Below, piece by piece: positions 1 to 64,000 of a DNA stretch of 64,000 nucleotides. Under the pieces are notes generated by a model. The model was not told the DNA's origin and did no database searches. It saw nothing but the letters and a program-made list of their open reading frames with translations. The stretch is from Mycoplasmatota bacterium (GTDB taxonomy: Bacteria; Bacillota_I; Bacilli_A; Haloplasmatales; Haloplasmataceae): contig CP074573.1 of assembly GCA_018394295.1 (NCBI GenBank), forward strand, positions 1,426,001-1,490,000, given 5' to 3'. Position 1 is the stretch's first letter, and every line of letters begins with the position of its first letter. The translations under genes and the position numbers were made by a program.

Positions 1-600
1 AACAAAACTGGAAGCAACATATACTAAATATCTTGAAAGGTTAAATACGCCATCAATTGAAATTGTTGTCCAAATATCCATTAGTAATGAAAACATTACA
101 CCGCCTAGTATACCAATTACTATGAGCAAAATGACATTTGGTTTTTCATTTCTTTTAAAAATTAAACCAGCAATTAAACCGATAAAGCCCCACACAAACA
201 TTTGAAAGGGTGTCCAAGGTCCTTGTCCATAATACATGTTAGATACTAAAGCCGAAAATGAACCTGTTAAAAAACCGGCTTCTGAACCAAAGGCAATTGC
301 GGTAATTATTACGATTGCGGTAACTGGTTTAAAACCTGGAATTGGAGCAAATATTAACCTTCCAACAACTGAAATTGTTATCATTACTGCTATAACAATA
401 AGTTCTCTTGATTCATATTTATTTTTTTCAAAACGAATAAAAAACGGTATACAAGAAAAAATGGCTATTCCCATGGAAATTATATTATATTTTCTGTCGT
501 TAAATAATATAACGCCAATAGCTATCATTAAAGGTATTATAATAGCATATATAACTAAACTTATAATAAATTTTTTACTTATCTTTTTTTCTTTATCCAT
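1..600 (-). CDS. ECF transporter S component (cobalamin CbrT-like), 3' part cut by window edge
   Basis: Membrane substrate-binding (S) subunit of an energy-coupling-factor importer. The reverse complement from the ATG at 598-600 stays open to the window edge (200 codons), so the C-terminus lies outside. Hydrophobic helices alternate with short loops. The segment GFKPVTAIVIITAIAFGSEA followed by GFLTGSFSALVSNMYYGQGP and WTPFQMFVWGF is typical of S components found beside DUF4430 genes. It overlaps the ATPase stop by 8 bp and has a GGTGAA ribosome site. It is the sixth gene of an operon behind a cobalamin riboswitch, so cobalamin or another corrinoid is the likely cargo; that assignment is inference from context, since S components diverge fast. 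Confidence 0.8.
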   Translation of the reverse strand, partial: MDKEKKISKKFIISLVIYAIIIPLMIAIGVILFNDRKYNIISMGIAIFSCIPFFIRFEKNKYESRELIVIAVMITISVVGRLIFAPIPGFKPVTAIVIITAIAFGSEAGFLTGSFSALVSNMYYGQGPWTPFQMFVWGFIGLIAGLIFKRNEKPNVILLIVIGILGGVMFSLLMDIWTTISIDGVFNLSRYLVYVASSFV

Positions 601-2272
601 AAATTTCACCATTTTCCCTACATAAACGAATCACCATATCGCAAGTGATAGTATTACTATACAACTGTCTTGAAATTCTTGAAGCTGCTGTTGTATAGTA
701 ACTGTTCTTTGAAAAGAAGTCGACTGGTGTTTCTACAGAAACGATTTGCCCATCAAAGAACATTGCACATCTATCAGCATGCTCAGCAGCAAATTCGATG
801 TCGTGCGTTACCATTACAATAGTAATTCCTTCTTGTTTTAGTTGTGCTAATATATCCGCTAAAACTTTTTTCGAATAAGCATCAATACCTTTCGTTGGCT
901 CATCAAGTAGTATAATTTTGGGCTTCATCAGTAGTATTTTCGCAAAAGCAGCTTTTTGTTGCTCACCACCACTTAGATCATATGGATGTCTATTATACAA
1001 ATGCTCAATTTCAAGTTTTTCTGTTATATCTGCTATCATTTCTTTACTTTCTTTTTTATCATATTCCATGATTTTTGTTACTTCAAGCAAATCTTCATAA
1101 ACCGTACTTTTAACAAAAAGTGTCTGAGGATTTTGTGGTAAAGAAGCTATATTATTTCTATATAGACTATTTTTATTATACTCCTTTATCTTCTTACCCC
1201 AAATTCTTAGTTTACCTCTATATAGTCTTTTAAGTCCATTTAAAATCTTTAAAGTGGTTGTTTTTCCCGCACCATTTCCTCCTAAAATACAGATCATTTC
1301 GTTTTTGTATACTTTTAAATTTAATCCAGAAAGTACATCCGGTAAATCTCTTTCATATCTAAAATAACCTTCAGCTATCTCTAACGCAATCTCTCTATTT
1401 TCGTAGTTTAGTTTATCTATCTTAAGTGATTTTACCTCAGTATTAAAATGTTTATTTAAGAAGTCCTTACCTTCTCTTACAGTTAACGGACACTCATCAT
1501 CAATATCAAATTGATTAAAAATTCTGATACTTGATGGCATACCTAAATTCATTTTATGACCATTTATGTTTTTTAATTTCTTACCTACTTCACGAGGAGA
1601 ATCAATTAATAACACCCGTGCTTTATCCATCAAGATAGCTTTGCTTGCAATCGGAAAAACTTCTTCTAGTCGATGTTCAACTAATAAGATGGTAATTCCT
1701 AATTCATTATTTATCTTTTTTAAAGTTGCAATAAATTCAGATGCAGCTATCGGGTCTAATTGACTTGTTGGTTCATCTAAAATAATCACTTTTGGTTGCA
1801 TAACCATGATGGATGCTAGAATTAGAAGTTGTTTTTGTCCGCCACTTAATTCACTCGTTTTCTTTCTATACCAATCACTAATCCCGAAAAAGCCAGATAT
1901 TTCAGCGACCTTACGCCTTATTACACTAATAGATTCCCCCATGTTTTCTAGTCCAAAAGCAAGTTCATGCCAAACTTTATCTGTTACAATCTGATTATCA
2001 GGGTTTTGCATAACAAAACCAATATCAGTAACTGAGATTCGTTCATCTAGAGCTGAAATATCAGTCCCATTATACAATACTTCACCACTCTTTTCTCCAT
2101 AAGGCGCTAGTTGCTTCTTAAATAATTTAAGAAGCGTTGTTTTCCCGCAGCCTGATTCACCACATAAGACAACAAATTCACCCTCATTAATTTTAAAGTT
2201 AACATTGTCTAGTACTTTTTCCTTAGTGGAATTATATTTAAATGTTAGATCTTTGACTTCAAGTACAGCCAT
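593..2272 (-). CDS. Fused double ATP-binding protein of ECF importer (EcfA1-EcfA2)
   Basis: Energising subunit of the ECF importer, acting on the cytoplasmic face. Two complete ABC ATPase domains lie in one 559-aa chain. The first has Walker A GESGCGKTT near residue 39, signature SELSGGQKQ and Walker B VIILDEPTSQLD. The second has Walker A GGNGAGKTT near residue 330, signature YDLSGGEQQK and Walker B IILLDEPTKGID. Many ECF systems use two separate EcfA proteins; here they are fused. The start has a clear AAGGAGA site and lies inside the 3' end of the ecfT gene (28-bp overlap), indicating translational coupling. A fused ATPase next to its own T and S genes suggests a dedicated group I importer. 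Confidence 0.93.
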   Translation of the reverse strand: MAVLEVKDLTFKYNSTKEKVLDNVNFKINEGEFVVLCGESGCGKTTLLKLFKKQLAPYGEKSGEVLYNGTDISALDERISVTDIGFVMQNPDNQIVTDKVWHELAFGLENMGESISVIRRKVAEISGFFGISDWYRKKTSELSGGQKQLLILASIMVMQPKVIILDEPTSQLDPIAASEFIATLKKINNELGITILLVEHRLEEVFPIASKAILMDKARVLLIDSPREVGKKLKNINGHKMNLGMPSSIRIFNQFDIDDECPLTVREGKDFLNKHFNTEVKSLKIDKLNYENREIALEIAEGYFRYERDLPDVLSGLNLKVYKNEMICILGGNGAGKTTTLKILNGLKRLYRGKLRIWGKKIKEYNKNSLYRNNIASLPQNPQTLFVKSTVYEDLLEVTKIMEYDKKESKEMIADITEKLEIEHLYNRHPYDLSGGEQQKAAFAKILLMKPKIILLDEPTKGIDAYSKKVLADILAQLKQEGITIVMVTHDIEFAAEHADRCAMFFDGQIVSVETPVDFFSKNSYYTTAASRISRQLYSNTITCDMVIRLCRENGEIYG

Positions 2273-3126
2273 AAAATATTCTCCTTAATCTCTAGTATTG
2301 TAGTAAGTATCATAAGTAAAAACAACCCAATATATAACACAATAGCTAAGCAGCTAATATTTATTGTACTCATCGTAGGATAAAGCAAATAATCTCCAAA
2401 GTCTGCAAACATTAAGCCATATACAAGTATTGTAAGCATTCCTATTATAATCGCTAAAATACTATCTTTACTTGTCCAAATAAAGATTGAATAGCTAGTT
2501 CTCCCTTTTAATCCATAACCCCTTGCTCTCATTGAATCCGCTGTTTCTACTGAGTTCTCTAAGCTCCAAGTGATTAAAATAGACAGCACACGCATTTTAC
2601 TCCTTATTTTATCTACATAACTTTTAGATGCATAAATACCAAGTGCTTTTTGTGAATCATTAATAGCAATAAATTGTTTTTTAAATTTAGGAATGAAACT
2701 TAATACCATAGAAAGTAATAATGACAATTTAGGAGCGATTCTACCAAATAAATAAATAAATTTATCACTAGTCATAACCTCATTGTAGCATTTAAACCAA
2801 TAAAATATAGACATAATCATCATAGCTGCAAATAAACCATAGAGTATTGCCTCTAAGGTTACTGGATTATCATTTAGAAAAAATAATATCGTTTCTCCTT
2901 TATGAACAAATAGTGGATTAGTAAGAGCAATGATAATTAGAATTGGTAAACTATATAATAAACTCTTTACGAGCTCTTTAATACCTATCAACATGCCACA
3001 GAAAAGAATACTAGAAACAAAAGATATGGTAATTAATACAGGGTTCATTGTAAACATTGTTATAAAAATTACCCCTAAAAAATAAATAAATAATAGTATA
3101 GGATGATAGCCCTCAAAGCATTTCAT
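2245..3126 (-). CDS. ECF transporter T component (EcfT)
   Basis: Integral membrane scaffold that couples the ATPases to the S component. 293 aa with several hydrophobic helices in the N-terminal half and a final C-terminal helix. The motif DSMRARGYGLKGR near residue 197 is the conserved Ala-Arg-Gly coupling motif that docks on the ATPase. It begins immediately downstream of the DUF4430 gene stop and overlaps the ATPase gene. Its place between the surface binding proteins and the ATPase gene supports one transcript and one function. Confidence 0.9.
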   Translation of the reverse strand: MKCFEGYHPILLFIYFLGVIFITMFTMNPVLITISFVSSILFCGMLIGIKELVKSLLYSLPILIIIALTNPLFVHKGETILFFLNDNPVTLEAILYGLFAAMMIMSIFYWFKCYNEVMTSDKFIYLFGRIAPKLSLLLSMVLSFIPKFKKQFIAINDSQKALGIYASKSYVDKIRSKMRVLSILITWSLENSVETADSMRARGYGLKGRTSYSIFIWTSKDSILAIIIGMLTILVYGLMFADFGDYLLYPTMSTINISCLAIVLYIGLFLLMILTTILEIKENILWLYLKSKI

Positions 3127-3666
3127 TTACCCCACCTCCCAATCATTACCTACATCTCGTCCTAAATCACAGGTATAAACCCATTCAATAACATCTCCAT
3201 CTTTTAATACATATTTACTACTTCCATAGTTGGGAAATTCACCATTTACCAGATACATCCACCCTGATAAAGGTCCACAACTAAATTCATACAAGTGGTT
3301 TATACCTTGAATATAATTACTACCAAAATTTGTTGAATAAGTGTGTTCCATATGAATACGATTGTGTCTTGTTGCTCGATCTAAAATATCAAAAACTGTA
3401 TCGCCAGGTCTTAAAACATATTCAGTTTGAGCAAGAATTACACCATCACTTGGCACATATTTTTCAAATTTTAAACTATCATCTAAATCATCCCAATTGT
3501 TTAATATAGTCTCACATTTTATAGACAAAAAAACAGTCTCACTTTCTTCTGTTATATCATCAATATGAGTTAAATAGTAGTCTTCAACTGATTGGATTTT
3601 TGTTCCGTTAAATAGCAGAACTAATAGAAAAATAACGACACAAATAGCGACCAGATCTTTCTTCAT
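3127..3666 (-). CDS. Membrane-anchored DUF4430 (transcobalamin C-terminal-like) protein
   Basis: Secreted or membrane-anchored protein of 179 aa. One N-terminal hydrophobic helix (about residues 4-22, no lipobox cysteine) is followed by an extracytoplasmic domain ending in GPLSGWMYLVNGEFPNYGSS and YVLKDGDVIEWVYTCDLGRD. The GWMY-VN-FPN and DGDVI-W-Y-GRD blocks are the signature of the DUF4430 family, the beta domain that forms the C-terminal half of human transcobalamin and intrinsic factor. I place the start at the ATG at 3666 (GAGG six bases upstream) rather than the in-frame GTG twelve bases earlier, which lies within the neighbouring gene. One base separates it from the upstream stop, so it is co-translated with the alpha/alpha-domain protein. 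Likely role: part of a corrinoid capture complex. Confidence 0.82.
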   Translation of the reverse strand: MKKDLVAICVVIFLLVLLFNGTKIQSVEDYYLTHIDDITEESETVFLSIKCETILNNWDDLDDSLKFEKYVPSDGVILAQTEYVLRPGDTVFDILDRATRHNRIHMEHTYSTNFGSNYIQGINHLYEFSCGPLSGWMYLVNGEFPNYGSSKYVLKDGDVIEWVYTCDLGRDVGNDWEVG

Positions 3667-3667
3667 A

Positions 3668-5539
3668 CTATTCCTCACTCTCTGGCATAAATTTTTCTAA
3701 CCTTTTTTTCTTTCTATGTCTAATATTTAAAACGATATAGACTGAAAGACTGATAGCTACTATTCCTAAAACACTACCTATATACAGAGCAGTTGTTAAA
3801 TTATCAACTTGAGTTTTTGATTTTAATAAATCTTCATAATGAGTAATCTTCGTTTTATCATAATTTGATAATGCATTATATCTATTAACTAATTCATTTA
3901 TCGTTTCCTTATCCTTTAGTCCTATATTGTCAAAAGGATGTAATTTATCTTGAATTTCTTCATTTATTCTATCTATTTCTGCTTGAATAGCTAAAATTTC
4001 ATTATATGTCATATCTAACTTGATTTTGTAAGTTTCTTTACCTTCAAACGCCTCAGAATGTTCCAAAATATAGCGCAAATTAACAACCTCAACATAGTAC
4101 TTAGTTGTTAAGTCTTCACTTTTTGGCAAGTTATTAGTAGCTATTTTATTACTCTCAGTAAAATAAAGAATTATATCTTCTTCTCCGCTATTATTTCCAC
4201 TATAATTTAATTTCTCATTTGGCAATTTTAAGTTATATTTCTTTGTATATTTAGATAAAATCCAATAATTAGATATATAAGATCTATCAAGGGTTGGAAC
4301 TGAATAATACAACTGTAATGCATCTTCAACCTCACTCTTGGTTGAAGTATCATTTAAGTTATTAATTGAATTAATGGTATTATCAAGTACTTGTCTTTCA
4401 TCTGTTGTAAACTCTGTTCTCATATCATAAAGAGTGCGCATATTGTTACTAAATCTATAAAGAGAAACTAAAGAATATAATGTTTGCTCACTAGCCATCG
4501 TATTAGCTTCATCAGGTTTTGATGATGGATTGTCAGGGTCATAGGTAAAGGAATGTAAAAATCCACCATTATCAAGTCTATATTTCATAATACCATCAAT
4601 TAAGGTGTTACCATTTTTAATAAATCTTGGATCCGTTTCAGGATTAATACCTAAGCTACAAAGTGCAACTAAGACCTGATCCGTACTTTCAACATTTTGC
4701 ATTCCCCAACTAGAAAAATCACCATCATCAGTTTGTACACTAGATAGCAAAGCAATGCATTCATCGATTACTTGCTTGACAGATTTTTCCATCGTTATAT
4801 ATTGATTATTATCATCTTTTATTTTACTAGAGGTATAAGAGAAAACGATCTCACTATTGTAGTAGGGTGCTAAGGCTTGCATAGCCATTGCGGTTATATC
4901 AGGGTCTGATACCTTACCAGATAGTGCAAATCCACCATCTACAAGTTGTGTCTTTAATATTTCAACGATAAAATCTTGTCTTGTATGATAAGCATCCTCT
5001 GGCACCTCATATCTACTGCTGTCTAGCGCTATTAAAGACCAAATCCAACCATTGATTCCCTGTCTACCTGGGGATGCAGTTCCCCCTCTATTGTATGTGC
5101 CATCAGCAATCAAATCTATTGGATTCCCATTATATTCACCAATAGCAGTAGGGTTTCCACCCATAGCTGTTACCGCAAGTGAAATTCTATGCCACTCAGT
5201 AGCTTTTGCTTTATGCAACTTATATGGTGTTTGATATCTTTCATTTATCTTATCAGTTATAACGGCAAGGTAAGCATTATAATCATCAGAATAATTGTAT
5301 CTACCTAAACCGATTGGATACCAGTCTCCAGGCGTAGTTCCAGCAAACTGTAAGTAAGTACTATTGATTAGATTTTCTTCGTTTGTAGCACCAACATCTG
5401 ATTTTTTCCAATTTATAAGATCTTCTATTACTTCTTCTAAATCAAAATCTCTTTCCTTAGCAAATGCCGAATTGGCGGAAGGGAAACCCATTCCGCCAAT
5501 AAGTACAATTGCAATTAGCAGTAATACTAATCGTTTCAT
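3668..5539 (-). CDS. Secreted membrane-anchored alpha/alpha-barrel (squalene cyclase/prenyltransferase-like) protein
   Basis: 623-aa surface protein. A signal peptide (residues 1-27) is followed by helical repeats of the terpene-cyclase/prenyltransferase fold at about 60-390; recurring glycine-rich turns include DGGFALSGKVSDPDITAMAM, DDGDFSSWGM and DNGGFLHSFTYDPD. A helical linker follows, then a C-terminal membrane helix (about 580-605) and a basic tail HRKKKR, so the domain faces outward. Catalytic Asp-rich motifs of real cyclases are not evident; in transcobalamins the same fold binds B12. It overlaps the lipoprotein gene by 4 bp and is followed after 1 bp by the DUF4430 gene. Together these two proteins reproduce the two-domain layout of transcobalamin on separate chains. 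Enzymatic activity looks unlikely; ligand binding is inferred. Confidence 0.8.
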   Translation of the reverse strand: MKRLVLLLIAIVLIGGMGFPSANSAFAKERDFDLEEVIEDLINWKKSDVGATNEENLINSTYLQFAGTTPGDWYPIGLGRYNYSDDYNAYLAVITDKINERYQTPYKLHKAKATEWHRISLAVTAMGGNPTAIGEYNGNPIDLIADGTYNRGGTASPGRQGINGWIWSLIALDSSRYEVPEDAYHTRQDFIVEILKTQLVDGGFALSGKVSDPDITAMAMQALAPYYNSEIVFSYTSSKIKDDNNQYITMEKSVKQVIDECIALLSSVQTDDGDFSSWGMQNVESTDQVLVALCSLGINPETDPRFIKNGNTLIDGIMKYRLDNGGFLHSFTYDPDNPSSKPDEANTMASEQTLYSLVSLYRFSNNMRTLYDMRTEFTTDERQVLDNTINSINNLNDTSTKSEVEDALQLYYSVPTLDRSYISNYWILSKYTKKYNLKLPNEKLNYSGNNSGEEDIILYFTESNKIATNNLPKSEDLTTKYYVEVVNLRYILEHSEAFEGKETYKIKLDMTYNEILAIQAEIDRINEEIQDKLHPFDNIGLKDKETINELVNRYNALSNYDKTKITHYEDLLKSKTQVDNLTTALYIGSVLGIVAISLSVYIVLNIRHRKKKRLEKFMPESEE

Positions 5540-8500
5540 TGTATATCATCCTTGTATGCCTCGTAAAGATTTTGGTAAGCTACATCTAAAGCAGCTTGAG
5601 TCGTTCCAATTTCCTGAATAGCTACATAAGCATCCGTGTATGCTTGTTCTTGTGGAAGACCTAAGGTATTAATTTGAGCAAGTAAAGCTGTCAACTCAGC
5701 TTTATTAACGTCTTCAAAGAAATTTTCTCCCCAGAAACCACCAACACCAATATCACGACCATAACCAAATAATGTAAATTGAACTCTAATTACATCTCCA
5801 TCTTGTGGATTATAATCAGCAAAACCAACATTAGGGAATACATCATTTACTGAATACATCCAACCAGACATATAAGTATATTCAAATTCACCTAATGTAT
5901 TATTATCAGATGGTGTATCAATCGAACCACCCTCTTCTTCTATTTTCTGTCTTAATACTTCTGGTGTATTATCTTGATGTGTAAATCCTTCTATCTGTGA
6001 CAAATAAAAACCACTGTCTAAACTTCCACTAGATTGATAAGTATAACCATTTTCTACCTCTAAAACATAGGCAAGTAAATAAGAACCATTAAGACCTTCT
6101 TCCATTCTATCAATATCTATAGAACCAAAGAAATGCTCACTCATTGCACTTAAATAATTATCATCTAATGTAATAACCATAGGCTCAACAAGATAGCCAC
6201 AACCGATTGTGTGCGCTTCTACTGCCATCGTAACTGTAGTAGGACCTTTTTCATAATAGACCGTATAAGTAACTGTTTTAGAATAACCATTTGCTGTAGC
6301 CGTAATAGTAATAATATTTTCGTATTCAACAAACTCTAAACTATAGCTTGTCTTTTCTACATCATCCCAATTCATCAAGACGTTTTCTCCATTGCAGATT
6401 ATTACGACATCACTACTGTTAATCTTATTTCCAGCTTTGTCTTTTGCCCAAATATCAAAGGTTAGTTTACTGTTAGTGTAAGTTTTTCCCTCTTCAAGAT
6501 TTGAGACAATAGTAGGTGCATTTTCTAATTCTTCTTGAGTAAGTTCTGCATCAGTTTTAACAAGATCAATGATGGCCTTAGCATCACTTAAAGCATTAGC
6601 TATCTCACTAGAACTTATCGCATTGTCAATCGCTAATTTCCCATCAGCAATTAAATTTGTTATCTCTAGTTGTTGTTCATCTCTATAATCATTAAGAGTT
6701 ACATAGTTTTCTAATTCAGTCTTAGCATCAGTCTTTAATGTGTCATAATTTACTTGAGTTACTGCTAATACATAACCTGAATCATTTTTATAATATAAAA
6801 CACCGTCTTTACTTGCGATTATGCTTGTAATACAGTATTGTTGTTGTGCTGAATCAGGTATAAATAAATCATAACCATTCGCTTCAGTTTGTCCTGGTTT
6901 ATCTGTTATTGCATAAATTCCACCTGGATAACCATTATAAGTAGAATAGATATACAATGTATCATCTTCTCCAAGGTACGCTGTAGAAAGAAGTAATGAG
7001 TTTTGTGGATAGGCAGACATATCTGCCGTGTAAATTAACTCTAAGTTTTCTGTATCGATTACTGCTAACTTACCACTTGAAAAGCCTTGTCCTAATCCAA
7101 TATATACTCTTCCATTATACACTACTGGTGTACTTGTACTCTGCCATCCTGATAATACCTCTACAGATTCTAAATTACTAATTTCTCCTGTTGTACTATC
7201 TACTGTTGCAGAATATAAATATGCATTCTTACTTGTAAAGTATATCTTATTATTTTCTTCATCATAGGCGATGCTTGAACGTTGATCACCTGTTATATCA
7301 AGTGCACTGATGATTTCTCCAGTGATTTTATTAAAAGCGTATAGCTTAGCTGAATCACTATCATAACTAGATGTTCCATCATCTGTTCCAACTATAACTG
7401 CATCTCCGATAACTACTGAACCTGCCCAATAGAAACCACCTGCTTGTGTATGTGTCCAACTTGATAATTTTTCTTCATTAGTAGATGTTGTATCCTCATC
7501 TGTGATTGATATACAAACAAAGTTTGCATCTTTTGTTTCACTATTCCAAAAGCCTGTATAAATATATCCATCTGAGTAAGTGATTGGAGATAGAGATTGA
7601 CCAACTAATGCATCGTGGTAAATCCAAAGTGATTCTAATGTTTTGGCATTAAACGCTTGGATTCTACCATTACTTAGTGGCACAAAAATCATTCCTTCTG
7701 CATAAGTCGCTGGTGTATAACCCCAGTTTGTTGCAGCTACCATTGTACCTCTTGCAATTTCATCTCCTGTTTCTAAATTATATTTTATTATTGATGTACC
7801 TGCCATTACTATCAAACTATCATCAACAATAATTTGGATACTTGGTGCATCAGTCCAACCTGTTGCTACTTTTTTAGCCCAAAGCAATTCTCCTTCTATT
7901 GGAGTTAATGCATCTGTAATTCCCATATTGGCATTACTGTTTCTAAAGTTATACCAATCAGATGTTACCGATGTCGGCTGATTACCAACTGGTGCTACTA
8001 ATGTAATTTCTATTACACCACCATTTACGTCAATCGTACCAGTCTGTGCTACAAAACCTGTCTTAGTTACTTGATAGGTGTATTCATTCATTCCATCTAA
8101 TAAATAATACCCATCAACAGCGCTAACCAAAGTATTTTCGCTATCAAATACTCTAATAATTGCTTCATCTTCATTAATTTCAAATTTTGCTCGTGCATCT
8201 ATATTCAGTTCAATGATACCAGATATAGTATTGTAGTTTTCTGTATCAGTTGGTGTAAATATCCATTCACACTCATTTTCTCCTATTTCCATTGTGTAGG
8301 TAGAATTTACCCAGGTAAATGTACCTTCTACACTTGCCTCACCTGCATTTAATTGAGGTAAAGCACTTCCGTATAATAAACCTTCATTACTTGCCGTTGG
8401 ATTTGTGTTTATATTAGGTGTCGCTTTATCAGCAGATAAAACTAAAGTATCTGTCACTATATTATAATTATCTGTATCGTTTGGTGTAAATGTCCATTCA

Positions 8501-9327
8501 CATTCATTTTCACCTATTTCCATTGTATAGGCAGAATTAACCCAAGCAAAAGTACCTTCTACACTAGCTTCACCCGCAGTTATTTGAGGTAAGCTACTTC
8601 CATATACCAATTCTTCACTACTTACTACTGGATTTGAAATAATAGTTGGTATCGCTTTTTCAACGACTAGTGGTACAGATATTTTTACTGTTGAATTATC
8701 ATTATAAGTAAAAATCGCATTATATTCGCCAATATTTACAGTAGGTACAGTAGAAACTGTTTCCCAAGCCCACCCCTCAGGCAGATTAATGTCAGCTAAT
8801 GTGATATTTGGGTCATAGGTTATGTTATTTAAGTCAGGTGCACTTATTCCTGGATAAGCTGTTACTTGAATACTCACTTCTACTGTATTATAGTTTATTG
8901 TATCTTCTGGAGTGAATATCACAAGATAATCATTTACCCCCTCTAATAAAACTGAGTCAGCATTCTTCCATGTCCAACTATCAGGTATATCAATATCATT
9001 TAGTGTTTTAGCATCTACATAATCTGTAATTATGTTTGTAGGTTTTTGATAAGTCGGTGTTGTTTTAGATATTGACAATGATAAATTATAGACCTTTTTT
9101 GTTCCATCCTCTTTTGTAAAAATAGCTTTGTAGGTAGTTACATCAACCGTTGGAACGATGGTACTATCTTCCCATTCCCATCCTTCTGGTAATTCAACGC
9201 TAGCTAGTGTTCTTGTTGAATCATATTCTAATGAGTTCAAGCTTGGAAGTTCTACATTCTTAAAACAACCTGTCAATGCTAGCATAATTGCGAAAACAAT
9301 CAAAAATATAAATGGTTTCTTTTTCAT
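5536..9327 (-). CDS. Large lipoprotein: MBG-like repeats, PQQ-type beta-propeller, helical linker and DUF4430
   Basis: First gene of the corrinoid operon, 1263 aa. Signal peptide with lipobox LTGC puts the lipid anchor at Cys21. Residues about 30-230 hold divergent repeats with ATYDPNxTLxxIxLPxGWxW patterns. About 235-375 hold two near-identical MBG-type repeats (YGSxLPQxxAGEASVEGTF). About 455-815 form a propeller-like segment with recurring Trp/Gly blades (VYIGLGQGF, IYTGFWNSE). A helical FIVAR-like stretch (about 830-890) precedes an Ig-like domain and a DUF4430 domain at about 1020-1215 (SGWMYSVNDVFPNVGFADY, QDGDVIRVQFTLFGYGRDIG). GGGGAG ribosome site. Likely an exposed corrinoid-binding or corrinoid-protein-docking scaffold; the exact ligand is unknown. 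Confidence 0.8.
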   Translation of the reverse strand: MKKKPFIFLIVFAIMLALTGCFKNVELPSLNSLEYDSTRTLASVELPEGWEWEDSTIVPTVDVTTYKAIFTKEDGTKKVYNLSLSISKTTPTYQKPTNIITDYVDAKTLNDIDIPDSWTWKNADSVLLEGVNDYLVIFTPEDTINYNTVEVSIQVTAYPGISAPDLNNITYDPNITLADINLPEGWAWETVSTVPTVNIGEYNAIFTYNDNSTVKISVPLVVEKAIPTIISNPVVSSEELVYGSSLPQITAGEASVEGTFAWVNSAYTMEIGENECEWTFTPNDTDNYNIVTDTLVLSADKATPNINTNPTASNEGLLYGSALPQLNAGEASVEGTFTWVNSTYTMEIGENECEWIFTPTDTENYNTISGIIELNIDARAKFEINEDEAIIRVFDSENTLVSAVDGYYLLDGMNEYTYQVTKTGFVAQTGTIDVNGGVIEITLVAPVGNQPTSVTSDWYNFRNSNANMGITDALTPIEGELLWAKKVATGWTDAPSIQIIVDDSLIVMAGTSIIKYNLETGDEIARGTMVAATNWGYTPATYAEGMIFVPLSNGRIQAFNAKTLESLWIYHDALVGQSLSPITYSDGYIYTGFWNSETKDANFVCISITDEDTTSTNEEKLSSWTHTQAGGFYWAGSVVIGDAVIVGTDDGTSSYDSDSAKLYAFNKITGEIISALDITGDQRSSIAYDEENNKIYFTSKNAYLYSATVDSTTGEISNLESVEVLSGWQSTSTPVVYNGRVYIGLGQGFSSGKLAVIDTENLELIYTADMSAYPQNSLLLSTAYLGEDDTLYIYSTYNGYPGGIYAITDKPGQTEANGYDLFIPDSAQQQYCITSIIASKDGVLYYKNDSGYVLAVTQVNYDTLKTDAKTELENYVTLNDYRDEQQLEITNLIADGKLAIDNAISSSEIANALSDAKAIIDLVKTDAELTQEELENAPTIVSNLEEGKTYTNSKLTFDIWAKDKAGNKINSSDVVIICNGENVLMNWDDVEKTSYSLEFVEYENIITITATANGYSKTVTYTVYYEKGPTTVTMAVEAHTIGCGYLVEPMVITLDDNYLSAMSEHFFGSIDIDRMEEGLNGSYLLAYVLEVENGYTYQSSGSLDSGFYLSQIEGFTHQDNTPEVLRQKIEEEGGSIDTPSDNNTLGEFEYTYMSGWMYSVNDVFPNVGFADYNPQDGDVIRVQFTLFGYGRDIGVGGFWGENFFEDVNKAELTALLAQINTLGLPQEQAYTDAYVAIQEIGTTQAALDVAYQNLYEAYKDDIQ

Positions 9328-9444
9328 TTTGGAATCTCCCCTTTCTTATGTGTTAAAAGCATTAATTTTTTTATGTTATGAATTTGCTTTAACCCAATCT
9401 TTAATGAAACCTTGTTTAAGAGTGTTTTTTTTGTTCCAAAGAAC

Positions 9445-9474
9445 AAAAAAACCTCCCGACTAATCTCGGAAGGT
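9445..9474 (-). terminator. Riboswitch-linked intrinsic terminator
   Basis: On the minus strand ACCTTCCGA and TCGGGAGGT pair around a short ATTAG loop and are followed by a run of six T. It sits between the cobalamin aptamer and the first gene, the expected place for a transcription-attenuating expression platform. A second inverted repeat, TTTTTTGTTC / GAACAAAAAA, overlaps the T-run at 9425-9450 and may be an alternative fold. Confidence 0.75.
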
Positions 9475-9549
9475 AAATGAGCATAACTATTAAGCAATCA
9501 AAAATTTTTGACAGCAAAAATAAAAAAGCACACACCATTTCCCACCGAA

Positions 9550-9743
9550 ATGTTTGTTCACAAGTAATAAAGCAGGTCTCCTGACTTATGGCATCAAGTA
9601 CAGCTTTTTGTCTTCCCAAGATTACTCTCAGTGACTTAAGTAAAAAGCTATTAGCCAAATACAGTAGCGGGGGCTGTCACGGGCTCTCACCGTGTTCCCT
9701 TTTAATACATATTTCTATGTAACTTATATCACCTATTCAATTC
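9550..9743 (-). promoter_or_regulatory. Cobalamin riboswitch
   Basis: Minus strand carries the B12-box GTCAGGAGACCTGC at 9571-9584 and the central core CGGTGAGAGCCCGTGACAGC followed by CCCCGCTACTG (about 9663-9692), preceded by AAAAGGGAACA. These are the most conserved blocks of the adenosylcobalamin riboswitch family, in the right order and spacing. It lies between a sigma-A promoter and an intrinsic terminator, in front of the ECF/DUF4430 operon. High coenzyme B12 should favour termination. The outer limits are approximate. Confidence 0.93.
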
Positions 9744-9749
9744 GAACCA

Positions 9750-9778
9750 ATTGTAGCACATCTAAAATCATTATACAA
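9750..9778 (-). promoter_or_regulatory. Sigma-A promoter of the cobalamin operon
   Basis: Minus strand TTGTAT, exactly 17 bases, then TACAAT with an upstream TG (extended -10). The predicted start, near 9743, coincides with the 5' edge of the riboswitch, which supports both calls. Confidence 0.7.
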
Positions 9779-9949
9779 GTGTTTTTATTATTTATTGTTA
9801 GAATATTTTTTTAACTAAAATTCTTTTAATAACTTTAAAAAATGAGGAAAAATTAAGTGATTTTAAATAACTAATACTAATTGTATATCCAATAATACAA
9901 CATAAAACTTTAATAAACCTTAGATTGACTGTACATTTTTAGTCAATTA

Positions 9950-10789
9950 TTATTCAGGAAATATTATGTGAATAGAATTATTTTCAACAAGACCAATTTC
10001 ATTCAGAAATTTCAAATGATAATAATCATCTTTGTTTAATAATTTTCTATTAACATAAGTAACATTATTTTCCTTTTCATATGTTTCCTTAATAATAACA
10101 TAATCTGTACTATCACTTAAAACTAATTCATCTATAATATTGTCCTCTTTTATAATCGTTGACTTAATGTATTCATCAGAATCATTGTATTCCTTGACCT
10201 CAACTGTTTTCAATACATCAATTGACTCAAAAGTTATTTCAAGTTTGATTGTTGCAATTTCACCAGATTCATACTCACCTGATTCAGTAATGGTTTGTGT
10301 TAAAGAAGTAAGCCTAGATAATTGTAATCCACTTAATTTTTTAACTTTAGTCTTAGATCCATCTTCGGTAGTAAAGATAACTTTGGGATAAACAATAATA
10401 CCATTAAGTTTTTCCCCATAATATACAGTCCCATTAGAACTATATTCAAGCGTTGTATTCTCTAAAATACCATTTTCATAGTTTACATTATTATGGAAAG
10501 TGAATGGTCCTGTAAAGCTTTTCCCGTAATTAGAACATGTAACTTTTTTTGATAATGATTCTCCTTCACAATTATAACTCCACGAAATATACTCACTCAT
10601 ATCAGTTGGATTTGAATAATTATTATCAAAAACAAAATCATACTTTACTTTTACTGGTATATAAAATTCTTTCTCATTATTATCATTGATTATATTATCA
10701 TTATTCACTTTACTTTCTGTTACTAGTTGGCAACCAGACAACAAAATAGTAATCATTACAATAATAACTAAATTTAGTATTTTTTTCAT
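9950..10789 (-). CDS. Hypothetical lipoprotein
   Basis: 279 aa. Signal peptide KKILNLVIIVMITILLSGCQ with lipobox LSGC. The mature part is polar and Asn/Ser/Thr rich with alternating beta-type patterns; no family is recognised. I chose the ATG at 10789, which has AGGAGAG eight bases upstream; a longer frame from 10807 would place the ribosome site inside the coding sequence. Monocistronic in appearance; a weak hairpin (TTGACT / AGTCAA, 9925-9947) follows without a strong T-run. A 72-nt inverted-repeat element lies about 80-150 bases upstream. Confidence 0.65.
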   Translation of the reverse strand: MKKILNLVIIVMITILLSGCQLVTESKVNNDNIINDNNEKEFYIPVKVKYDFVFDNNYSNPTDMSEYISWSYNCEGESLSKKVTCSNYGKSFTGPFTFHNNVNYENGILENTTLEYSSNGTVYYGEKLNGIIVYPKVIFTTEDGSKTKVKKLSGLQLSRLTSLTQTITESGEYESGEIATIKLEITFESIDVLKTVEVKEYNDSDEYIKSTIIKEDNIIDELVLSDSTDYVIIKETYEKENNVTYVNRKLLNKDDYYHLKFLNEIGLVENNSIHIIFPE

Positions 10790-10865
10790 CAAACATCTCT
10801 CCTTCATAATAATACTCTCCCCTAGCTTACGGTTAAGGTGTTTACATATTTTATCTAATGTGTCA

Positions 10866-10937
10866 TGATGTTTCTGCTTTCATTCCATCCAAGGTCCAAA
10901 TGACCTCATCATACTTAGTCCTTTCCAAGAAACATCA
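10866..10937 (-). ncRNA. Unassigned structured leader element (10-bp closing stem)
   Basis: A perfect 10-bp inverted repeat (TGATGTTTCT / AGAAACATCA) encloses a 52-nt interior that contains a second hairpin AGGTC-CAAAT-GACCT. On the minus strand it lies in the leader of the lipoprotein gene at 9950-10789. It has no T-run and matches no riboswitch consensus that I can recall. It could be a leader RNA, a DNA operator or chance; the strand is assumed from the neighbour. Confidence 0.35.
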
Positions 10938-11099
10938 CTATATCTCTTTTCTATCTCGTTTAACAAACTTAAAACTTATATATTAATTCAAAAAATTAAT
11001 TCTAATTGATTTTAATCCCCAATCAAAATAATAGTGTATATCTATCCACTTAGACCATTATTACAACATAAACAAAAATAATTTAAAACAATATTGCAC

Positions 11100-11396
11100 T
11101 TAAAGTATTTCATAAGTTATATCATGATAATTTAATAGTTTAAATAAACTTTTTTCAAATGATTTTGTTACACCATAAACTCCACTAGACCCAACAATAC
11201 TTGTTACACAATGAGTTTCCATATTTGTTATTACCATTGAAAGTGAGGCTATACCATTACATCTAAAAAAGTATTTCGCAACTACAATAAAAATAGTATT
11301 TTCATTTATTTTTTCTTTATGGATAATATTGTAGCTATAATAATTTAATACTTCTTCAACAAATGTTTCATAATTTTCATTAACAATTACTTTCAT
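11100..11396 (-). CDS. Hypothetical small protein (possibly DUF6054-like)
   Basis: 98 aa, soluble, no signal peptide. The central KYFFRCNGIASLSMVITNME and the following glycine-containing block SIVGSSGVYGV loosely recall the small DUF6054 family, but I cannot confirm this by eye. ATG at 11396 has GGAGAGG upstream and is preferred over the GTG two codons earlier. Single gene on the minus strand between two lipoprotein or membrane-protein genes. Confidence 0.5.
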   Translation of the reverse strand: MKVIVNENYETFVEEVLNYYSYNIIHKEKINENTIFIVVAKYFFRCNGIASLSMVITNMETHCVTSIVGSSGVYGVTKSFEKSLFKLLNYHDITYEIL

Positions 11397-11484
11397 AAGC
11401 ACCTCTCCATTTCTACTTTTATTATATATATAAATAAGTTTTGGTTATCCTGAATATCAATAAGAAAATATTTTTACTATACAT

Positions 11485-12059
11485 TTAATCATTTGTATAT
11501 CCTTCAAGCCATTCTATCGATGTATTTAGGACGATTTGCCCACGTAGAGAGTCAACATTAGTGTCACTAAAATACATATAACGAATCTTTTTAACTTCAT
11601 CATTGTAACAAATTACTGCAAAATGATCTTTGTAATCTGTAAACTCATTATCCTCATTGCTTATGATAAATATTTTATAACCATAAAATTCTTGATTATC
11701 ATAATACTCGTATTTAGATAATAACTCTTCTTTTTTTTCTTCATATATACTATCACTATAATTTACATCTAAATAAAAAATTATAGAAAATTTTTTTAAA
11801 GCGAATTTTTTCTGGTATTATCAATATAATTAAAGCTAATGGACTCATAATTTGATAATGTTTCATAATCAGGGAAAAATAAGGCAGCATTATCACCACT
11901 ATTATAATTAACATAATTTTTTTCTACAAAATCATTTAAATCATGACGTTCTACTCCATCCCAACCCCACCATTGCCACATCGCAAATATGAAATATCCA
12001 ACATACAAAAACACAAGAACTAATAATATAATTATTGTTATCCCTAAAACTTTTTTCAT
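11485..12059 (-). pseudogene. Frameshifted membrane-anchored hypothetical protein
   Basis: The upstream part encodes a signal-anchor helix (VLGITIIILLVLVFLYVGYF) and about 60 further residues, stopping at 11796. Adding one base to the six-T run at 11806-11811 joins it to a second open frame that continues to a TAA at 11485, encoding KFALKKFSIIFYLDVNYSDS and ending IEWLEGYTND. The joined product would be about 190 aa. A single-base slip in a homopolymer is either a real inactivation, a phase switch or a sequencing error. GGGGGTAAC ribosome site. Family unknown. Confidence 0.6.
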
Positions 12060-12205
12060 TGTTACCCCCTCGCTTTAACTATCTTAAGTTTATATATATA
12101 ATAACATAAATAAAAAGATTTAATCTACTTATACTTATTCATTTTTGAAGATTATATAAAAAAAGACTTCAACAACATATTTTATTGCTTTACCATCATC
12201 ATTTG

Positions 12206-12247
12206 AAAAAAAATCCAAAGAATAGACTAATGTCTAACTTTGGATTT
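12206..12247 (-). terminator. Intrinsic terminator after the amino-acid permease
   Basis: Minus strand AAATCCAAAG / CTTTGGATTT stem with a 17-nt loop, followed by eight T. It lies about 50 bases past the permease stop. Confidence 0.8.
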
Positions 12248-12300
12248 TATTTCATCATATAAATATATATTTTCAATAAACTATAATAATAATTTAGATT

Positions 12301-13668
12301 TTATATTTCCTCTACATTATTTTTTCTATAGAAAAATATCCCTATTAGCATTCCTACAACTGAAATAGTTACATCAATTACAGCACTCTCCTTCGATAAA
12401 CCTCCATAAACTATTATAAACGAACCAATAAGTGCGAATGTAGGGAATATGAACCTTTTTACAAATCCTAGATTTTTAAATGTTACCATAACCCATATAT
12501 AAATAAACATATATGCAAAGTATATTAATACTATTGGTAATTCTGATATATCAATAAATTTTCCATTCCACCATCCTTCAAAACTTCCACACCAAACAAG
12601 TAAAAACGTTAAAGCAAAGACTAAGCCATACATCACAGAACCTAAAGGCATGTTGGTACGCTTATTAACTTTCGAAAGAAATTTAGGAAATGGTCCTTGA
12701 CCACGGACCGCAAGTGAATATGGAGTTCTTATAGAAGCTATAGCTAAACCATTTAAGGTACCTAAACAAGAGATAATCACAAAAATAGTAAGAATAGTAC
12801 CACCAAATTTACCAAAAAGAATATTAGCAGCAATAGATACAGCACCATGTCCTTCAGCTATTATTGTACTAGTAGGTAATATACTAGCTATACCAATAAA
12901 ATATATTACATAAACAATAAATACTATTATCGTTCCTAATGCTAAAGCTTTTGGTAAATTCTTTTTAGAATCAATTATTTCATCATTAATTGTAGTTGCA
13001 ACAATCCATCCTTCATAAGCAAATGCAGTTGCTACTACTGCAGTTGTAAATGATCCTATTGAATTAGAAAATGATTTCCCTGCTTCAACAAAATTTTCAA
13101 CAACCACACCGTTTATTAGTCCATAGAAAGTTCCGACTATCGCAATCAAAACAAGAGGTATTAATTTTATAACTGTAGTAGAGACTTGAATAAATCCTGC
13201 TAATTTTGGACCAATGAAATTTATTATAAATGCTACTGTTATATATACTACAGCAATTAACCAATGTTCTATACTATTAACAATTTCATCAGCTGATCTC
13301 GTATTTCCATAAATTAATAGAACAGTGTACATAGAACTTACCCATCCTAAAACGGCAGTAAGTGGGAAATAATAAAGTAACCCTTTAAACCAACCCATCA
13401 TATATCCAGCTAATTTACCATAAGCTTCTTCTGTATAATCAACAATACCATTAACTTTTTCAATTCTATTTGCAACTTCTGCAAAAACCAGTGCTCCAAA
13501 GATCATCGCAAAAGCTCCTACAATCCATGCTAATAAACTTAATAATAGATTGCCACCAGATCTTTCTAGTACATCAGGAGCCTTAAAAAACACACCAGAC
13601 CCTATTACTATACCAACAACCATAGCAACGGCTGTCCAAAAACCATATTTCTTTTTAAGTGTATCCAT
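12301..13668 (-). CDS. APC-family amino-acid permease
   Basis: 455-aa integral membrane protein with about 12 hydrophobic helices. The N-terminal GIVIGSGVFFKAPDVLERSG is the glycine-rich substrate-binding helix of the amino acid-polyamine-organocation superfamily, closest in pattern to the L-amino-acid exchanger (SteT/LAT) branch. It likely exchanges or imports neutral amino acids at the cytoplasmic membrane; the substrate cannot be read from sequence. AAGGAGATGAG ribosome site seven bases before the ATG. A perfect TTGACA -35 element lies at 13718-13723 on the minus strand, though the matching -10 is weak. Monocistronic with its own terminator. Confidence 0.9.
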   Translation of the reverse strand: MDTLKKKYGFWTAVAMVVGIVIGSGVFFKAPDVLERSGGNLLLSLLAWIVGAFAMIFGALVFAEVANRIEKVNGIVDYTEEAYGKLAGYMMGWFKGLLYYFPLTAVLGWVSSMYTVLLIYGNTRSADEIVNSIEHWLIAVVYITVAFIINFIGPKLAGFIQVSTTVIKLIPLVLIAIVGTFYGLINGVVVENFVEAGKSFSNSIGSFTTAVVATAFAYEGWIVATTINDEIIDSKKNLPKALALGTIIVFIVYVIYFIGIASILPTSTIIAEGHGAVSIAANILFGKFGGTILTIFVIISCLGTLNGLAIASIRTPYSLAVRGQGPFPKFLSKVNKRTNMPLGSVMYGLVFALTFLLVWCGSFEGWWNGKFIDISELPIVLIYFAYMFIYIWVMVTFKNLGFVKRFIFPTFALIGSFIIVYGGLSKESAVIDVTISVVGMLIGIFFYRKNNVEEI

Positions 13669-14137
13669 TTTCTCATCTCCTTGTAAAAAGTATATTTACT
13701 ATCATATAATAATGGTTTGTCAACAGCAATAACTTTATTTATGAAAACGTTATAAATTAAATAGAAAAATATGTTAATTTTTAAAGATGAAATGTTTATT
13801 TCATAAAAAAATACACTCATTTGTACCTAGAGTATTTTTGGGTGTACTTTTCCCCTTTGCTGAGTGCATTATTTACCATACTTGTATTTGCTGGTGGAGA
13901 TTCCTATGTACCTGAACATTAAAAAAAACCCCATTTTACAGGACTTTTGATAAAATGTACAATTGTACTACATTTTGAGTTCTAATATGTATCGGCACTA
14001 CAATTATAAGATATATTCACAGGTCTTACAAATTTTTTAAAAGAGTAAACAAATACGGACCATGATTTAGCTTGTGAAATAATTATTGCTTTTTTCTTAT
14101 ACAATTGCAAGGTGTTTGACTATGAAACTAATTTTTG
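13669..14137. other. Intergenic stretch with palindromes, no gene found
   Basis: Besides the permease promoter, this stretch holds a nested palindrome: GTACAATTGTAC at 13957-13968 inside AAAATGTA / TACATTTT. It also holds an imperfect hairpin near 13808-13850. No frame has both a plausible start and a ribosome site. It may contain debris of whatever truncated the small gene at 14138-14233. Confidence 0.4.
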
Positions 14138-14233
14138 CTACTCTTTTAGTGAACCTGAAGCCAAAACAAATTTTTTTATGAAATTTATATCTTCATTTTC
14201 CAAATTAGATATCCAAATCGACAAACAATCCAT
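14138..14233 (-). pseudogene. Truncated DUF2089-like small protein
   Basis: 31 codons from an ATG at 14233 with a good GAGGGTG ribosome site. The product ends NLENEDINFIKKFVLASGSL then KE and a stop. The pattern ED-FI-FVLASGSLKE is the start of the DUF2089-type helix-turn-helix core, which normally continues with a YGVSYPTVR-like helix; here a stop comes straight after LKE. I infer a gene cut off at its 3' end. Family recognition is from memory of the motif and needs a profile search. Confidence 0.45.
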
Positions 14234-14326
14234 GCTAACACCCTCTTTCTTAAAGTTGATTTTAATTTTTTCTTTAATAAAATTATTAAAACCTTTAATA
14301 TTGTTAAAGTCAAGGGTTAATCTTAT

Positions 14327-14354
14327 CAAAAAAACAGGCTACCGAAGTAACCTG
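14327..14354 (-). terminator. Intrinsic terminator with UUCG loop
   Basis: Minus strand CAGGTTAC-TTCG-GTAGCCTG followed by eight T, just past the ABC permease stop at 14377. The stable UUCG tetraloop makes this a strong terminator. Confidence 0.92.
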
Positions 14355-14376
14355 CTAACTCTAATCTATTCATTCT

Positions 14377-16665
14377 TTATGTTTTAAGCGCATCGGAAAT
14401 TGAATCATTAGCAATTGATTTATATGCTTTATAAGTCACTACCGAAATTAGTAATAACATCAAAGGTACAGACAATATTGACAACTCTTGAAAATTCCAG
14501 AAAAAATGAGTATTTTCTTTCATTAAAGAAAGTGTTACTGTTTTTCCTACAAAATATCCTAAAGGAACTCCAATTACTGTACTTGCTAAAACATAAAAGA
14601 TATTTTCATACATTATAAACTTAAACAATTGCTTATCTGTAGTTCCAATACATCTATATAATGCAATTGTTTTCTTCCTTGTTATTATTGAAGTAAATAA
14701 ATTGTTTATTATTACTGTTAAACTTAACAATGATATAACAGTTATAAATGCATAAAACCCAAACATTATTAGATACAATTCTTTTTTTACTTCAACTTTT
14801 GTTTCATTCACAGTCGAAACATCGATGTCCTTATACTTACTTTTTAGTGATTCTGCTAATTTATCAATTGATCCATTTGTTTTGACTGTAATAGCAACTA
14901 TATCACCTTCTTGACTTATTGTTTTTGTGGAAGTTATCGCTACAAACTGTTCTTCCTGATGTTCGTAAAAATTAAACATACTATTAAAACTGTGAAATAC
15001 ATTATCTACATTCATCTGAGTTCCATCCACAATTAGTGGAATTTTATCTTGCTTAAAGACTTTCTTTACACCATCTTTTAAGTAGACTAAATCCCTAATA
15101 ACAATTTGATTTTTATCTAAATCATATCTTTCTATTGCTTCAGTTTTAAAATAATCATCTATAATAAACATATCAATTACTACGTTTCCGTCAACATCAC
15201 GTGTAATCACATCTTTTACATTTTTATCTTTAATGTTGTTTTCAATATATTCATTTGGAATTTTAATTTTAGTTCTATTTAAAATACCTATTTTTTCAAT
15301 AAAATCATTAGATTTCATATCATCTAATAATTCTTCCGAAATACTTCCTGTAACTAACAAATCACCAACATGGAGTCTTTCTGATAAAACATCTGCACTC
15401 ATACTATTAAAGAAACTAGAAAAACCTATAAATAAAGCTATTGAAATTGAAATTAACACTATTGAAAGTATTGTCCTAAGTTTATTATTCACCAAATTAA
15501 GATACGATAAATTAACAATTGGATTTTTAAATAACCTGGTTTTATTTTTAGTAATCTTCTTACTTCCAGCAAAATTAGTTGATTCAACTAATGCAACTTT
15601 AGTGCTTTTTCTAAAGGCAATAACCACTGACCATCTAATACTTGCATAAACAACTAGTAAGCTAAATAAGAGTCCTATTAATGCTAACTTCAACACATCA
15701 TCAAGTAAAAATATCTTTATGTTTAATTGTGCTAAAAATGAATTACCTTTCATTTTGGACTGAATCAAAATAAATAGAGCACAAATTAAAGTACTTAAAA
15801 CCGTTCCAAATCCAACACCTTTTAAGTAAAAATCACCAATTTCCTTATAGAAAATACTTTTTAACTGTTTCTTTGTTGCTCCAACTGATTTTAATAAACC
15901 TATGGTTCTTATTCTTTCATATAATGAGTTACTATAAATACTTGTAATTGATGCAACCGCTAATATTACAACCATTACTCCCACAACAAGAAAACCAATC
16001 AATGATTCACCTGTAACAGCTAAATTAGATGTAGTACCTAAAGAATAAACATCATAATCAATTAATTTTGCAATCGCAAACATATTTTCCTCATTAGATC
16101 TAGTTAACTCAATTAAAATATTAACTCTATCACTAGTATAAAATTCGCTATTTACATAAATGTTACATCTTTCAATTTCAGGAAATTTAGAATCAGTTAT
16201 AACACCAGTGATTTCCATTTGTTTTATCCCAGTTTCAGTAATTATTTCAATAGTATCTCCTAAACTGTAATCATATTTTTCTAAAAACTTATTATTAACA
16301 ATAATTTCGTTTTCAGTTGGAAAACTACCTATCTTCATATCTCTATGAAAGGCATCTAGGTATTCGCTATTTATTGCTTCTACTCTTTCTTTTTCAAAAG
16401 AGCCAATAACACTAATTTCACTATAATTTTTAGTCAAATCACTGTTTTTCACTATATCACTATCTGATTTATCAAGGTTAAAAAACTCAATATCAAACTT
16501 ACCATAATATATATCATCATACTTATAGTGATCACTTAACATTGATATCATAAGAAATAAACCAACAATCATCATCGTAATAGCTAAAGAGATAACGGAT
16601 ACAATTAGTCTACCTCTTACTTTATTATGTTCAGAGTATCTTTTTCCTAATTTCTTTGTGATCAT
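14377..16665 (-). CDS. ABC transporter permease, FtsX/MacB type
   Basis: 762-aa membrane subunit of an ABC exporter. One helix near residues 20-45 is followed by an extracytoplasmic MacB-like domain (about 45-205). A first FtsX core has three helices (about 215-360, with RIRTIGLLKSVGATKKQLKS between helices). A second half has a helix near 400, another outside domain and a final FtsX core (about 640-755, with KKTIALYRCIGTTDKQLFKF). Two GATxKQL-type coupling motifs match the duplicated permease of antimicrobial-peptide or lipoprotein exporters; it is longer than BceB-type permeases. The ATG overlaps the ATPase stop by 4 bp. Likely works with the two-component system now on the other side of the IS110 element. 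Confidence 0.88.
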   Translation of the reverse strand: MITKKLGKRYSEHNKVRGRLIVSVISLAITMMIVGLFLMISMLSDHYKYDDIYYGKFDIEFFNLDKSDSDIVKNSDLTKNYSEISVIGSFEKERVEAINSEYLDAFHRDMKIGSFPTENEIIVNNKFLEKYDYSLGDTIEIITETGIKQMEITGVITDSKFPEIERCNIYVNSEFYTSDRVNILIELTRSNEENMFAIAKLIDYDVYSLGTTSNLAVTGESLIGFLVVGVMVVILAVASITSIYSNSLYERIRTIGLLKSVGATKKQLKSIFYKEIGDFYLKGVGFGTVLSTLICALFILIQSKMKGNSFLAQLNIKIFLLDDVLKLALIGLLFSLLVVYASIRWSVVIAFRKSTKVALVESTNFAGSKKITKNKTRLFKNPIVNLSYLNLVNNKLRTILSIVLISISIALFIGFSSFFNSMSADVLSERLHVGDLLVTGSISEELLDDMKSNDFIEKIGILNRTKIKIPNEYIENNIKDKNVKDVITRDVDGNVVIDMFIIDDYFKTEAIERYDLDKNQIVIRDLVYLKDGVKKVFKQDKIPLIVDGTQMNVDNVFHSFNSMFNFYEHQEEQFVAITSTKTISQEGDIVAITVKTNGSIDKLAESLKSKYKDIDVSTVNETKVEVKKELYLIMFGFYAFITVISLLSLTVIINNLFTSIITRKKTIALYRCIGTTDKQLFKFIMYENIFYVLASTVIGVPLGYFVGKTVTLSLMKENTHFFWNFQELSILSVPLMLLLISVVTYKAYKSIANDSISDALKT

Positions 16666-17336
16666 GATGTTACCTCAATTAAAACGCCATCTTTCATTTT
16701 AAATAGTCTGTCACTTAACTGGCTAATTTCTTCACTATGTGTAATTAAAATCAAAGTTGCTCCAAATTTCAAAACACATTCTTTTAATAAGTGCATCACT
16801 TCATCACTATTTGAACTATCTAAATTCCCTGTTGGTTCATCAGCCAAAATAATCGATGGATTTGATGCAACTGCTCTAGCAATTGCTACACGTTGTTGTT
16901 GACCACCTGATAAGGCACTTGGCAAATGATTAACTCTATCTTCTAACCTTAAAGCTTTGATAATTTCATTAATACTTTTTTTATCTACTGTTCTTCCATC
17001 CAGTTCAATAGGCAACACAATATTTTCCCAAACATTTAATAACGGTACAAGATTGTATTGTTGGAATACATACCCTATTTTTCTTCTACGAAAAATTGTT
17101 TTTTTATTTTCTGATAAATTAGTTATATTTTCACCATCAATAATAATATCTCCCTTTGTTTCTTTGTCTACACAACCAATTAAATTTAGAAGTGTTGATT
17201 TTCCTGAACCACTCTCACCTACAACAGTAATGAATTCACCTTTATTAACTGTGAACGATACATTATCTACTGCTTTAACTTGAGTATTGTTCTCACCATA
17301 ATACTTGCATAAATTATTTACTTTTAAAATTTCCAT
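16662..17336 (-). CDS. ABC transporter ATP-binding protein, MacB/LolD type
   Basis: 224-aa ATPase with Walker A GESGSGKST, Q-loop FQQYNLVP, signature SALSGGQQQRVAIARA and Walker B IILADEPTGNLD, all typical of the MacB/LolD/Bce subclass. The ATG at 17336 has GAGGTGATT ten bases upstream; a longer frame from 17405 runs through the promoter region and is rejected. First gene of a two-gene operon with the FtsX permease, with an AT-rich promoter likely around 17350-17390. Exports peptides or lipids, or serves antibiotic resistance; substrate unknown. Confidence 0.93.
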   Translation of the reverse strand: MEILKVNNLCKYYGENNTQVKAVDNVSFTVNKGEFITVVGESGSGKSTLLNLIGCVDKETKGDIIIDGENITNLSENKKTIFRRRKIGYVFQQYNLVPLLNVWENIVLPIELDGRTVDKKSINEIIKALRLEDRVNHLPSALSGGQQQRVAIARAVASNPSIILADEPTGNLDSSNSDEVMHLLKECVLKFGATLILITHSEEISQLSDRLFKMKDGVLIEVTS

Positions 17337-17490
17337 ATAATCACCTCGTATAATATAGATATTAATTAAATTAAAACAAATTATAATTTTTCTATAGTTA
17401 ATCAACCTTATTTAATACATTGATTTTAGTATGAATGGATTAAAAATGGTTGTTTAGCTAACAATCATTTGAGATAATATTCTCGTATAA

Positions 17491-17652
17491 GATAGAGGTT
17501 ATATTAACTCACCTGAGACTTAGATCTCGTAATTGAGACTGATACCTCTACTTTATGAGATATTACGAATGAGCTGGATGATGAATAGTTTTACTATTTC
17601 ATCGATTATCGAACGAGGATGTAACTTATAAAGTAAAGAGGAATGCTCTATC
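17491..17652 (+). ncRNA. Putative IS110 bridge RNA in the left end
   Basis: IS110-group elements encode a bridge RNA between the left end and the transposase gene. This leader folds accordingly. GATAGAG (17491-17497) pairs with CTCTATC (17646-17652). TACTTTAT (17549-17556) pairs with ATAAAGTA (17628-17635) and the stem extends through CCTC/GAGG. A terminal hairpin GATGAATAG / CTATTTCATC (17580-17603) caps it with unpaired loops on both sides. A 5' stem-loop uses AGAGGT / ACCTCT (17494-17549). The segment ACGAGGAT (17613-17620) can pair with ATTCTCGT (17479-17486) at the proposed left end, as expected of a donor guide. Limits and guide assignment are inference. Confidence 0.6.
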
Positions 17653-17682
17653 TATAAAATTTAATGAAATTAGGTGGTACTT

Positions 17683-18864
17683 ATGTATTATGTAGGTACT
17701 GATATAGGTAAAAGATATCATGAAGCATCAATTGTTGATCATTTAAGTAATCAAGTTAGTAATAAATCATTAAAGTTCCCTAATTCACATACCGGCGGAA
17801 ATAAACTTATTGAATTTATAAGATTTCATACCAACGATAGTACTGATGTAATTATTGGTATTGAATCAACAGGTCATTATTGGTTAGCACTTCATTCATT
17901 TTTGAAAAATTATAATTATTCAATAAACGTTATAAATCCAATACAAACCGATACATTCCGAAATTTCAATATTCGTAAGACAAAGAATGATTCAATAGAT
18001 TCAGTTCTTATCGCTCAAACCGTTAGATTTGGTAATTTTAAAGAAACTAAATTAGCTGATGAAAAAATCATTGCCTTAAAGAACTTAACTCGCTTTAGAT
18101 TTGAATTAGTTGATACTATCTCTGATTATAAACGCAAAGTAATTGCCTTATTAGATCAAGTATTTCCAGAATATGAGAAACTTTTCTCAGACATGTTTGG
18201 AGTAACTTCTAAACAATTATTGCTTGATTTAACCACCCCAGAAGAATTTTTGAATATAGATATTAAAACATTAACAGACAAGCTCTATTCACTAAGTAGA
18301 GGTAGATTAGGTGTTGATAAAGCCTTAAAGATTAAAGATTTCGCTTCAAATTCATTTGGAATTAAATACGCTGTAGACTCATTTACTTTCCAAATAAGAT
18401 CTTTGGTGGACCAAATAAATCATATGGAAGAAAAGTTGAAAGAATTAGAAGAATATATATCTTCAATCTATAATGAACTTGATTGTCATCTTCACACTAT
18501 ACCAGGAATAGGACAAATTTTAGGAGCATCTATTCTTAGTGAAATAGGAGATATTAATAGATATAATAGTGCTTCCCAAATTGTAGCTTTTGCTGGCATA
18601 GACCCTTCTGTCATTCAGTCTGGACAGTTCACAGGAACCAAGAATAGAATGTCTAAACGAAGTTCTCCATACCTGAGAAGAGCTATTTGGTTGGGAGCTA
18701 CTATGTCATCATTACATGATCCATTAATGTCTAAATATTACAACCAGAAACGTCAAGAAGGTAAAGCACATGGTACCGCAATTGGAGCATGCACAAGAAA
18801 ACTTACACATATTATTTATGCAGTACTTAGAGATAACACAGCATATATACCTGTTGAAAACTAA
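17683..18864 (+). CDS. IS110-family transposase (bridge-RNA-guided recombinase)
   Basis: 393 aa. The N-terminal RuvC-like DEDD domain shows D in YVGTDIGKRYHEA, E in IGIESTGHYW and D in TKNDSIDSVLIAQ. A coiled segment is followed by the C-terminal IS116/IS110/IS902 domain with TIPGIGQILGASILSEIGDI and SPYLRRAIWLGATMS, containing the serine-type Tnp domain. The ATG at 17683 has AGGTGG six bases upstream and is preferred over the GTG three codons earlier. Full length and intact, so probably active. It inserts by exchange at a core dinucleotide chosen by its bridge RNA. Confidence 0.95.
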   Translation: MYYVGTDIGKRYHEASIVDHLSNQVSNKSLKFPNSHTGGNKLIEFIRFHTNDSTDVIIGIESTGHYWLALHSFLKNYNYSINVINPIQTDTFRNFNIRKTKNDSIDSVLIAQTVRFGNFKETKLADEKIIALKNLTRFRFELVDTISDYKRKVIALLDQVFPEYEKLFSDMFGVTSKQLLLDLTTPEEFLNIDIKTLTDKLYSLSRGRLGVDKALKIKDFASNSFGIKYAVDSFTFQIRSLVDQINHMEEKLKELEEYISSIYNELDCHLHTIPGIGQILGASILSEIGDINRYNSASQIVAFAGIDPSVIQSGQFTGTKNRMSKRSSPYLRRAIWLGATMSSLHDPLMSKYYNQKRQEGKAHGTAIGACTRKLTHIIYAVLRDNTAYIPVEN

Positions 18865-19048
18865 TATTTCTTTAAATTAAATATTACATTAATTAGATAT
18901 AAACATATTATTGAAAATATTTGTGAAAATTTTAACAATAATAAAGTATTACTTTTTTAATTGTATTCTCTTGACATTATATAGCTGGTCTCAACTATAG
19001 GTTACAGTATTAATCTTTCAATAAGGTTTCAATAACATTACAGTATTG
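18865..19048. other. IS110 right-end region and junction to the kinase gene
   Basis: AT-rich, no gene. It contains the proposed right boundary (ATTCTC, 18965-18970) and, directly after, TTGACA at 18971-18976. If the boundary lies a little further right, TTGACA could supply the -35 half of a promoter formed on circularisation, with TATAAG at 17486-17491 in the left end; the end points cannot be fixed from one copy. Confidence 0.4.
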
Positions 19049-20029
19049 TCATTTTTCATAAAAAATAACTTCAAATGCAGATCCTTTACCTACTTCTGAA
19101 CTTACCTTGATTGTTCCACCATGCAATCTCATAATCTGCTTTGCAAGATATAACCCAACACCCACACCTTCTGTTTCGTTATCTATTTTATAGAATCGAT
19201 TAAAAATTTTAGATAAATGTTCTCTATTTATTCCCTTTCCTTCATCAGTAATAATTATTCGTTTATCAAGTGGTGTTACTTTAGTCGAAATAGTAACTGT
19301 AGTATTACATTCCGAATACTTTATTGCATTATCTAAAATATTCGTTAACGTTTCATGCAGCCATTTTTTGTCACCATCCATAGCAAAATCATTTACTATC
19401 TCACCATATAATTCAATATCTTTTTCAAGATATTTTGTATAAACTGATTCTATAGACTTCCTAATTAATTCTGAAGCTTTAACTCCAGTAAATTTTAGGT
19501 TAATCATACCGCATTCAAGTTTGGAAATATCAAACAAAAAATAACTAAGCCATTGTAGACGACTTAACTCATTCTTCATTAATTGATTAACTTCTTTTCT
19601 TTTTGATTCATCATTGTCTAACATTAACTCATTCAGAACTTGAAGAGAACCAATTGGAGTCTTCACTTGGTGAGATATTTCAGTAATTAATTTTACAATA
19701 TTTTCTTTCTCTAATTTTGATTGTTCATACATAAACAAATTACGCTTATGTAAATTATTGATTTGATTTGAGATACTTCCTATTATTCCTTCTTCATAGA
19801 TCTCACTTTCATTATTTCCATTAATGTTTTCCTCAACATTTTTAGAAATAATTTCCAGCCGTTTTCCAATATGATTTATCGTTAGATATAGAATTAAAAT
19901 ATTAACTGTAGAAGTCATAATCAAAACTACAAAATGTTGTACGTGGAAGAACAATAATAAAAATAATATGTTAACTGTTATCATTGAAAAGAAACAAATA
20001 TATATTTTTTTATCTTTTAGCATTTTCAT
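19049..20029 (-). CDS. Sensor histidine kinase (short-loop, intramembrane-sensing type)
   Basis: 326 aa. Two adjacent membrane helices (about residues 8-45) with almost no extracytoplasmic loop, a HAMP-like linker, DHp domain with phospho-acceptor His in TEISHQVKTPIGSL, and a catalytic domain with N-box TNILDNAIKYS, G1 DEGKGI and G2 GVGVGLYLAKQ. Kinases built this way usually sense through a partner ABC transporter, which fits the FtsX exporter beyond the IS110 insertion. It overlaps the response regulator gene by about 20 bp; starts at 20035, 20029 and 20023 are possible and 20029 has the best-spaced GAGG. Confidence 0.92.
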   Translation of the reverse strand: MKMLKDKKIYICFFSMITVNILFLLLFFHVQHFVVLIMTSTVNILILYLTINHIGKRLEIISKNVEENINGNNESEIYEEGIIGSISNQINNLHKRNLFMYEQSKLEKENIVKLITEISHQVKTPIGSLQVLNELMLDNDESKRKEVNQLMKNELSRLQWLSYFLFDISKLECGMINLKFTGVKASELIRKSIESVYTKYLEKDIELYGEIVNDFAMDGDKKWLHETLTNILDNAIKYSECNTTVTISTKVTPLDKRIIITDEGKGINREHLSKIFNRFYKIDNETEGVGVGLYLAKQIMRLHGGTIKVSSEVGKGSAFEVIFYEK

Positions 20030-20681
20030 CCCCATTCCTCATGAACACGTATCCAAGACCTCTAATTGTTTTAATTTTGTCATCACCAATTTTTTCTCTT
20101 AATCTTCTTATATTAACACTCACGGTATTGTCATTTACATATTTACCATCACTATCCCATATTTCAGCTAAAATTTGCTCTCTTGATACTACTTTACTTG
20201 CATTCCTAATTAGATATTTAAGTAACTTATATTCAGTCGATGAAAGAATGATTTCATTGTTATTTACAAAAACTTTCATTGAATCGTTATTTATTGTAAG
20301 GTTACCAATGGTTATGATTTTAATTTCATTATTTTTATAAAATATTTTGTTTATTCGAGCTATCAATTCACTTACGTAAAATGGTTTAGTAATATAGTCA
20401 TATGCACCAATATTCAATCCTGTAACTACATTCATTTCATCGTCTAAAGCACTTAAAAATATTACTGGAACTCCATAAACTTTATATAATTCATGCAATT
20501 CAAACCCATTGCCATCTGGAAGCATAATATCAAAAACAGCAAGATCTACTTGTTCTGTAAATAATGATTTAGCCTCTTTTACCGAAGATGCTTTAATCAC
20601 ACTAAATCCATTATTTATTAACGCTTTCTCTATTGCATATCTATATGAGTAATCATCTTCTACTAAAAATATTTTTTTCAT
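20010..20681 (-). CDS. OmpR/PhoB-family response regulator
   Basis: 223 aa. Receiver domain (1-118) with acidic pocket VEDD, phospho-acceptor Asp in LAVFDIMLPDGNG, and conserved Thr/Lys (FLSA, ITKPFYVSEL). Winged-helix DNA-binding domain (about 125-220) with KYVNDNTVSVNIRRLREKIG and GLGYVF. Transcribed first, overlapping the kinase gene. A TATAAT -10 lies at 20749-20754 on the minus strand. The phased TTGGGTGCA array starts about 50 bases upstream of that and is a candidate site for its own regulation. Confidence 0.95.
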   Translation of the reverse strand: MKKIFLVEDDYSYRYAIEKALINNGFSVIKASSVKEAKSLFTEQVDLAVFDIMLPDGNGFELHELYKVYGVPVIFLSALDDEMNVVTGLNIGAYDYITKPFYVSELIARINKIFYKNNEIKIITIGNLTINNDSMKVFVNNNEIILSSTEYKLLKYLIRNASKVVSREQILAEIWDSDGKYVNDNTVSVNIRRLREKIGDDKIKTIRGLGYVFMRNGDENAKR

Positions 20682-20799
20682 TTAATCACCTATCCTTGTC
20701 TTGTTAGTTGACCTTACATTAATTTTATTAACTTACTTTACAATACTTATTATACAATACTTTAACCGAATAAAAGTGACAATTTTGTAATATTAATAA

Positions 20800-20958
20800 T
20801 GCACCCATAAATGGTGATTTGGGTGCATCACTTTTGCTCTTGGGTGCATTTTCACTTGCTTGGGTGCATAAAAATATTTTTGGGTGCATTTTGAAGTCGT
20901 TGGGTGCAAACTTTTTATTTTGGGTGCAACTTTTAACGTTTCCCATTAATTGGGTGCA
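20800..20958. repeat. Helically phased array of seven TTGGGTGCA repeats
   Basis: Exact 9-mers TTGGGTGCA begin at 20819, 20840, 20860, 20880, 20900, 20920 and 20950, with steps of 21, 20, 20, 20, 20 and 30 bp. The spacers are unrelated in sequence. An inverted copy TGCACCCA lies at 20800-20807, and a partial inverted copy (TTGCACC) near 20996. A 20-bp step is not a multiple of three, so this is not protein repetition; two helical turns per step put all copies on one face of the DNA. The array lies between the response regulator promoter and the tRNA terminator. Function is unknown: regulator binding array, iteron-like element or DNA-bending site. Confidence 0.9.
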
Positions 20959-21003
20959 CATTTCGCCTGTGTGGGCTTGTTTTGGAATAAACCTATTGCA
21001 CCT

Positions 21004-21035
21004 AAAAAAAAAAGCCCTTTGTTTAAGACTTTCTT
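21004..21035 (-). terminator. Terminator of the tRNA operon
   Basis: Minus strand AAGAAAGTC / GGCTTTTT stem followed by ten T, about 40 bases beyond the tRNA-Leu 3' end. Confidence 0.7.
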
Positions 21036-21074
21036 GTAAAAAGTTAAATTGTATTAACTTGTATGTACTTTTTT

Positions 21075-21158
21075 GGTGCGAACGGGGGGACTTGAACCCC
21101 CACGGTATATACCACATGCCCCTCAAGCATGCGCGTCTACCAATTCCGCCACGTCCGC
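21075..21158 (-). tRNA. tRNA-Leu (GAG)
   Basis: 84 nt on the minus strand with encoded CCA. Acceptor stem GCGGACG / CGTTCGC, anticodon stem CATGC / GCATG around loop TTGAGGG (anticodon GAG), a long variable arm as in class II tRNAs, and T-arm GGGGGTTCAAGTCCCCC. Cotranscribed 12 bases after tRNA-Val. Confidence 0.96.
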
Positions 21159-21170
21159 AAAATAAAAAAA

Positions 21171-21246
21171 TGGTGGAGATTGACGGGCTCGAACCGCCGA
21201 CCCTCTGCTTGTAAGGCAGATGCTCTCCCAACTGAGCTAAACCTCC
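21171..21246 (-). tRNA. tRNA-Val (TAC)
   Basis: 76 nt on the minus strand with encoded CCA. Acceptor GGAGGTT / AATCTCC, D-arm TAGCTCAGTTGGGAGAGCA, anticodon loop CTTACAA (anticodon TAC) and T-arm with GGTTCGAGCC. First gene of a two-tRNA operon. Confidence 0.97.
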
Positions 21247-21372
21247 ATTCATCTTATACAATTAGTATTATAACTATTTTATTAAAATTGTCAATAGAAT
21301 TCTATTATTTTACGGTTAAATAGTAATTTATGACTCATGATATAAGTAAGGAATAATTTAGGAGGTATATAG

Positions 21373-21510
21373 TTGATTACTAAGATATTAATAACCCTTG
21401 GTATTATATTTATATTGTTTATTTTACTATGTATTTATTCTTGTTTTATTATGAGTGGTCGAATCAGTGAAGCAGAAAGAAGAGCTGAAATAAATAATAA
21501 AAATAGTTAA
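21373..21510 (+). CDS. Small single-pass membrane protein (TTG start)
   Basis: 45 aa: a hydrophobic N-terminal helix (ITKILITLGIIFILFILLCI) and a short charged tail SEAERRAEINNKN. A strong GGAGG lies seven bases before a TTG codon, and the gene is closed by its own terminator three bases after the stop. Predicted topology is one helix with a cytoplasmic charged tail. Size and layout resemble YtzI-like small proteins of Bacillus, but similarity is too short to name it. Confidence 0.6.
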   Translation: MITKILITLGIIFILFILLCIYSCFIMSGRISEAERRAEINNKNS

Positions 21511-21540
21511 AAAGCTGCATCAATTGATGCAGCCTCTTTT
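21511..21540. terminator. Bidirectional terminator between the small membrane protein and yneF
   Basis: Perfect stem from palindrome GCTGCATCAATTGATGCAGC (21514-21533), with T-rich DNA after it on the plus strand and five T on the minus strand. It serves both convergent genes. Confidence 0.88.
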
Positions 21541-21541
21541 C

Positions 21542-21799
21542 TTACTTCTTCTTTTCTTTTTTTGCTGATTTAAATTCATATTGTGAATTAATATTTTTCA
21601 TTACTTGACGCACTTGTTTTTCAGATGGTGTTCTTCCCATTTGAGCCATCATTGTACGTACAATATCCTCTGTTATAGGCGGATTATCTTTTAAGTATTT
21701 CATCATATATTTTCTTGCGATAAAGAAACCTAATAAGATCCCTACAACAATCGTTAATACTATGATTAATACAAATAGCCAAATTTGAAATTGTAACAT
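21542..21799 (-). CDS. yneF: YneF family (UPF0154) membrane protein
   Basis: 85 aa with one N-terminal membrane helix (LFVLIIVLTIVVGILLGFFI) and conserved cytoplasmic motif ARKYMMKYLKDNPPITEDIV plus MMAQMGRTPSEKQVRQ, which defines UPF0154. Function is unknown in the family. B. subtilis also keeps yneF close to tkt and lexA, which supports the name. AAAGGAGG ribosome site and its own terminator. Confidence 0.9.
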   Translation of the reverse strand: MLQFQIWLFVLIIVLTIVVGILLGFFIARKYMMKYLKDNPPITEDIVRTMMAQMGRTPSEKQVRQVMKNINSQYEFKSAKKEKKK

Positions 21800-21860
21800 A
21801 TTGTATATCCTCCTTTATATCATAACTAATAATACTTTATTTTTAATTAAAAATCAATAT

Positions 21861-23837
21861 TTACATTAAACTTTTAAATTGTTTTACCACATTTGGAACT
21901 GTAAATCCAAATTTTTCTAAAACTTCATTTGCTTTTCCTGAAGCACCAAATGTTTCTACTCCTAAAACTTTACCATCTAATCCTACATATTTATGCCAAC
22001 CAAATGGTGTTGCCATTTCTACTGCTAAACGACGTCTAATTTTTTTAGGAAGTATTTGTTCTTTATATAAATCATCTTGAGCATCGAATAATTCCATCGA
22101 TACAACACTTACCACTCGAACAAAGATATTCTCTTTTTCAAGTTCTTTTTGTGCTTCAATCGCTAAATTAACTTCAGAACCAGATGCTAATATAATACCA
22201 TCCATCTTATCTTGATTTGCTTCACTAACGACATAAGCACCTTTTTTAACATCTTCATAAACATTTTCAGACACAGTCTCAACATTTTGTCTTGTTAAAA
22301 CAAAAGCGACTGGTTTATCTTTTGTATTTAAAGCTAAATGATAGCAAGCAGCTGTTTCATTTCCATCACATGGACGTAATACTAACATGTTAGGAATTGA
22401 TCGTAACATAGCTAATTGTTCTACTGGTTCATGCGTTGGTCCATCTTCTCCAACAGCGATACTATCATGTGTTAAGATATACATAACAGGTAATTTCATT
22501 AACGCTGCCATTCTAATTGCAGGTTTAAAGTAATCACTAAATACAAAGAATGTAGAACAAAATACTTTTAATCCACCATGTAAGGCAATCCCATTACAAA
22601 TGGTTGCCATCGCAAATTCTCTTACTCCAAAGAAGATATTTCTTCCAGTATAATGACCCGGTGCAAAAGCTTCTTCACCCTTAATAATTGCTTTAGTTGA
22701 TGCTGTTAAATCCGCTGCTCCACCTACTAAATTAGGAATAACTTTAGCTGCTTCATTTAAACATTCATGACTATAATTACGTGTAGCATTTGAATGACCT
22801 AATTCATATTTAGGTAAAACTTCAGTTAAATTAACATCTAACTCATTATTCATACACTTTAAAAATTCTTGATAGTCATTATGATATTGTGCTTCATATA
22901 ATCTTAAATTCTTTTCCCATTCGTTAAACGCTTCAGTACCACGGTTAACAACAGTTTCATTAAAATGTTCATAAACTTCATTAGGAACTTCAAATGGTTT
23001 ATAATCCCATTTGTAAACATCCTTTGCAGCTCGTCCACTTTCTTCACCTAGTGGTGAACCATGAACTTTATTTGTTCCTTGATTTTTAGCACCATATCCT
23101 ATCACAGTTTTGATTTCAATAATAGATGGCTTATCTATATTACTTTTAGCACTTTCTATCGCAAGATTTATGGAACTTAAATCATTCCCATCTTCAACTA
23201 AATCATAATGCCAACCCATCGCTTCATATTTAGCTTTAATATCTTCATTAAATGATTGTTCTTTCTTTCCATCTAAAGTAATATTATTTGAATCATATAG
23301 TACTACTAATTTGCCTAATTTCATATGACCAGCTAAAGAAACTGCTTCATTGGTGACACCTTCCATTAAATCGCCATCACCACAAATGACATAAGTATAA
23401 TGATCGACTAATGTGATATCTTTTTTATTAAACTTTTCAGAAAAAAACTTTTCAGCTATTGCCATCCCTATTCCCATAGGGATCCCTTGTCCTAATGGAC
23501 CACTAGTTGCATCCACTCCTGGTGTATGTCTAAATTCAGGGTGACCTGGAGTTAAACTATCTAATTGACGAAATTGTTTTAAATCATCAATTGTTACATC
23601 ATATCCACTTAAATGTAACATGGCATATTGTAACATAGACCCATGCCCTGCTGCTAAAACAAAACGATCACGATTAAACCATAATGGATCTTTTGAATAT
23701 ACTTCAAGATGCTTTGTCCAAAGCGTGTAAGCCATTGGTGCTGCGCCTAAGACAATACCTGGGTGTCCACTATTTGCTTTATTAATAGCGTCAATACCTA
23801 AAACCCTAATTGAATTAATAGATAAATCACTTATCAT
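21861..23837 (-). CDS. tkt: Transketolase
   Basis: 658 aa, full length. Thiamine-diphosphate enzyme of the non-oxidative pentose phosphate pathway that moves two-carbon units between sugar phosphates. ThDP-binding motif GDGDLMEGVTNEA ends in YDSNNITLDG near residues 155-190. N-terminal GHPGIVLGAAPMAYTLW, central HDSIAVGEDGPTHEP and a C-terminal transketolase domain are all present. GGAGG six bases before the ATG. It sits divergently from ferredoxin and lexA and next to yneF, as in Bacillus. Confidence 0.98.
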   Translation of the reverse strand: MISDLSINSIRVLGIDAINKANSGHPGIVLGAAPMAYTLWTKHLEVYSKDPLWFNRDRFVLAAGHGSMLQYAMLHLSGYDVTIDDLKQFRQLDSLTPGHPEFRHTPGVDATSGPLGQGIPMGIGMAIAEKFFSEKFNKKDITLVDHYTYVICGDGDLMEGVTNEAVSLAGHMKLGKLVVLYDSNNITLDGKKEQSFNEDIKAKYEAMGWHYDLVEDGNDLSSINLAIESAKSNIDKPSIIEIKTVIGYGAKNQGTNKVHGSPLGEESGRAAKDVYKWDYKPFEVPNEVYEHFNETVVNRGTEAFNEWEKNLRLYEAQYHNDYQEFLKCMNNELDVNLTEVLPKYELGHSNATRNYSHECLNEAAKVIPNLVGGAADLTASTKAIIKGEEAFAPGHYTGRNIFFGVREFAMATICNGIALHGGLKVFCSTFFVFSDYFKPAIRMAALMKLPVMYILTHDSIAVGEDGPTHEPVEQLAMLRSIPNMLVLRPCDGNETAACYHLALNTKDKPVAFVLTRQNVETVSENVYEDVKKGAYVVSEANQDKMDGIILASGSEVNLAIEAQKELEKENIFVRVVSVVSMELFDAQDDLYKEQILPKKIRRRLAVEMATPFGWHKYVGLDGKVLGVETFGASGKANEVLEKFGFTVPNVVKQFKSLM

Positions 23838-23989
23838 CGAAAAACCTCCATTAATAGATTACTTTAAAAATTATATAACACTTTAATCCAATTTTAAACA
23901 AAATTTACAAATTTTTTTATATGAATTCTTTATTTTATAATATTTTATGGTAAAATAGAGTCGATAGATTCGAAAAGGAGGAGTACGTA

Positions 23990-24157
23990 ATGCCAAGAAA
24001 AATTACTGACAATTGTATCGCTTGCGGTTCTTGTGCTGCAGTTTGTCCTGTTGATTGTATATCAGAAGGAGATATCTACGTAATTGATGAGGACGTTTGT
24101 ATCGACTGTGGTGCTTGCCAAGACGAGTGTCCTACAGATGCTATTGTTGAAGCATAA
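23990..24157 (+). CDS. 2[4Fe-4S] ferredoxin
   Basis: 55-aa electron carrier with two classic cluster motifs: CIACGSCAAVCPVDC and CIDCGACQDECPTDA, eight cysteines in all. The sequence is a clostridial-type low-potential ferredoxin, suggesting anaerobic redox chemistry. AAGGAGG lies about ten bases upstream of the ATG. An extended -10 (TGGTAAAAT, 23948-23956) is the likely promoter, and a strong terminator follows directly, so it is monocistronic. Confidence 0.97.
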   Translation: MPRKITDNCIACGSCAAVCPVDCISEGDIYVIDEDVCIDCGACQDECPTDAIVEA

Positions 24158-24167
24158 ATTTTCTATA

Positions 24168-24206
24168 AATAACTTCTGCTAGTAATTAGTAGAAGTTATT
24201 TTTTTT
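24168..24206 (+). terminator. Ferredoxin terminator
   Basis: Long stem AATAACTTCT-CTA / TAG-AGAAGTTATT followed by a run of T, between the ferredoxin stop and the lexA promoter. Confidence 0.92.
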
Positions 24207-24208
24207 GT

Positions 24209-24222
24209 TAAACAAACGTTTG
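24209..24222 (+). promoter_or_regulatory. Putative SOS (LexA) box
   Basis: TAAAC-AAAC-GTTTG has the GAAC-N4-GTTC geometry of the Bacillus LexA operator with the outer bases changed. It overlaps the -35 hexamer of the lexA promoter, so binding would give autorepression. Inferred from position and symmetry. Confidence 0.5.
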
Positions 24223-24248
24223 CTTTTTGTAATTATTTTTTATATAAT
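24220..24248 (+). promoter_or_regulatory. Sigma-A promoter of lexA
   Basis: TTGCTT, 17 bases, TATAAT. The start codon lies about 20 bases after the -10 element, leaving a short leader. Confidence 0.8.
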
Positions 24249-24268
24249 AGAAACAAGAGGTGATGATC

Positions 24269-24874
24269 ATGAAAACAATATCTCCAAAACAGCAAGAAAT
24301 TTTAAATTTTATTGATGAATTCATTACAGATAGAGGATATCCACCGACCGTTCGTGAAATTGGAAAAGCTGTGCATTTATCTTCAAGCGCTTCAGTTCAT
24401 TCACAACTCAATAAATTAGAAGCCAAAGGTTATATTAAAAAGGATGCAACAACATCTAGAGCGATTAATATTGTTAAAGAAGATAAAAATCAATTTATTT
24501 CAATTCCTATGGTAGGTTTAGTCACAGCTGGTAATCCCATTGAAGCAATAGAAAATGTAACTGATTATTTTCCTGTTCCAAGTAATTTAATTAAAGGAAA
24601 TGAAGTTGTATTTGGTTTAGAAATTTCTGGTAATAGTATGAAAAACGCTGGCATTTTAGACCATGACAAAGTTATTATACGTAAAACTGATGTTGCTAGT
24701 AATGGTGAAATTGTCGTTGCTTTAACTAATAATAATGAAGCTACAGTAAAAAGGTTTTATAAAGAAAAAGATCATTTTCGCTTACAACCAGAAAACGATG
24801 ATTTTGAGCCAATTATTTTAAACGATGTTAAAATAATTGGCAAAGTGATTGGTGTTTTTAGAGACTTGAGCTAA
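24269..24874 (+). CDS. lexA: SOS regulator LexA (repressor with latent self-cleaving protease)
   Basis: 201 aa. N-terminal winged helix (1-65; TVREIGKAVHLSSSASVHSQ) and C-terminal S24 peptidase domain. The cleavage bond is Ala-Gly in LVTAGNP, the catalytic serine is in EISGNSMKNAG and the catalytic lysine in EATVKRFYK. RecA-stimulated self-cleavage relieves repression of DNA-repair genes after damage. I place the start at 24269 with GAGG upstream rather than the GTG three codons earlier. A candidate operator overlaps its own promoter, and the terminator stem includes the stop codon. Confidence 0.97.
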   Translation: MKTISPKQQEILNFIDEFITDRGYPPTVREIGKAVHLSSSASVHSQLNKLEAKGYIKKDATTSRAINIVKEDKNQFISIPMVGLVTAGNPIEAIENVTDYFPVPSNLIKGNEVVFGLEISGNSMKNAGILDHDKVIIRKTDVASNGEIVVALTNNNEATVKRFYKEKDHFRLQPENDDFEPIILNDVKIIGKVIGVFRDLS

Positions 24875-24894
24875 TAATAATTAGCTCTTTTTTT
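24868..24894 (+). terminator. lexA terminator
   Basis: GAGCTAA / TTAGCTC stem with a six-base loop and seven T; the stem begins in the last codons of lexA and the T-run abuts the 3' end of convergent spoVK. Confidence 0.85.
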
Positions 24895-25723
24895 ATACAA
24901 AATCATCTTCATCTAGAAACATCATATTTTGAGTACTTCTACTTAAAAATACTTTCATATCATGTTGTCTTATAATACTTTCAATTAAATTACGAATAAA
25001 TCGACCATTATACTTTAATAGTGGACTATTTTGTGACCCTAACTTATTTAAGTAATTATTAAATCTTTTATCAAATCCCTTACTATATTCATAACCATTC
25101 ATTTTTATTGTGTATCTAAATATTTGTTTTAATTCATTCATATCATAGTCTTCGAAAAATAATTTAATTGGAAATCGTGAATTTAATCCTTTATTATTAT
25201 GCAACATAACTTCAATTTTTTCTTTATAACCTGCTAAAATTACAATAAAATCTTCATGATGGTCTTCGACGAATTTTAAAATAATATCAATTGCTTCATT
25301 CCCGAAATCTTTGTAATCCTCATTATATAAACTATAGGCTTCGTCAATAAAAAGTACACCACCTTTTGCTTCTTCTAATATTCCTTTTGTTTTTATCGTC
25401 GTTTGTCCAATATATTCACCAATTAAATCACTACGATCAATTTCAACCAAATGTCCTTTACTTAAATACTGGATGTCTTTAAACATTTCAGCCACTTTTC
25501 GTGCAATTGTTGTTTTTCCTGTTCCAGGATTTCCATAAAAAATCATATTTAAAGCTTGTTTTTTTACCAGCATATTATGATTCTCTTTAATTTTATTCAC
25601 TTCGTTTAATGCATATATCGCAAATAATTCTTTAATAATATTATCTAATCCAATGATGCCTTGAAAATATTTTTCCTTAAATTTTTTATATTCATAATGA
25701 TTTGTGATTTCATAAAGATTCAT
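24893..25723 (-). CDS. spoVK: Stage V sporulation protein K-like AAA+ ATPase
   Basis: 276 aa. CbxX/CfqX-type AAA+ ATPase: ELFAIYALNEVNKIKE region, Walker A GNPGTGKTTIARKVAEMF, Walker B GGVLFIDEAYSLY, sensor AGYKEKIEVML and arginine motif NSRFPIKL. In Bacillus SpoVK is made in the mother cell and is needed for late spore maturation. The start is uncertain: I prefer ATG 25723, because the more upstream ATG (25753) would overlap a sigma-E-like -10 box. It lies convergent to lexA. Confidence 0.85.
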   Translation of the reverse strand: MNLYEITNHYEYKKFKEKYFQGIIGLDNIIKELFAIYALNEVNKIKENHNMLVKKQALNMIFYGNPGTGKTTIARKVAEMFKDIQYLSKGHLVEIDRSDLIGEYIGQTTIKTKGILEEAKGGVLFIDEAYSLYNEDYKDFGNEAIDIILKFVEDHHEDFIVILAGYKEKIEVMLHNNKGLNSRFPIKLFFEDYDMNELKQIFRYTIKMNGYEYSKGFDKRFNNYLNKLGSQNSPLLKYNGRFIRNLIESIIRQHDMKVFLSRSTQNMMFLDEDDFV

Positions 25724-25742
25724 ATTATCACACTCACAATAC

Positions 25743-25750
25743 ATTATATG
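25743..25750 (-). promoter_or_regulatory. Possible sigma-E-type -10 element of spoVK
   Basis: CATATAAT matches the sigma-E -10 consensus CATACAAT at seven of eight positions and would place the start about 12 bases before the chosen ATG. The -35 is not convincing. Confidence 0.35.
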
Positions 25751-25820
25751 CATAAATATAAAAGTTTCTATAAATAATTAATCCAGATAAAAAACTTACT
25801 GTAAAACATATTTCTTTAAC

Positions 25821-25842
25821 AAAAAAAACCTCAATTGAGGTT
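25821..25842 (-). terminator. lepA terminator
   Basis: Minus strand AACCTCAATTGAGGTT stem followed by a long T-run, immediately downstream of the lepA stop. Confidence 0.88.
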
Positions 25843-25851
25843 TTTTAGTTT

Positions 25852-27681
25852 TTATTCATCAACAGTTAATACAGCCATGAAAGCTTCTTGTGGTATTTCA
25901 ACACTACCCACTGCTTTCATTCTTTTTTTACCTTCTTTTTGCTTTTCAAGTAACTTTTTCTTTCTTGAAATGTCTCCACCATAACACTTAGCTAAAACAT
26001 TTTTTCTTAATGATTTAATATTCGTTCTAGCGATGACTTTACCGTTAATGGCTGCTTGAATAGGTACTTCAAATTGTTGTCTAGGGATAATCCCTTTTAA
26101 TTTACTACAAATGACTCTTCCTCTATCATAGGCAAAATCACGATGAACAATTATACTTAAAGCATCAATAATATCATGATTTAACATGACATCCATTTTA
26201 ACTAGATTAGATGCTTGATATCCATTTAACTCATAATCTAAAGAGGCATAGCCTTTTGTATTTGATTTTAATTTATCAAAGAAATCATAAACAATTTCAG
26301 CTAGGGGAATATCATAATGAATGTTCACACGATTTTCTTCAATATATTTCATATCAATGAAGGTTCCCCGTTTTCTTTGACATAACTCCATAATTGGACC
26401 TACATAATCACTAGGACTAATAATTGTTGCTCTTACATATGGTTCTTTAATTTGTTTAACTTTCTGAATTTCAGGCATATGAGCTGGATTCTCTAAAGTT
26501 ATAAATGAACCATCGGTCATCTCTATTTCATATATAACAGATGGCGCAGTTGCGATTAGGTCTAAATCAAACTCACGTTCTAATCGCTCTTGAATAATGT
26601 CCATATGTAGTAATCCTAAAAATCCGGTTCTAAAACCAAAACCTAATGCTTGTGAAGTTTCTGGTTCATAAATAAGTGATGAATCAGATAATTGAAGTTT
26701 TTCTAAAGCATCTCTAAGGTCATTGTATCTAGCAGCGTCTACTGGATATAAACCACAATAAACCATAGGATTTAATTTTCTATATCCTGGAAGTGGTTCA
26801 CTCGCAGGATTAGTCATGCTTGTAATAGTATCTCCAACATGAATATCTTTAATCGATTTTATCGATGCGGTAATAAAACCAACATCTCCAACGGTTAAAT
26901 AATCTCTTTGATCTTCTTTTGGTGTATAGACCCCTACTTCGTTTATTTCATAGGTAGCCCCTGTTGACATTAATTTAATACGATCACCTTTTTTAATCGT
27001 TCCACTAACGACACGAATTGTTGGAATAACACCACGATAAGACTCAAAAAAAGAATCGAAAATGAGTGCTTGTAATGGCGCTTCAGGGTCTCCAACAGGT
27101 GCTGGGACATTATTAACGATATTTTCTAGTATTTCTTCAATTCCTGTTCCTAATTTTGCACTTCCCATGACTGCTTCACTAGCATCAAGCCCAATGACAT
27201 CTTCAATTTCATGTTTAACGCGCTCAGTATCAGCACTTGGTAAATCAATTTTATTTAAAAATGTCAGTATCTCTAAGTCATTATCTAAGGCTAAATAAAC
27301 ATTAGCAAGGGTCTGGGCTTCTATTCCTTGTGAAGCGTCAACAACTAGAACAGCTCCTTCACAAGCTGCTAAAGAGCGGCTGACCTCATAGGTAAAATCG
27401 ACATGTCCTGGAGTATCAATTAAATGAAAGATGTATTCTTCGCCATCTTTCGCTTTATATTTTAACTCAACAGCATTTAATTTTATAGTAATTCCTCTTT
27501 CACGTTCTAAATCCATTGAATCAAGCAATTGGTTCATCATATCTCTACTTTCAACTGTATGCGTTGATTCAAGTATTCTATCAGCTAAAGTGGATTTACC
27601 ATGATCAATATGCGCTATGATTGAAAAATTACGTATCTTTTTTTGACGCTCTCTTAAATTATGATAGTTAATTTGATTCAT
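25852..27681 (-). CDS. lepA: Elongation factor 4 (LepA), ribosome back-translocating GTPase
   Basis: 609 aa. G1 AHIDHGKST, switch [12 protein letters not shown]3 DTPGHVDF and G4 NKIDLP are followed by the EF-G-like domains and the LepA-specific C-terminal domain ([16 protein letters not shown]). Cytoplasmic GTPase that acts on stalled or mistranslocated ribosomes. ATG 27681 has GGAGTGAT nearby; a longer frame from 27699 is not supported by a ribosome site. In the Bacillus order gpr-...-yqxA-lepA. Confidence 0.97.
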
Positions 27682-27760
27682 AGTATCACTCCATTTCAAA
27701 GTCTAAGCAAATTTTACAATATTTACGACATTTTTTCAAATCTATTTGAACAAATAATGA

Positions 27761-27795
27761 AAAAAAAAGCCATAAAGTTTAGAAAAACTTATGGC
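27761..27795 (-). terminator. yqxA terminator
   Basis: Minus strand GCCATAAGTTT / AAACTTTATGGC stem, then eight T, directly after the stop of the 108-aa gene. Confidence 0.88.
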
Positions 27796-27797
27796 TA

Positions 27798-28124
27798 CTA
27801 CATCCCAAATATAAATCGAAAAACATCATCACTTTTATCTAGAACTAAATCTAGACCCTTTTTAATAACATATTCGCCATCTTTGGCAAGTCCTGTAACT
27901 AGATTATGTTTAATTTTTGGAGATGAATTATCATTTATATCTGTATTATCACTAGGGTTAACTGGGGTAAAATCATTATTAGGAGTTGTTATTTCAGTCT
28001 CATAAGAATCGAGTGTGTCTTGTAAATTTTTAGATCGATTAGTATCTTGATAAGACACCCCCATTGATAAACCAACAAAAAATATAATCCCAATAATTGT
28101 ATAGCGTAAGAATTTTTTTTCCAT
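27798..28124 (-). CDS. YqxA-like (DUF3679) membrane-anchored protein
   Basis: 108 aa. One N-terminal helix (YTIIGIIFFVGLSMGVSY), a low-complexity Asn/Asp/Pro linker and a C-terminal helix LVTGLAKDGEYVIKKGLDLV. In B. subtilis yqxA lies between spoIIP and lepA and encodes a small protein with one N-terminal helix; position, size and layout match here. Function of the family is unknown. AGGAGG upstream of the ATG. The name rests mostly on synteny. Confidence 0.55.
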   Translation of the reverse strand: MEKKFLRYTIIGIIFFVGLSMGVSYQDTNRSKNLQDTLDSYETEITTPNNDFTPVNPSDNTDINDNSSPKIKHNLVTGLAKDGEYVIKKGLDLVLDKSDDVFRFIFGM

Positions 28125-28133
28125 AGGTTCCTC

Positions 28134-28406
28134 CTATTTAAATAATGGATTGATATTATCAAAAAAACTTTTTAAATTATGAATGTCAACATTAAATATT
28201 AACTTAATAATTAGTAAAGCGATAAATTCTATTATATTATTTTCTGAATTCATATCATTTAAAAATAAGACCAATGATTGAAGTAATTTAATATTAATTA
28301 ATCTTAAGTTAGCATAATTAATTAAATACCAAAATATTGATAGAGTTAATATGAATACGATAAATGTTTTAATATAAAGAATTTTTTTGCTTACAATAAA
28401 TATCAA
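28134..28406 (-). CDS. Small hydrophobic protein in the spoIIP position
   Basis: 90 aa with two hydrophobic segments (about residues 12-30 and 60-75) and no recognised domain. It occupies the slot between gpr and yqxA that holds spoIIP in Bacillus, but has no amidase domain. The start is uncertain: TTG 28406 is very close to an AAGGGA site. It could be a degenerated spoIIP N-terminus or an unrelated small gene. Confidence 0.35.
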   Translation of the reverse strand: MIFIVSKKILYIKTFIVFILTLSIFWYLINYANLRLINIKLLQSLVLFLNDMNSENNIIEFIALLIIKLIFNVDIHNLKSFFDNINPLFK

Positions 28407-28475
28407 ATCCCTTCATACTACAATTTCATTATCATTATAGTATGAAAGAGGAACAATTTATGTATAATTTAGTCG

Positions 28476-29516
28476 TCAATTTATATTTTTATGTAAAGCT
28501 AAATTAATACCCCTAGATACAATATGTGTTAAGTCTTTAATATTTGTATCAATCTCTTTTGTAGTTACCATATAATTAAGTCCTTGAGGCGTTAAAACTT
28601 CAAAAATTAATTGATGTTTTTCCTCATTGGTCATCATCCCTAACTCGCCAAATAAACTTTTTAATATATCTTCACTTGGAAGCTCAACTTTTGATAAATC
28701 CTTTTTACCACTCATATGAGCAGGAACTAAATTACCAGAAGGTCTTTTATGTTTCATCGAATAAGCAATATGTTTAATAATCATATCAATCGTATCATTT
28801 GTAATTGTTACAGCATCTACAACAGTCGGTATACCAACTGATATCACTGGAATTCCTAATGTATCTATACTAATTTCTTTTCGTTTATTTCCAACACCAC
28901 TACCTGGACTAATTCCAGCATCTGATATTTGAATGGTTTTATTGACACGATTCAAAGCACGAGCAGCTAATGCATCAATAACAATCACAAATGCAGGTTT
29001 AACATCTTGAATAATCGCATTTACAATTTCCGCTGTTTCGATGCCTGTATTTCCCATAACACCAGGTGCTACTGCACAAACAGGTCGAAAACCATTATCA
29101 GAAATCTCTTCAGGATGAAGATCAAATATATGTTTTGTCACAAAAATATTTTCAATAACATTTGGTCCTAAAGAGTCAGGGGTAACATTATCATTCCCTA
29201 AACCAACAATTAATCCAAGTGCATCTTCTTTAATTTTATATTTTTGAAAAAATAAATCAATTTGAGTTGCGATTTGTTTTTGAATCTTCAGTAATGTTTC
29301 ATGATCATTTTCTACAATCGCAGTCGTATCAATCGTAATATAAGTTCCACTCTTTTTCCCATAGATTTCTTCTTGTTCTTTTGTGATTAATACCTCAGAG
29401 ATTTTCATCTCATCTACCATATATTCTTTTAATCTAAGATCATGGGGCTGCACTTGATCTTTCGTAGATTCTAAACTCTCAATTATCAAATCTGTTCTAA
29501 TTGTTTTATGTTCCAT
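28476..29516 (-). CDS. gpr: Spore germination protease GPR
   Basis: 346 aa. Aspartic-type endopeptidase (family A25) that degrades small acid-soluble spore proteins on germination. Recognisable motifs: RTDLIIES at the propeptide, GLGNDNVTPDSLGP, RPVCAVAPGVMGNTGIETAE, VIVIDALAARALNRVNKTIQ, SDAGISPGSGVGNKRKEIS and VGIPTVVDAVTI. It is a strong marker of endospore formation. ATG 29516 has GAGGTGA upstream; the frame from 29540 would include that site. Divergent from rpsT, as in Bacillus. Confidence 0.97.
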   Translation of the reverse strand: MEHKTIRTDLIIESLESTKDQVQPHDLRLKEYMVDEMKISEVLITKEQEEIYGKKSGTYITIDTTAIVENDHETLLKIQKQIATQIDLFFQKYKIKEDALGLIVGLGNDNVTPDSLGPNVIENIFVTKHIFDLHPEEISDNGFRPVCAVAPGVMGNTGIETAEIVNAIIQDVKPAFVIVIDALAARALNRVNKTIQISDAGISPGSGVGNKRKEISIDTLGIPVISVGIPTVVDAVTITNDTIDMIIKHIAYSMKHKRPSGNLVPAHMSGKKDLSKVELPSEDILKSLFGELGMMTNEEKHQLIFEVLTPQGLNYMVTTKEIDTNIKDLTHIVSRGINLALHKNIN

Positions 29517-29589
29517 ATCATTCACCTCTAAAATATTCATTAATAATATTGAAAAGATTGCAAAAAATATACTTAATTACAAAATATTA

Positions 29590-29618
29590 TTGAAATTTAT
29601 TGAGTATTTTGATAAAAT
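29590..29618 (+). promoter_or_regulatory. Sigma-A promoter of rpsT
   Basis: TTGAAA, 17 bases, TAAAAT, about 33 bases before the rpsT start. Confidence 0.75.
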
Positions 29619-29651
29619 TGTATAGTCGTAACAAACTATGGAGGTGAAATG

Positions 29652-29915
29652 ATGCCAATTATTAAATCACAAATTAAACGTACAAAAACAAACGAGAAAC
29701 GCCGTTTACTTAACATTTCTTTTAAATCTTCTATGCGTTCAGCTTTAAAAGATGTTGAAACTGCAATTTCTAATAAAGATTTAGATCAAGCAAAAGCTGC
29801 TTATAGTATTGCTTGCAAAAAACTAGATAAAGCTGTTGCAAAAGGAATTGAACATAAAAATTATGCTTCAAGACAAAAATCTCGTTTAGCTAAACAAATA
29901 AATGGAATCGCTTAG
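29652..29915 (+). CDS. rpsT: 30S ribosomal protein bS20
   Basis: 87 aa, very basic. PIIKSQIKRTKTNEKRRLLN, SFKSSMRSALKDVE and KNYASRQKSRLAKQIN match S20. It binds 16S rRNA helices during small-subunit assembly. Two ATG codons are adjacent; the second (29652) is better spaced from GGAGG and gives the usual MP start. Own promoter and terminator. Confidence 0.97.
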   Translation: MPIIKSQIKRTKTNEKRRLLNISFKSSMRSALKDVETAISNKDLDQAKAAYSIACKKLDKAVAKGIEHKNYASRQKSRLAKQINGIA

Positions 29916-29918
29916 TGT

Positions 29919-29950
29919 AAAACCTACTTCATAAGTAGGTTTTATTTTTT
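29919..29950 (+). terminator. rpsT terminator
   Basis: AAAACCTACTT / AAGTAGGTTTT stem with a three-base loop and following T-rich DNA. Confidence 0.92.
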
Positions 29951-29964
29951 TATATACGATTCAA

Positions 29965-30000
29965 TAAAAAAGTTACAATACCATAAAGTAATGTAACTTT
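29965..30000 (-). terminator. holA terminator
   Basis: Minus strand AAAGTTACA / TGTAACTTT stem with a T-run, directly after the holA stop. Confidence 0.82.
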
Positions 30001-30004
30001 CTCT

Positions 30005-30961
30005 TTACATATTTAATATTAATAATTCAAATCCTAAATATTTATCTATTCTACCTGTTTTAACCATACTATCATATTCACTTAAAGCATGAATATTTTT
30101 TATAATATCTTCTTCTTTGGTTCTTTGGGCGATTTGATACAGTTTTTTTAATTGATAAGGATGAATTTTCAATATATTTTTTAATTGATACTCTGTAAAA
30201 AATTTCTTTTGATATTGTTTTATAAGATATAAGTTATGAAAATTTTTCCCTAACACACTTGAAAATACAATCGGTTCTTCATTATTCATTAATAGTTGGT
30301 GATATATTTTAACTGATTGTTCAATTTTACGTTCAATAAAAAGATTTGTTAAACTAAAAATATTATTTTCTATTGGCTCACAGACTAATAATCTTATATC
30401 TTCTAGAGTAATTTCATTTTTATTTTCTAAATAAAAAGATAATTTATTTAATTCTGAATGTAGTTTTAAAGCATCACACTCTGTACGCATAATTAACTCA
30501 TTTATCGCATCATGGGAAATTTGAACATTTAACTGTTTCATAGATTGACTTATTAGATTTCTCGCTTCTAATTCAGTTAAATTATCATAATTTAAGACTT
30601 CTGCTTTATCTAATAATAACTTATTTATTTTTTTCTTTTTATCTAATTTTATATCACTAGCATTAATTATTAGAATCGTAGATTCATTCGGATGTTCTAT
30701 ATAAGAAATTAAACGTTTAATATTATGCTCTAACTTACTTTTTTCAGAAGATAAAAAAATGGGATGATTCATGATAACTAATTTATGATCACTTAAAAAA
30801 GGTAGTGTTTCACAATCATTTAAGATTTCATCAATTGTCGTTTCTTCACAATCATATTTTACTAAACTAAGTTCACTTACCTGACTCTTTCCAATTAATT
30901 GTTTTATTTTAGCATCAATTTGAAATTTATTTACGCCCGTTAATAAATACAAATTACTCAT
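30005..30961 (-). CDS. holA: DNA polymerase III delta subunit
   Basis: 318 aa. Clamp-loader wrench subunit that opens the beta sliding clamp. N-terminal SNLYLLTGVNKFQIDAKIKQ, then LPFLSDHKLVIMNHP, STILIINASDIKLDKKKKIN, a lid-like segment with ALKLHSELNKLSFY, and the helical collar with EPIENNIFSLTNLFIER. The Walker motif is degenerate, as usual for delta. ATG 30961 is preferred over the GTG three codons earlier (AGGTG site). Same position as yqeN in Bacillus. Confidence 0.9.
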   Translation of the reverse strand: MSNLYLLTGVNKFQIDAKIKQLIGKSQVSELSLVKYDCEETTIDEILNDCETLPFLSDHKLVIMNHPIFLSSEKSKLEHNIKRLISYIEHPNESTILIINASDIKLDKKKKINKLLLDKAEVLNYDNLTELEARNLISQSMKQLNVQISHDAINELIMRTECDALKLHSELNKLSFYLENKNEITLEDIRLLVCEPIENNIFSLTNLFIERKIEQSVKIYHQLLMNNEEPIVFSSVLGKNFHNLYLIKQYQKKFFTEYQLKNILKIHPYQLKKLYQIAQRTKEEDIIKNIHALSEYDSMVKTGRIDKYLGFELLILNM

Positions 30962-30976
30962 GATAAACACCTACTT

Positions 30977-31150
30977 CTAAAAAATTACATAAAAAATAGT
31001 ATAATAAATCACATATAACCAATTTAATAATCCATGAAAAATAGCCCAAGCGATATGATGATGTTCACCATAAGATATTACCATTGCTAAACAAGAACCA
31101 AACATGGTTCCATGTGAAAAAAATTGTGCACTCTTTTTTCTTCTTGCCAA
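30977..31150 (-). CDS. Small His-rich membrane protein (TTG start)
   Basis: 57 aa, missed by length cut-offs. It starts ARRKKSAQFFSHGTMFGSCL, contains SYGEHHHIAWAIFHGLLNWL and ends in an aromatic hydrophobic segment. AAGGAGAT lies nine bases before the TTG. It sits between comEC and holA, where Bacillus has the unrelated small gene yqzM. Two membrane segments are likely. No family recognised; the triple histidine could bind metal, which is speculative. Confidence 0.6.
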   Translation of the reverse strand: MARRKKSAQFFSHGTMFGSCLAMVISYGEHHHIAWAIFHGLLNWLYVIYYTIFYVIF

Positions 31151-31213
31151 TTTAAATACATCTCCTTCCTAATATACTATCTATTTTAACTTAAATCATA
31201 TAAAAGGTAAATG

Positions 31214-31248
31214 AAAAAGGACTTATTTAAATAAAATAAGCCCCTTTT
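31214..31248 (-). terminator. comEC terminator
   Basis: Minus strand AAAAGGGGCTTATTT / AAATAAGTCCTTTTT stem with T-run, about 60 bases past the comEC stop. Confidence 0.75.
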
Positions 31249-31304
31249 CTGATTTATCTATATAAACATTAAACACGAAGTGTTTAATGACCGGAAAACA
31301 TTTA

Positions 31305-33491
31305 TTAAACATCTATATTATATGGTTGATACAATAATATCATTCTCTTTTTTTTAAGGTAGTATTTAACAGATATCGTTCCATTCCTATCAGTTCTGTA
31401 ATATATAATCTTCTGTTCATCTAATAATGTGAGTAATTCATTTGAAGGATGATGATAATTATTTTTACCTACGGAAATCATTGCTTGCTTTATCATATGT
31501 GATTTTAAAAATTGTTGACTGGTTTGATACTTAGACCCATGATGACTTACCTTTAAAAAATCAATTGTTTTGCCTTTCAGTGGATATATTAAATCACTTG
31601 TAGCATCACCCATAAATAAGTAATTTTCCTCATTAAAAATCAAAAATAATACCAATGAATTATCATTAATAGTATTATTTTTTCTAACAGGATTTAAAAT
31701 GTGGAATGATAAATTCCCGCACGTTACTTTATTATATGCTTTTAGTTTTAAGATGTTAATTTTTTTGGCTCTTGCATCTTTTTCAATCCTTGTTTGTAGT
31801 TCACTCGTATCATAGTAATTAAAGACAATTGTTTTTACTTTAAATTGATTGATTATCAAGTGATAATCATTTGCATGATCAATATCTGTATGGGTGATAA
31901 ACAAAACATCTAATTGCCTTGTCTGAATCGATTTTAAGTAGTTTACAACATTTTCTCCTGGTTTATAATATAAACTACCACCTGTATCAATTAAAGCACT
32001 ACAATGATTTATATTACTGTGAACAAAGATACTGTCTCCTTGACCAACATCAATAAATGTTACCTCATCTGTTAGTGACAATTGATAATAAAAAAGGATA
32101 ACAATTATAAGTAGAGATGAAAATAGATAAGAAAATTGTCTTTTTTCTAACTTCTTCATTAATAAATAAAGCAAGAAATAATAGATGATATAACGAGAAA
32201 CATTAAAACATCCTATATTTATGTCTAAATATGAGAATGATACAAATAGGTTAAGCATTTTTTCAAATAAATAGAAAAAATCCTGTAAGTAATATGAAAA
32301 AGGTTTAAAAATCAAGCAAATAATTGTCATCGGAAAAATAATCAAGGTATAATATAAACTTAATAATGGAGTTATTAGAAAAGATATAAAATTATACGAA
32401 AAATTAAAATTTGCGATAATTGGTAGTGAAAACAATTGCGCAATGATATTAACTTTAAATAAACTAATTATAAAATGCTTATAATTCATGAATATAGTAT
32501 GACTTAAAAATAGAATTAGAGTAATCAAATACGACAAAATAAACCCAATATGATTAATAATAAAAGGGTTAATTATTAAATTAATACTTGCGATTAAACT
32601 TAATAAATGAATATTTTCTATTGGTAATTTAAATCGGTGCTTCATTTGTAAGCTAATAATTAGAATGACAGCTCGTAAAACTGATATTGAAAAATTATTT
32701 AATATTAAAAAAAAGATTAAACCAATCGAAATAATGATTTCACTTGTCTCTTTTGTTAACTTTAAATATTTAAACAAATATTTTAACATAACATATAAAC
32801 AACCGATATGAAATCCACTTACAACAAATAAATGAGATATATTTAATGTCTGTGTTTTATCAGTAAAATCATCATCAAAAGCATGTTTATTACCAATAAT
32901 AAAAGACAATAAATAATCACTAATTGGTAAATCTTGGTAATATATAATAATCTGATTGATCCATTTATAATGAATAGTTTCATTATGGCTAATTATTTTT
33001 ATGTCATTAACCCTATTTTGATAAGCAATATGGGATGCTTTTAAAAATTTCGCGTAATTAAACTGATTAGGTACAGTATTATTTTTTACTAACTCTAATT
33101 CGTTACTCATTTTAACTACATCGCCAATTTTTAATTTTTCTTTTGTATCAGTTAAATAAACTAATATATTATTTTTCTCTGATTTACAAGAAAATTTGAT
33201 ATAATCTGGCTTGTACTCTGGAATAGTAGTTATCATACAAGATATAGTAGGTGTGTGTTTAATCTGATATAAGTTTATTGATTGATAATGATAAATCCAA
33301 TAATAAATTCCCATAAATATGCTTATAAAAAGTAATAATTTAAATGACTTTTTTAATAAAAAACATAAATAGCCTATTATGAGAAACATAATAAGCACAT
33401 TGTGATTATTTAAATACAACCCAACTAGTGATAAAGCAATCAAAAGATAAATACTATGATTAACAACATATATAATCTTTGATATTCTCAT
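31305..33491 (-). CDS. comEC: DNA internalization protein ComEC
   Basis: 728 aa. N-terminal membrane segments and OB-like domain, the central competence domain with DKTQTLNISHLFVVSGFHIG, many helices, and a C-terminal metallo-beta-lactamase-like domain with TFIDVGQGDSIFVHS, FITHTDIDHANDYHLI and KVSHHGSKYQTSQ. It forms the membrane channel for single-stranded DNA uptake and probably contributes the nuclease. ATG 33491 has GGAGAT seven bases upstream and overlaps the comEA end. The usual comEB gene between comEA and comEC is absent. Confidence 0.95.
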   Translation of the reverse strand: MRISKIIYVVNHSIYLLIALSLVGLYLNNHNVLIMFLIIGYLCFLLKKSFKLLLFISIFMGIYYWIYHYQSINLYQIKHTPTISCMITTIPEYKPDYIKFSCKSEKNNILVYLTDTKEKLKIGDVVKMSNELELVKNNTVPNQFNYAKFLKASHIAYQNRVNDIKIISHNETIHYKWINQIIIYYQDLPISDYLLSFIIGNKHAFDDDFTDKTQTLNISHLFVVSGFHIGCLYVMLKYLFKYLKLTKETSEIIISIGLIFFLILNNFSISVLRAVILIISLQMKHRFKLPIENIHLLSLIASINLIINPFIINHIGFILSYLITLILFLSHTIFMNYKHFIISLFKVNIIAQLFSLPIIANFNFSYNFISFLITPLLSLYYTLIIFPMTIICLIFKPFSYYLQDFFYLFEKMLNLFVSFSYLDINIGCFNVSRYIIYYFLLYLLMKKLEKRQFSYLFSSLLIIVILFYYQLSLTDEVTFIDVGQGDSIFVHSNINHCSALIDTGGSLYYKPGENVVNYLKSIQTRQLDVLFITHTDIDHANDYHLIINQFKVKTIVFNYYDTSELQTRIEKDARAKKINILKLKAYNKVTCGNLSFHILNPVRKNNTINDNSLVLFLIFNEENYLFMGDATSDLIYPLKGKTIDFLKVSHHGSKYQTSQQFLKSHMIKQAMISVGKNNYHHPSNELLTLLDEQKIIYYRTDRNGTISVKYYLKKKRMILLYQPYNIDV

Positions 33492-33990
33492 AAGTCTTAT
33501 CTCCAATTCCAGTCACTAATTGAATTTCTTCAATTGATTTAAAATAACCATATTTATCTCTGAAATGTATGATTGCTTCTGCTTTCACTTCTCCTATCCC
33601 GTTTAATGACATTAGTAAGGCCAAATCCGCTGTATTAATATTTATTTTTCCATCTTCCATACTTTGATTGGGATTACTATTATCAATGGTTGGAATAGAA
33701 ATTTTCATTTCATCACATAGCAAAATCGCTTGATTTACTGCATTTATATTTGCATCTTCTGTAAATCCACCGGCAAATTGAATCAATTGCCTTAATCTTG
33801 TTCCTATTTCTACTTCATAAACATCAGGATGATTAATTTCACCTGATATTTGAACAACTATTTTTTCTTGTTCAACAATACCTGTATCCTTTTTATCAAA
33901 AAACATATAAAAAGAAAAACTAATAGTTATTATATTTGTGATAATTAAAAAAATTAACCATTTGCTTTTTTTATCGATTTCATCAAACAT
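33460..33990 (-). CDS. comEA: Competence DNA receptor ComEA
   Basis: 176 aa. Membrane anchor (about residues 10-30), SLBB-type domain (about 45-100; VVQISGEINHPDVYEVEIGT) and C-terminal helix-hairpin-helix pair with ININTADLALLMSLNGIGEV and GDKTYENIKDYI. It binds double-stranded DNA at the cell surface and passes it to ComEC. The GGAGGG ribosome site lies inside the right arm of the strong hairpin at 33992-34032, so translation may be dampened by that structure. Confidence 0.95.
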   Translation of the reverse strand: MFDEIDKKSKWLIFLIITNIITISFSFYMFFDKKDTGIVEQEKIVVQISGEINHPDVYEVEIGTRLRQLIQFAGGFTEDANINAVNQAILLCDEMKISIPTIDNSNPNQSMEDGKININTADLALLMSLNGIGEVKAEAIIHFRDKYGYFKSIEEIQLVTGIGDKTYENIKDYICC

Positions 33991-33991
33991 A

Positions 33992-34032
33992 AAAATCCCT
34001 CCATCAGTATTTACACCTAATGAAGGGATTTT
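33992..34032 (-). terminator. Terminator-like hairpin containing the comEA ribosome site
   Basis: Minus strand AAAATCCCTTCATTAG pairs with CTGATGGAGGGATTTT around a short loop; the second arm holds GGAGGG and its T-run abuts the comEA ATG. It can end transcripts of the 157-aa gene and also hide the comEA start site. Confidence 0.8.
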
Positions 34033-34047
34033 ATTATCTAACTATAG

Positions 34048-34521
34048 TTATTTTTGACATTCAGAGCAATTTTCACAATTTCCACAATCTTCACAATTAT
34101 CATCAATTAATTCATCATCAGAAAACTCAACATTATAATTTTGTCTTAGGTTTTCTTGATATTTCTTTTTCAATCCCCTAGCATTTACTTCACGTTGTAA
34201 ACTAGCGTTATCAGGTTGACCTAATGAATACTCTTCATCATATGCTCGATTAGCACTAGTTTCAGTAGCACCTGTATCTGGGGATGAAAATGCACCAGCA
34301 ACATTAGCGCCACGCGCTAATGGACTATCTTTCGCTGCGGCATTTGCTTCTTGACCAAATTCATAATCATATCTCGATTCATTTTCTTGACCGAATTCAT
34401 AGTCGTAATCATCTTGGCCTAACTCATAATTATATTCATGCGTATTGGTTTTATTTGCTCTTCTATCTGCATTCGAACGAGTATTTAATTTGTTGTTTGA
34501 TTTTGATCTGTTATCTTTCAT
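34048..34521 (-). CDS. Hypothetical tandem-repeat, Cys-tailed protein (gamma-SASP-like pattern)
   Basis: 157 aa, hydrophilic and probably disordered. A basic Asn/Arg N-terminus is followed by three tandem units (YNYELGQ, YDYEFGQE, YDYEFGQE), a middle with DEEYSLGQ, and an acidic C-terminus EDCGNCENCSECQK with four CxxC-spaced cysteines. The E-[FL]-G-Q repeats recall gamma-type small acid-soluble spore proteins, in which GPR cleaves next to E-F; gpr is encoded 5 kb away. This is inference: a metal-binding or spore-coat protein is also possible. The leader carries CTATTAG / CTAATAG around palindrome TGAGCGCTCA just before an AGGGAGG site. Confidence 0.5.
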   Translation of the reverse strand: MKDNRSKSNNKLNTRSNADRRANKTNTHEYNYELGQDDYDYEFGQENESRYDYEFGQEANAAAKDSPLARGANVAGAFSSPDTGATETSANRAYDEEYSLGQPDNASLQREVNARGLKKKYQENLRQNYNVEFSDDELIDDNCEDCGNCENCSECQK

Positions 34522-34591
34522 AGCATCCTCCCTATTAGACAGTTTTGAGCGCTCACTAATAGTTTGTACCTAAAGAGATAACTTATGTTAG

Positions 34592-35326
34592 TCATTTTTT
34601 AGCAACTATAATTATTTTATCACAATTGGTTTCATTTTTTGAATTATCAAAATCATAAAGCATTTTTTCAATTTTAAAACCAACTTTTTCTAATATATTA
34701 ACATAATCTGGTAAAGGAAAAATTACCTGATGATGAAATTCTTCTAATCGTTTATATAAATCATTCGTTTGTTTAATAAAGAAGATTAATTCATGATAGA
34801 CAGAACTAAAGTTTTCTTCTCTTTCAACATATGAGTTCCATAAATAAGTATAATCATCCATCGTTTCATTATAACAATAACCATCAAACACTTGATGAAC
34901 TTTATTAAGAGAATGAACATCAAAGATAAAATAGCCCTCATTTTTAATCGCTTTATAGATTCTTGTGAAGGTTTGAAGGATATCTTCATAGGTAGTTAAA
35001 TAATTAATTGAATCTAAAAAACTAATGATAATATCATAAGCATTTTCAACCATGATATTTCTCATATCATCTTGATATAAATTCGTATGTAACTTTTTAT
35101 CACTTAATTTTTGTTGCGTCACAAGTAACATTTCATCACTTAAATCAAGTCCATCAACTAAAAAACCTTCTTCAATTAAACGGGTGAGTACACTTCCTGT
35201 TCCACAACCCACATCTAAAATAATTTGATCTTTTTTAGCGTATTCTTTTACTAAATGAATATATTTTTCATAGGGCACATCTTCCATAAGAGAATCATAA
35301 AATTGATAAAAATGTTGATACGCCAT
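34592..35326 (-). CDS. yqeM: SAM-dependent methyltransferase YqeM
   Basis: 244 aa, class I Rossmann methyltransferase. Motif I ILDVGCGTGSVLTRL, motif II VDGLDLSDEML, YQDDMRNIMV and FLDSINYLTTYEDILQTF typical of the YqeM branch. Substrate unknown. GGGGGATTTT ribosome site. Part of the conserved yqeG-yqeM string; ends in TGA, which shows that TGA is a stop codon here. Confidence 0.88.
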   Translation of the reverse strand: MAYQHFYQFYDSLMEDVPYEKYIHLVKEYAKKDQIILDVGCGTGSVLTRLIEEGFLVDGLDLSDEMLLVTQQKLSDKKLHTNLYQDDMRNIMVENAYDIIISFLDSINYLTTYEDILQTFTRIYKAIKNEGYFIFDVHSLNKVHQVFDGYCYNETMDDYTYLWNSYVEREENFSSVYHELIFFIKQTNDLYKRLEEFHHQVIFPLPDYVNILEKVGFKIEKMLYDFDNSKNETNCDKIIIVAKK

Positions 35327-35335
35327 AAAATCCCC

Positions 35336-35680
35336 CTATATTGACAAATCTTCTAATTTAATTCTTGGGACATCTCCCCAAATTTTTTCTAAACTATATT
35401 TAATTCTTTCATCATTTTGAAACACATGACAGACAATATCAAAACAATCAATTAAAACCCAAAGATTACCATCAGCACCTTCAATATGTTTTACTTGATA
35501 ATTATTTTTTAGCACTTCTTCTTTAATTTTATGTACAATCGCATTAACTTGTCGATCGCTACGACCTGTACAGATTACCATATAATCAACAAGAGGCGAT
35601 ATATCTCTCATATCTAATATTTGTATGTCTAAAGCTTTTAAGTCGTCACATGCCTTTGTAATTGTTTCTAAAAGTGTCAT
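35336..35680 (-). CDS. rsfS: Ribosomal silencing factor RsfS (YqeL)
   Basis: 114 aa. ALDIQILDMRDISPLVDYMV, CTGRSDRQVNAI, EGADGNLWVLIDCFDIVCHV and YSLEKIWGD are diagnostic. It binds uL14 on the large subunit and blocks subunit joining, lowering translation in starvation. ATG 35680 with AGGTG upstream is preferred over the GTG two codons earlier. Overlaps yqeK by 35 bp. Confidence 0.95.
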   Translation of the reverse strand: MTLLETITKACDDLKALDIQILDMRDISPLVDYMVICTGRSDRQVNAIVHKIKEEVLKNNYQVKHIEGADGNLWVLIDCFDIVCHVFQNDERIKYSLEKIWGDVPRIKLEDLSI

Positions 35681-36257
35681 AAACACTTACACCTACTTTC
35701 TTTAAAAAACTTTGGTATGTTGCTTCTGCGAGCGGATGAATATCTGGTTGATTTGATTTCTTTAAGTATTCAATTGTTTTATCACAAACTGCTAAGACAC
35801 CTAAATCTAATGAGATTTTACTTAAAGATCTACAATATTCAACGCTTGGTTGTTTACGATTTTTTTCGGTATAGTCAGCAATATAAACAATTTTAGCGAT
35901 ATCATTCATCTCAGGATGTCCTGTAACATGATATTTAACCGCATTAATAATATCCATATCATCTATTTTTAATTCTTTTTGAATTAAATAAGCGCCTACT
36001 ACACCATGATAAACAACCGGATTATAATTCAACATGTTAGGATCTAAATAATCACTAATAATCTTTTTCATCGAATCAAGCGATTCATTTTTTGCATAAT
36101 CATGTAAAATTGCGCTTATTAGAGTTTTATATTCATTGATATGATACAGTTTTGCTAGTTCTTTTGCTTTTTCATATGTTCCTAAAACATGTTGAAATCT
36201 CAATTCATTTTTATTTTTAACAATTTCAAGTGCTTTTTCAATCGTCAGTTGCTTCAT
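35646..36257 (-). CDS. yqeK: HD-domain diadenosine tetraphosphatase YqeK
   Basis: 203 aa. HD metal-binding motifs: RFQHVLGTYEKAKELA, ISAILHDYAKN, VVYHGVVGAYLIQ and KYHVTGHPEMNDIAKIVYIA. YqeK proteins hydrolyse Ap4A symmetrically to two ADP. The ATG is only 1 bp after the yhbY stop and lacks a clear ribosome site. In Bacillus the gene nadD lies exactly at this junction; it is missing here. Confidence 0.93.
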   Translation of the reverse strand: MKQLTIEKALEIVKNKNELRFQHVLGTYEKAKELAKLYHINEYKTLISAILHDYAKNESLDSMKKIISDYLDPNMLNYNPVVYHGVVGAYLIQKELKIDDMDIINAVKYHVTGHPEMNDIAKIVYIADYTEKNRKQPSVEYCRSLSKISLDLGVLAVCDKTIEYLKKSNQPDIHPLAEATYQSFLKKVGVSVYDTFRNNYKGM

Positions 36258-36258
36258 A

Positions 36259-36558
36259 CTACGGTAGAACTATCTTACTTTCCTTATTTTCTTTCGTAGT
36301 AGGACGATAAAATATCAACTGATTTCCAATAATTTGCACTAAATCACTATCTGTTTTTTGACATAATTCTTCACCTAATGCTTCTTTAGGTTCCATACAA
36401 TTTTGTAATACTGATACTTTAATCAGTTCATGAGTATCAATTGCATCAATAAATGTATGAATAAAATTATCTGTTAATCCAGATTTACCAATTTGCATAA
36501 CTGGTTGTAAATTATGCGCTAAACTACGTAAATAACGTTTTTGTTTTCCTTTTAACAT
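36259..36558 (-). CDS. yqeI: YhbY/YqeI RNA-binding protein (CRM domain)
   Basis: 99 aa. LKGKQKRYLRSLAHNLQPVM, QIGKSGLTDNFI and KVSVLQNCME with a C-terminal QIIGNQLIFYRP define the CRS1-YhbY fold. It associates with pre-50S particles during assembly. AAAGGA ribosome site; 1 bp from aroE. Confidence 0.95.
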   Translation of the reverse strand: MLKGKQKRYLRSLAHNLQPVMQIGKSGLTDNFIHTFIDAIDTHELIKVSVLQNCMEPKEALGEELCQKTDSDLVQIIGNQLIFYRPTTKENKESKIVLP

Positions 36559-36559
36559 C

Positions 36560-37327
36560 TTAAATCCTTTCTAATGATTGATACATGGCTTCTACATTGG
36601 CTTTTTGATTAAACCATATTTCAAAACTTTTCGCTGCTTGATATATTAACATATCTAGTCCATTAATAGTTTTTGCATTTAACTTTTTCGCCATGTCTAA
36701 AAACAAACTTTTTGATTGGTAATTTATATCAATAAAACAAGCATTTTCTTTAATCTTTATCATTTCAATTGGCGATTCATATGACTTTACACCCACATTT
36801 GTACAGTTAACAACAATATCAAAACGTTCTAATTCTTTTGAAATATCTCTTATATCAATAACTTGATCTGTTATTTCATATGCCCTATTTTTCGTTCTGT
36901 TTGTCATAAATAGATGACAATTTGTATTTTCTTTAAAACAATAAAAAACTGCTTTCGCAGCACCACCTGCACCAATTATTAATACATTTTGATTGGGTTT
37001 TATGAGTTGATGTTTTATTAACAACATATAAAATCCAGATACATCGGTATTAAAGCCAAAAAATCTATTATTAACAACTTTCACACAATTAACTGCTTTT
37101 GTATTTTTAGCTGATTCACTTAATTCCTCACATATTAGCGCCATCTCTTCTTTATAAGGAATCGTTACATTAAAACCAGATAATTTTTTTAATTCCTCAA
37201 CATCTAAGTTATCTACAGTTAATAACTTATAACTGGCATCTATATTTAAGGTTGAAAAATGATGTTGATGAAGAATAGGTGACATTGAATAGTTTATGTT
37301 TTGTCCAACAACAGCATAACTTTTCAT
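36560..37327 (-). CDS. aroE: Shikimate dehydrogenase
   Basis: 255 aa. NADPH-dependent reduction of 3-dehydroshikimate in aromatic amino-acid synthesis. Substrate motif NYSMSPILHQHHF, catalytic Lys in GFNVTIPYKEEMA, nucleotide loop IIGAGGAAKAVFYC, NTDVSGF and C-terminal NGLDMLIYQAAKSFEIWF. ATG 37327 has AGGTGGTGG upstream. In the conserved yqeH-aroE-yhbY order. Confidence 0.95.
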   Translation of the reverse strand: MKSYAVVGQNINYSMSPILHQHHFSTLNIDASYKLLTVDNLDVEELKKLSGFNVTIPYKEEMALICEELSESAKNTKAVNCVKVVNNRFFGFNTDVSGFYMLLIKHQLIKPNQNVLIIGAGGAAKAVFYCFKENTNCHLFMTNRTKNRAYEITDQVIDIRDISKELERFDIVVNCTNVGVKSYESPIEMIKIKENACFIDINYQSKSLFLDMAKKLNAKTINGLDMLIYQAAKSFEIWFNQKANVEAMYQSLERI

Positions 37328-37336
37328 ATCCACCAC

Positions 37337-38446
37337 CTAAAACAAAGAAGGACGAATATAAACCCCAACATTTTTAGGTGCCCAAACAATTATTTGAATA
37401 TTCGGTTCATGGATACTAATAAAACCTAATCCTGAAATCACAACATCACATTTTTCACGTGGCGTTTTAAATTGATGTTTAACATAAGCTCCCATTGATT
37501 GATATTCAGAAACACTTGGTGGACTTAATAATTCACCAATATGTCTTTCAAATAAAGAATCTGCATTTTCTAACTTTGTTCGGTGTATTTTTATCCCATT
37601 ATTAAAACAACAAACAAATGAGGTTTTTTTACCTTGAAAAAAATCAAACCTTGCTAAACCATCAAAAAATAACGTTTGTTTACTCTCTAATTGATATACT
37701 TTCGGTTTAATCTCTTTTTGAGGTAAAATATGTTTTAAATGTTTTTTATTTAAATAAAATGCATATTGATGGGAATTGATAATTCCTGGTGTATCAATGA
37801 TATCATTGTCTTTATTTAAAGGAATCTCAATTAAACCAAGGGTTGTACCAGGAAATTGAGAAACAGTAATTAAATCATCTACTTTTTCTGTAAATCGTTT
37901 AATAATCGCATTAACTAGAGTCGACTTTCCAACATTAGTACAACCAATGATATAAACATCTCGTCCTTTACGATATTGTTCAATCATTTCTAATAAGTCA
38001 TCAATACCATGTCCTTTTTGAGCACTGACTAAAGCAACATCAACCACTTTATAGCCATAATCTTTAATAATACGTCGCACCCAATTTTTTATTTTATGAT
38101 CCTTAATTGATTTAGGTAAAATGTCTCTTTTATTTCCTACTAATAAAACCTCATTACTCCCAATAAAGCGATGAATGCTTGAAATAATACTTCCGGAAAT
38201 ATCAAATAAATCAACGACATTAACAACTAATGCATCACGATTTGCGATATCACTTAAGATTTTCACAAATTCATCATTACTTAAATCTACATCAGCTATT
38301 TCCCGATAATGTTTTAAACGAAAACATCTTTGACATAAAAGTTCATCAGTCTCTCGATTTAGAAGATTTTTTTTAATGAATCCAGGGTCTTTTTCATTAT
38401 CTGTTTGAAGTATACTTCCGCATCCCATACATTTTATTTCATTCAT
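37337..38446 (-). CDS. yqeH: Ribosome biogenesis GTPase YqeH
   Basis: 369 aa, circularly permuted GTPase. An N-terminal zinc motif (CMGCG...CQRC) precedes G4 GNKRD, then G1 GCTNVGKSTLVNA and G3 DTPG. The C-terminal RNA-binding part contains HRTKLENADSLFERHIGELL. Needed for 30S assembly in Bacillus. Overlaps yqeG by 1 bp; AAAGGTGA ribosome site. Confidence 0.95.
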   Translation of the reverse strand: MNEIKCMGCGSILQTDNEKDPGFIKKNLLNRETDELLCQRCFRLKHYREIADVDLSNDEFVKILSDIANRDALVVNVVDLFDISGSIISSIHRFIGSNEVLLVGNKRDILPKSIKDHKIKNWVRRIIKDYGYKVVDVALVSAQKGHGIDDLLEMIEQYRKGRDVYIIGCTNVGKSTLVNAIIKRFTEKVDDLITVSQFPGTTLGLIEIPLNKDNDIIDTPGIINSHQYAFYLNKKHLKHILPQKEIKPKVYQLESKQTLFFDGLARFDFFQGKKTSFVCCFNNGIKIHRTKLENADSLFERHIGELLSPPSVSEYQSMGAYVKHQFKTPREKCDVVISGLGFISIHEPNIQIIVWAPKNVGVYIRPSLF

Positions 38447-38943
38447 TATTTTTCACCTTTAATCTTAAATTTCTTATATAAGACTTTTTCAATAAATCGA
38501 TTAACTCGTGTTTTTAATTGTTCATTTTTATAGTTTATCACATCAACTAAAATAGTATAATAACCCATTCGATTTCCACCAACAATATCTGTTAAAACTT
38601 GATCACCTATAATCACTACCTCCTGGGTAGAAAATCCTAATGATAATTTTTTGTATCCTCTTTTAAAAGGTTTCATCGCATTAGAATGGTATGGAACATC
38701 TAATTTTTTCGCAAATAATTGAACTCTTTTTTCTTTGTTGTTAGAAATTATCATTAATTTCATCCCTAATTTTTCACATTTTTCTTTAAATTCAATTATT
38801 TCTTTAGTAGGTAGAAAAATGTCGTATCCAACGAGGGTATTGTCTAAATCTGTAAGAATTAATCGTTTTCCTGAATCATATAATTTTACTAAGTCAATAT
38901 CATGGATTGTTTTATGATATTCATTTGGTATAAATAATTTCAT
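38446..38943 (-). CDS. yqeG: HAD-superfamily phosphatase YqeG
   Basis: 165 aa. HAD motif I LTDLDNTLVGYD, motif II IISNNKEKRV, and motif III/IV region KPFKRGYKKL with VVIIGDQVLTDIVGGNRMGY. HAD-IIIA phosphatase; substrate uncertain in Firmicutes. ATG 38943 has AGGTGATAAC upstream; the frame from 38994 adds an unsupported hydrophobic extension. First gene of the yqeG-rsfS string, divergent from sigK. Confidence 0.92.
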   Translation of the reverse strand: MKLFIPNEYHKTIHDIDLVKLYDSGKRLILTDLDNTLVGYDIFLPTKEIIEFKEKCEKLGMKLMIISNNKEKRVQLFAKKLDVPYHSNAMKPFKRGYKKLSLGFSTQEVVIIGDQVLTDIVGGNRMGYYTILVDVINYKNEQLKTRVNRFIEKVLYKKFKIKGEK

Positions 38944-39038
38944 GTTATCACCTGCTTCTAATTTCAAGAATAATATTTTAAAATAATATCCCATATCAAA
39001 TTTTAAAGATATTATGTAAATAATATCTCAAATCAAAT

Positions 39039-39047
39039 TATACAATA
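39039..39047 (+). promoter_or_regulatory. Possible sigma-E/sigma-K -10 element of sigK
   Basis: TATACAATA fits the CATANNNTA pattern of sigma-K and CATACAAT of sigma-E at all but one base, 35 bases before the start codon. Autoregulated mother-cell expression is expected for sigK. The -35 is not clear. Confidence 0.4.
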
Positions 39048-39081
39048 ATTTTTTCTAATTGTCATTTATTAGGGGGAAAAA

Positions 39082-39771
39082 ATGATTGAATTATTAGCAA
39101 CTTTATTAAAAATACTTCCATTCTTAGGAAGTATCAAATCAAAATCTTTTAAAGATGTCTTATCTACAGAAGAAGAAAAAGACTTGCTAATGCGAAAAGA
39201 TCAAAATGATATCCAAGCTAGAAATAAATTGATTGAACATAATTTACGTTTAGTAGCGCATATCGTTAAAAAATACGAAAACACATTGGATGAAAAAGAT
39301 GACCTTCTATCCATAGGGACGATAGGACTCATTAAAGCCATTGATACTTATAATGATGATAAGGGTACAAAACTAGCAACCTATGCTGCTAAATGCATAG
39401 AAAATGAAATTTTAATGCAATTAAGAAGCAATAAGAAAAAAAGAAGTGAAATCTCATTAAATGATCCTATCGGTTATGATAAAGAAGGAAACAAAATCAC
39501 TTTAATCGATGTCTTACAAGATGAAAACCGCTCTATAGAAGATCGAGTTGTTTTTAATGATAGTATCGATAAAGTATTGAGTTTATTACCTGAATTATCA
39601 GAGCGAGAATTCGAAATCATCACTCGTCGTTTTGGATTAAATAATCGTAAAGCAGAAACACAAAGACAAATCGCTAAATCACTTAATATATCTAGAAGTT
39701 ATGTTTCAAGAATAGAAAAACGAACGTTAATGAAACTTTATCGATTATTATCTCAAAGGTCGAGCATCTAA
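39082..39771 (+). CDS. sigK: RNA polymerase sigma-K factor (late mother-cell sigma)
   Basis: 229 aa. A hydrophobic pro-sequence of about 20 residues (IELLATLLKILPFLGSIKS) is as in pro-sigma-K, which is cleaved by SpoIVFB. Region 2 includes IEHNLRLVAHIVKKYENT and LLSIGTIGLIKAIDTY; region 3 DPIGYDKEGNKITLIDVL; region 4 REFEIITRRFGLN and SRSYVSRIEKRTLMKLYR. The gene is intact, without a skin-type insertion. AGGGGG ribosome site. Its last 4 bp overlap the 3' end of the convergent WYL regulator gene, with no terminator between. Confidence 0.95.
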   Translation: MIELLATLLKILPFLGSIKSKSFKDVLSTEEEKDLLMRKDQNDIQARNKLIEHNLRLVAHIVKKYENTLDEKDDLLSIGTIGLIKAIDTYNDDKGTKLATYAAKCIENEILMQLRSNKKKRSEISLNDPIGYDKEGNKITLIDVLQDENRSIEDRVVFNDSIDKVLSLLPELSEREFEIITRRFGLNNRKAETQRQIAKSLNISRSYVSRIEKRTLMKLYRLLSQRSSI

Positions 39772-40709
39772 ATTGAATGATTTTTAGCCATATTCTTTAA
39801 TACAGATAGATAAGCTTCTTCTATTTCTATTGGTGCTATTTTCATTAAATCATCACCTAAACTAAGCAACCAATTAATAATTTCAATTTTACCTTCCATT
39901 GTACCTTTAAAGGTAATTTTTCCATCTTCATGTTCAGTAATAACTTGATCTTTCGCTAAAGATAGTTCAGAAATAATCACCGCTCTAGGCGGTTTTATTT
40001 CTAACTCTAAATGAAATGCTTCATCTTTAAAGATAGATGTACTTCCTGTAAAGTCACACAATTGAAATTGTGGGCTTTTTTTATATTTTTCATCTAAGAT
40101 GATAATTTCATTCATTCTAACTAATTTATATTGATAAGCTTTCTCATATTTTTCATTATAGGTAATTAAATACCAAAATCCTTTATAAAAAAAGAGTTCA
40201 TAAGGATGCATCGTATAAGTTTTATAGGTTGCATCAATTTTCTTATAAGAAAATGTAATTTTATTACTATTTTTTATCGCTTTTATTAAAGTTTCAAAGT
40301 TTTGATTTTCTTTTTCAATTAAACGATTTTCATTAACAGGATGAATGATACTGTAATCTTCACCCCTACTTTGTTTTTTTATTTCATACTTTTGAATAAC
40401 TGATGAGAAATTTTTATAATGTCTGTCATTTATATTTGTTAATGTCTTTTGAATAAATTTTAACGAATTAAATTCATCATCATTTAAATTTAATACCGAA
40501 AACATTAACGAACGATGCTTGTCTAAACGATAACCACCATTTTTACCAGAAATCGTTTCAATATAAAATCCAGCATATACTAAATCATACCTTAATTCTA
40601 TTAATTTTCTTTCAGTTACTTCTAAATAGTCAGCTAGTTCTTTTTTCTTATACAGAGCACCATTTGATAAACGAATTAGCATCTTTAATGCTAATGTTGT
40701 TTTACTAAT
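39768..40709 (-). CDS. WYL-domain transcriptional regulator (probable AUU start)
   Basis: 313 aa if it starts at the ATT at 40709. DeoR-type winged helix at the N-terminus (ELADYLEVTERKLIELRYDL) and WYL domain with LIKAIKNSNKITFSYKKIDA and HPYELFFYKGFWYLITYNEK, then a C-terminal WCX-like segment. Starting at the first ATG (40682) would remove nine residues (SKTTLALK...) that are typical of this family and leave no ribosome site; AAGGCGG is correctly placed for ATT 40709. WYL domains bind nucleic acids or nucleotides. Downstream of mtnN on the same strand. Confidence 0.8.
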   Translation of the reverse strand: MSKTTLALKMLIRLSNGALYKKKELADYLEVTERKLIELRYDLVYAGFYIETISGKNGGYRLDKHRSLMFSVLNLNDDEFNSLKFIQKTLTNINDRHYKNFSSVIQKYEIKKQSRGEDYSIIHPVNENRLIEKENQNFETLIKAIKNSNKITFSYKKIDATYKTYTMHPYELFFYKGFWYLITYNEKYEKAYQYKLVRMNEIIILDEKYKKSPQFQLCDFTGSTSIFKDEAFHLELEIKPPRAVIISELSLAKDQVITEHEDGKITFKGTMEGKIEIINWLLSLGDDLMKIAPIEIEEAYLSVLKNMAKNHSI

Positions 40710-40721
40710 AATACCACCGCC

Positions 40722-41408
40722 TTAAAGTTGTTCAATTAGTTTTAATACATAAGTGGATGAATTTAATGCCGATTGTTCTAAATAAGAACTAAATGATACA
40801 TGTGATTCTTTTCCTGCAATATCAGATAATGATCGTAAAACAATAAATTGTTTTTGATATAAGTAACAAACTTGAGCAATCGCAGCGGCTTCCATTTCCA
40901 AAGCAATCACATTAGAAAAATGATTTTTTACTTTTTCGATTTGCGTTTTTTCATGAACAAATGAATCTCCTGATACAATTAATCCTTTATGATATGACAT
41001 TTTTTCTTCAGTTAATATTTTTTCAGATAATTTAATTAATTTTTCATCAGATTCAAAATATAAAGGACACTTTGGAACTTGTCCATATTCATACTTAAAT
41101 GCTGTGACATCTACATCGTGATAACAAACTTTATCTGAAATAACAATATCTAATACATTACAATTTTCTTTAACTCCACCAGCTGTTCCAATATTAATGA
41201 CAAAATCAATTTCATATTGTTCAAATAAAATGGTTGTACTCATTGCCGCATTAACTTTTCCGATACCAGACTGCATTAAAACGACTTCCTTACCACAAAT
41301 CATTCCTTCATAAAATTTAACTGAATGGTATTGAGATTCTTTTAAATTGTCTATTTTAGTTTTTAGTATAGTAACTTCATCGTCCATGGCACCAATAATA
41401 CCTATCAT
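40722..41408 (-). CDS. mtnN: 5'-methylthioadenosine/S-adenosylhomocysteine nucleosidase
   Basis: 228 aa. IGIIGAMDDEVTILK, SGIGKVNAAMSTTILFEQY, NIGTAGGV, VSGDSFVHE, IALEMEAAAIAQVC and catalytic Asp in LRSLSDIAGKESH. Cleaves MTA and SAH to adenine and the thioribose, recycling SAM by-products. GGAGG upstream. Follows greA/udk as in Bacillus. Confidence 0.97.
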   Translation of the reverse strand: MIGIIGAMDDEVTILKTKIDNLKESQYHSVKFYEGMICGKEVVLMQSGIGKVNAAMSTTILFEQYEIDFVINIGTAGGVKENCNVLDIVISDKVCYHDVDVTAFKYEYGQVPKCPLYFESDEKLIKLSEKILTEEKMSYHKGLIVSGDSFVHEKTQIEKVKNHFSNVIALEMEAAAIAQVCYLYQKQFIVLRSLSDIAGKESHVSFSSYLEQSALNSSTYVLKLIEQL

Positions 41409-41423
41409 CTCATTTCCTCCTTA

Positions 41424-41470
41424 AAAATAAAATAGTCACTAAGGTAATAAAGAGATACTACCTTGGTGAC
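41424..41470 (-). terminator. greA terminator
   Basis: Minus strand GTCACCAAGGTAGTA / TTACCTTAGTGAC stem and a following T-rich tract, between greA and mtnN. Confidence 0.78.
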
Positions 41471-41479
41471 AGTTAATCC

Positions 41480-41956
41480 TTAGCTTCGTTTTATAATATC
41501 GATAATACTTACTTGATATGACCCACCAGGTGTTGAAACAGCAACAGTTTCACCAGCTTTATGGCCAATTAAAGCTTGTGCTACTGGTGAATTAACAGAT
41601 ATTTTTCCATTGAATGGGTCTGCTTCTTCACTACCAACGACATGATATTTTTCTTCTTCGCCATCTGGTAACACTTTAAAAATCACTTCTTTACCAATTG
41701 TTAAACTATCTGTATTATCTCCTTCAATAATTTTTGCATTTTTAATAATATTTTCAAGTTCAACAATTCGGGCTTCAATTTGAGCTTGTTCATCTCTTGC
41801 TGCATCATATTCAGCATTTTCTGATAAATCTCCTTGTGCACGTGCTTCTTGAAGTGCTTGAATATTCTCAGGTCGTTTAACCGTCTTTAAATATTCTAAT
41901 TCTTTTTCAAACTTCTTAAAACCTTCCTTGGTTATTTCATATTTTGATTTAGTCAT
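41480..41956 (-). CDS. greA: Transcription elongation factor GreA
   Basis: 158 aa. N-terminal coiled coil (LEYLKTVKRPENIQALQEAR) with tip acidic residues in GDLSENAEYDAARDEQ and C-terminal FKBP-like domain ISVNSPVAQALIGHKAGE. Rescues backtracked RNA polymerase by stimulating transcript cleavage. GGAGGTATT ribosome site; own terminator. Confidence 0.98.
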   Translation of the reverse strand: MTKSKYEITKEGFKKFEKELEYLKTVKRPENIQALQEARAQGDLSENAEYDAARDEQAQIEARIVELENIIKNAKIIEGDNTDSLTIGKEVIFKVLPDGEEEKYHVVGSEEADPFNGKISVNSPVAQALIGHKAGETVAVSTPGGSYQVSIIDIIKRS

Positions 41957-42008
41957 TTAATACCTCCAAATTTATATACTTTATATTATAATACATAACG
42001 TGTCTTAT

Positions 42009-42635
42009 TTACACATTTTTAGTCGAAATTATGTGTTTAATTTTCGATACAATAATATCGATTGCAACTTTATTATTACCACCTTCAGGAATAATTAAAT
42101 CAGCATAACGTTTATAAGGTTCAACAAATTGATTATGCATTGGTTTTACAGTATTTAAATACTGACTGACCACTGACTCAATTTTACGATTCCGTTCTTT
42201 TGTGTCTCGTAATAAACGTCTAATAAACCGGATATCATCATCGATATCAACATATATCTTGATGTCCATTAAATCACGTAATTTAACATCTTCAAAGATT
42301 AAAATTCCTTCTAATATTATGATATTAGTGGGCTCAATCAATTCAGTTAATTTCGCTCTTGTATGAACAGTAAAATCATACGTAGGTTTTTGAATTGATT
42401 CTCCTTTTAATAAAATACCTAAATGTTGATATAATAATTCATTATCTAAAGAAAATGGATGATCATAATTAGTTTGAAGTCTTTCTTCAAATGTTAAATG
42501 ACTTTGATCCTTATAGTAGTCATCATGACGAATAACGGAAACATGTTCTTTTTTGAAATTTTCTGCGATATTTTTAGTAACGGTTGTCTTACCCGATGCA
42601 GTACCTCCTGCAATCCCTATAATAATCGACTTCAT
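42009..42635 (-). CDS. udk: Uridine kinase
   Basis: 208 aa. P-loop [55 protein letters not shown] and [14 protein letters not shown]. Phosphorylates uridine and cytidine in pyrimidine salvage. AAGGAG before the ATG. Between greA and yrrO as in Bacillus. Confidence 0.97.
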
Positions 42636-42658
42636 AAATTTCTCCTTCTATCTATTTA

Positions 42659-43900
42659 TTAATTATTATTTGTTTTTTTTCTTGTTTTACGAATAATATC
42701 ATAAGGATAAACCTTAAAAGGAATCTTTACTTTTAATATTTGTCGAGGATGACGAGCCACCTCTATTTCATTATTATCTTCATCATATATTTTATCAATC
42801 GTAAAGTAATCTTTTCTAAAACCAGGTCCATAGACTTCAACAGCATCACCAACGGTAAAGTAATTCCGTTGTTCTATTACTGCGATTTGTGATTTTTCAT
42901 CATAATCTAAAACGATTGCGATAAATTCTTGGGTTGGTTTTTCTGTTCTCACATTGTATAATTGTTCATTTTCTGTTGGCTTACCTGCTAAAGCACCAAC
43001 TGAGGTTTGTCTATTCTCAGCTTTACTCATTTCTTCATAATATTTATCATCTAAAACAAAATGATCAGGATCACTACAATAATCATCGATTAATTTTCGA
43101 TAAGTTCCAACAACTGTTGCGATGTAATGAATTGATTTCATTCTTCCTTCTATTTTTAAACTATTAACAGAAGCTTCAATTAACTCTGGAATAAATGGAA
43201 TAGCCATAAGATCTTTTGAACTAAGATTATAATGCCCATCTTCAGCTGAAATTAAATCATCTTCCTGGTTGTAAAGACGATAATTCCATCTACAAGAATG
43301 TGCACATCCACCACGATTGGCATCACGGTCTGTCATATGATTACTTAAAGTACAACGACCTGAATAAGAGACGCACATTCCTCCATGGATAAATACTTCT
43401 ATTTCAGCTTTTGTTTTTTGTGATATCTTTTTAATCTCATGAATTGAGAGTTCTCGTGCTAAAACAACGCGTTTTACACCCTCGTCATACCAAAAGTTAA
43501 TGGCTTCTGAATTAGTTGTTGATTGTTGTGTGCTCAAATGAATTTCCATATTGGGAACGACTTTTTTAGCTGTTTCAATCACAAATGGATCAGCACAAAT
43601 AATCGCACTAACACCACATTCATATAATTCTTGTAAATATTCTTCTAAATGGTTTAAATTCTCATTATGAGCGATAATATTGGTTGTAACATATACTTTC
43701 GCTTGATGAGCTCTCGCAAACAAAACAGCTTCTTTAATATCTTCAATTGAAAAATTACTTGCTCGTGCTCTTAAACTAAATTCTTTTCCGCCAATAAAGA
43801 CAGCATCAGCTCCATATAATATCGCAATTTTAAGTTTTTCTAAATTACCTGCTGGTGCTAATAATTCTGGTTTATTGATGATTACACGCTTATCGTTCAT
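42659..43900 (-). CDS. yrrO: U32-family tRNA hydroxylation protein (YrrO/TrhP type)
   Basis: 413 aa. KPELLAPAGNLEKLKIAILY, FIGGKEFSLRARASNFS, FIHGGMCVSYSGRCTLSNHM and cluster cysteines in GGCAHSCRWNY define peptidase family U32. Proteins of this group act with a partner in prephenate-dependent 5-hydroxylation of tRNA U34 rather than as peptidases. ATG 43900 has AAAGGTG upstream and overlaps the yrrN end by 11 bp; a frame from 43948 is rejected. The product would be the substrate of TrmR at 55.0 kb. Confidence 0.92.
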   Translation of the reverse strand: MNDKRVIINKPELLAPAGNLEKLKIAILYGADAVFIGGKEFSLRARASNFSIEDIKEAVLFARAHQAKVYVTTNIIAHNENLNHLEEYLQELYECGVSAIICADPFVIETAKKVVPNMEIHLSTQQSTTNSEAINFWYDEGVKRVVLARELSIHEIKKISQKTKAEIEVFIHGGMCVSYSGRCTLSNHMTDRDANRGGCAHSCRWNYRLYNQEDDLISAEDGHYNLSSKDLMAIPFIPELIEASVNSLKIEGRMKSIHYIATVVGTYRKLIDDYCSDPDHFVLDDKYYEEMSKAENRQTSVGALAGKPTENEQLYNVRTEKPTQEFIAIVLDYDEKSQIAVIEQRNYFTVGDAVEVYGPGFRKDYFTIDKIYDEDNNEIEVARHPRQILKVKIPFKVYPYDIIRKTRKKTNNN

Positions 43901-44822
43901 TTCGTTCATCACCTTTATATATTGTTTTTTTAAATAAGAATCCATCATTAAATGGTCTAATATTTTCTATTTCCTTTAATTGTTTAATATAATCATCTTT
44001 TTGTTTCATATACTTGTCTTTATCAATTGAATAATCTTCAATTGCTTTTTTATACAATTGTGTAATTTGATACAATTCATCATCTGTTTTAAATAAACCA
44101 TTTATTCGAATTGATTTAAGGTTGTTTTCAATTAATACATCAAGGTAATTAATCGTACATAAATCGAAAGAGCTAAATACATGGGTTCCATTTTGATCTT
44201 CAATAATTGGATATTTGTCATCTCTAATTTCTTCAATTAAATATAAGTTTTCATTGTGATGTTTCTCAGGTTGATCAGATTTTAAGAATTTATAATAATT
44301 TGTGACTAAATCGCGCATTGAATGAAACATGTTAACTGGACCATGTCCTAAAATATCAATTTCTAATAATTGTTTAGAAGCAATTAATTGAATATCTTCT
44401 AGGGTAATTTCTTTTGCGATAGAGACTCGTTTTATGCCCTTACCAGCAAAAAAACGAACACTTTCATAATTGGTAATATAAGTTTCAGGATTATAAATCA
44501 GTTTATTTTCTAACTTATATTTTTTAGCGATTTGATAAATCGCTAAATCCCCAAAAATAATCCCATCAATATCTAGTAATGATAATTGTTTTATATATTC
44601 ATCAAACATGTCTAATTCTTCTTCATGTATCATTTTATTACAAGCAATATATATTTTTTGCTTTCTCTTTTTACATAAATTAATTATTTCTAAGATTTCA
44701 TTATTAGTAAAATAATGGGCTAATCTTAACCCCTTATCTTTTTCTCCAATAATAAAAGCATCACATATATCACATTTTCTAATAAAATCCATACTAGTAG
44801 GATTAACAATTAATTCTAACAT
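43890..44822 (-). CDS. yrrN: U32-family tRNA hydroxylation protein (YrrN type)
   Basis: 310 aa (an adjacent ATG at 44825 is equally possible). Shorter U32 paralog: LELIVNPTSMDFIRKCDICD, FIIGEKDKGLRLAHYF, DIDGIIFGDLAIYQIAKKYK, NPETYITNYESVRFFAGKGI and ILGHGPVNMFHSMR. It lacks most cluster cysteines of YrrO and probably forms a pair with it. AGGAGG ribosome site. In Bacillus trmR directly precedes yrrN; here about 10 kb of accessory DNA separates them. Confidence 0.9.
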   Translation of the reverse strand: MLELIVNPTSMDFIRKCDICDAFIIGEKDKGLRLAHYFTNNEILEIINLCKKRKQKIYIACNKMIHEEELDMFDEYIKQLSLLDIDGIIFGDLAIYQIAKKYKLENKLIYNPETYITNYESVRFFAGKGIKRVSIAKEITLEDIQLIASKQLLEIDILGHGPVNMFHSMRDLVTNYYKFLKSDQPEKHHNENLYLIEEIRDDKYPIIEDQNGTHVFSSFDLCTINYLDVLIENNLKSIRINGLFKTDDELYQITQLYKKAIEDYSIDKDKYMKQKDDYIKQLKEIENIRPFNDGFLFKKTIYKGDERNER

Positions 44823-45043
44823 CATTTCCTCCTATTATGATATCATCTATAAATTAAGTTACTTGTATTAATATAAACAAAAATTACTAAGTTAACCTAT
44901 ATATTATATACTATTTTATTTATTATTTCAAAAGTATTTTTCTAAACATAATAAAAACGCAAAGTTAATAAACAATGCGTAATTATTATATCCTTTAAAA
45001 CTTTAATCTTTATTTGGTGAATGATACTTCAATATAATTGATT

Positions 45044-45502
45044 TTACTTTTTATATTTACAGGTTCTAAATTTTCCCTCAATCCAAAAAGTTGCTTCATT
45101 TGTCCGAAATCTTAAAACATAACATTTAGGATCTTGAATGCCTTTTTTAAAGAAACGTTTGTCACAATCACTCTCAAACTGACTTTTTTCATCCATATCT
45201 TCAATAATCTCAACATTTCCTATAAGTGTTACGGAGTCTCCACCAAGATGATAGCAAACACTAGCCTTTGAATTATTTTCAAAGTGTGTAGCTTTTCCAT
45301 GTAAATGAGACCTTTTAGATGTCATAAAATAAATTTCTGAAAAGCCATTAGACCTGATTTTAGATATTGTACATATTCTAGGATAGCCATTCTCATTCAC
45401 AGAAGCAAGAGTTAAAATATTACATTTATCTAATAATATCCTTGCTTTTTCTTCTAATTTCTTAATTCTTTCTTTTTGAATCTCATAAGCGGTTTTCTCC
45501 AT
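45044..45502 (-). CDS. Pyridoxamine 5'-phosphate oxidase-like flavin-binding protein
   Basis: 152 aa, split-barrel fold: CNILTLASVNENGYPRICTI, YFMTSKRSHLHGKATHFENN, SKASVCYHLGGDSVTLIGNV and RFRTNEATFWIEGKF. This is the general-stress-protein-26-like branch that binds FMN or a related cofactor. AGGAGGTAAGAG upstream of ATG 45502; the longer frame is rejected. Lone gene beside rtcB in accessory DNA. Confidence 0.85.
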   Translation of the reverse strand: MEKTAYEIQKERIKKLEEKARILLDKCNILTLASVNENGYPRICTISKIRSNGFSEIYFMTSKRSHLHGKATHFENNSKASVCYHLGGDSVTLIGNVEIIEDMDEKSQFESDCDKRFFKKGIQDPKCYVLRFRTNEATFWIEGKFRTCKYKK

Positions 45503-45599
45503 ACTCTTACCTCCTCTATCAATTATATAACTTAACAAGCAATAAATTAAATCTTACTTAAAAATATTTTTACTAATCATCAAGTTATGCTCTCATTAT

Positions 45600-46786
45600 T
45601 TATGCCTTAAAATTATAAACTGGTTTTATTATACTTACGATATCAACTGTATCGTGAATATTATTTACTATGTCATCAATATTTTTATATGACATAGGAC
45701 ATTCATCTAATGTAGATTGAGAAACAGATGTTGTATAAATGCCTTTCATTGTTTTTTCAAAATCAGATACATTAAATAGTTCTTTAGCTTTTCCTCGACT
45801 ATACAATCTTCCTGCACCATGTGGTGCTGTACAATTCCAATCGTTATTACCTTTACCGATTGCGATAATAGAACCATCACGCAGATTAATAGGTATAACT
45901 AATTTTTCATCTTTTTGTGCTGACACAGCACCTTTACGTAAAATCATATTATTTAAATCAATATAATTGTGAATAGTATCAAATTTTTCAACAAACTCCC
46001 AGTTCATATGTTCAAGAATTACCTCAGCAATAGTAAGCCTATTATAATGAGCATAAGACTGCGCTATCCCCATATCATGTAAATAGTTCTGCATATCTTC
46101 ACCTTCTAAATATGCTAAATCTTTTTCTTTTTGAGATAATACTTTCTTAACCTTTAACTGTTTTAAAGTATCATTTATTTCTCGTTCTCTGCCTTGAGAT
46201 TTTAACTGTTTTATTATGTTTTCTTTTTCATTTTGATAATCATTTAAATTTTCGACTGCTAGATTTTGATAATATTTAGCTATTTGATTTCCAAAATAAC
46301 GACTACCACTATGTATAAGTAAATAGTTATCACCGAAAGAATCTTGTTCTATAGATATAAAATGATTTCCACCACCAAGTGAGCCAACACTTAACTCAGC
46401 ACGATTTCGATCAAATGGAGCTATCACACTATCAAAAGCAATGTTATTATAGTTTTCATGTCTATTATTACGAACATTAAAACCAGAAGGTACATTTTTG
46501 CGAATGATATCATCAGGTTTTATGAAATCAATGTCCTTATCTTTTAATTTAATACATAAAACACCACACCCAATATCAACGCCTATAAGATTAGGTACTA
46601 TTTTTTTAGAAATTGTCATAGATAATCCAATTACACAACCTGCACCAGCATGAACATCTGGCATAATACGAATTTTACTTTCTTTAAAAATCTCTAAATT
46701 TAATAAATTAATTATTTGCGATATATATTATCTACTATATCAGTAAAAACCTTTGCACTATTATATTTACCATTTAAAATAATCAT
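45600..46786 (-). pseudogene. rtcB: RNA-splicing ligase RtcB, interrupted by an AT-repeat frameshift
   Basis: RtcB joins 2',3'-cyclic phosphate and 5'-OH RNA ends using GTP and manganese. The gene starts at ATG 46786 with AAGGAAGGGTGG, encoding ILNGKYNSAKVFTDIVDN, then the frame is lost in an AT run (46721-46728) and stops. Removing one AT unit joins it to ISQIINLLNLEIFKESKIRI and the rest. The 354-residue remainder has metal-site GVDIGCGVL, GGGNHFISIEQDS, HSGSRYFG and the guanylated His in APHGAGRLYSRGKA. Translation from the internal ATG (46664) would lack the N-terminal ~45 residues. Could be a real lesion, a reversible slip or an assembly error. Confidence 0.75.
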
Positions 46787-47162
46787 AATATCCACCCTTC
46801 CTTTTCAAAAAAATAATTATAAGTTAAGTTCATTTCACATCAAAATTAGGATATTAATTCAGTATTGTATAATGTTTTACTTATCAATTTAATAATATTC
46901 AGAACATTTTTGATTATATCAATAATTCATGAATAATAGCATATTCATTATACTACAAATAATAACACATTTGTAAAAATTTGTAAAAAAATGTAGAATT
47001 GGATCCTAAGATAAATAACTTGGTACTAATTTACAGATTGTTATTTGGATTGAATAAACATCAATCTAGATTTATCACCTAATTCTGTTTCTGTTAAAAT
47101 TATAAAGATTATTAGATGTTATTTAATTTAAGTATTTTGTATTTTTCTTAACAACTAATACA
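46787..47162. other. AT-rich intergenic region
   Basis: No frame with a plausible start, and no repeat or RNA signature that I can support. It separates rtcB from the bracketed accessory block. Confidence 0.5.
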
Positions 47163-47199
47163 AAAAAAGCGATTAAACTATCTCTAATCGCTTTTTTTG
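47163..47199 (-). terminator. Terminator copy related to the trmR terminator
   Basis: AAAAAAGCGATTA...TAATCGCTTTTTTT forms a strong bidirectional stem. The segments AAAAAAGCGATTAAAC and TCTAATCGCT are identical to those at 54959-54989, downstream of trmR. Confidence 0.85.
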
Positions 47200-47212
47200 T
47201 TATATATATAAT

Positions 47213-47260
47213 ATCATTTTAAACACTAATGAATATATCATCTCTAATATAAATACCTTA
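47213..47260 (-). pseudogene. Degenerate copy of the trmR 3' end
   Basis: The plus-strand segment starting TTTTAAACACTAATG with ATATCATCTCTAATATAAA aligns with the 3' end of trmR at 55020-55056 (TTTTTAATACTAATGG, CCATCTCCAATAGAAA) with about one difference in five. Together with the matching terminator 14-50 bases away, this is a decayed duplicate of the trmR tail. No reading frame survives. Confidence 0.55.
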
Positions 47261-47386
47261 AGTACCTAATTAATATTCCATCTAAATAGAGGGTTAAATT
47301 AACCTGACTAAAGTACGGATGTATTGTATATTCAATATATATCTGTTATCTTTCCAAGTTTGATGCAATTTTGAAAGAGTATGTAC

Positions 47387-47410
47387 AGTTCGAATCCCCT
47401 CGCCTTCACT
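47387..47410 (+). other. tRNA/tmRNA 3'-end-like fragment
   Basis: AGTTCGAATCCCCTCGCCTT plus CACT resembles the T-arm and acceptor end of a tRNA or tmRNA gene, without the rest of the molecule. Such fragments are typical attachment-site leftovers of integrated elements. Short, so it could be coincidence. Confidence 0.35.
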
Positions 47411-47413
47411 GGG

Positions 47414-47461
47414 CTGTCATTATGGAGTTTATGTCAATTTCACTACTGTCATTATGGAGTT
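47414..47461 (+). repeat. Pair of CTGTCATTATGGAGTT direct repeats (IS21-like end motif)
   Basis: Identical 16-mers begin at 47414 and 47446. A variant GGGCTGTCATTAAAGAGCT lies at 51160-51178. The TGTCATTA-NNN-AGTT layout matches the CGTCATTACCAAGTTGATAC copies at 52.8-52.96 kb, so all may derive from multiple end-repeats of IS21-type elements. Confidence 0.5.
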
Positions 47462-47476
47462 ACATTTATAAGCAAT

Positions 47477-47508
47477 AAAAAAAGTGTTTCTTAATCTAGA
47501 AACACTTT
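47477..47508 (-). terminator. Terminator after the anti-sigma/lipoprotein genes
   Basis: Minus strand AAAGTGTTTC / GAAACACTTT stem followed by seven T, just past the stop of the broken lipoprotein gene. Confidence 0.92.
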
Positions 47509-47520
47509 TCTGATACTATT

Positions 47521-47823
47521 TTATAAGTCATCAGGATTGGTGTAAGTTCTTTCTCCATTCACTTCAGTAAATTCAATTACAACTTCTTCTACTTCTGTTG
47601 AAGTCGTCAATAATGTCACTCCATTTGTGTTTGACAGAAACATTGTACTAGTAGACATTGTTTCATTACCACCTTCTAATAAACCTGTTGACATATAGAC
47701 AGATGTTGCTAATTGTGTCCCAATTTAATTTTGATCTAACTCTTGATTTTCTGAACTTCCTCCACAAGCTACTGATCCCAATACAAGCACTACTATGATT
47801 ACTAAACTACTAATTTTTTTCAT
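47521..47823 (-). pseudogene. Small lipoprotein gene with an in-frame stop
   Basis: Signal peptide KISSLVIIVVLVLGSVACGG with lipobox SVAC, then NQELDQN and an in-frame TAA at 47725-47727. The same frame continues IGTQLATSVYMSTGLLEGGN to a second stop at 47521 (about 100 codons in total), followed directly by a strong terminator. One nonsense change appears to have truncated it to 32 residues. It lies 17 bases after the anti-sigma gene and would be its co-transcribed partner. Confidence 0.65.
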
Positions 47824-47839
47824 TACATTCATTCTTTCT

Positions 47840-49144
47840 TTAATCTTCTGTTTCTTCTTCGTCGTCCAGTTCATCATCTTCATTATCGTCATCATCAAAG
47901 TTGAAACCTTCTTCATCCATTGAGTTTGTGTAGATTTCTCCTGTGGATGCATCTATTTCTAGTTCGTATTCTTCTCCATTGTATTCAAACTCTACTTCGT
48001 AATATGCAACGCCGTTATCTACTTCTTGTTCAATTTCTAATTCGGTGATTAATGATGTGTCTAATCCTAATTCAGTTGCGATTACATTTAACACTTCTTG
48101 TTCTGTTAATGCGTCTACTGGGAAATCATCATCATCATTATCATTATCTTCGTCTTCATCTAAATCAACGAATACTGTTCCTTCTTTGGCGTCAATTAAG
48201 ATTTCATATTCTTCTGTGTCTGTTTCAATTTCTACTTCATATACCATTACGCCATCTTCTTGCCCTAGTTCGATTTCAAATTCAACCACTGTTAATTCAT
48301 CAATTTCTAATTCAGTTAATGCTGCTTGGTAAGCTTCTTTAACTGTGATAATTCCCAGTTCACTAGCTGACCCTATTTTTTCTACGTTATCTAGTGTGAT
48401 GTTTTTCGCTTCTAATAATAGATTTAGATCATTAATTGATAGTTTAGCCAGTTCTTCAACTGTCATTCTTGGATCTGCTTCAATAATATCTAGGATCAAT
48501 TCTGCTTTTGCTTCTGAGATTCCTAATAATTCTGCTAATTCTTCTGCGTCTTCTTCAAACTCTAAATCTTGTACGATTACTGATCCATCAATTTGGTTTC
48601 CGGTTAATACATCATTTACCACCTGTGATAATTCTGCCATTAATTCATCTTCGCGTACTTCATTATCACTTGAGATTGATAATAATACTGAGTTAGTTAA
48701 CTCACTAATGTATCCATTTGCGACCATTGATCCGATTAATGCATTGATTGCAACATTGTAATCTACTCCGATTATATCCATATCTCCTACGATTATTTCA
48801 GCATCTTTGTTATTTAAAATAACATTGATTACTTTGTCATCTTCATCTAATTCCAATACTAAACTTGGGTTTACATCAATTGCGATTGTAGAAAATGCGT
48901 GTGATGTAGTTGTATTCCCTAGCCCAAACATAATAAATACTAATACTAGCACTAAACTCAAAGATGCAAACGAATATGAGAATCGTTTAGTTGAGATTAC
49001 ATTTTTTACTTTACTTAATAAAGATTCTTGATTTCTAGGATTCTTCATTTTTGGACATTGTTCTAAAATCTTGTCAAAAATTTCGGGTTTTCTTTGATTA
49101 AATTGCTCATATATCACTTTTTCAAGTTTATTATTATCTTTCAT
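47840..49144 (-). CDS. RsgI/PepSY-type transmembrane anti-sigma factor
   Basis: 434 aa. The cytoplasmic N-terminus (about 1-50) is probably the sigma-binding part, followed by one membrane helix (SFASLSLVLVLVFIMFGLGN). The outside portion begins with an RsgI-like beta unit (STIAIDVNPSLVLELDEDDK) and a helical segment, then two PepSY-like units (VKEAYQAALTELEIDELTVV; EQEVLNVIATELGLDTSLIT). Asp-rich acidic runs follow each (DEDEDNDNDDDD and the C-terminus). The ATG overlaps the sigma gene by 11 bp with GGAGGTGAACGA upstream, so the two are translationally coupled. From the membrane on it is about 94% identical to the lipoprotein at 49841-50998. Probably holds the ECF sigma inactive until an envelope signal arrives. 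Confidence 0.8.
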   Translation of the reverse strand: MKDNNKLEKVIYEQFNQRKPEIFDKILEQCPKMKNPRNQESLLSKVKNVISTKRFSYSFASLSLVLVLVFIMFGLGNTTTSHAFSTIAIDVNPSLVLELDEDDKVINVILNNKDAEIIVGDMDIIGVDYNVAINALIGSMVANGYISELTNSVLLSISSDNEVREDELMAELSQVVNDVLTGNQIDGSVIVQDLEFEEDAEELAELLGISEAKAELILDIIEADPRMTVEELAKLSINDLNLLLEAKNITLDNVEKIGSASELGIITVKEAYQAALTELEIDELTVVEFEIELGQEDGVMVYEVEIETDTEEYEILIDAKEGTVFVDLDEDEDNDNDDDDFPVDALTEQEVLNVIATELGLDTSLITELEIEQEVDNGVAYYEVEFEYNGEEYELEIDASTGEIYTNSMDEEGFNFDDDDNEDDELDDEEETED

Positions 49145-49697
49145 ATTCGTTCACCTCCATCTCTCTTCGTAATTTTTCAAGAGATCTTTTATACTTAGAT
49201 AGCACTGTGGATAACGGCATTCCCATTATTCTTGCTATTTCCTTATGCTTTATGTTCGACATAGCGTGCATTACAACAATTTGTCTTTCGTCTTCACTTA
49301 ATATATTTAATAATACATCAACGAGTTGCTCCTTATGTAACTCCTCTTCAATATTGTTTCCTGTTCCAATATCATATAAATCATCTAAATCAATATGTGA
49401 TCTTTTATTTCTATCTCGGATTTTCATTAGTGCATGGTTTCTAGCAATAGTAAATATCCATGCCATAGCTTTTCCTTTTCCTTTATATGTTTTTGCCTTA
49501 TTGTAAACACTGATGTATGTTTTTTGTACAACATCCTCAGCATCGGTTTGATTTGCCAAGATTGACATAGCTAATCCAAAAACTGCTCCACTTGTTTCAT
49601 TGTATAACTGCTCAAACGCCAGTGAATCATACTTAGCTATTTTCTTAATTAATTTATCTTCCACTACTAATAATTTTCTATCATACTTGGACATCAT
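49134..49697 (-). CDS. ECF-type RNA polymerase sigma factor
   Basis: 187 aa. Region 2 spans FEQLYNETSGAVFGLAMSIL, DAEDVVQKTYISVY and KAMAWIFTIARNHALMKIRD; region 4 spans SEDERQIVVMHAMSNIKHKE and GMPLSTVLSKYKRSLEKLRR. Group IV sigma factor directing RNA polymerase to an envelope-stress-type regulon. ATG 49697 has GAGGTG upstream; a frame from 49751 is unlikely. Directly coupled to the anti-sigma gene. Its targets may include the lipoprotein gene upstream. Confidence 0.93.
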   Translation of the reverse strand: MMSKYDRKLLVVEDKLIKKIAKYDSLAFEQLYNETSGAVFGLAMSILANQTDAEDVVQKTYISVYNKAKTYKGKGKAMAWIFTIARNHALMKIRDRNKRSHIDLDDLYDIGTGNNIEEELHKEQLVDVLLNILSEDERQIVVMHAMSNIKHKEIARIMGMPLSTVLSKYKRSLEKLRREMEVNEYER

Positions 49698-49840
49698 AGA
49701 ACACCTCTTTTCACAGCATCTAAGTTCTAGTACAATTATAACACATTTCAAAGGTGTTACTATATCGTTATTTTAATCTAAGAACTGAAGCTGATATCAT
49801 AATGATATCGGCATATTGTTCTGTAGAGGATATCTATAAA

Positions 49841-50998
49841 TTATTCTGTTTCTTCTTCTGTTTCTTCTTCTGTTTCTTCTTCGTCGTCTAGTTCATCATC
49901 TTCATCATCTTCATCATCAAAGTCGAAGCCTTCTTCATCCATTGAGTTTGTGTAAATTTCTCCTGAAGATGCATCTATTTCTATTTCGTATTCTTCTCCA
50001 TTGTATTCAAACTCTACTTCGTAATATGCTACGCCATTATCTACTTCTTGTTCAATTTCTAATTCCGTGATTAATAATATGTCTAATCCTAATTCAGTTG
50101 CGATTACATTTAACACTTCTTGTTCTGTTAATGCGTCTACTGGGAAATCATCATCATCCTCATCATCATCTTCGTCTTCATCTAAATCAACGAATACTGT
50201 TCCTTCTTTGGCGTCAATTAAGATTTCATATTCTTCTGTGTCTGTTTCAATTTCTACTTCATATACCATTACGCCATCTTCTTGCTCTAGTTCGATTTCA
50301 AGTTCAACCACTGTTAATTCATCAATTTCTAATTCAGTTAATGCTGCTTGGTAAGCTTCTTCAACTGTGATAATTCCCAGTTCACTAGCTGACCCTATTT
50401 TTTCTACGTTATCTAGTGCGATGTTTTTCGCTTCTAATAATAGATTTAGATCATTAATTGATAGTTCAGCCAGTTCTTCAACTGTCATTCTTGGATCTGC
50501 TTCAATAATATCTAGGATCAATTCTGCTTTTGCTTCTGAGATTCCTAATAATTCTGCTAGTTCTTCTGCATCTTCTTCAAACTCTAAATCTTGTACGATC
50601 ACTGATCCATCAATTTGGTTTCCGGTTAATACATCATTTACCGCCTGTGATAATTCTGCCATTAATTCATCTTCACGTACTTCATTATCACTTGAGATTG
50701 ATAATAATACTGAGTTAGTTAACTCATTAATGTATCCATTTGCGACCATTGATCCGATTAATGCATTGATTGCAATATTGTAATCTACTCTGATTAAATC
50801 CATATCTCCTACGATAATTTCAGCATCTTTGTTATTTAAAATAACATCGATTACTTTGTCATCTTCATCTAATTCCAACACTACACTTGGATTTACATCA
50901 ATTGCGATTGTTGATGCAGCTATTTTTGTTGCTCCTGTACATGCAGTTAGTGTAATGAATACCACTACTGCTAATCCTATACTAATAATTTTTTTCAT
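49841..50998 (-). CDS. Lipoprotein copy of the anti-sigma sensor domain (RsgI/PepSY)
   Basis: 385 aa. Lipoprotein signal KKIISIGLAVVVFITLTACT (lipobox LTAC) fused to the same RsgI-like, helical and double PepSY-like outside domains as the anti-sigma factor at 47840-49144. By eye there are about 20 differences in about 345 residues. It lacks the cytoplasmic sigma-binding part and transmembrane helix. Its C-terminus ends with an extra repetitive acidic tail (EETEEETEEE). ATG 50998 has AAAGGAT upstream. It lies 144 bp upstream of the sigma gene on the same strand. A surface decoy or co-sensor competing for the anti-sigma ligand is the simplest idea. Confidence 0.82.
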   Translation of the reverse strand: MKKIISIGLAVVVFITLTACTGATKIAASTIAIDVNPSVVLELDEDDKVIDVILNNKDAEIIVGDMDLIRVDYNIAINALIGSMVANGYINELTNSVLLSISSDNEVREDELMAELSQAVNDVLTGNQIDGSVIVQDLEFEEDAEELAELLGISEAKAELILDIIEADPRMTVEELAELSINDLNLLLEAKNIALDNVEKIGSASELGIITVEEAYQAALTELEIDELTVVELEIELEQEDGVMVYEVEIETDTEEYEILIDAKEGTVFVDLDEDEDDDEDDDDFPVDALTEQEVLNVIATELGLDILLITELEIEQEVDNGVAYYEVEFEYNGEEYEIEIDASSGEIYTNSMDEEGFDFDDEDDEDDELDDEEETEEETEEETE

Positions 50999-51121
50999 TT
51001 GTTTCATCCTTTCGTTTTTTGATTTTCACTATACTAATGCACAAGAAACTTAAAATATTGCATAAAACTAAAAAAACATTAATATTTTCTCAAGACGAAT
51101 ACTCATGTATTCATGATGAAC

Positions 51122-51147
51122 AAAAAAAAAAGACTCATTTCGAGTCC
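51122..51147 (-). terminator. Intrinsic terminator upstream of the lipoprotein gene
   Basis: Minus strand GGACTCGAAATGAGTC with a ten-T run; it isolates the sigma/anti-sigma cassette from transcription of the Rhs remnants. Confidence 0.82.
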
Positions 51148-51419
51148 TTAAGTTCATATGGGCTGTCATTAAAGAGCTATATTGAATAATTGCCTAATGT
51201 TTCAATAACTAATTATATAGTTTGTTTTCCGACTAGCAAAAATTTCATTCAAAAAGTTTTTCATGATGAAATATCTAAAATGGCTAAATTATTTTTTACA
51301 GTTACACAATTCAACTAATAATTTTTTTATTTGAAAATATTTCTCATTTTTGCTTATATTAGGAAAAAATTCAATTTTTGAAAAACCATACTTATTTAAA
51401 AGTTCTTTTATATTTATTA

Positions 51420-52220
51420 TTATTTCATGAATGCAGGAGTTACACTCCATTCTCTCTTATTTATATTATTTCTTTCAAGAACTTCATACATATTTTTGCT
51501 TATTACAACATTCTTATTCTGTCTTCTTTTGCTGTCCCCTCCAAACCATTCTTTAGTATAAGTCATATCTTCATTATGATTTTTTTCTCCATTAAAATAC
51601 ATAACTGATTTTATTAGTTGAGTATTATATCTTTTACACTTATCACAATATCCAGATTGAACTAATATAGTAGGTTCAATAAGTTCCATTTCTGTTTCTG
51701 GTATTTTTAAATGATAATAACCGTCAATTATATTACCTTTATTTTTATAATATATTGGATCATATGAAACACAATTAATATTCTCTAGTTCGAAAATATT
51801 TTTTAACTTTTCAGAAACAATTATTTCTTCCATTCCTAAATAGTGAGTAAAAATATCATACTTTGTTTTTATTATTCTATTTAGAATAATTGATTCATTT
51901 TGCATATTAATCATTTTATTACATTTATCACATTTAATTCTATCTGTCTTATAATCAAAATAATTTTCAACACTTCTATATAAATGAAATTTTAATATTT
52001 GTGCATTAGTAATATCTTTTTTAGTAAATTTATATTCTCTTTCAACATCGTATTTAATATTATTAGTTTTTAAATATTTTACTAGTTCCGAATTCAAGTT
52101 ATCGGTTTCTTCGAACCTGTATATAACTTTAAATTTGTTTTCATAATTTTTATTTGATTCCCAGTTACTTAAGTCAATTTCATATTTTTTAGGGACATAT
52201 ACATCTACATAACATTTCAT
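51420..52220 (-). CDS. Hypothetical double-CxxC protein downstream of an Rhs remnant (possible immunity protein)
   Basis: 266 aa, soluble. Two zinc-knuckle-like pairs: IKCDKCNKMI near residue 95-105 and GYCDKCKRYN near 190-200. No known domain is recognised. It starts 5 bases after the Rhs remnant stop with CAGGCAGGTG as ribosome site, the usual place for an immunity gene behind a polymorphic toxin. Codon use is very AT-rich. Immunity is inferred only from position. Confidence 0.55.
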   Translation of the reverse strand: MKCYVDVYVPKKYEIDLSNWESNKNYENKFKVIYRFEETDNLNSELVKYLKTNNIKYDVEREYKFTKKDITNAQILKFHLYRSVENYFDYKTDRIKCDKCNKMINMQNESIILNRIIKTKYDIFTHYLGMEEIIVSEKLKNIFELENINCVSYDPIYYKNKGNIIDGYYHLKIPETEMELIEPTILVQSGYCDKCKRYNTQLIKSVMYFNGEKNHNEDMTYTKEWFGGDSKRRQNKNVVISKNMYEVLERNNINKREWSVTPAFMK

Positions 52221-52224
52221 ATTT

Positions 52225-52716
52225 TCACCTGCCTGTATATCTAACAGCTCTCAAAAAATCTCCTATTTCTCCTAGTTGACCGTCCGCATTGATGAAACGA
52301 CCTATCTCAGGATTATAATAACGACTGTTCAGATAGTACCATCCTGTCTCTTCATCATAGCGATAGCCACGATAACGATATGGGTTTATTTTTGCTATAT
52401 CAAGTTCAGTTTTTTCTGTTTCATCAGCATTATATTCTTTAGTACTTATAATATTACCCCAAGCGTCATAACTATATTCTACAACAATATTCCCATTTTC
52501 ATCAACTATTATTGATATATTTCCTTGTAAATCTTTTATGTAGAAATATTCATTTCCATCTTTTTTCACTGTAATGTCATTATCATAATAAAAACTAATT
52601 AATGTCCCGTCAACATCATACGTGTATATTATTTCATATTCACCATTAGTTTCATATATAACCTTATCACCCGAAAGTGTGTAATTAGTAGTAACTCCAT
52701 TTATTGTTTTACTAGT
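52225..52716 (-). pseudogene. 3' remnant of an Rhs/YD-repeat gene
   Basis: Open frame of about 163 codons with YD-type repeats (ITVDENGNI-like: IIVDENGNIVVEYSYDAWGN) and the Rhs core end NPYRYRGYRYDEETGWYYLN, SRYYNPEIGRFINADG. The product ends about 17 residues after the core, without a toxin domain, and the 5' side is cut by the repeat element at 52720. In-frame translation continues upstream of the first ATG (52569), confirming truncation. Intact Rhs proteins exceed a thousand residues. Confidence 0.82.
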
Positions 52717-52719
52717 TCA

Positions 52720-53060
52720 TCTTTTCGAGTTACATTACCATGTTGCTACTATTGTCATACCCATGTTGTTTCAAATTTAATGGTGTTTTTAATAGTTGAA
52801 CACACCCTACCATTGTTGTGTCGTCATTACCAAGTTGATACATTTTTTACATTGTCATATCCAAGTTGATACAACTGTCATACTCATGTTTATACAATTT
52901 TGTTGGTGTTTTTAATAGTTCAACACACCCTATCCTTGTTGTGTCGTCATTACCAACTAGATACATTTTTTCGAGTTACATTACCATGTTGCTACTATTG
53001 TCATACCCATGTTGATACATTAAAATTAGTTAATTACCCAAGCTGCTACTTATGTCATAT
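52720..53060. mobile_element. Transposase-less repeat element with IS21-like multiple end repeats
   Basis: At least eight degenerate copies of a 20-mer of the form TGTCATACCCAWGTTGATAC. Larger direct repeats are a 47-bp unit at 52722-52768 and 52968-53014, and a 67-bp unit at 52782-52848 and 52905-52971. IS21-family ends carry several such repeats bound by the transposase; here only the ends remain and no istA/istB is present. It abuts and truncates the Rhs gene. Confidence 0.55.
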
Positions 53061-53215
53061 TCAAATTGTAACAATATATATTACACCTTACCAAAACAAA
53101 TTTAATTTGTTCGAGAATAGGAGTGTGTAGAAATTGATTAATCAGTTATTATTTAACGATATCTTTTTATACTTCACAAAAAGTACATTTTTATGATTTT
53201 TTATGCAACAGAATC

Positions 53216-53524
53216 TTATTTTTCAAGTTTATCAATTAATTCTTTTATATATTTATTTATTTTCGGAATTATTTGCTGAATACTACCACTACTAAACCAC
53301 GCATACTGAGAAAATACAGATCTACTCACCTTAATTTCCATATATGTTTTTATTAACGTATTTCTACCTATATCTTCATAGTTAATTCTATTATGTAACA
53401 AATCAGATAAAACTTTAAAACAAATTACTTCTTTACCATCTACTCTCATATCTTCTATTAACTCAGAATAAGCATCTATTTCTTCAATTTCTTCATTATT
53501 AAAAACTATTTCTTCTTTACTCAT
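53216..53524 (-). CDS. Hypothetical small acidic protein (probable immunity protein)
   Basis: 102 aa, acidic N-terminus (EEIVFNNEEIEEIDAYSELI), mixed alpha/beta, no signal peptide. It follows the toxin-tip-like gene after 3 bases (start ATG 53524 with GAGGTGAG), the classic toxin-immunity order. No family recognised. Confidence 0.5.
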   Translation of the reverse strand: MSKEEIVFNNEEIEEIDAYSELIEDMRVDGKEVICFKVLSDLLHNRINYEDIGRNTLIKTYMEIKVSRSVFSQYAWFSSGSIQQIIPKINKYIKELIDKLEK

Positions 53525-53527
53525 TAC

Positions 53528-53710
53528 TCACCTCAAATTAATTATATAATCAATTACATGACCTGGATTAGCTGAAGAGGAATTTAATGCTCTTTCTCCT
53601 TTTATAATTAGAGTGTCAAACCCTTCATTTTTTGCTAAATCAGATACATGATTAATCCATTGGTACCACAATGTTTTTTCAGAATATAATTGTTTTTTGA
53701 TTATTGTCAT
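53528..53710 (-). CDS. Orphan C-terminal tip of a polymorphic toxin
   Basis: 60 aa with a good GGGGGG ribosome site. The sequence WINHVSDLAKNEGFDTLIIK and ANPGHVIDYIINLR resembles the very end of Rhs-type toxin domains rather than a free-standing protein. It probably survives as a displaced tip cassette with the downstream immunity-like gene. Whether it is active or simply a remnant cannot be told. Confidence 0.45.
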   Translation of the reverse strand: MTIIKKQLYSEKTLWYQWINHVSDLAKNEGFDTLIIKGERALNSSSANPGHVIDYIINLR

Positions 53711-53831
53711 AACGCCCCCCCTATTACAAATATAGTAAATACAATTTTCTTAAAGTTATTTTATATTATATAGTAATTTTTTTATATCTACTTAAAATAT
53801 TTTTAAGTTTTAATCTTTTTATTACAAAACT

Positions 53832-54644
53832 TTATTCACTTAATAAAGAAACGATTTCTTGATTATTACGCGCTATTGCTATATCTAGTGCTGTTTCTCC
53901 ATCTTCATTTTTTAATTCTATATTTGCATCATTTTGTAGTAAATATTCTATAGTTTCTTTGCAATTGGTTCTACTAGCAAACATTAATGACGTGTAACCA
54001 AAAGAATTTTGAAAATTAATATCAGCTAAATTATGTTCGACTAAATACTCAACGACAAGGACATTATTAGTTGCAGCGGCTTTAAAAATCAAGTTCCCAT
54101 ATTTACCTGAATTATCAACATCAACACCTTTGTCAATTAATCAAACAACGAAGTCATATTGTGCTTTAGCTACATCTTCATTATATGGATTTGTATTTAA
54201 GCGTAGTGAAGCATTTACAGGGGTGTACCCCTGTAAATTCATATAAGAAATGTCAGCCCCTTTGTTAATTAAATATTTGGCAACTTCTATTCCATTTGAA
54301 TTATGTGTTCTTAAAGCTGCTATTAAAGGACTTGTGTTATTCGTTGCATTAACGTTGTTGACATCTGCTCCGTTTTCTACTAATAATTTAACAGCTTCAA
54401 AATTTCCTAATTTACAAGCCATATGTAAAGGTGGATAGTTAGTACAATCTAAGCAAACAACATTTGGTTTTGCATCAATATCTCCTCTTTTTTTTAGTAA
54501 TTTTTCAAATTTATCTATATCGTTTTCTTCGATCGCAGAGATTAAATTCTGTGCATTTAACTGATTAGATGAATATGAAAAGAGTAGATAAAATCCTCCT
54601 ATTATAATGACGATTAGTATTATTATTGAAATAATTTTTTTCAT
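53832..54644 (-). pseudogene. Ankyrin-repeat secreted protein with in-frame TGA
   Basis: Signal anchor KKIISIIILIVIIIGGFYLL, then ankyrin repeats (PPLHMACKLGNFEAVKLLVE; NGADVNNVNATNNTSPLIAA; VAKYLINKGADI). A TGA at 54141-54143 interrupts VV-x-LIDKGVDVDNSGKYGN, after which the same frame continues through further repeats (LADINFQNSFGYTSLMFASR) to 53832. A CGA-to-TGA change would restore one 271-codon gene. TGA is a stop elsewhere in the window, so this is most likely a nonsense mutation. Confidence 0.75.
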
Positions 54645-54656
54645 AAATCATTCTCC

Positions 54657-54957
54657 TATCTATAAAAGCTTAGTTTTCTTTAAAATAGATTGAGTAATGG
54701 AAATTATAAATTATTAAATATCCATTCAACTGATGTAATTAATAATAACTAAAGGATATAACTATTAGAAATCAGTAAAAAGTTTATCATTTTATATAAA
54801 AACTGATATATATATATTTGTTTCTTATTTATATAATATCATCTAACGTGTTTCTTGTATAGAAAATAATCTGATATATTTAAGTAATTTAGATATTAAT
54901 TTAACCTTGGTTTATCATACTTCATTTAACATATTTTCCATAGTTTTTATTAATACC
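54657..54957. other. AT-rich intergenic region
   Basis: Between the ankyrin gene and the trmR terminator. No gene, repeat or RNA signature seen apart from a possible promoter for the ankyrin gene. Confidence 0.5.
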
Positions 54958-54990
54958 GAAAAAAGCGATTAAACATTTGTCTAATCGCTC
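54958..54990 (-). terminator. trmR terminator
   Basis: Minus strand AGCGATTAGAC...AATCGCTTTTTT stem and T-run after trmR. A near copy exists at 47163-47199. Confidence 0.88.
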
Positions 54991-55014
54991 ATAGTATCAA
55001 AAACATCAATTTAA

Positions 55015-55644
55015 CTACTTTTTAATACTAATGGATATGCCATCTCCAATAGAAAAAAATTGAGTATCAAATAAATCATTATTTTTTAACCATTCATTAT
55101 ATTTTTTAATTTTACTAACAAGTTGTTTAGTGTTTCGATTTTTGATATCATCATCAAAAATCATATCATGAAACACTAGATTATCTGTAACAACAATTCC
55201 TCCTGTTTTTAAACATTTTGTGTATTTTTCAAAAAACTTCTGATACTGACTTTTGGCTGCATCAATGAATAATAAATCATAATTATTAGATAAATTAGAT
55301 TCATCAACTAATAAAGCATCTTGAGAAATAAGTTCAATCCGGTTAGTCAAATTAAATTCCTGAATATTCTTTTTTGCTTGTTCAATCATTTCTTCATCTC
55401 GTTCAATCGTTGTCACTGAGATAGCTTCATTAATTCTTGCGAAATTGATCGCAGAATATCCAATTGCGGTTCCAATTTCTAAAATCTTTTTCGCTTGACT
55501 TACTTTTATAATCATTGAAACAAATTCTAAACCTGATTCTTGAATTATAGGAACATGATGTGACTTAGCATATGTTTCTAATTCATTTAACTTTTCATCA
55601 TTCGGTTTTTCATTTAAATAATCAAAATATTGTTCTTTATTCAT
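55015..55644 (-). CDS. trmR: tRNA 5-hydroxyuridine methyltransferase TrmR (YrrM)
   Basis: 209 aa, class I O-methyltransferase. SAM motifs KILEIGTAIGYSAINFA, TIERDEEMIEQAKKNI, NDLLFIDAAKSQYQKFFE (DAAK metal/catalytic motif) and GGIVVTDNLVFH. In B. subtilis TrmR makes 5-methoxyuridine at wobble position 34 from the hydroxyuridine made by YrrN/YrrO-type enzymes. ATG 55644 has CGGTGATAAC upstream. Normally adjacent to yrrN; here separated by the accessory block. Own terminator. Confidence 0.92.
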   Translation of the reverse strand: MNKEQYFDYLNEKPNDEKLNELETYAKSHHVPIIQESGLEFVSMIIKVSQAKKILEIGTAIGYSAINFARINEAISVTTIERDEEMIEQAKKNIQEFNLTNRIELISQDALLVDESNLSNNYDLLFIDAAKSQYQKFFEKYTKCLKTGGIVVTDNLVFHDMIFDDDIKNRNTKQLVSKIKKYNEWLKNNDLFDTQFFSIGDGISISIKK

Positions 55645-55722
55645 GTTATCACCGTTATTAATTATAATTAATCTTTCCTCAATATACAATAAATTTTATA
55701 AAAGAGAATTAAAAAATCTTGG

Positions 55723-56238
55723 TTATTTCTCCATCCTAAATATTGCCCAAATACAACAATGGATCGATGGTTCATTTTCTATTAACCATTTTTGTATTAT
55801 CTTCGCTTTATGATAATCTTCAATTAACCCATATTTAGAAACCTCTTTTGAAAAAAATGGATCATATAAACCACAACAATTTGTTAGAACACTTCTTCTA
55901 GAACAATCTTCTAGTAAATCATATCCATAAAATTTGAAATGATTTAAACTTACGTGCCCACAATCTTGAGTAGGTTCTTTTATTACTGCTAAAACCTGTT
56001 TTCCATCAAAATTATCTATTTTGCTTAATAAATAATCTAAATTATTAAAAATATCAAAATCACAAAAATCACCAGAACGAAAGATATACTTAGCATCTTC
56101 ATCATTAAAAGTATGAATACAACTTGAGCATAATAGGTAGTCTAAGGAAATTATTTCTTCAATTTGATTCATCCCACTTATTTCTTTGTAATCTTTTTGA
56201 GGATAAAATTTCTCAACAACTGCATAACCAATATTCAT
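55723..56238 (-). CDS. Hypothetical protein, Cys-rich
   Basis: 171 aa, soluble. Contains LLCSSCIHTFNDEDAKYIFR, KEPTQDCGHVSLNHFKFYGY and VLTNCCGLYDPFF; several cysteines are spaced as pairs. No family recognised. ATG 56238 has AGAGGTG upstream and is preferred over a GTG three codons earlier. Lies between dacF and trmR on the same strand, in the place where Bacillus has mltG, to which it shows no resemblance. Confidence 0.55.
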   Translation of the reverse strand: MNIGYAVVEKFYPQKDYKEISGMNQIEEIISLDYLLCSSCIHTFNDEDAKYIFRSGDFCDFDIFNNLDYLLSKIDNFDGKQVLAVIKEPTQDCGHVSLNHFKFYGYDLLEDCSRRSVLTNCCGLYDPFFSKEVSKYGLIEDYHKAKIIQKWLIENEPSIHCCIWAIFRMEK

Positions 56239-56284
56239 ATGAAACACCTCTAGTCAAACGCACTACTTTTACTTTATTATAACA

Positions 56285-56311
56285 TAAAAGAGTGATAATA
56301 AATCACTCTTT
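56285..56311. terminator. dacF terminator
   Basis: AAAAGAGTGAT / ATCACTCTTTT perfect stem with A/T tracts on both sides, downstream of dacF. Confidence 0.88.
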
Positions 56312-56318
56312 TAACGTA

Positions 56319-57179
56319 TTAATCTTCTTCTTCACTACCATCTGATCTAATTTCTGGTGTTGGAACATCGATACCATATTGTCCAAATCCATATTTAAAC
56401 ATGTTTAAATGGTCTACCCAATCATTTGGATCATTTAAGGTAACTGCGATTAAACTAATCCCATTTTCTTTAGCATAACTAGCAAGTGTACGACCTGCAG
56501 CTTTAGTAAAACCCGTTTTACCTGCTGTTACATAATCTACTTGATTAACTAATCGATGTTTGTGCGCCCATTTATATGGAATACCTAATGCTGATGTTGT
56601 TTCATAAATTTTAGTTCCAGCAATTTTTCTAAATTCAGGATTTTCCATCGCATAGCGCAATAATTTAGCAACATCACTTGCTGTAGATATATTTTCTCTT
56701 GGGTCAGGAAGTCCTGATGGATTTGAAAAATTAGTATCATTCATCCCTAATGCTTTTGCTTTATCATTCATTAATCGAACAAAATCATCAACATTCCCAG
56801 CTACATACTCAGCAATCGCATAAGCAGCATCATTACCTGAGCGTAATATTAAACCATATAATAAATCTTCAAGGGTTAGTTTATCACCAGGTGTAAGATT
56901 TATTGATGATGGGGGTTGATTAGCTGCCTCTTCTGAAATGGTTACCTCATCACTTAAATTAGCATTTTCTAGTGCTAGTATTGCTGTCATGATTTTGGTT
57001 AAACTAGCTATTGGTAGTTTCTCATTTGGATTTTGAGTAAACATAAATTCTCCTGTATCAGCATTCATTAAAGCAGCCGCTTTTGCACTAACTGATACTT
57101 GTGCATTTGTTTTATTTACTTTAAAAGGAATACAGAAAAGCAAAAACAAAGACATAATAAATATAGTTTTTTTCTTCAT
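56319..57179 (-). CDS. D-alanyl-D-alanine carboxypeptidase (DacF-like, PBP5 family)
   Basis: 286 aa. Signal peptide (1-26) and penicillin-binding catalytic motifs SLTK in LPIASLTKIMTAILA, SGN in LRSGNDAAYAIAEYV and KTG in VTAGKTGFTKAAG. It trims the terminal D-Ala of peptidoglycan peptides; the DacF/DacB group tunes spore cortex cross-linking. Shorter than typical DacF because the C-terminal beta domain and membrane anchor are missing. The C-terminus ends in DGSEEED. AGGTGGTG ribosome site; monocistronic. Confidence 0.92.
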   Translation of the reverse strand: MKKKTIFIMSLFLLFCIPFKVNKTNAQVSVSAKAAALMNADTGEFMFTQNPNEKLPIASLTKIMTAILALENANLSDEVTISEEAANQPPSSINLTPGDKLTLEDLLYGLILRSGNDAAYAIAEYVAGNVDDFVRLMNDKAKALGMNDTNFSNPSGLPDPRENISTASDVAKLLRYAMENPEFRKIAGTKIYETTSALGIPYKWAHKHRLVNQVDYVTAGKTGFTKAAGRTLASYAKENGISLIAVTLNDPNDWVDHLNMFKYGFGQYGIDVPTPEIRSDGSEEED

Positions 57180-57341
57180 AATTCACCACCTATTTTTATA
57201 TTATATCTTTATTTTTTTGCATTAATAGAACAAATATACAAGAGATGACGTGCTAATATATTCCTAACAAAAATGATTAATAAGAATACAAATATGTCAA
57301 AGAAAATATAAAATAATTATAAATTGACTAAAATTACAAAA

Positions 57342-57382
57342 AAAAACTATTTAAATCATTTCTAAAATGAAAATAGTTTTTT
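57342..57382 (-). terminator. marR terminator
   Basis: Minus strand AAAAACTATTT...AAATAGTTTTTTT stem right after the stop of the MarR gene. Confidence 0.82.
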
Positions 57383-57391
57383 TTGTGATTT

Positions 57392-57886
57392 TTAATTTTT
57401 TTTATTTTCATAAAAGATTACTTCATTTGAAGAAGGTAAATCCTCAACAATTAATTTTTTATTTAGAAAACTTTTTAATGTTTGAAGTCCATTAAGAATA
57501 GTATCTATTTCTTCATTACTTATATTACTAAAAGTATCATTGAAAAAGTTTTTTATAATAACCTTGTGCTCATCAACTATTTCTTCGCCTTTACTAGAAA
57601 GTTCAATATAAACGATACGTCTATCTTCTTCACTGCGAATTCTTCTTACTATATCCTGTTTTTCAAGTCTATCAATAATTCCTGAAACGGTACTATTAAC
57701 AAGACTCATCTCTTTGCTAATTTCACTAACTTTTAAACGATTATGATTAAAAAGCAATTTGATAACCATAATCTGTGGTACCGTTAATCCAGTCTCTTTT
57801 AATTCATTTTTAATACTACTATTTAATTTAGAGTTTATTTCTCTTATAAGTGAAGCAATTTGATATCCATTTGAAATATTAGACAT
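57392..57886 (-). CDS. MarR-family transcriptional regulator
   Basis: 164 aa winged helix-turn-helix dimer: LTVPQIMVIKLLFNHNRLKV, SEISKEMSLVNSTVSGIIDR, LEKQDIVRRIRSEEDRRIVY. Members usually repress an adjacent transporter and are released by small molecules. AAGGAAGGG ribosome site. Its leader contains inverted repeat TATCTT...AAGATA around a TATAAT -10 (57905-57950). The MFS gene upstream is a plausible target. Confidence 0.92.
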   Translation of the reverse strand: MSNISNGYQIASLIREINSKLNSSIKNELKETGLTVPQIMVIKLLFNHNRLKVSEISKEMSLVNSTVSGIIDRLEKQDIVRRIRSEEDRRIVYIELSSKGEEIVDEHKVIIKNFFNDTFSNISNEEIDTILNGLQTLKSFLNKKLIVEDLPSSNEVIFYENKKN

Positions 57887-57959
57887 TTTACCCTTCCTTT
57901 CATACCTTTAGTATTATAATCGTATCTTAACACAAAATACCAAGATAAAATACTATTTT

Positions 57960-58079
57960 TTATTTAAACATCCCTATAATAAATGGTATTAACCATATTG
58001 TCCATACAAATAAACTGAGTTTATGAAAACTTACTATTAAATCCTTTTTATTTTTTACTAGTAAGTAATTCCATGAATA
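57960..58079 (-). pseudogene. C-terminal remnant of an HsmA/TIGR03987-like membrane protein
   Basis: A 39-codon open segment without a start: WNYLLVKNKKDLIVSFHKLS followed by LFVWTIWLIPFIIGMFK and a stop. The FHK-S-FVW-IWLIPF block recalls the end of the small HsmA/TIGR03987 membrane family, often found beside MarR regulators. A TGA closes the frame upstream. Identification is by eye. Confidence 0.35.
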
Positions 58080-58257
58080 TCAAATGTGAATTGTTCACTC
58101 ATAAGTTAAAATAATGTTGTTCCTTTTGTATAAAATAAAAAACCTATCAAAAAAAAATCAAATTATGTTTATTTAATCTTCTAGATATTTTCACCCTAAA
58201 CGCCAATTCAATAGCATTGATGCTGTTAAAACTTGAATATCCAAAAACATAAACTTA

Positions 58258-59421
58258 TTATTCTTCCTTATATTCAGGTGAATAGTTTTGTACTGTATTT
58301 ACGATTAACATGACGATAATACATAGTGTTAAAAGTGCAAAAACAGTAATATTTTTATTAATTCCCCATAAAATACCTGTTAAAGAACCACCTAAAAAAG
58401 ATCCTATAAATTGAACAGTATTAAAAGCACCTGTGACAGCACCTTTCGCATTTTTAGGTGAAAACTTCGTAATAGTTGCGGGGAATAAAGACACTAAGCA
58501 CATATAACCAATAAAATATAAAATTAATCCAATCGCTATAATGTAAATATTTTCTGTAAAAAGACAAATGATTGAAATAACAATTACAAAGAATGATAAT
58601 TTTACAATATTTTTTTCATATCCTTTGTCAGCTAATTTAGCAGAAATTCTCATAGCGATTATTCCTAATATCGTTCCTGGTATAAAAAACTTCCACATTT
58701 CACTTATACCAACCAATTTATCTACTATTTGTGGAACGATAATAAAAACACTTACCATAGAGAAATAAACAAAAAAACCTCCACACATTAACTTAATCAT
58801 ATCTTTGGTTATCATTTCTGCTTTTAATTTTTCTTTTTTCACAATATTTTTCACTTTATTTTCTTTGACAAAAATAGTGATATATAACCCTGTAATAAAT
58901 GTGAATATAGCACATATTAAAAATATTTGTGAAACTGTAAGTACCTTATTTAATAGCGTCGCTCCAATAAATCCTGCTGTACCTGCTATACCAAAGGAAA
59001 TACCTACAATACTCATTGCTTGATTTCGTTTGGATTCTGGTATTACATCACCTATCCAAGAATAAGCAACTGCCATAATCGCACCACTACCTTGAATCGC
59101 TCTAGCAAGAATTAAAACATAAATGTTATTAGCAATACTAGCTAATAATAGCCCTACAGAAAGTTGAAGGATACCAAATAGAATGATTGGCTTTCTACCT
59201 ACTTTATCGCTTAAAACACCATATGGCACTTGAAGTATTGCTTGTAATAATCCATAAATTCCAATCGCAAACCCAACTAATGCTGATGAAGAATTTTGAA
59301 GACTATTTCCATAAATAGCAAGTAAAGGCATTGCTAGAATAAGTGAAAATTGTCTTAACCCTAAAGTAGATGCGATTCCAACTATAAAATTTACTTCTGA
59401 TTTACTATATGTTTTGCTCAA
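58258..59421 (-). CDS. MFS drug/metabolite exporter
   Basis: 387 aa, 12 predicted membrane helices. Motif A between helices 2 and 3, LSDKVGRKPIILFG, and RAIQGSGAIMAVAYSWIGDV in helix 4-5 are typical of the YajR/multidrug branch of the major facilitator superfamily. Proton-driven efflux is likely, substrate unknown. It starts with TTG preceded by an AGGTAGG site. A sigma-A promoter overlapped downstream by a perfect palindrome suggests repression, perhaps by the MarR protein encoded next. Confidence 0.9.
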   Translation of the reverse strand: MSKTYSKSEVNFIVGIASTLGLRQFSLILAMPLLAIYGNSLQNSSSALVGFAIGIYGLLQAILQVPYGVLSDKVGRKPIILFGILQLSVGLLLASIANNIYVLILARAIQGSGAIMAVAYSWIGDVIPESKRNQAMSIVGISFGIAGTAGFIGATLLNKVLTVSQIFLICAIFTFITGLYITIFVKENKVKNIVKKEKLKAEMITKDMIKLMCGGFFVYFSMVSVFIIVPQIVDKLVGISEMWKFFIPGTILGIIAMRISAKLADKGYEKNIVKLSFFVIVISIICLFTENIYIIAIGLILYFIGYMCLVSLFPATITKFSPKNAKGAVTGAFNTVQFIGSFLGGSLTGILWGINKNITVFALLTLCIIVMLIVNTVQNYSPEYKEE

Positions 59422-59462
59422 TTTTATATCAACCTACCTTATTTTATTTCGTGTGCTAATAT

Positions 59463-59511
59463 TTCGTATACGAATCATTTGTATTATAATCTTTTTCTAT
59501 GAAAAAAGCAA
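59463..59511 (-). promoter_or_regulatory. Promoter and palindromic operator of the MFS gene
   Basis: Minus strand TTGCTT (59506-59511), 17 bases, TATAAT (59483-59488). Ten bases on lies the perfect 12-bp palindrome TTCGTATACGAA (59463-59474), positioned to block initiation. The phrase AATCRTTTGTATTAT occurs at 59474-59488 and again near 59542-59556. Confidence 0.65.
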
Positions 59512-60026
59512 TAAAAAAATTGGTTATAAATTTTTTTCATAAATCGTTTGTATTATCTTCTTCAAGTATTCATTTTTATTCTGTTATTATTATACCTTTT
59601 TTACTTACTAAATCTTTATCCTAATATTACCTTAGTTATAACCTGTTACATAATTGTTATCATCAAATAATAACTATAGTGTTAATTGTATTACCATTGT
59701 TTGTAACCTTAAACTGTGGTCTTTTTTGCAGAATATATTTTAATAATTTAATAAATAAAAACTTTATAGAAAACAATCTTTATCCCTTAAATGATACATG
59801 GTATAATGGGTGTGACAATATTTTACAGTTATTAACAATTTTTTATATTTTATGTAGTAACAGAATGTTTTAGGAAAAGAGAATAAAATTAATTATAAAA
59901 ATTATCATTTTTTTATTTATAAACCTAAAAAATTAGGCTTTCTACCTTATGCTACTTTAACTCATTGTGAAATATTTCAGTTCAATCTTAACTAATCAAT
60001 TTACTTAATTTGTAAGGGGAAATAAA
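59512..60026. other. Intergenic region between divergent MFS and glycosyltransferase genes
   Basis: AT-rich; includes the second AATCRTTTGTATTAT copy (about 59542-59556) and a weak hairpin AACCTAAAAAATTAGGCTT near 59923-59941. A short frame at 59679-59873 has no ribosome site or recognisable product. Confidence 0.45.
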
Positions 60027-61196
60027 ATGAAATTAACTGTCGGACAATTTAATGATTCCTATCCACCTGTTATGGATGGGGTTGGAAATACTGTTAAAAA
60101 CTATGCTTATTGGATAAATAAAAAATATGGAGAAAGTTACGTTATTACTCCTAAATTCCCTCGTTATACTGATAATGAAGATTTTCAAGTGATTCGATAT
60201 GCTTCAACACATCTACCACGTAGAAAACCTTATCGTCTTGGAATTCCATCTATTGCTTTTGATTCAAAAAGGAAATTAAATCAAATTGATTTTGATATTC
60301 TTCATGTACACTGTCCTTTTAGTTCAGGACAACTCGCTCTTAAATTAGCACAAAAAAAGCAAATTCCAATTGTGGCATCCTTTCATTCAAAATTTTATGA
60401 TGATTTTAAACAAGCTTTAAAAAATGATTTTCTAGCTAAATTAGCTGTTAAGCGTATTGTTTCATTTTATGAAAAAGTTGATTATGTTTGGACAGTTAAT
60501 GAAAGTACTGCCGAAACATTAAAAAGTTATGGTTTTAATAAAAAAATTGAAATTATGCCAAATGGAACTGATTTTAAAGCCAATATTGATATAAATGAAA
60601 ACAAAAAATATATGAACGAATTATACCATATTCAAAACAATGAATTAGTATTTCTTTTTGTTGGGCAACATATTTGGCAAAAAAATATTAAATTAATTGT
60701 AGAAGCACTTAAGCAATTAAAACAAAGTAATCTTCCATTTAAAATGTTTTTTATTGGTGAGGGTTACGCTAAAAATGATTTAATGTCATTAGTTAATCAA
60801 TATAGTTTAACCAATCATGTTCAGTTTATGGGAAAAATAACAAATAGAGAATTATTGAAGCGATTCTTTGCAAGAGCTGATTTATTTATTTTTCCATCTG
60901 TATATGATAATGCACCGATTGTTGTTAGAGAAGCAGCTGCATTAAATACACCTTCAATTGTCATTGATGGGTCAAATGCACAAGAAGGAATAATAGATGG
61001 TGTCAATGGATTTACTTGTTTAGAAAATGTGACGTCATTAGCAAATAAAATTAATTTAATTTCTCAAGATAAAGATAAATTAAAGGAAATTGGCAATAAC
61101 GCTAAAGAAACAGTTGCTCGTTCATGGGAAAGTATTGTCGATCAAGTAGCAGAAAAATATCAAGATATAATCTATTCTTACCAAATGAATAAATAA
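60027..61196 (+). CDS. GT4-family glycosyltransferase (diacylglycerol glucosyltransferase-like)
   Basis: 389 aa, GT-B fold. N-terminal LTVGQFNDSYPPVMDGVGNT and FDILHVHCPFSSGQLAL, central MPNGTDF, donor-site LFIFPSVYDNAPIVVREAAA (E-x7-E) and the EGIIDGVNGF loop. The start DSYPP-DGV-NT and HSKFYDDF resemble lipid alpha-glucosyltransferases such as 1,2-diacylglycerol 3-glucosyltransferases, which make membrane glycolipids. AAGGGGAAATAAA ribosome site. It is the only plus-strand gene in this part and interrupts the conserved alaS-trmR cluster, so it was probably acquired or relocated. Confidence 0.85.
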   Translation: MKLTVGQFNDSYPPVMDGVGNTVKNYAYWINKKYGESYVITPKFPRYTDNEDFQVIRYASTHLPRRKPYRLGIPSIAFDSKRKLNQIDFDILHVHCPFSSGQLALKLAQKKQIPIVASFHSKFYDDFKQALKNDFLAKLAVKRIVSFYEKVDYVWTVNESTAETLKSYGFNKKIEIMPNGTDFKANIDINENKKYMNELYHIQNNELVFLFVGQHIWQKNIKLIVEALKQLKQSNLPFKMFFIGEGYAKNDLMSLVNQYSLTNHVQFMGKITNRELLKRFFARADLFIFPSVYDNAPIVVREAAALNTPSIVIDGSNAQEGIIDGVNGFTCLENVTSLANKINLISQDKDKLKEIGNNAKETVARSWESIVDQVAEKYQDIIYSYQMNK

Positions 61197-61202
61197 AAAG
61201 CA

Positions 61203-61224
61203 AAAAAGGACTTTCGTCCTTTTT
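61203..61224. terminator. Bidirectional terminator between the glycosyltransferase and yrzB
   Basis: AAAAAAGGAC-TTTC-GTCCTTTTTT perfect stem with a four-base loop, serving both convergent genes. Confidence 0.93.
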
Positions 61225-61230
61225 TCTTTA

Positions 61231-61593
61231 CTATTTTTCTTCTTTTTCATCACACATGCATTGATGGTTTTCATTATCATGATCATGACCACAACAGCAG
61301 TGATCATCTTCTTCATCTTCTTCATCCATATTACTTACATAAGTGTTGAATACCTCTTCAATCATTTCCCATTCAGCATCATCCTCTATTGGGAATAATT
61401 CTCCAATAGAATCATCTTCATTTGGGACAAAAGAAGAACATAGCACTTCAACATCTTCATCTTCTTCGTTCGTTTCAACAGGTACATAGTACACATAGGA
61501 TTTTTCATAGTCTTCTGAATCAAATGTAAATAAAATTTCACATAAAACCTCATTTTCATTCTCATCTACTATAGTTAAATAGTTTTCATCCAT
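61231..61593 (-). CDS. yrzB: DUF1292 protein (YrzB) with a Cys/His-rich tail
   Basis: 120 aa. The family core (YLTIVDENENEVLCEILFTF, YSFVPNEDDSIGELFPIEDD-like acidic segment, AEWEMIEEVFN) matches DUF1292, a small acidic protein of unknown role always near ruvX/alaS. Unusual is the C-terminus: an acidic run followed by HCCCGHDHD and HQCMCDEKEEK, which could bind metal. ATG 61593 has GAGGTG upstream; the GTG three codons earlier is less likely. Confidence 0.88.
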   Translation of the reverse strand: MDENYLTIVDENENEVLCEILFTFDSEDYEKSYVYYVPVETNEEDEDVEVLCSSFVPNEDDSIGELFPIEDDAEWEMIEEVFNTYVSNMDEEDEEDDHCCCGHDHDNENHQCMCDEKEEK

Positions 61594-61608
61594 TTCTTTC
61601 ACCTCTTT

Positions 61609-62022
61609 TTATATACTATTTAAATAGCTTTGCAGTATTACTACTGCTGCCATTTTATCAATAATTTTCTTTCTTTTTTGTCGAGACATGTTAGCATTAA
61701 TTAATATTTTTTCTGCTTCCATCGTTGTCATTCGTTCATCCCACAAAATAACTTTGATTTGAAGAGCATCCCTTATTTTTTGGGCAAATTCTTCACTAAT
61801 TTTACCACGAGGGCCAATCGTTCCATTCATATTTTTAGGATAACCTAAAACAATTCTTTCAACTTTTTCTTTTTTGACGAATTCAACTACTCTATCTAGT
61901 GCTAACTGATAATTATTATCTGTAAAGACAAAGGTTTCTATACCTTGAGCAGTTAAACCTAAAGCATCACTTAGGGCTATTCCTAATGTTTTACTACCTA
62001 AATCTAATCCTAATATTTTCAT
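61609..62022 (-). CDS. ruvX: RuvX/YqgF nuclease (pre-16S rRNA processing)
   Basis: 137 aa, RNase-H-like fold: [20 protein letters not shown] with the catalytic Asp, [35 protein letters not shown] and [13 protein letters not shown] with the C-terminal acidic residue. Acts in 16S rRNA 5'-end maturation; also annotated as a Holliday-junction resolvase. AAGGAAG ribosome site; follows alaS after 69 bp. The reoM (yrzL) gene usually between them is absent. Confidence 0.95.
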
Positions 62023-62091
62023 GTTAAACTTCCTTTTTAATACTACGTCTCATGTTTATTATACCATTTATTGGTTGAAATAAATATCTTT

Positions 62092-64000
62092 TTATTTATT
62101 TTTTAAATATTCAGATACATATTCTAATGCGGTTTGAACATTCTCGACATTTTTAGCGCCTGCTTGAGCAAAATCAGGACGCCCGCCTCCATTACCACCG
62201 CATATTTTAGCCATTTCTATTACTAAATTACCTGCATGGATACCTTTAGAAATATAATCTTTTGTGACACCACTCATAAATATAACTTTATCTCCAGTCA
62301 CATTCGCTAAAACAACAATTACATCTTTTAACTGATCTTTAAAATTATCAATCATATTTCTTAATGCACTAGTTTCAATATTTTTAACTACAGCTGTTAA
62401 AACTGTGTACCCATTTACTTCTCTTTTTTGGTTGCCAAGGTCATTTGCTTCAATATTAGCAATCTTTTGATTTAAACTATCTAGTTCTTTTGATAAACTT
62501 CTATTTTCATCTACTAAAGAAGTGACTTTTGATACAACCTCTTGTGGTGTTGTTTTAAGAAGACCAGCAATTTCTGAAATTGAATTAATAAAAGATTGAG
62601 TATACTCAATTGCTTTTTCACTCGTTAGGGCTTCAATTCTTCTAATACCAGCACCGATTCCAGATTCAGAAACAATCTTGAATAGACCAATTTCTGATGT
62701 ATTATTTACATGACTTCCACCACATAATTCAATACTAAAAGTTCCTGCACTAACAACACGAACAATGTCTCCATACTTCTCACTAAAAAGAGCCATTGCA
62801 CCTAATTTTATTGCTTCTTTAATTGGCATTTCTTGACAAGTCACCTTTAGGTTTTCAAATATTCTCTCATTAACGATTCTTTCTACTTCAACTAATTGTT
62901 TCTTCGATACAGCTTCAAAATGATTAAAATCAAAGCGTAAACGTTCAGAAGACACATAAGAACCTGATTGAGCAATATTATCACCTAAAACCATTTTTAA
63001 GGCTTTATGTAAAAGATGCGTTGCTGTATGATTACGAGTGATTAAATCGCGTGAAAAATGGTTAACTTTTAACATCATTTCATCGCCAACATGAATCTTT
63101 CCTGATAAGACAGAACAGAAATGTAAATGTTGTTTATTTGGTGCTTTAACAACATTATTAACAACAATTCGTGCCTCGTTACTAAGAACAAATCCAGTAT
63201 CAGCAACTTGTCCACCAGAAAGGGCATAGAATGGTGTTTGATCAAAGATTAATTGAACTTCATCCCCTTCATTAGCCTCTGTTAATAATTCGTCTTTGTT
63301 AATAATATATAAGATTTTCCCTTTTACTTCTAACTTGTCATAACCTACAAATAATGATTCATCTTTTATATCCATCAATGTTTTATTCTGTATCTGCATT
63401 GAATCCATATCTTCTCTTGCTTCACGTGCTCTTTTACGTTGCATTTCTAGTTGCTTTTTAAACTCTTTTGTGTCAACTGTAAAACCAGCTTCTTGTGCAT
63501 ATTCAATGGTTAATTCAATTGGGAATCCATAGGTGTCATATAATTTAAACGCTGTATGTCCGTCAATTTCTTTATTTTTCGCATTTTTTATAAATTCATT
63601 TAATATCATCAAGCCATCTTGAAGGGTTTCGTGGAAACGTACTTCTTCTTTTTCTAGTAGGGTTTGAATATATGACATTTTCGCTTTTATTTCTGGATAA
63701 AAATCTTCATTGATATTAGCTACAATTGGGACTAATTGTTTCATAAAAGGTTTTTCAATGTCTAATTTACGTGCATATTTAACTGCTCGTCTAATTAAAC
63801 GTCTAATAACATACCCTCTACCTTCATTTGAAGGTAACGCACCATCTGAGATTGCGAAACAACAAGTACGAATATGGTCAGATATCACTCGGAAACTTTC
63901 ATCTTTAATACTTGACTCTAAATATTTTTGCTTAGATATTTTTTCAATTTCACGAATTATTGGCATAAATAGATCAGTGTCAAAATTGGTATCCACATCT
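62092..64000 (-). CDS. alaS: Alanyl-tRNA synthetase, 3' part
   Basis: About 636 residues of the protein lie in the window; the start and class II catalytic core begin beyond 64000, in frame. Visible: RVISDHIRTCCFAISDGALP and NEGRGYVIRRLIRRAVKYAR at the end of the aminoacylation/recognition region. The editing domain has zinc/catalytic residues in TRNHTATHLLHKAL and SIELCGGSHVNNT. The C-terminal domain ends with GNGGGRPDFAQAGAKN. Charges tRNA-Ala and clears mischarged Ser or Gly. In Bacillus order with ruvX and yrzB. Confidence 0.97.
   Translation of the reverse strand, partial: DVDTNFDTDLFMPIIREIEKISKQKYLESSIKDESFRVISDHIRTCCFAISDGALPSNEGRGYVIRRLIRRAVKYARKLDIEKPFMKQLVPIVANINEDFYPEIKAKMSYIQTLLEKEEVRFHETLQDGLMILNEFIKNAKNKEIDGHTAFKLYDTYGFPIELTIEYAQEAGFTVDTKEFKKQLEMQRKRAREAREDMDSMQIQNKTLMDIKDESLFVGYDKLEVKGKILYIINKDELLTEANEGDEVQLIFDQTPFYALSGGQVADTGFVLSNEARIVVNNVVKAPNKQHLHFCSVLSGKIHVGDEMMLKVNHFSRDLITRNHTATHLLHKALKMVLGDNIAQSGSYVSSERLRFDFNHFEAVSKKQLVEVERIVNERIFENLKVTCQEMPIKEAIKLGAMALFSEKYGDIVRVVSAGTFSIELCGGSHVNNTSEIGLFKIVSESGIGAGIRRIEALTSEKAIEYTQSFINSISEIAGLLKTTPQEVVSKVTSLVDENRSLSKELDSLNQKIANIEANDLGNQKREVNGYTVLTAVVKNIETSALRNMIDNFKDQLKDVIVVLANVTGDKVIFMSGVTKDYISKGIHAGNLVIEMAKICGGNGGGRPDFAQAGAKNVENVQTALEYVSEYLKNK

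Follow-up and report, generated by a model that had tools for sequence, protein, structure and literature searches.

A cobalamin riboswitch operon of a Mycoplasmatota bacterium encodes separate toroid and DUF4430 surface proteins and a CbrT-like importer

The window analyzed here is a stretch of 64,000 nucleotides from a Mycoplasmatota bacterium (GCA_018394295.1, CP074573.1:1426001-1490000), with positions counted from its first letter. At its start, a cobalamin riboswitch and an intrinsic terminator are followed by six tightly packed minus-strand genes, the whole spanning 9742-1 (Table 1). The riboswitch covers the full RF00174 model (positions 1-189), scores far above the gathering score of 31.5 bits and is the best-scoring of the four cobalamin riboswitches in the source genome; its place in the operon leader assigns these genes to the cobalamin riboswitch regulon, as an earlier note on this DNA had claimed. 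The terminator, 80 bases past the riboswitch, is likely its expression platform.

Table 1. Features of the riboswitch-headed operon, in order of transcription
Feature	Position	Strand	Evidence
Cobalamin riboswitch aptamer (RF00174), complete	9555..9742	-	116.6 bits, E 1.5e-28
Intrinsic terminator	9451..9474	-	9-bp stem and T-run, fold z-score -4.9
1263-aa lipoprotein: repeats, PQQ-type beta-propeller, C-terminal DUF4430	5536..9327	-	Pfam matches, LTGC lipobox
623-aa alpha/alpha-toroid protein: signal peptide, toroid, C-terminal TM helix	3668..5539	-	Homology to fused toroid; structure model
179-aa DUF4430 protein, N-terminal membrane anchor	3127..3666	-	Pfam E 1.6e-19; ATG at 3666
EcfT / CbiQ-like transmembrane subunit	2245..3126	-	PF02361 E 8.6e-8
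EcfA-EcfA, two fused ECF ATPases	593..2272	-	TIGR04520 E 3.5e-111, two stretches
ECF S component, CbrT (B12/cobinamide) family; runs off window	1..612	-	CbrT 6FNP E 1.5e-11

Within the operon each gene either overlaps its neighbor (overlaps of 4, 28 and 20 bp) or abuts it, which makes coupled translation probable. The DUF4430 open reading frame has alternative starts at 3678 and 3666 (183 and 179 aa), and the 1-bp gap that the earlier note had placed between the toroid and DUF4430 genes holds provided that the ATG at 3666 is used, which gives the junction TAG-T-ATG. The same note had drawn the operon as 593-9778; its importer genes stand, but the end at 593 does not, as the S component gene lies beyond it (612 to <1 in the window; 244 aa when whole in the source genome). 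Likewise, the toroid and DUF4430 proteins that it had named as the surface components were recovered, but it had left out the propeller and the second DUF4430 domain of the first gene.

EcfT, the fused EcfA pair and a dedicated S component within one operon make this a Group I ECF transporter, in agreement with the ECF importer previously proposed. Compared with CbrT of Lactobacillus delbrueckii (6FNP, chain A), the S component gave E 1.5e-11 as a single sequence (phmmer) and E 1.1e-16 as a profile; the sole other solved S component matched, 4hzu_S, was far weaker (7.5e-5 and 2.7e-6, respectively), placing the protein in the CbrT family. ECF-CbrT carries cobalamin and cobinamide and is active in liposomes without an extracellular partner (PMC5997447), so surface proteins are not obligatory for every CbrT; in the present operon they would most likely raise the affinity or selectivity of capture rather than being obligatory. 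The L. delbrueckii system shares with this genome the S component family and a linkage to PduO, the latter seen at a second DUF4430 locus described below, but CbrT uses a shared housekeeping ECF module, whereas the operon here has its own EcfT, fused EcfA and surface proteins.

The 179-aa protein is a member of the DUF4430 family (70.5 bits against a curated cut-off of 23.8), and the copy in the 1263-aa lipoprotein scored 39.3 bits. A DUF4430 profile built from riboswitch-linked loci reached the beta domain of human transcobalamin-2 (5no0) at E 0.0045; together with the structural match of a fusion model to the same domain given below, this similarity places these domains in the transcobalamin C-terminal (SLBB/DUF4430) clade. 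The nearest solved bacterial DUF4430 structure is RUMGNA_00854 of Ruminococcus gnavus (3u7z, E 9.3e-8), which unlike the proteins here is a stand-alone domain, annotated merely as a putative metal-binding protein.

DUF4430 domains are closely tied to cobalamin riboswitches. All three in the source genome lie behind one; the second locus, with its own riboswitch, encodes DUF4430, a CbrT-like S component and a PduO-type adenosyltransferase, with no toroid. Among 60 relatives, 33 of 38 DUF4430 domains have a same-strand cobalamin riboswitch no more than 6 kb upstream of them; in a 34th case, that of the window itself, the distance is 6150 bp. A larger set of 195 genomes from the phylum shares genomes with the 60 relatives and is not independent of them. 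There, 32 of 42 DUF4430 domains have a cobalamin riboswitch within 7 kb upstream, where riboswitch counts and genome sizes predict 0.135; at least 6 of the 10 exceptions still directly adjoin a CbrT-like S component. The earlier note had named homologous operons under signals unrelated to cobalamin as grounds for giving up its reading, and these counts point the other way. Apart from the fusion scan described below, 46 loci were read in all, and in 37 of them DUF4430 adjoins a CbrT-like S component; the S profiles were partly built from these 46 loci, so 6FNP serves as the independent anchor. Many loci have DUF4430 and an S component without a toroid; a two-domain clamp is therefore not a universal requirement.

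Some DUF4430 genes occur in other settings. In two other genomes (L044:4463-7283 and L056:5044-7814) the gene lies immediately before nrdD, which encodes the B12-independent ribonucleotide reductase, with no S component close by, and one of the two pairs is behind a cobalamin riboswitch. In genome G044 a cobalamin riboswitch is immediately followed by the gene for a lipoprotein containing three DUF4430 domains in tandem, with no adjoining importer (L048:5558-6592), and in the small genome G047 four cobalamin riboswitches within ~12 kb head DUF4430, propeller and ECF genes (L046:1-18001).

A Pfam search assigned no domain to the 623-aa protein, and neither it nor any other protein of the source genome matched PF01122 (eukaryotic cobalamin-binding protein) at E up to 10. 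Profiles of the toroid and of the fusions, searched against PDB sequences, found no transcobalamin through the toroid sequence. As Pfam and transcobalamin sequence matches are lacking, the identity of the window toroid goes through riboswitch-linked fusion proteins and through its fold. In many relatives both domains are carried by one lipoprotein, DUF4430 first, of transcobalamin size, and an hhalign comparison shows the window toroid to be a homolog of the corresponding part of such riboswitch-linked fusions (98.5%, E 1.7e-15). The claim that toroid-type and DUF4430 domains are present here on separate membrane-tethered chains is borne out. One fused toroid (L114) reached PF01122 at E 0.0012, under the family cut-off.

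A scan of 84,980 species genomes for DUF4430-toroid fusions or their toroid part returned 35 loci, two of which (L103, L115) are toroid-only lipoproteins; the fusion in one lipoprotein occurs in about 30 species. At 34 of the 35 loci the gene is directly behind a cobalamin riboswitch, and the contig of the 35th has just 49 bp before the match. The split arrangement recurs in G044, where the toroid and DUF4430 genes are separate neighbors behind a cobalamin riboswitch. A 592-kb plasmid of Latilactobacillus curvatus (L116:4844-10486) carries the same split order, with an LPXTG-anchored toroid, DUF4430, EcfT, EcfAA and S; no riboswitch match was found for that operon.

The model of an Inordinaticella fusion (L081) had a mean pLDDT of 89.8 and a pTM of 0.86. 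Its beta domain gave as best PDB matches the human transcobalamin beta domain (5no0, E 7.5e-5) and 3u7z, and its toroid matched terpene cyclases (Z 18.7), intrinsic factor (Z 15.9) and transcobalamin (Z 15.6). The window toroid model was weak overall (mean pLDDT 64) with a confident toroid core, and matched epimerases, terpene cyclases and transcobalamin at Z 15-18. Because the scores of the matches to terpene cyclases and sugar epimerases equal or exceed those of the matches to transcobalamin, the toroid fold alone is no proof of B12 binding; as modeled, it fits transcobalamin but does not single transcobalamin out. A class II terpene cyclase, which has the same fold, was considered and rejected: the window toroid is without the DxDD motif, and the context also argues against it. 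A DxDD string is present in 4 of 27 fused toroids and may be there by chance.

The animal carriers transcobalamin and intrinsic factor (2bb5, 2pmv) also combine an alpha/alpha toroid with a DUF4430 beta-grasp domain, in chains similar in length to the bacterial fusions. They differ from the window operon, which splits the domains into two chains, and from the bacterial fusions, which are lipoproteins with the domains in reversed order (beta first) and whose toroids show marginal sequence similarity.

The lipoprotein encoded by the first gene, whose N-terminus ends in the lipobox, contains a PQQ_2 match (E 1.3e-10) and, at residues 1147-1185, the second DUF4430 domain (E 9.2e-10), which gives the toroid two possible partners. 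Its propeller is homologous to those of related operons (E 7e-36) and is present in 6 of 46 loci; a sequence search against the PDB returned no BtuG or other B12 binder, the weak matches being quinoprotein dehydrogenases (E 0.05-0.08). The N-terminal third is made up of repeats that share a recurring 'LPEGWxWE..' motif and match no Pfam family at E 0.1. BtuG of Bacteroides (3DSM) is likewise a riboswitch-linked surface lipoprotein with a beta-propeller, seven-bladed, binding B12 with femtomolar affinity (PMC6143338), but it is Gram-negative, partners BtuB, has no DUF4430 and shows no detected sequence similarity to the propeller here.

Elsewhere in the source genome, another cobalamin riboswitch precedes genes for a CobC-like phosphatase, an ECF S component, CobS and a 221-aa protein without a Pfam match (L010:3746-6497). 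This locus likely serves cobinamide salvage, and its S component is possibly an alpha-ribazole transporter; together with the DUF4430-S-PduO locus it would enable the bacterium to salvage corrinoids and to activate them. The fourth cobalamin riboswitch precedes an anaerobic ribonucleotide reductase. No CbiD was found in the source genome; with CobS, the CobC-like phosphatase, a further S component and the reductase all behind cobalamin riboswitches, this gene content fits a corrinoid salvager.

Systems of this kind were predicted by Burroughs et al. (2007; PMC1796856), who defined the SLBB/DUF4430 clade and predicted that its bacterial members scavenge B12. They described proteins in which a toroid is fused to the SLBB domain, in either order, a further fusion with a propeller, an operon with paralogous SLBB proteins, and CbiO and CbiQ as neighbors of SLBB genes, and they proposed that a transcobalamin-type system was transferred to animals. 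The concept is therefore already known, a precedent that the earlier note had not mentioned, and the operon and its relatives resemble those predictions in their SLBB/DUF4430 surface proteins, toroid and propeller fusions, second paralogous SLBB protein and CbiO/CbiQ genes. The operon differs in having the toroid and DUF4430 on separate chains and an S component tied to CbrT. New beyond the 2007 prediction are the linkage to riboswitches, which go unmentioned in that paper, the pairing with CbrT and the recurring split architecture. No experimental test of the predicted bacterial scavenger was found in the literature searched, which covered a minority of the subscription journals.

The reading given in the earlier note is supported in part: a role of the operon in the capture and import of B12 or other corrinoids is well supported on comparative sequence grounds, and we infer that the two split chains clamp the corrinoid jointly. 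The reading that we consider probable is a B12-repressed corrinoid-scavenging operon in which a toroid and DUF4430 clamp at the surface feeds the CbrT-like importer. Transcription would take place at low intracellular levels of coenzyme B12; the toroid and DUF4430 proteins, side by side on the membrane, would clamp cobalamin or cobinamide in the manner of the fused domains of animal transcobalamin; the propeller/DUF4430 lipoprotein may act as an outer catcher or as a second clamp; and the corrinoid would be passed to the S component and imported with ATP. A bolder form of this proposal, which we regard as rather doubtful, is a two-chain transcobalamin whose tethered parts clamp the corrinoid only together, with a BtuG-like propeller-DUF4430 protein feeding them and the CbrT-type S component emptying them; such a three-stage surface relay would show a possible bacterial ancestor of the animal B12 carriers from before the domains were fused.

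Other divisions of labor among the surface proteins are conceivable. DUF4430 might be the only B12-binding surface part, working with the CbrT-like S component, and the toroid a polysaccharide-binding accessory of the cell wall or extracellular space, or a scaffold, making no corrinoid contact. The recurrent core of DUF4430 and CbrT-like S, mostly without a separate toroid, agrees with this, as do the toroid-less PduO locus of the same genome and the occurrence of the toroid fold in sugar epimerases and glycoside hydrolases. We nevertheless think it unlikely, given how often toroid and DUF4430 are fused in one lipoprotein behind a cobalamin riboswitch, the match of one fused toroid to PF01122, albeit below cut-off, and the position of B12 in the toroid cavity of transcobalamin (PMC1796856). 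The propeller lipoprotein could instead be the real high-affinity catcher, with the toroid and DUF4430 proteins merely handing the ligand on. That BtuG achieves femtomolar binding from riboswitch-controlled loci (PMC6143338), that homologous propellers recur in several operons of the same type and that a Clostridium propeller fusion was noted by Burroughs et al. (PMC1796856) speak for such a role, but the rarity of the propeller among the loci read and its weak sequence matches, to quinoprotein dehydrogenases rather than to BtuG or B12 binders, make this, too, improbable.

The substrate itself might be cobalt or another cofactor, with the riboswitch only reporting B12 sufficiency. EcfT is a CbiQ-family protein, and that family takes its name from cobalt transport; the Pfam match of the S component is the riboflavin-transporter family PF07155. 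Against this, the S component is far nearer to CbrT than to the other solved S component matched, and DUF4430 is the family of the transcobalamin beta domain; moreover, a genome without CbiD hardly needs cobalt for making corrins de novo. We give this explanation very little credence and retain the corrinoid-scavenging reading.

The operon and its relatives bear on how extracellular B12 is captured by Gram-positive and wall-less bacteria that lack BtuF, a process known only in outline. The riboswitch and the S component family with proven B12 transport make the scavenger prediction of 2007 directly testable with small soluble proteins. The operon family is also relevant to the proposed acquisition of transcobalamin by animals from bacteria of this kind.

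Follow-up and report, generated by a model that had tools for sequence, protein, structure and literature searches.

In a stretch of 64,000 nucleotides of bacterial DNA, called here the window, a lipoprotein, an ECF sigma factor and a membrane anti-sigma factor are encoded side by side, and the lipoprotein carries the entire outside part of the anti-sigma factor. We think that this triad forms an envelope-sensing circuit in which a membrane-tethered twin of the sensor, induced by the sigma factor, would act in negative feedback, and we give this reading a probability of about 0.55. Control by the sigma factor is argued from comparison of sequences among relatives, and the sign of the feedback is what we infer from the architecture.

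Organization of the locus

The genes and neighbouring elements are the following:

49841..51007, minus strand: gene of the lipoprotein twin (388 aa; lipobox LTAC, RsgI_M domain, helical linker, two PepSY domains and acidic tail)
49790..49812, minus strand: inverted repeat between the lipoprotein and sigma genes, read by eye
about 49134..49694, minus strand: ECF sigma gene (Sigma70_r2, 1.6e-15; Sigma70_r4_2, 2.2e-11)
47840..49144, minus strand: anti-sigma factor gene (434 aa; N-terminal cytoplasmic part, one hydrophobic segment and ectodomain)
47521..47832, minus strand: short lipoprotein gene following the anti-sigma gene, broken by a stop codon in frame at 47725-47727 and with its 3' end shortened

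All of them lie on the minus strand, and the triad reads lipoprotein, sigma, anti-sigma from 5' to 3', with an 11-base overlap between the anti-sigma and sigma genes. The start of the sigma gene was taken as the ATG of MSKYD, the mechanical open reading frame beginning at 49751. A sigma factor with regions 2 and 4 thus adjoins a single-pass membrane protein with an N-terminal cytoplasmic part, as in an ECF pair. In the Pfam scan the ectodomain of the anti-sigma factor consists of RsgI_M (1.2e-20) and two PepSY stretches (4.7e-15); RsgI_M scores 74.8 bits in this protein and 75.2 bits in the lipoprotein, against a curated cut-off of 25.3. The original prediction is supported in that the lipoprotein carries the sensor domain on a lipid anchor. 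M50 proteases are also encoded in the genome, one of them at E 3.2e-65. At the equivalent gap between the lipoprotein and sigma genes, relatives have hairpins of different sequence (by eye).

The broken gene resembles, by eye, lipoprotein L227 of a relative, which is of a second type built on a beta-rich "domain Y"; its assignment to this family by HMM was dropped at E 5.7, below significance. Some anti-sigma factors and some lipoproteins share domain Y, and its structural model (pLDDT 69) gave no confident match in the PDB.

Both RsgI_M domains have an Asn-Pro dipeptide at the place where RsgI proteins with a SEAL domain cleave themselves:

50888..50893, minus strand: Asn39-Pro40 of the lipoprotein
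48866..48871, minus strand: Asn92-Pro93 of the anti-sigma factor, the equivalent site

All 126 first domains contain this dipeptide, whose columns are, with that of one further Asn, the only invariant ones, and it is kept in every lipoprotein. The solved RsgI chains 8hep_B, 8heq_B and 8hdj_B start at the matching Pro. In the model of the lipoprotein, with a mean pLDDT of 86.6 that rises above 90 over the RsgI_M domain, Asn-Pro forms the turn between strands 32-37 and 41-46; the top PDB matches of this model are RsgI domains, the best being that of B. subtilis (8t9n, E 9.9e-7). By analogy with these proteins, the SEAL domain of the anti-sigma factor probably cuts itself at Asn-Pro, with the pieces staying together.

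Near-identity of the two ectodomains

The likeness of the two genes is confined to one tract:

49865..50911, minus strand: homogenised tract, lipoprotein copy (349 codons)
47843..48889, minus strand: homogenised tract, anti-sigma copy, which nests within the lipoprotein clade

Across the 349 aligned codons the copies differ at 37 bases and at 22 residues, and base identity is 96.5%, ranging from 93 to 100% in every 30-codon stretch. When the window is compared with itself at an offset of 2022, 41-50 identities per 50 bases are found from about 47850 to 48900, with values near chance beyond. The constant offset of 2022 bp over about 1.05 kb and the approximately 20 differences in 345 residues that had been described at the outset are therefore both correct. 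Positive selection between the copies, hinted at by 91% identity in local BLAST against the 96.5% at the base level, was rejected on a dN/dS of 0.41 counted over the 349 codons.

The original prediction explained the high identity by recent duplication or by gene conversion. A recent tandem duplication is rejected, since the pair is old, the triad being common to six genomes, and the tree opposes it as well. The best reading is the other one: only in this genome are the two copies nearly identical, and the anti-sigma copy nests among lipoproteins, which fits a later gene conversion that replaced the ectodomain sequence of the anti-sigma gene by that of the lipoprotein (AU p = 3e-5).

Relatives and their architectures

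A search for homologous cassettes, the first check proposed for this locus, gave 133 positive genomes, from which loci were taken in order of match strength (80 regions, plus 20 from a separate match set); shares among the surveyed loci are therefore not frequencies. Six genomes, with differing gene neighbourhoods, have the triad (window-type loci), and the 62 RsgI_M lipoproteins found among the 101 loci refute the possibility that relatives lack the lipoprotein form. No RsgI_M reading frame was present in three of the 101 (L043, L050 and L125). A sigma or anti-sigma gene adjoins 36 of the 62 lipoproteins, in both gene orders; the remaining 26 stand without an adjoining sigma gene, which counts against our main reading. 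The draw intended for the phylum yielded only genomes already in the class, so that spread beyond the class is represented by one Clostridial locus, L132 of Proteiniclasticum aestuarii, whose second RsgI_M protein has a transmembrane anchor and no lipobox.

On the domain tree, 12-13 changes between the lipoprotein and anti-sigma labels are needed, of which at least 3-4 are forced by supported forks; the lipoprotein form has therefore been gained or exchanged more than once. A single ancient clade of lipoproteins is unsupported given the 12-13 label changes, on a tree that is poorly resolved, with few columns and long branches. Neither does a same-domain rule extend to all loci: in nine S-LIP loci the anti-sigma ectodomain belongs to another family and RsgI_M is found in the lipoprotein only, so that a pure decoy of the same domain does not explain them. 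Outside the window-type group, the lipoprotein and anti-sigma domains of one locus are 19-43% identical. Between loci, conservation is higher in the lipoprotein domains than in the anti-sigma domains (10/10 pairs in the window-type group, 56/66 in S-ANTI-LIP and 12/15 in the other LIP-S-ANTI loci), which suits a functional component better than a copied sensor.

Promoters and control by the sigma factor

The second check proposed for the locus was whether the sigma factor drives the lipoprotein promoter. Upstream of the gene lies the following element:

51025..51061, minus strand: promoter-like block before the lipoprotein gene, GCAATATTTT-N11-GCATTAGTATAGTGAA

This block, the two Asn-Pro sites and the broken lipoprotein gene are additions to the original description. 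A near-identical block precedes the lipoprotein in all six window-type loci. Its 14-base core is matched exactly at a single place in this genome and at seven across the six genomes, six at the lipoprotein and one at another lipoprotein; exact matches only were used, because with one mismatch allowed the scan of these genomes returned 17 matches for the core and as many as 8 for the reversed pattern. Apart from that of G337, the domain-Y lipoproteins of window-type genomes have no window-type promoter within 3 mismatches.

For the relatives, a promoter model was trained only on the upstream regions of 20 sigma genes (that of L046 was too short and was dropped), with the threshold at the 99th percentile of the background. 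It is reached by 38 of the 62 lipoprotein genes, compared with 1% of the background, when starts are re-chosen by rule as the ATG nearest to 20 codons before the lipobox Cys; mechanical starts gave 27/62. By class, the matches comprise 9/9 S-LIP, 8/12 S-ANTI-LIP, 4/6 other LIP-S-ANTI, 1/1 LIP-S and 16/26 stand-alone lipoproteins, with 0/2 in ANTI-LIP and 0/6 in the window-type loci. None of 55 anti-sigma upstream regions reaches the threshold. The sigma genes used for training are those of the S-LIP and S-ANTI-LIP groups, and before these the autoregulatory motif is strong; it was found before none of the 12 LIP-S-ANTI sigma genes, the window included, and no window-type sigma gene shows autoregulation. 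As the window-type promoter also differs from the autoregulation motif, the link to the sigma factor in this group is argued from the conservation and rarity of the block.

A strict pattern of the motif gave 13 matches in 12 genomes and none for the control, six before sigma genes, six before lipoprotein genes and one before another lipoprotein, with no match in six of the 12 genomes. In nine genomes of the S-LIP type the motif also precedes the genes of three secreted subtilase-like proteins, two DUF2202-like lipoproteins, one transglycosylase-associated protein and one protein whose weak trypsin-like match falls short of Pfam's cut-off. Comparative support for the proposed control is thus available, as a promoter common to sigma and lipoprotein genes in most relatives and as a dedicated block in the six window-type loci. 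Taken together, they make the lipoprotein very probably a direct target of the sigma factor, and in many relatives the sigma switch appears to turn on the lipoprotein copy.

Proposed circuit and alternatives

In the circuit that we propose, the anti-sigma factor would hold the ECF sigma factor at the membrane. A signal or pull would part the self-cleaved SEAL pieces and an M50 site-2 protease would then cut the stub and free the sigma factor, as suggested by the studied RsgI proteins. The freed sigma factor would transcribe the lipoprotein, a step to which the comparative evidence points, and the same outside domain would be added on the same membrane face, lacking the sigma-binding part. Most likely, the lipoprotein would take up the ligand or load sensed by the anti-sigma factor and so shut the response down. 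In this genome, the anti-sigma ectodomain would have been overwritten by that of the lipoprotein, with the result that sensor and twin match almost exactly. Of the roles suggested for the copy in the original prediction, an action on the sensor, as decoy or in feedback, fits best.

The lipoprotein might instead have come first as an effector that binds or shields a damaged envelope component, the anti-sigma factor borrowing the domain to measure the same target and feedback arising indirectly through repair. We hold this to be rather doubtful. In its favour are the greater conservation of the lipoprotein domains, the promoter kept by 16 of the 26 stand-alone lipoproteins, the other secreted and lipoprotein genes preceded by the motif in S-LIP-type genomes, and an explanation for S-LIP loci with their differing anti-sigma ectodomain. 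Against it, no enzymatic or known binding domain beyond RsgI_M and PepSY was found in the lipoproteins scanned, and taken alone it explains neither the retained self-cleavage site nor the conversion of the sensor by the lipoprotein. A further idea is strand exchange, in which both proteins would cleave themselves into a short anchored strand and an ectodomain that is held, and putatively interchangeable ectodomains of the lipoprotein would re-cap the bare anti-sigma stub, or remove its ectodomain, setting the threshold for site-2 cleavage. Asn-Pro is retained throughout the lipoproteins, the two proteins of the window hardly differ in the first strand and the turn, with the modelled site between two strands, and gene conversion would keep the strands exchangeable; nevertheless, the 19-43% identity within loci outside the window-type group is poor for exchange, and we consider this idea unlikely.

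Shedding of the lipoprotein ectodomain after self-cleavage, as a messenger that signals to neighbouring cells or reports damage, seems very improbable. Cleavage near the lipid anchor would indeed leave just a short peptide on the lipid, but cleaved RsgI pieces are reported to stay together and no receptor candidate was seen. Least credible is a functionless accident, whether through a tandem duplication of recent date or through an error of assembly: the high identity of the copies in the window would agree with it, but the triad is present in six genomes, its separate promoter is conserved, dN/dS between the copies is 0.41 and the N-termini of the two genes differ.

Comparison with known systems

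Feedback on a sensor by an accessory protein of the envelope is exemplified by CpxP acting on CpxA, RseB/MucB on RseA/MucA, and CseA in Streptomyces. They are also encoded in the regulon, located outside and thought to tune the sensor of their own response; unlike the lipoprotein twin, they are not known to be copies of the sensor's outside domain. No Pfam match to the LTXXQ/CpxP, RseB or CseA families was obtained in the lipoproteins scanned (window, L051, L055, L065, L091, L121 and L040), nor to LTXXQ/CpxP in L073 and L057, and MucB appears only weakly, at E 0.05, among the fold matches of the lipoprotein model.

The RsgI proteins of B. subtilis and Clostridium thermocellum likewise combine RsgI_M, the Asn-Pro site and a transmembrane anti-sigma factor, with the fold of 8t9n, 8hep, 8heq, 8hdj, 8her and 8u9o, and an M50 protease is available in this genome. 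For RsgI, one account describes autocleavage followed by the action of RseP and then ClpXP (PMC12203970). In SigI-RsgI systems the partner is SigI and the cytoplasmic domain is RsgI_N, whereas the window has an ECF sigma factor with regions 2 and 4, and the Pfam scan of its anti-sigma factor gave no match to RsgI_N. A further difference is the second, lipid-anchored RsgI_M protein lacking a sigma-binding domain, which here is the conserved member; our literature search found no report of such a protein. Classical operons of an ECF sigma factor and a membrane anti-sigma factor also have overlapping genes, and a promoter of autoregulatory type as in the S-LIP and S-ANTI-LIP groups; in contrast, the regulon defined here by the motif is very small, and its constant member is the lipoprotein twin of the sensor.

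Significance

A lipoprotein twin under the sigma switch suggests an unreported self-limiting sensing circuit. If this is true, it is a new architecture of sigma signalling, in which a product of the response is a membrane-tethered replica of the domain that senses for it. The resetting of SEAL-type sensors would also become testable, owing to a twin that has the self-cleaving domain and lacks the sigma-binding part. The window pair is a useful case for this purpose, since conversion has left hardly any difference between sensor and twin, and domain swaps would test the anchor alone.

More tentatively, a general design can be imagined, in which ECF sigma factors in these bacteria have more than once gained, as their main and sometimes nearly their only target, a self-cleaving twin of the ectodomain of their sensor on a lipid anchor, the twin capping or unloading the sensor by strand exchange or load sharing; such a rule may span RsgI/SEAL and the unrelated domain Y. 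If the proposed circuit is true, it predicts promoters and targets for many "RsgI-like" lipoproteins that stand alone in bacteria about which little is known.

Anatomy and conservation of the triad

The window encodes a lipoprotein, an ECF sigma factor and an anti-sigma factor in a strongly supported arrangement:

51007–49841, minus strand: lipoprotein gene, first of the triad
49694–49134, minus strand: ECF sigma factor gene, second of the triad
49144–47840, minus strand: anti-sigma factor gene, third of the triad, overlapping the sigma gene

Behind its N-terminal part and a single hydrophobic segment, the anti-sigma factor carries RsgI_M (the outside domain of RsgI-type anti-sigma factors), a helical stretch and a pair of PepSY domains. 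The lipoprotein opens with a lipobox signal, followed by the same RsgI_M, helical and PepSY units. Searched with the lipoprotein, the window's genome yields no RsgI_M-type match beyond these two. Directly 3' of the anti-sigma gene lies a broken lipoprotein gene (47521–47832, minus), which by eye resembles the start of a lipoprotein (L227, relative G075) with a second ectodomain, termed domain Y. An RtcB-family gene (45600–46795, minus; PF01139, 6e-56) lacks its N-terminal part in frame and is apparently interrupted, since a short frame at 46712–46795 looks like the absent start. Repeats of 21 bases (three copies, 81% alike) flank the triad on both sides, at 47414–47466 and 51163–51183.

The triad is conserved. 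Lipoprotein matches occur in 20 of 60 related genomes, with full-length pairs in G001, G040 and G051; the wider class survey added G075 and G337. The gene order is lipoprotein, sigma, anti-sigma in all six triads (window-type loci, the window included). Neighbours differ in the three loci whose flanks were compared with the window (L031, L033 and L034). As the window module is closer to one from another family than to a same-genus one, it may have passed between lineages.

Survey of RsgI_M loci

Of 395 genomes in the class, 133 have a PF23750 (RsgI_M) match. We surveyed 101 loci, the window and 100 others taken by strongest match; 98 contain RsgI_M open frames, 126 in total: 62 with a lipobox, 55 of anti-sigma type (hydrophobic segment after residue 30) and 9 with an N-terminal anchor only. 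All three genes are present as lipoprotein-sigma-anti-sigma in 12 clusters and as sigma-anti-sigma-lipoprotein in another 12. Nine have a sigma gene, an anti-sigma gene with another ectodomain and the lipoprotein (S-LIP loci), one is lipoprotein-sigma, two are anti-sigma-lipoprotein (the one neighbour tested is a Sigma70_r2 protein) and 26 hold the lipoprotein alone; sigma-anti-sigma pairs (27) and the remaining loci lack a lipoprotein. When these types are mapped on a tree of all 126 domains, 12–13 changes of label are needed, and supported forks force at least 3–4 of them.

Other architectures were also observed. In the clostridial locus L132 (Proteiniclasticum aestuarii), a sigma factor and an RsgI_M anti-sigma factor are accompanied by another RsgI_M protein, whose N-terminus carries a plain anchor. 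L048 (G006:C7, 5086–7758, minus) encodes an 890-residue lipoprotein with three tandem RsgI_M domains, each with Asn-Pro. In L116 and L123, an RsgI_M anti-sigma and lipoprotein pair adjoins a larger protein with sigma-70 region 2, possibly of the SigI kind, and the same three further genes then follow in both.

The S-LIP anti-sigma factors carry domain Y instead of RsgI_M. In L099 (G310:C52, 214–3852), the four genes encode an RsgI_M lipoprotein, a domain-Y lipoprotein, an ECF sigma factor and a domain-Y anti-sigma factor; the domain-Y profile matches flank the sigma gene (lipoprotein, E 1.3e-27; anti-sigma-like protein, 5e-23). In this locus, anti-sigma ectodomain and lipoprotein twin correspond in the second domain family.

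Gene conversion in the window

Across 349 codons, 37 base and 22 residue differences separate the two window copies (dS ~0.07); they are spread evenly over the tract, beyond which identity is at chance level. Within-locus pair identity is 58–95% in the six window-type loci versus 19–43% elsewhere, and the other five window-type loci have 53–69% of bases common to the two copies. The six lipoproteins are closer to one another than the anti-sigma ectodomains are among themselves, and only the window's anti-sigma ectodomain groups with lipoproteins. Trees that force the six anti-sigma ectodomains into a single clade are rejected (p-AU 3.3e-5), and so are trees that do this to the six lipoproteins (p-AU 4.3e-5). 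The window's sigma factor and anti-sigma N-terminal part group with their own kind, the nearest being those of G040 (73% and 62%, respectively). Gene conversion in the window is strongly supported, and the simplest account of the near-identity is a single tract copied from lipoprotein to anti-sigma gene. The pair itself is old, the near-identity of the window copies is not.

Promoters

A near-identical block precedes the lipoprotein gene in the six window-type loci: GCAATATTTT, about 11 bases and GCATTAGTATA(G/A)TGAA, with GCAATATTTT altered in G001 and partly altered in G040. Across the six genomes its 14-base core has seven exact matches: each of these lipoprotein genes is preceded by one, and the seventh, in G337, precedes a different lipoprotein. 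The latter matches the domain-Y profile (1.1e-12) and has relatives in all six genomes, being preceded by the window-type promoter in G337 only. The window's own genome has an intact 382-residue lipoprotein of this type (G000:C1, about 2269900–2271065; L229, L233), without a window-type promoter before it. The upstreams of window-type sigma genes differ from the lipoprotein block, with hairpins, by eye, in between.

In other groups, the sigma-gene promoter has a separate copy 5' of the lipoprotein gene. A two-block model built solely from 20 sigma-gene upstreams (background of 827 other upstreams, 99th percentile 8.77) passes 38 of 62 lipoprotein genes (27 with mechanical starts) and none of 55 anti-sigma upstreams. 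By arrangement, it passes S-LIP 9/9, sigma-anti-sigma-lipoprotein 8/12, other lipoprotein-sigma-anti-sigma 4/6, lipoprotein-sigma 1/1, stand-alone 16/26, anti-sigma-lipoprotein 0/2 and window-type 0/6, these last carrying their own variant. A predicted promoter common to sigma and lipoprotein genes is strongly supported, and on this comparative evidence the sigma factor very probably controls the lipoprotein.

Probable self-cleavage and proposed mechanism

Asn-Pro, the place of the RsgI self-cleavage site, is present in 128 of 128 RsgI_M domains, although the search profile contains this site, which gives some bias; loss was possible, yet none was seen. Among 126 domains (one per protein), just three columns are invariant: both residues of Asn-Pro and another Asn. 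In the lipoprotein structure model, whose closest structural matches are RsgI domains, Asn-Pro forms the turn between strands 32–37 and 41–46, and the first residue of the solved RsgI chains 8hep_B, 8heq_B and 8hdj_B aligns to Pro40, as expected for cleaved material. According to PMC12203970, RsgI periplasmic domains autocleave before RseP and ClpXP steps. M50 proteases are encoded in the window's genome. The lipoprotein probably cuts itself.

We favour a sensor twin that provides feedback: the lipoprotein would act on the anti-sigma factor, presumably with negative sign. The reverse reading, with the lipoprotein as effector and the sensor as a copy of its domain, has real weight, because the lipoprotein domain is more conserved than that of the anti-sigma factor and S-LIP loci place an RsgI_M twin beside an anti-sigma factor with another ectodomain. 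In the literature searched, mostly outside subscription journals and the ECF-classification and SEAL papers, no report describes an anti-sigma ectodomain duplicated as a lipoprotein, a weak indication that none exists.

In nine S-LIP-type genomes, a strict promoter pattern gave 23 matches versus 1 for the reversed control: six sigma genes, eight RsgI_M twins (seven lipoproteins, one without lipobox), three subtilase-like secreted proteins, two DUF2202-like lipoproteins, one transglycosylase-associated protein, one protein with a weak, below-cut-off trypsin-like match and two without clear gene; for each of the four kinds that were neither sigma nor twin, Pfam was run on a single member and the rest were assigned by resemblance. 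In 12 genomes of the sigma-anti-sigma-lipoprotein type, a strict pattern gave 13 matches versus 0, all within six genomes (six sigma genes, six lipoproteins and one other lipoprotein). As defined by motif, this is apparently a small envelope-response regulon, with the sigma factor and the twin as its constant members.
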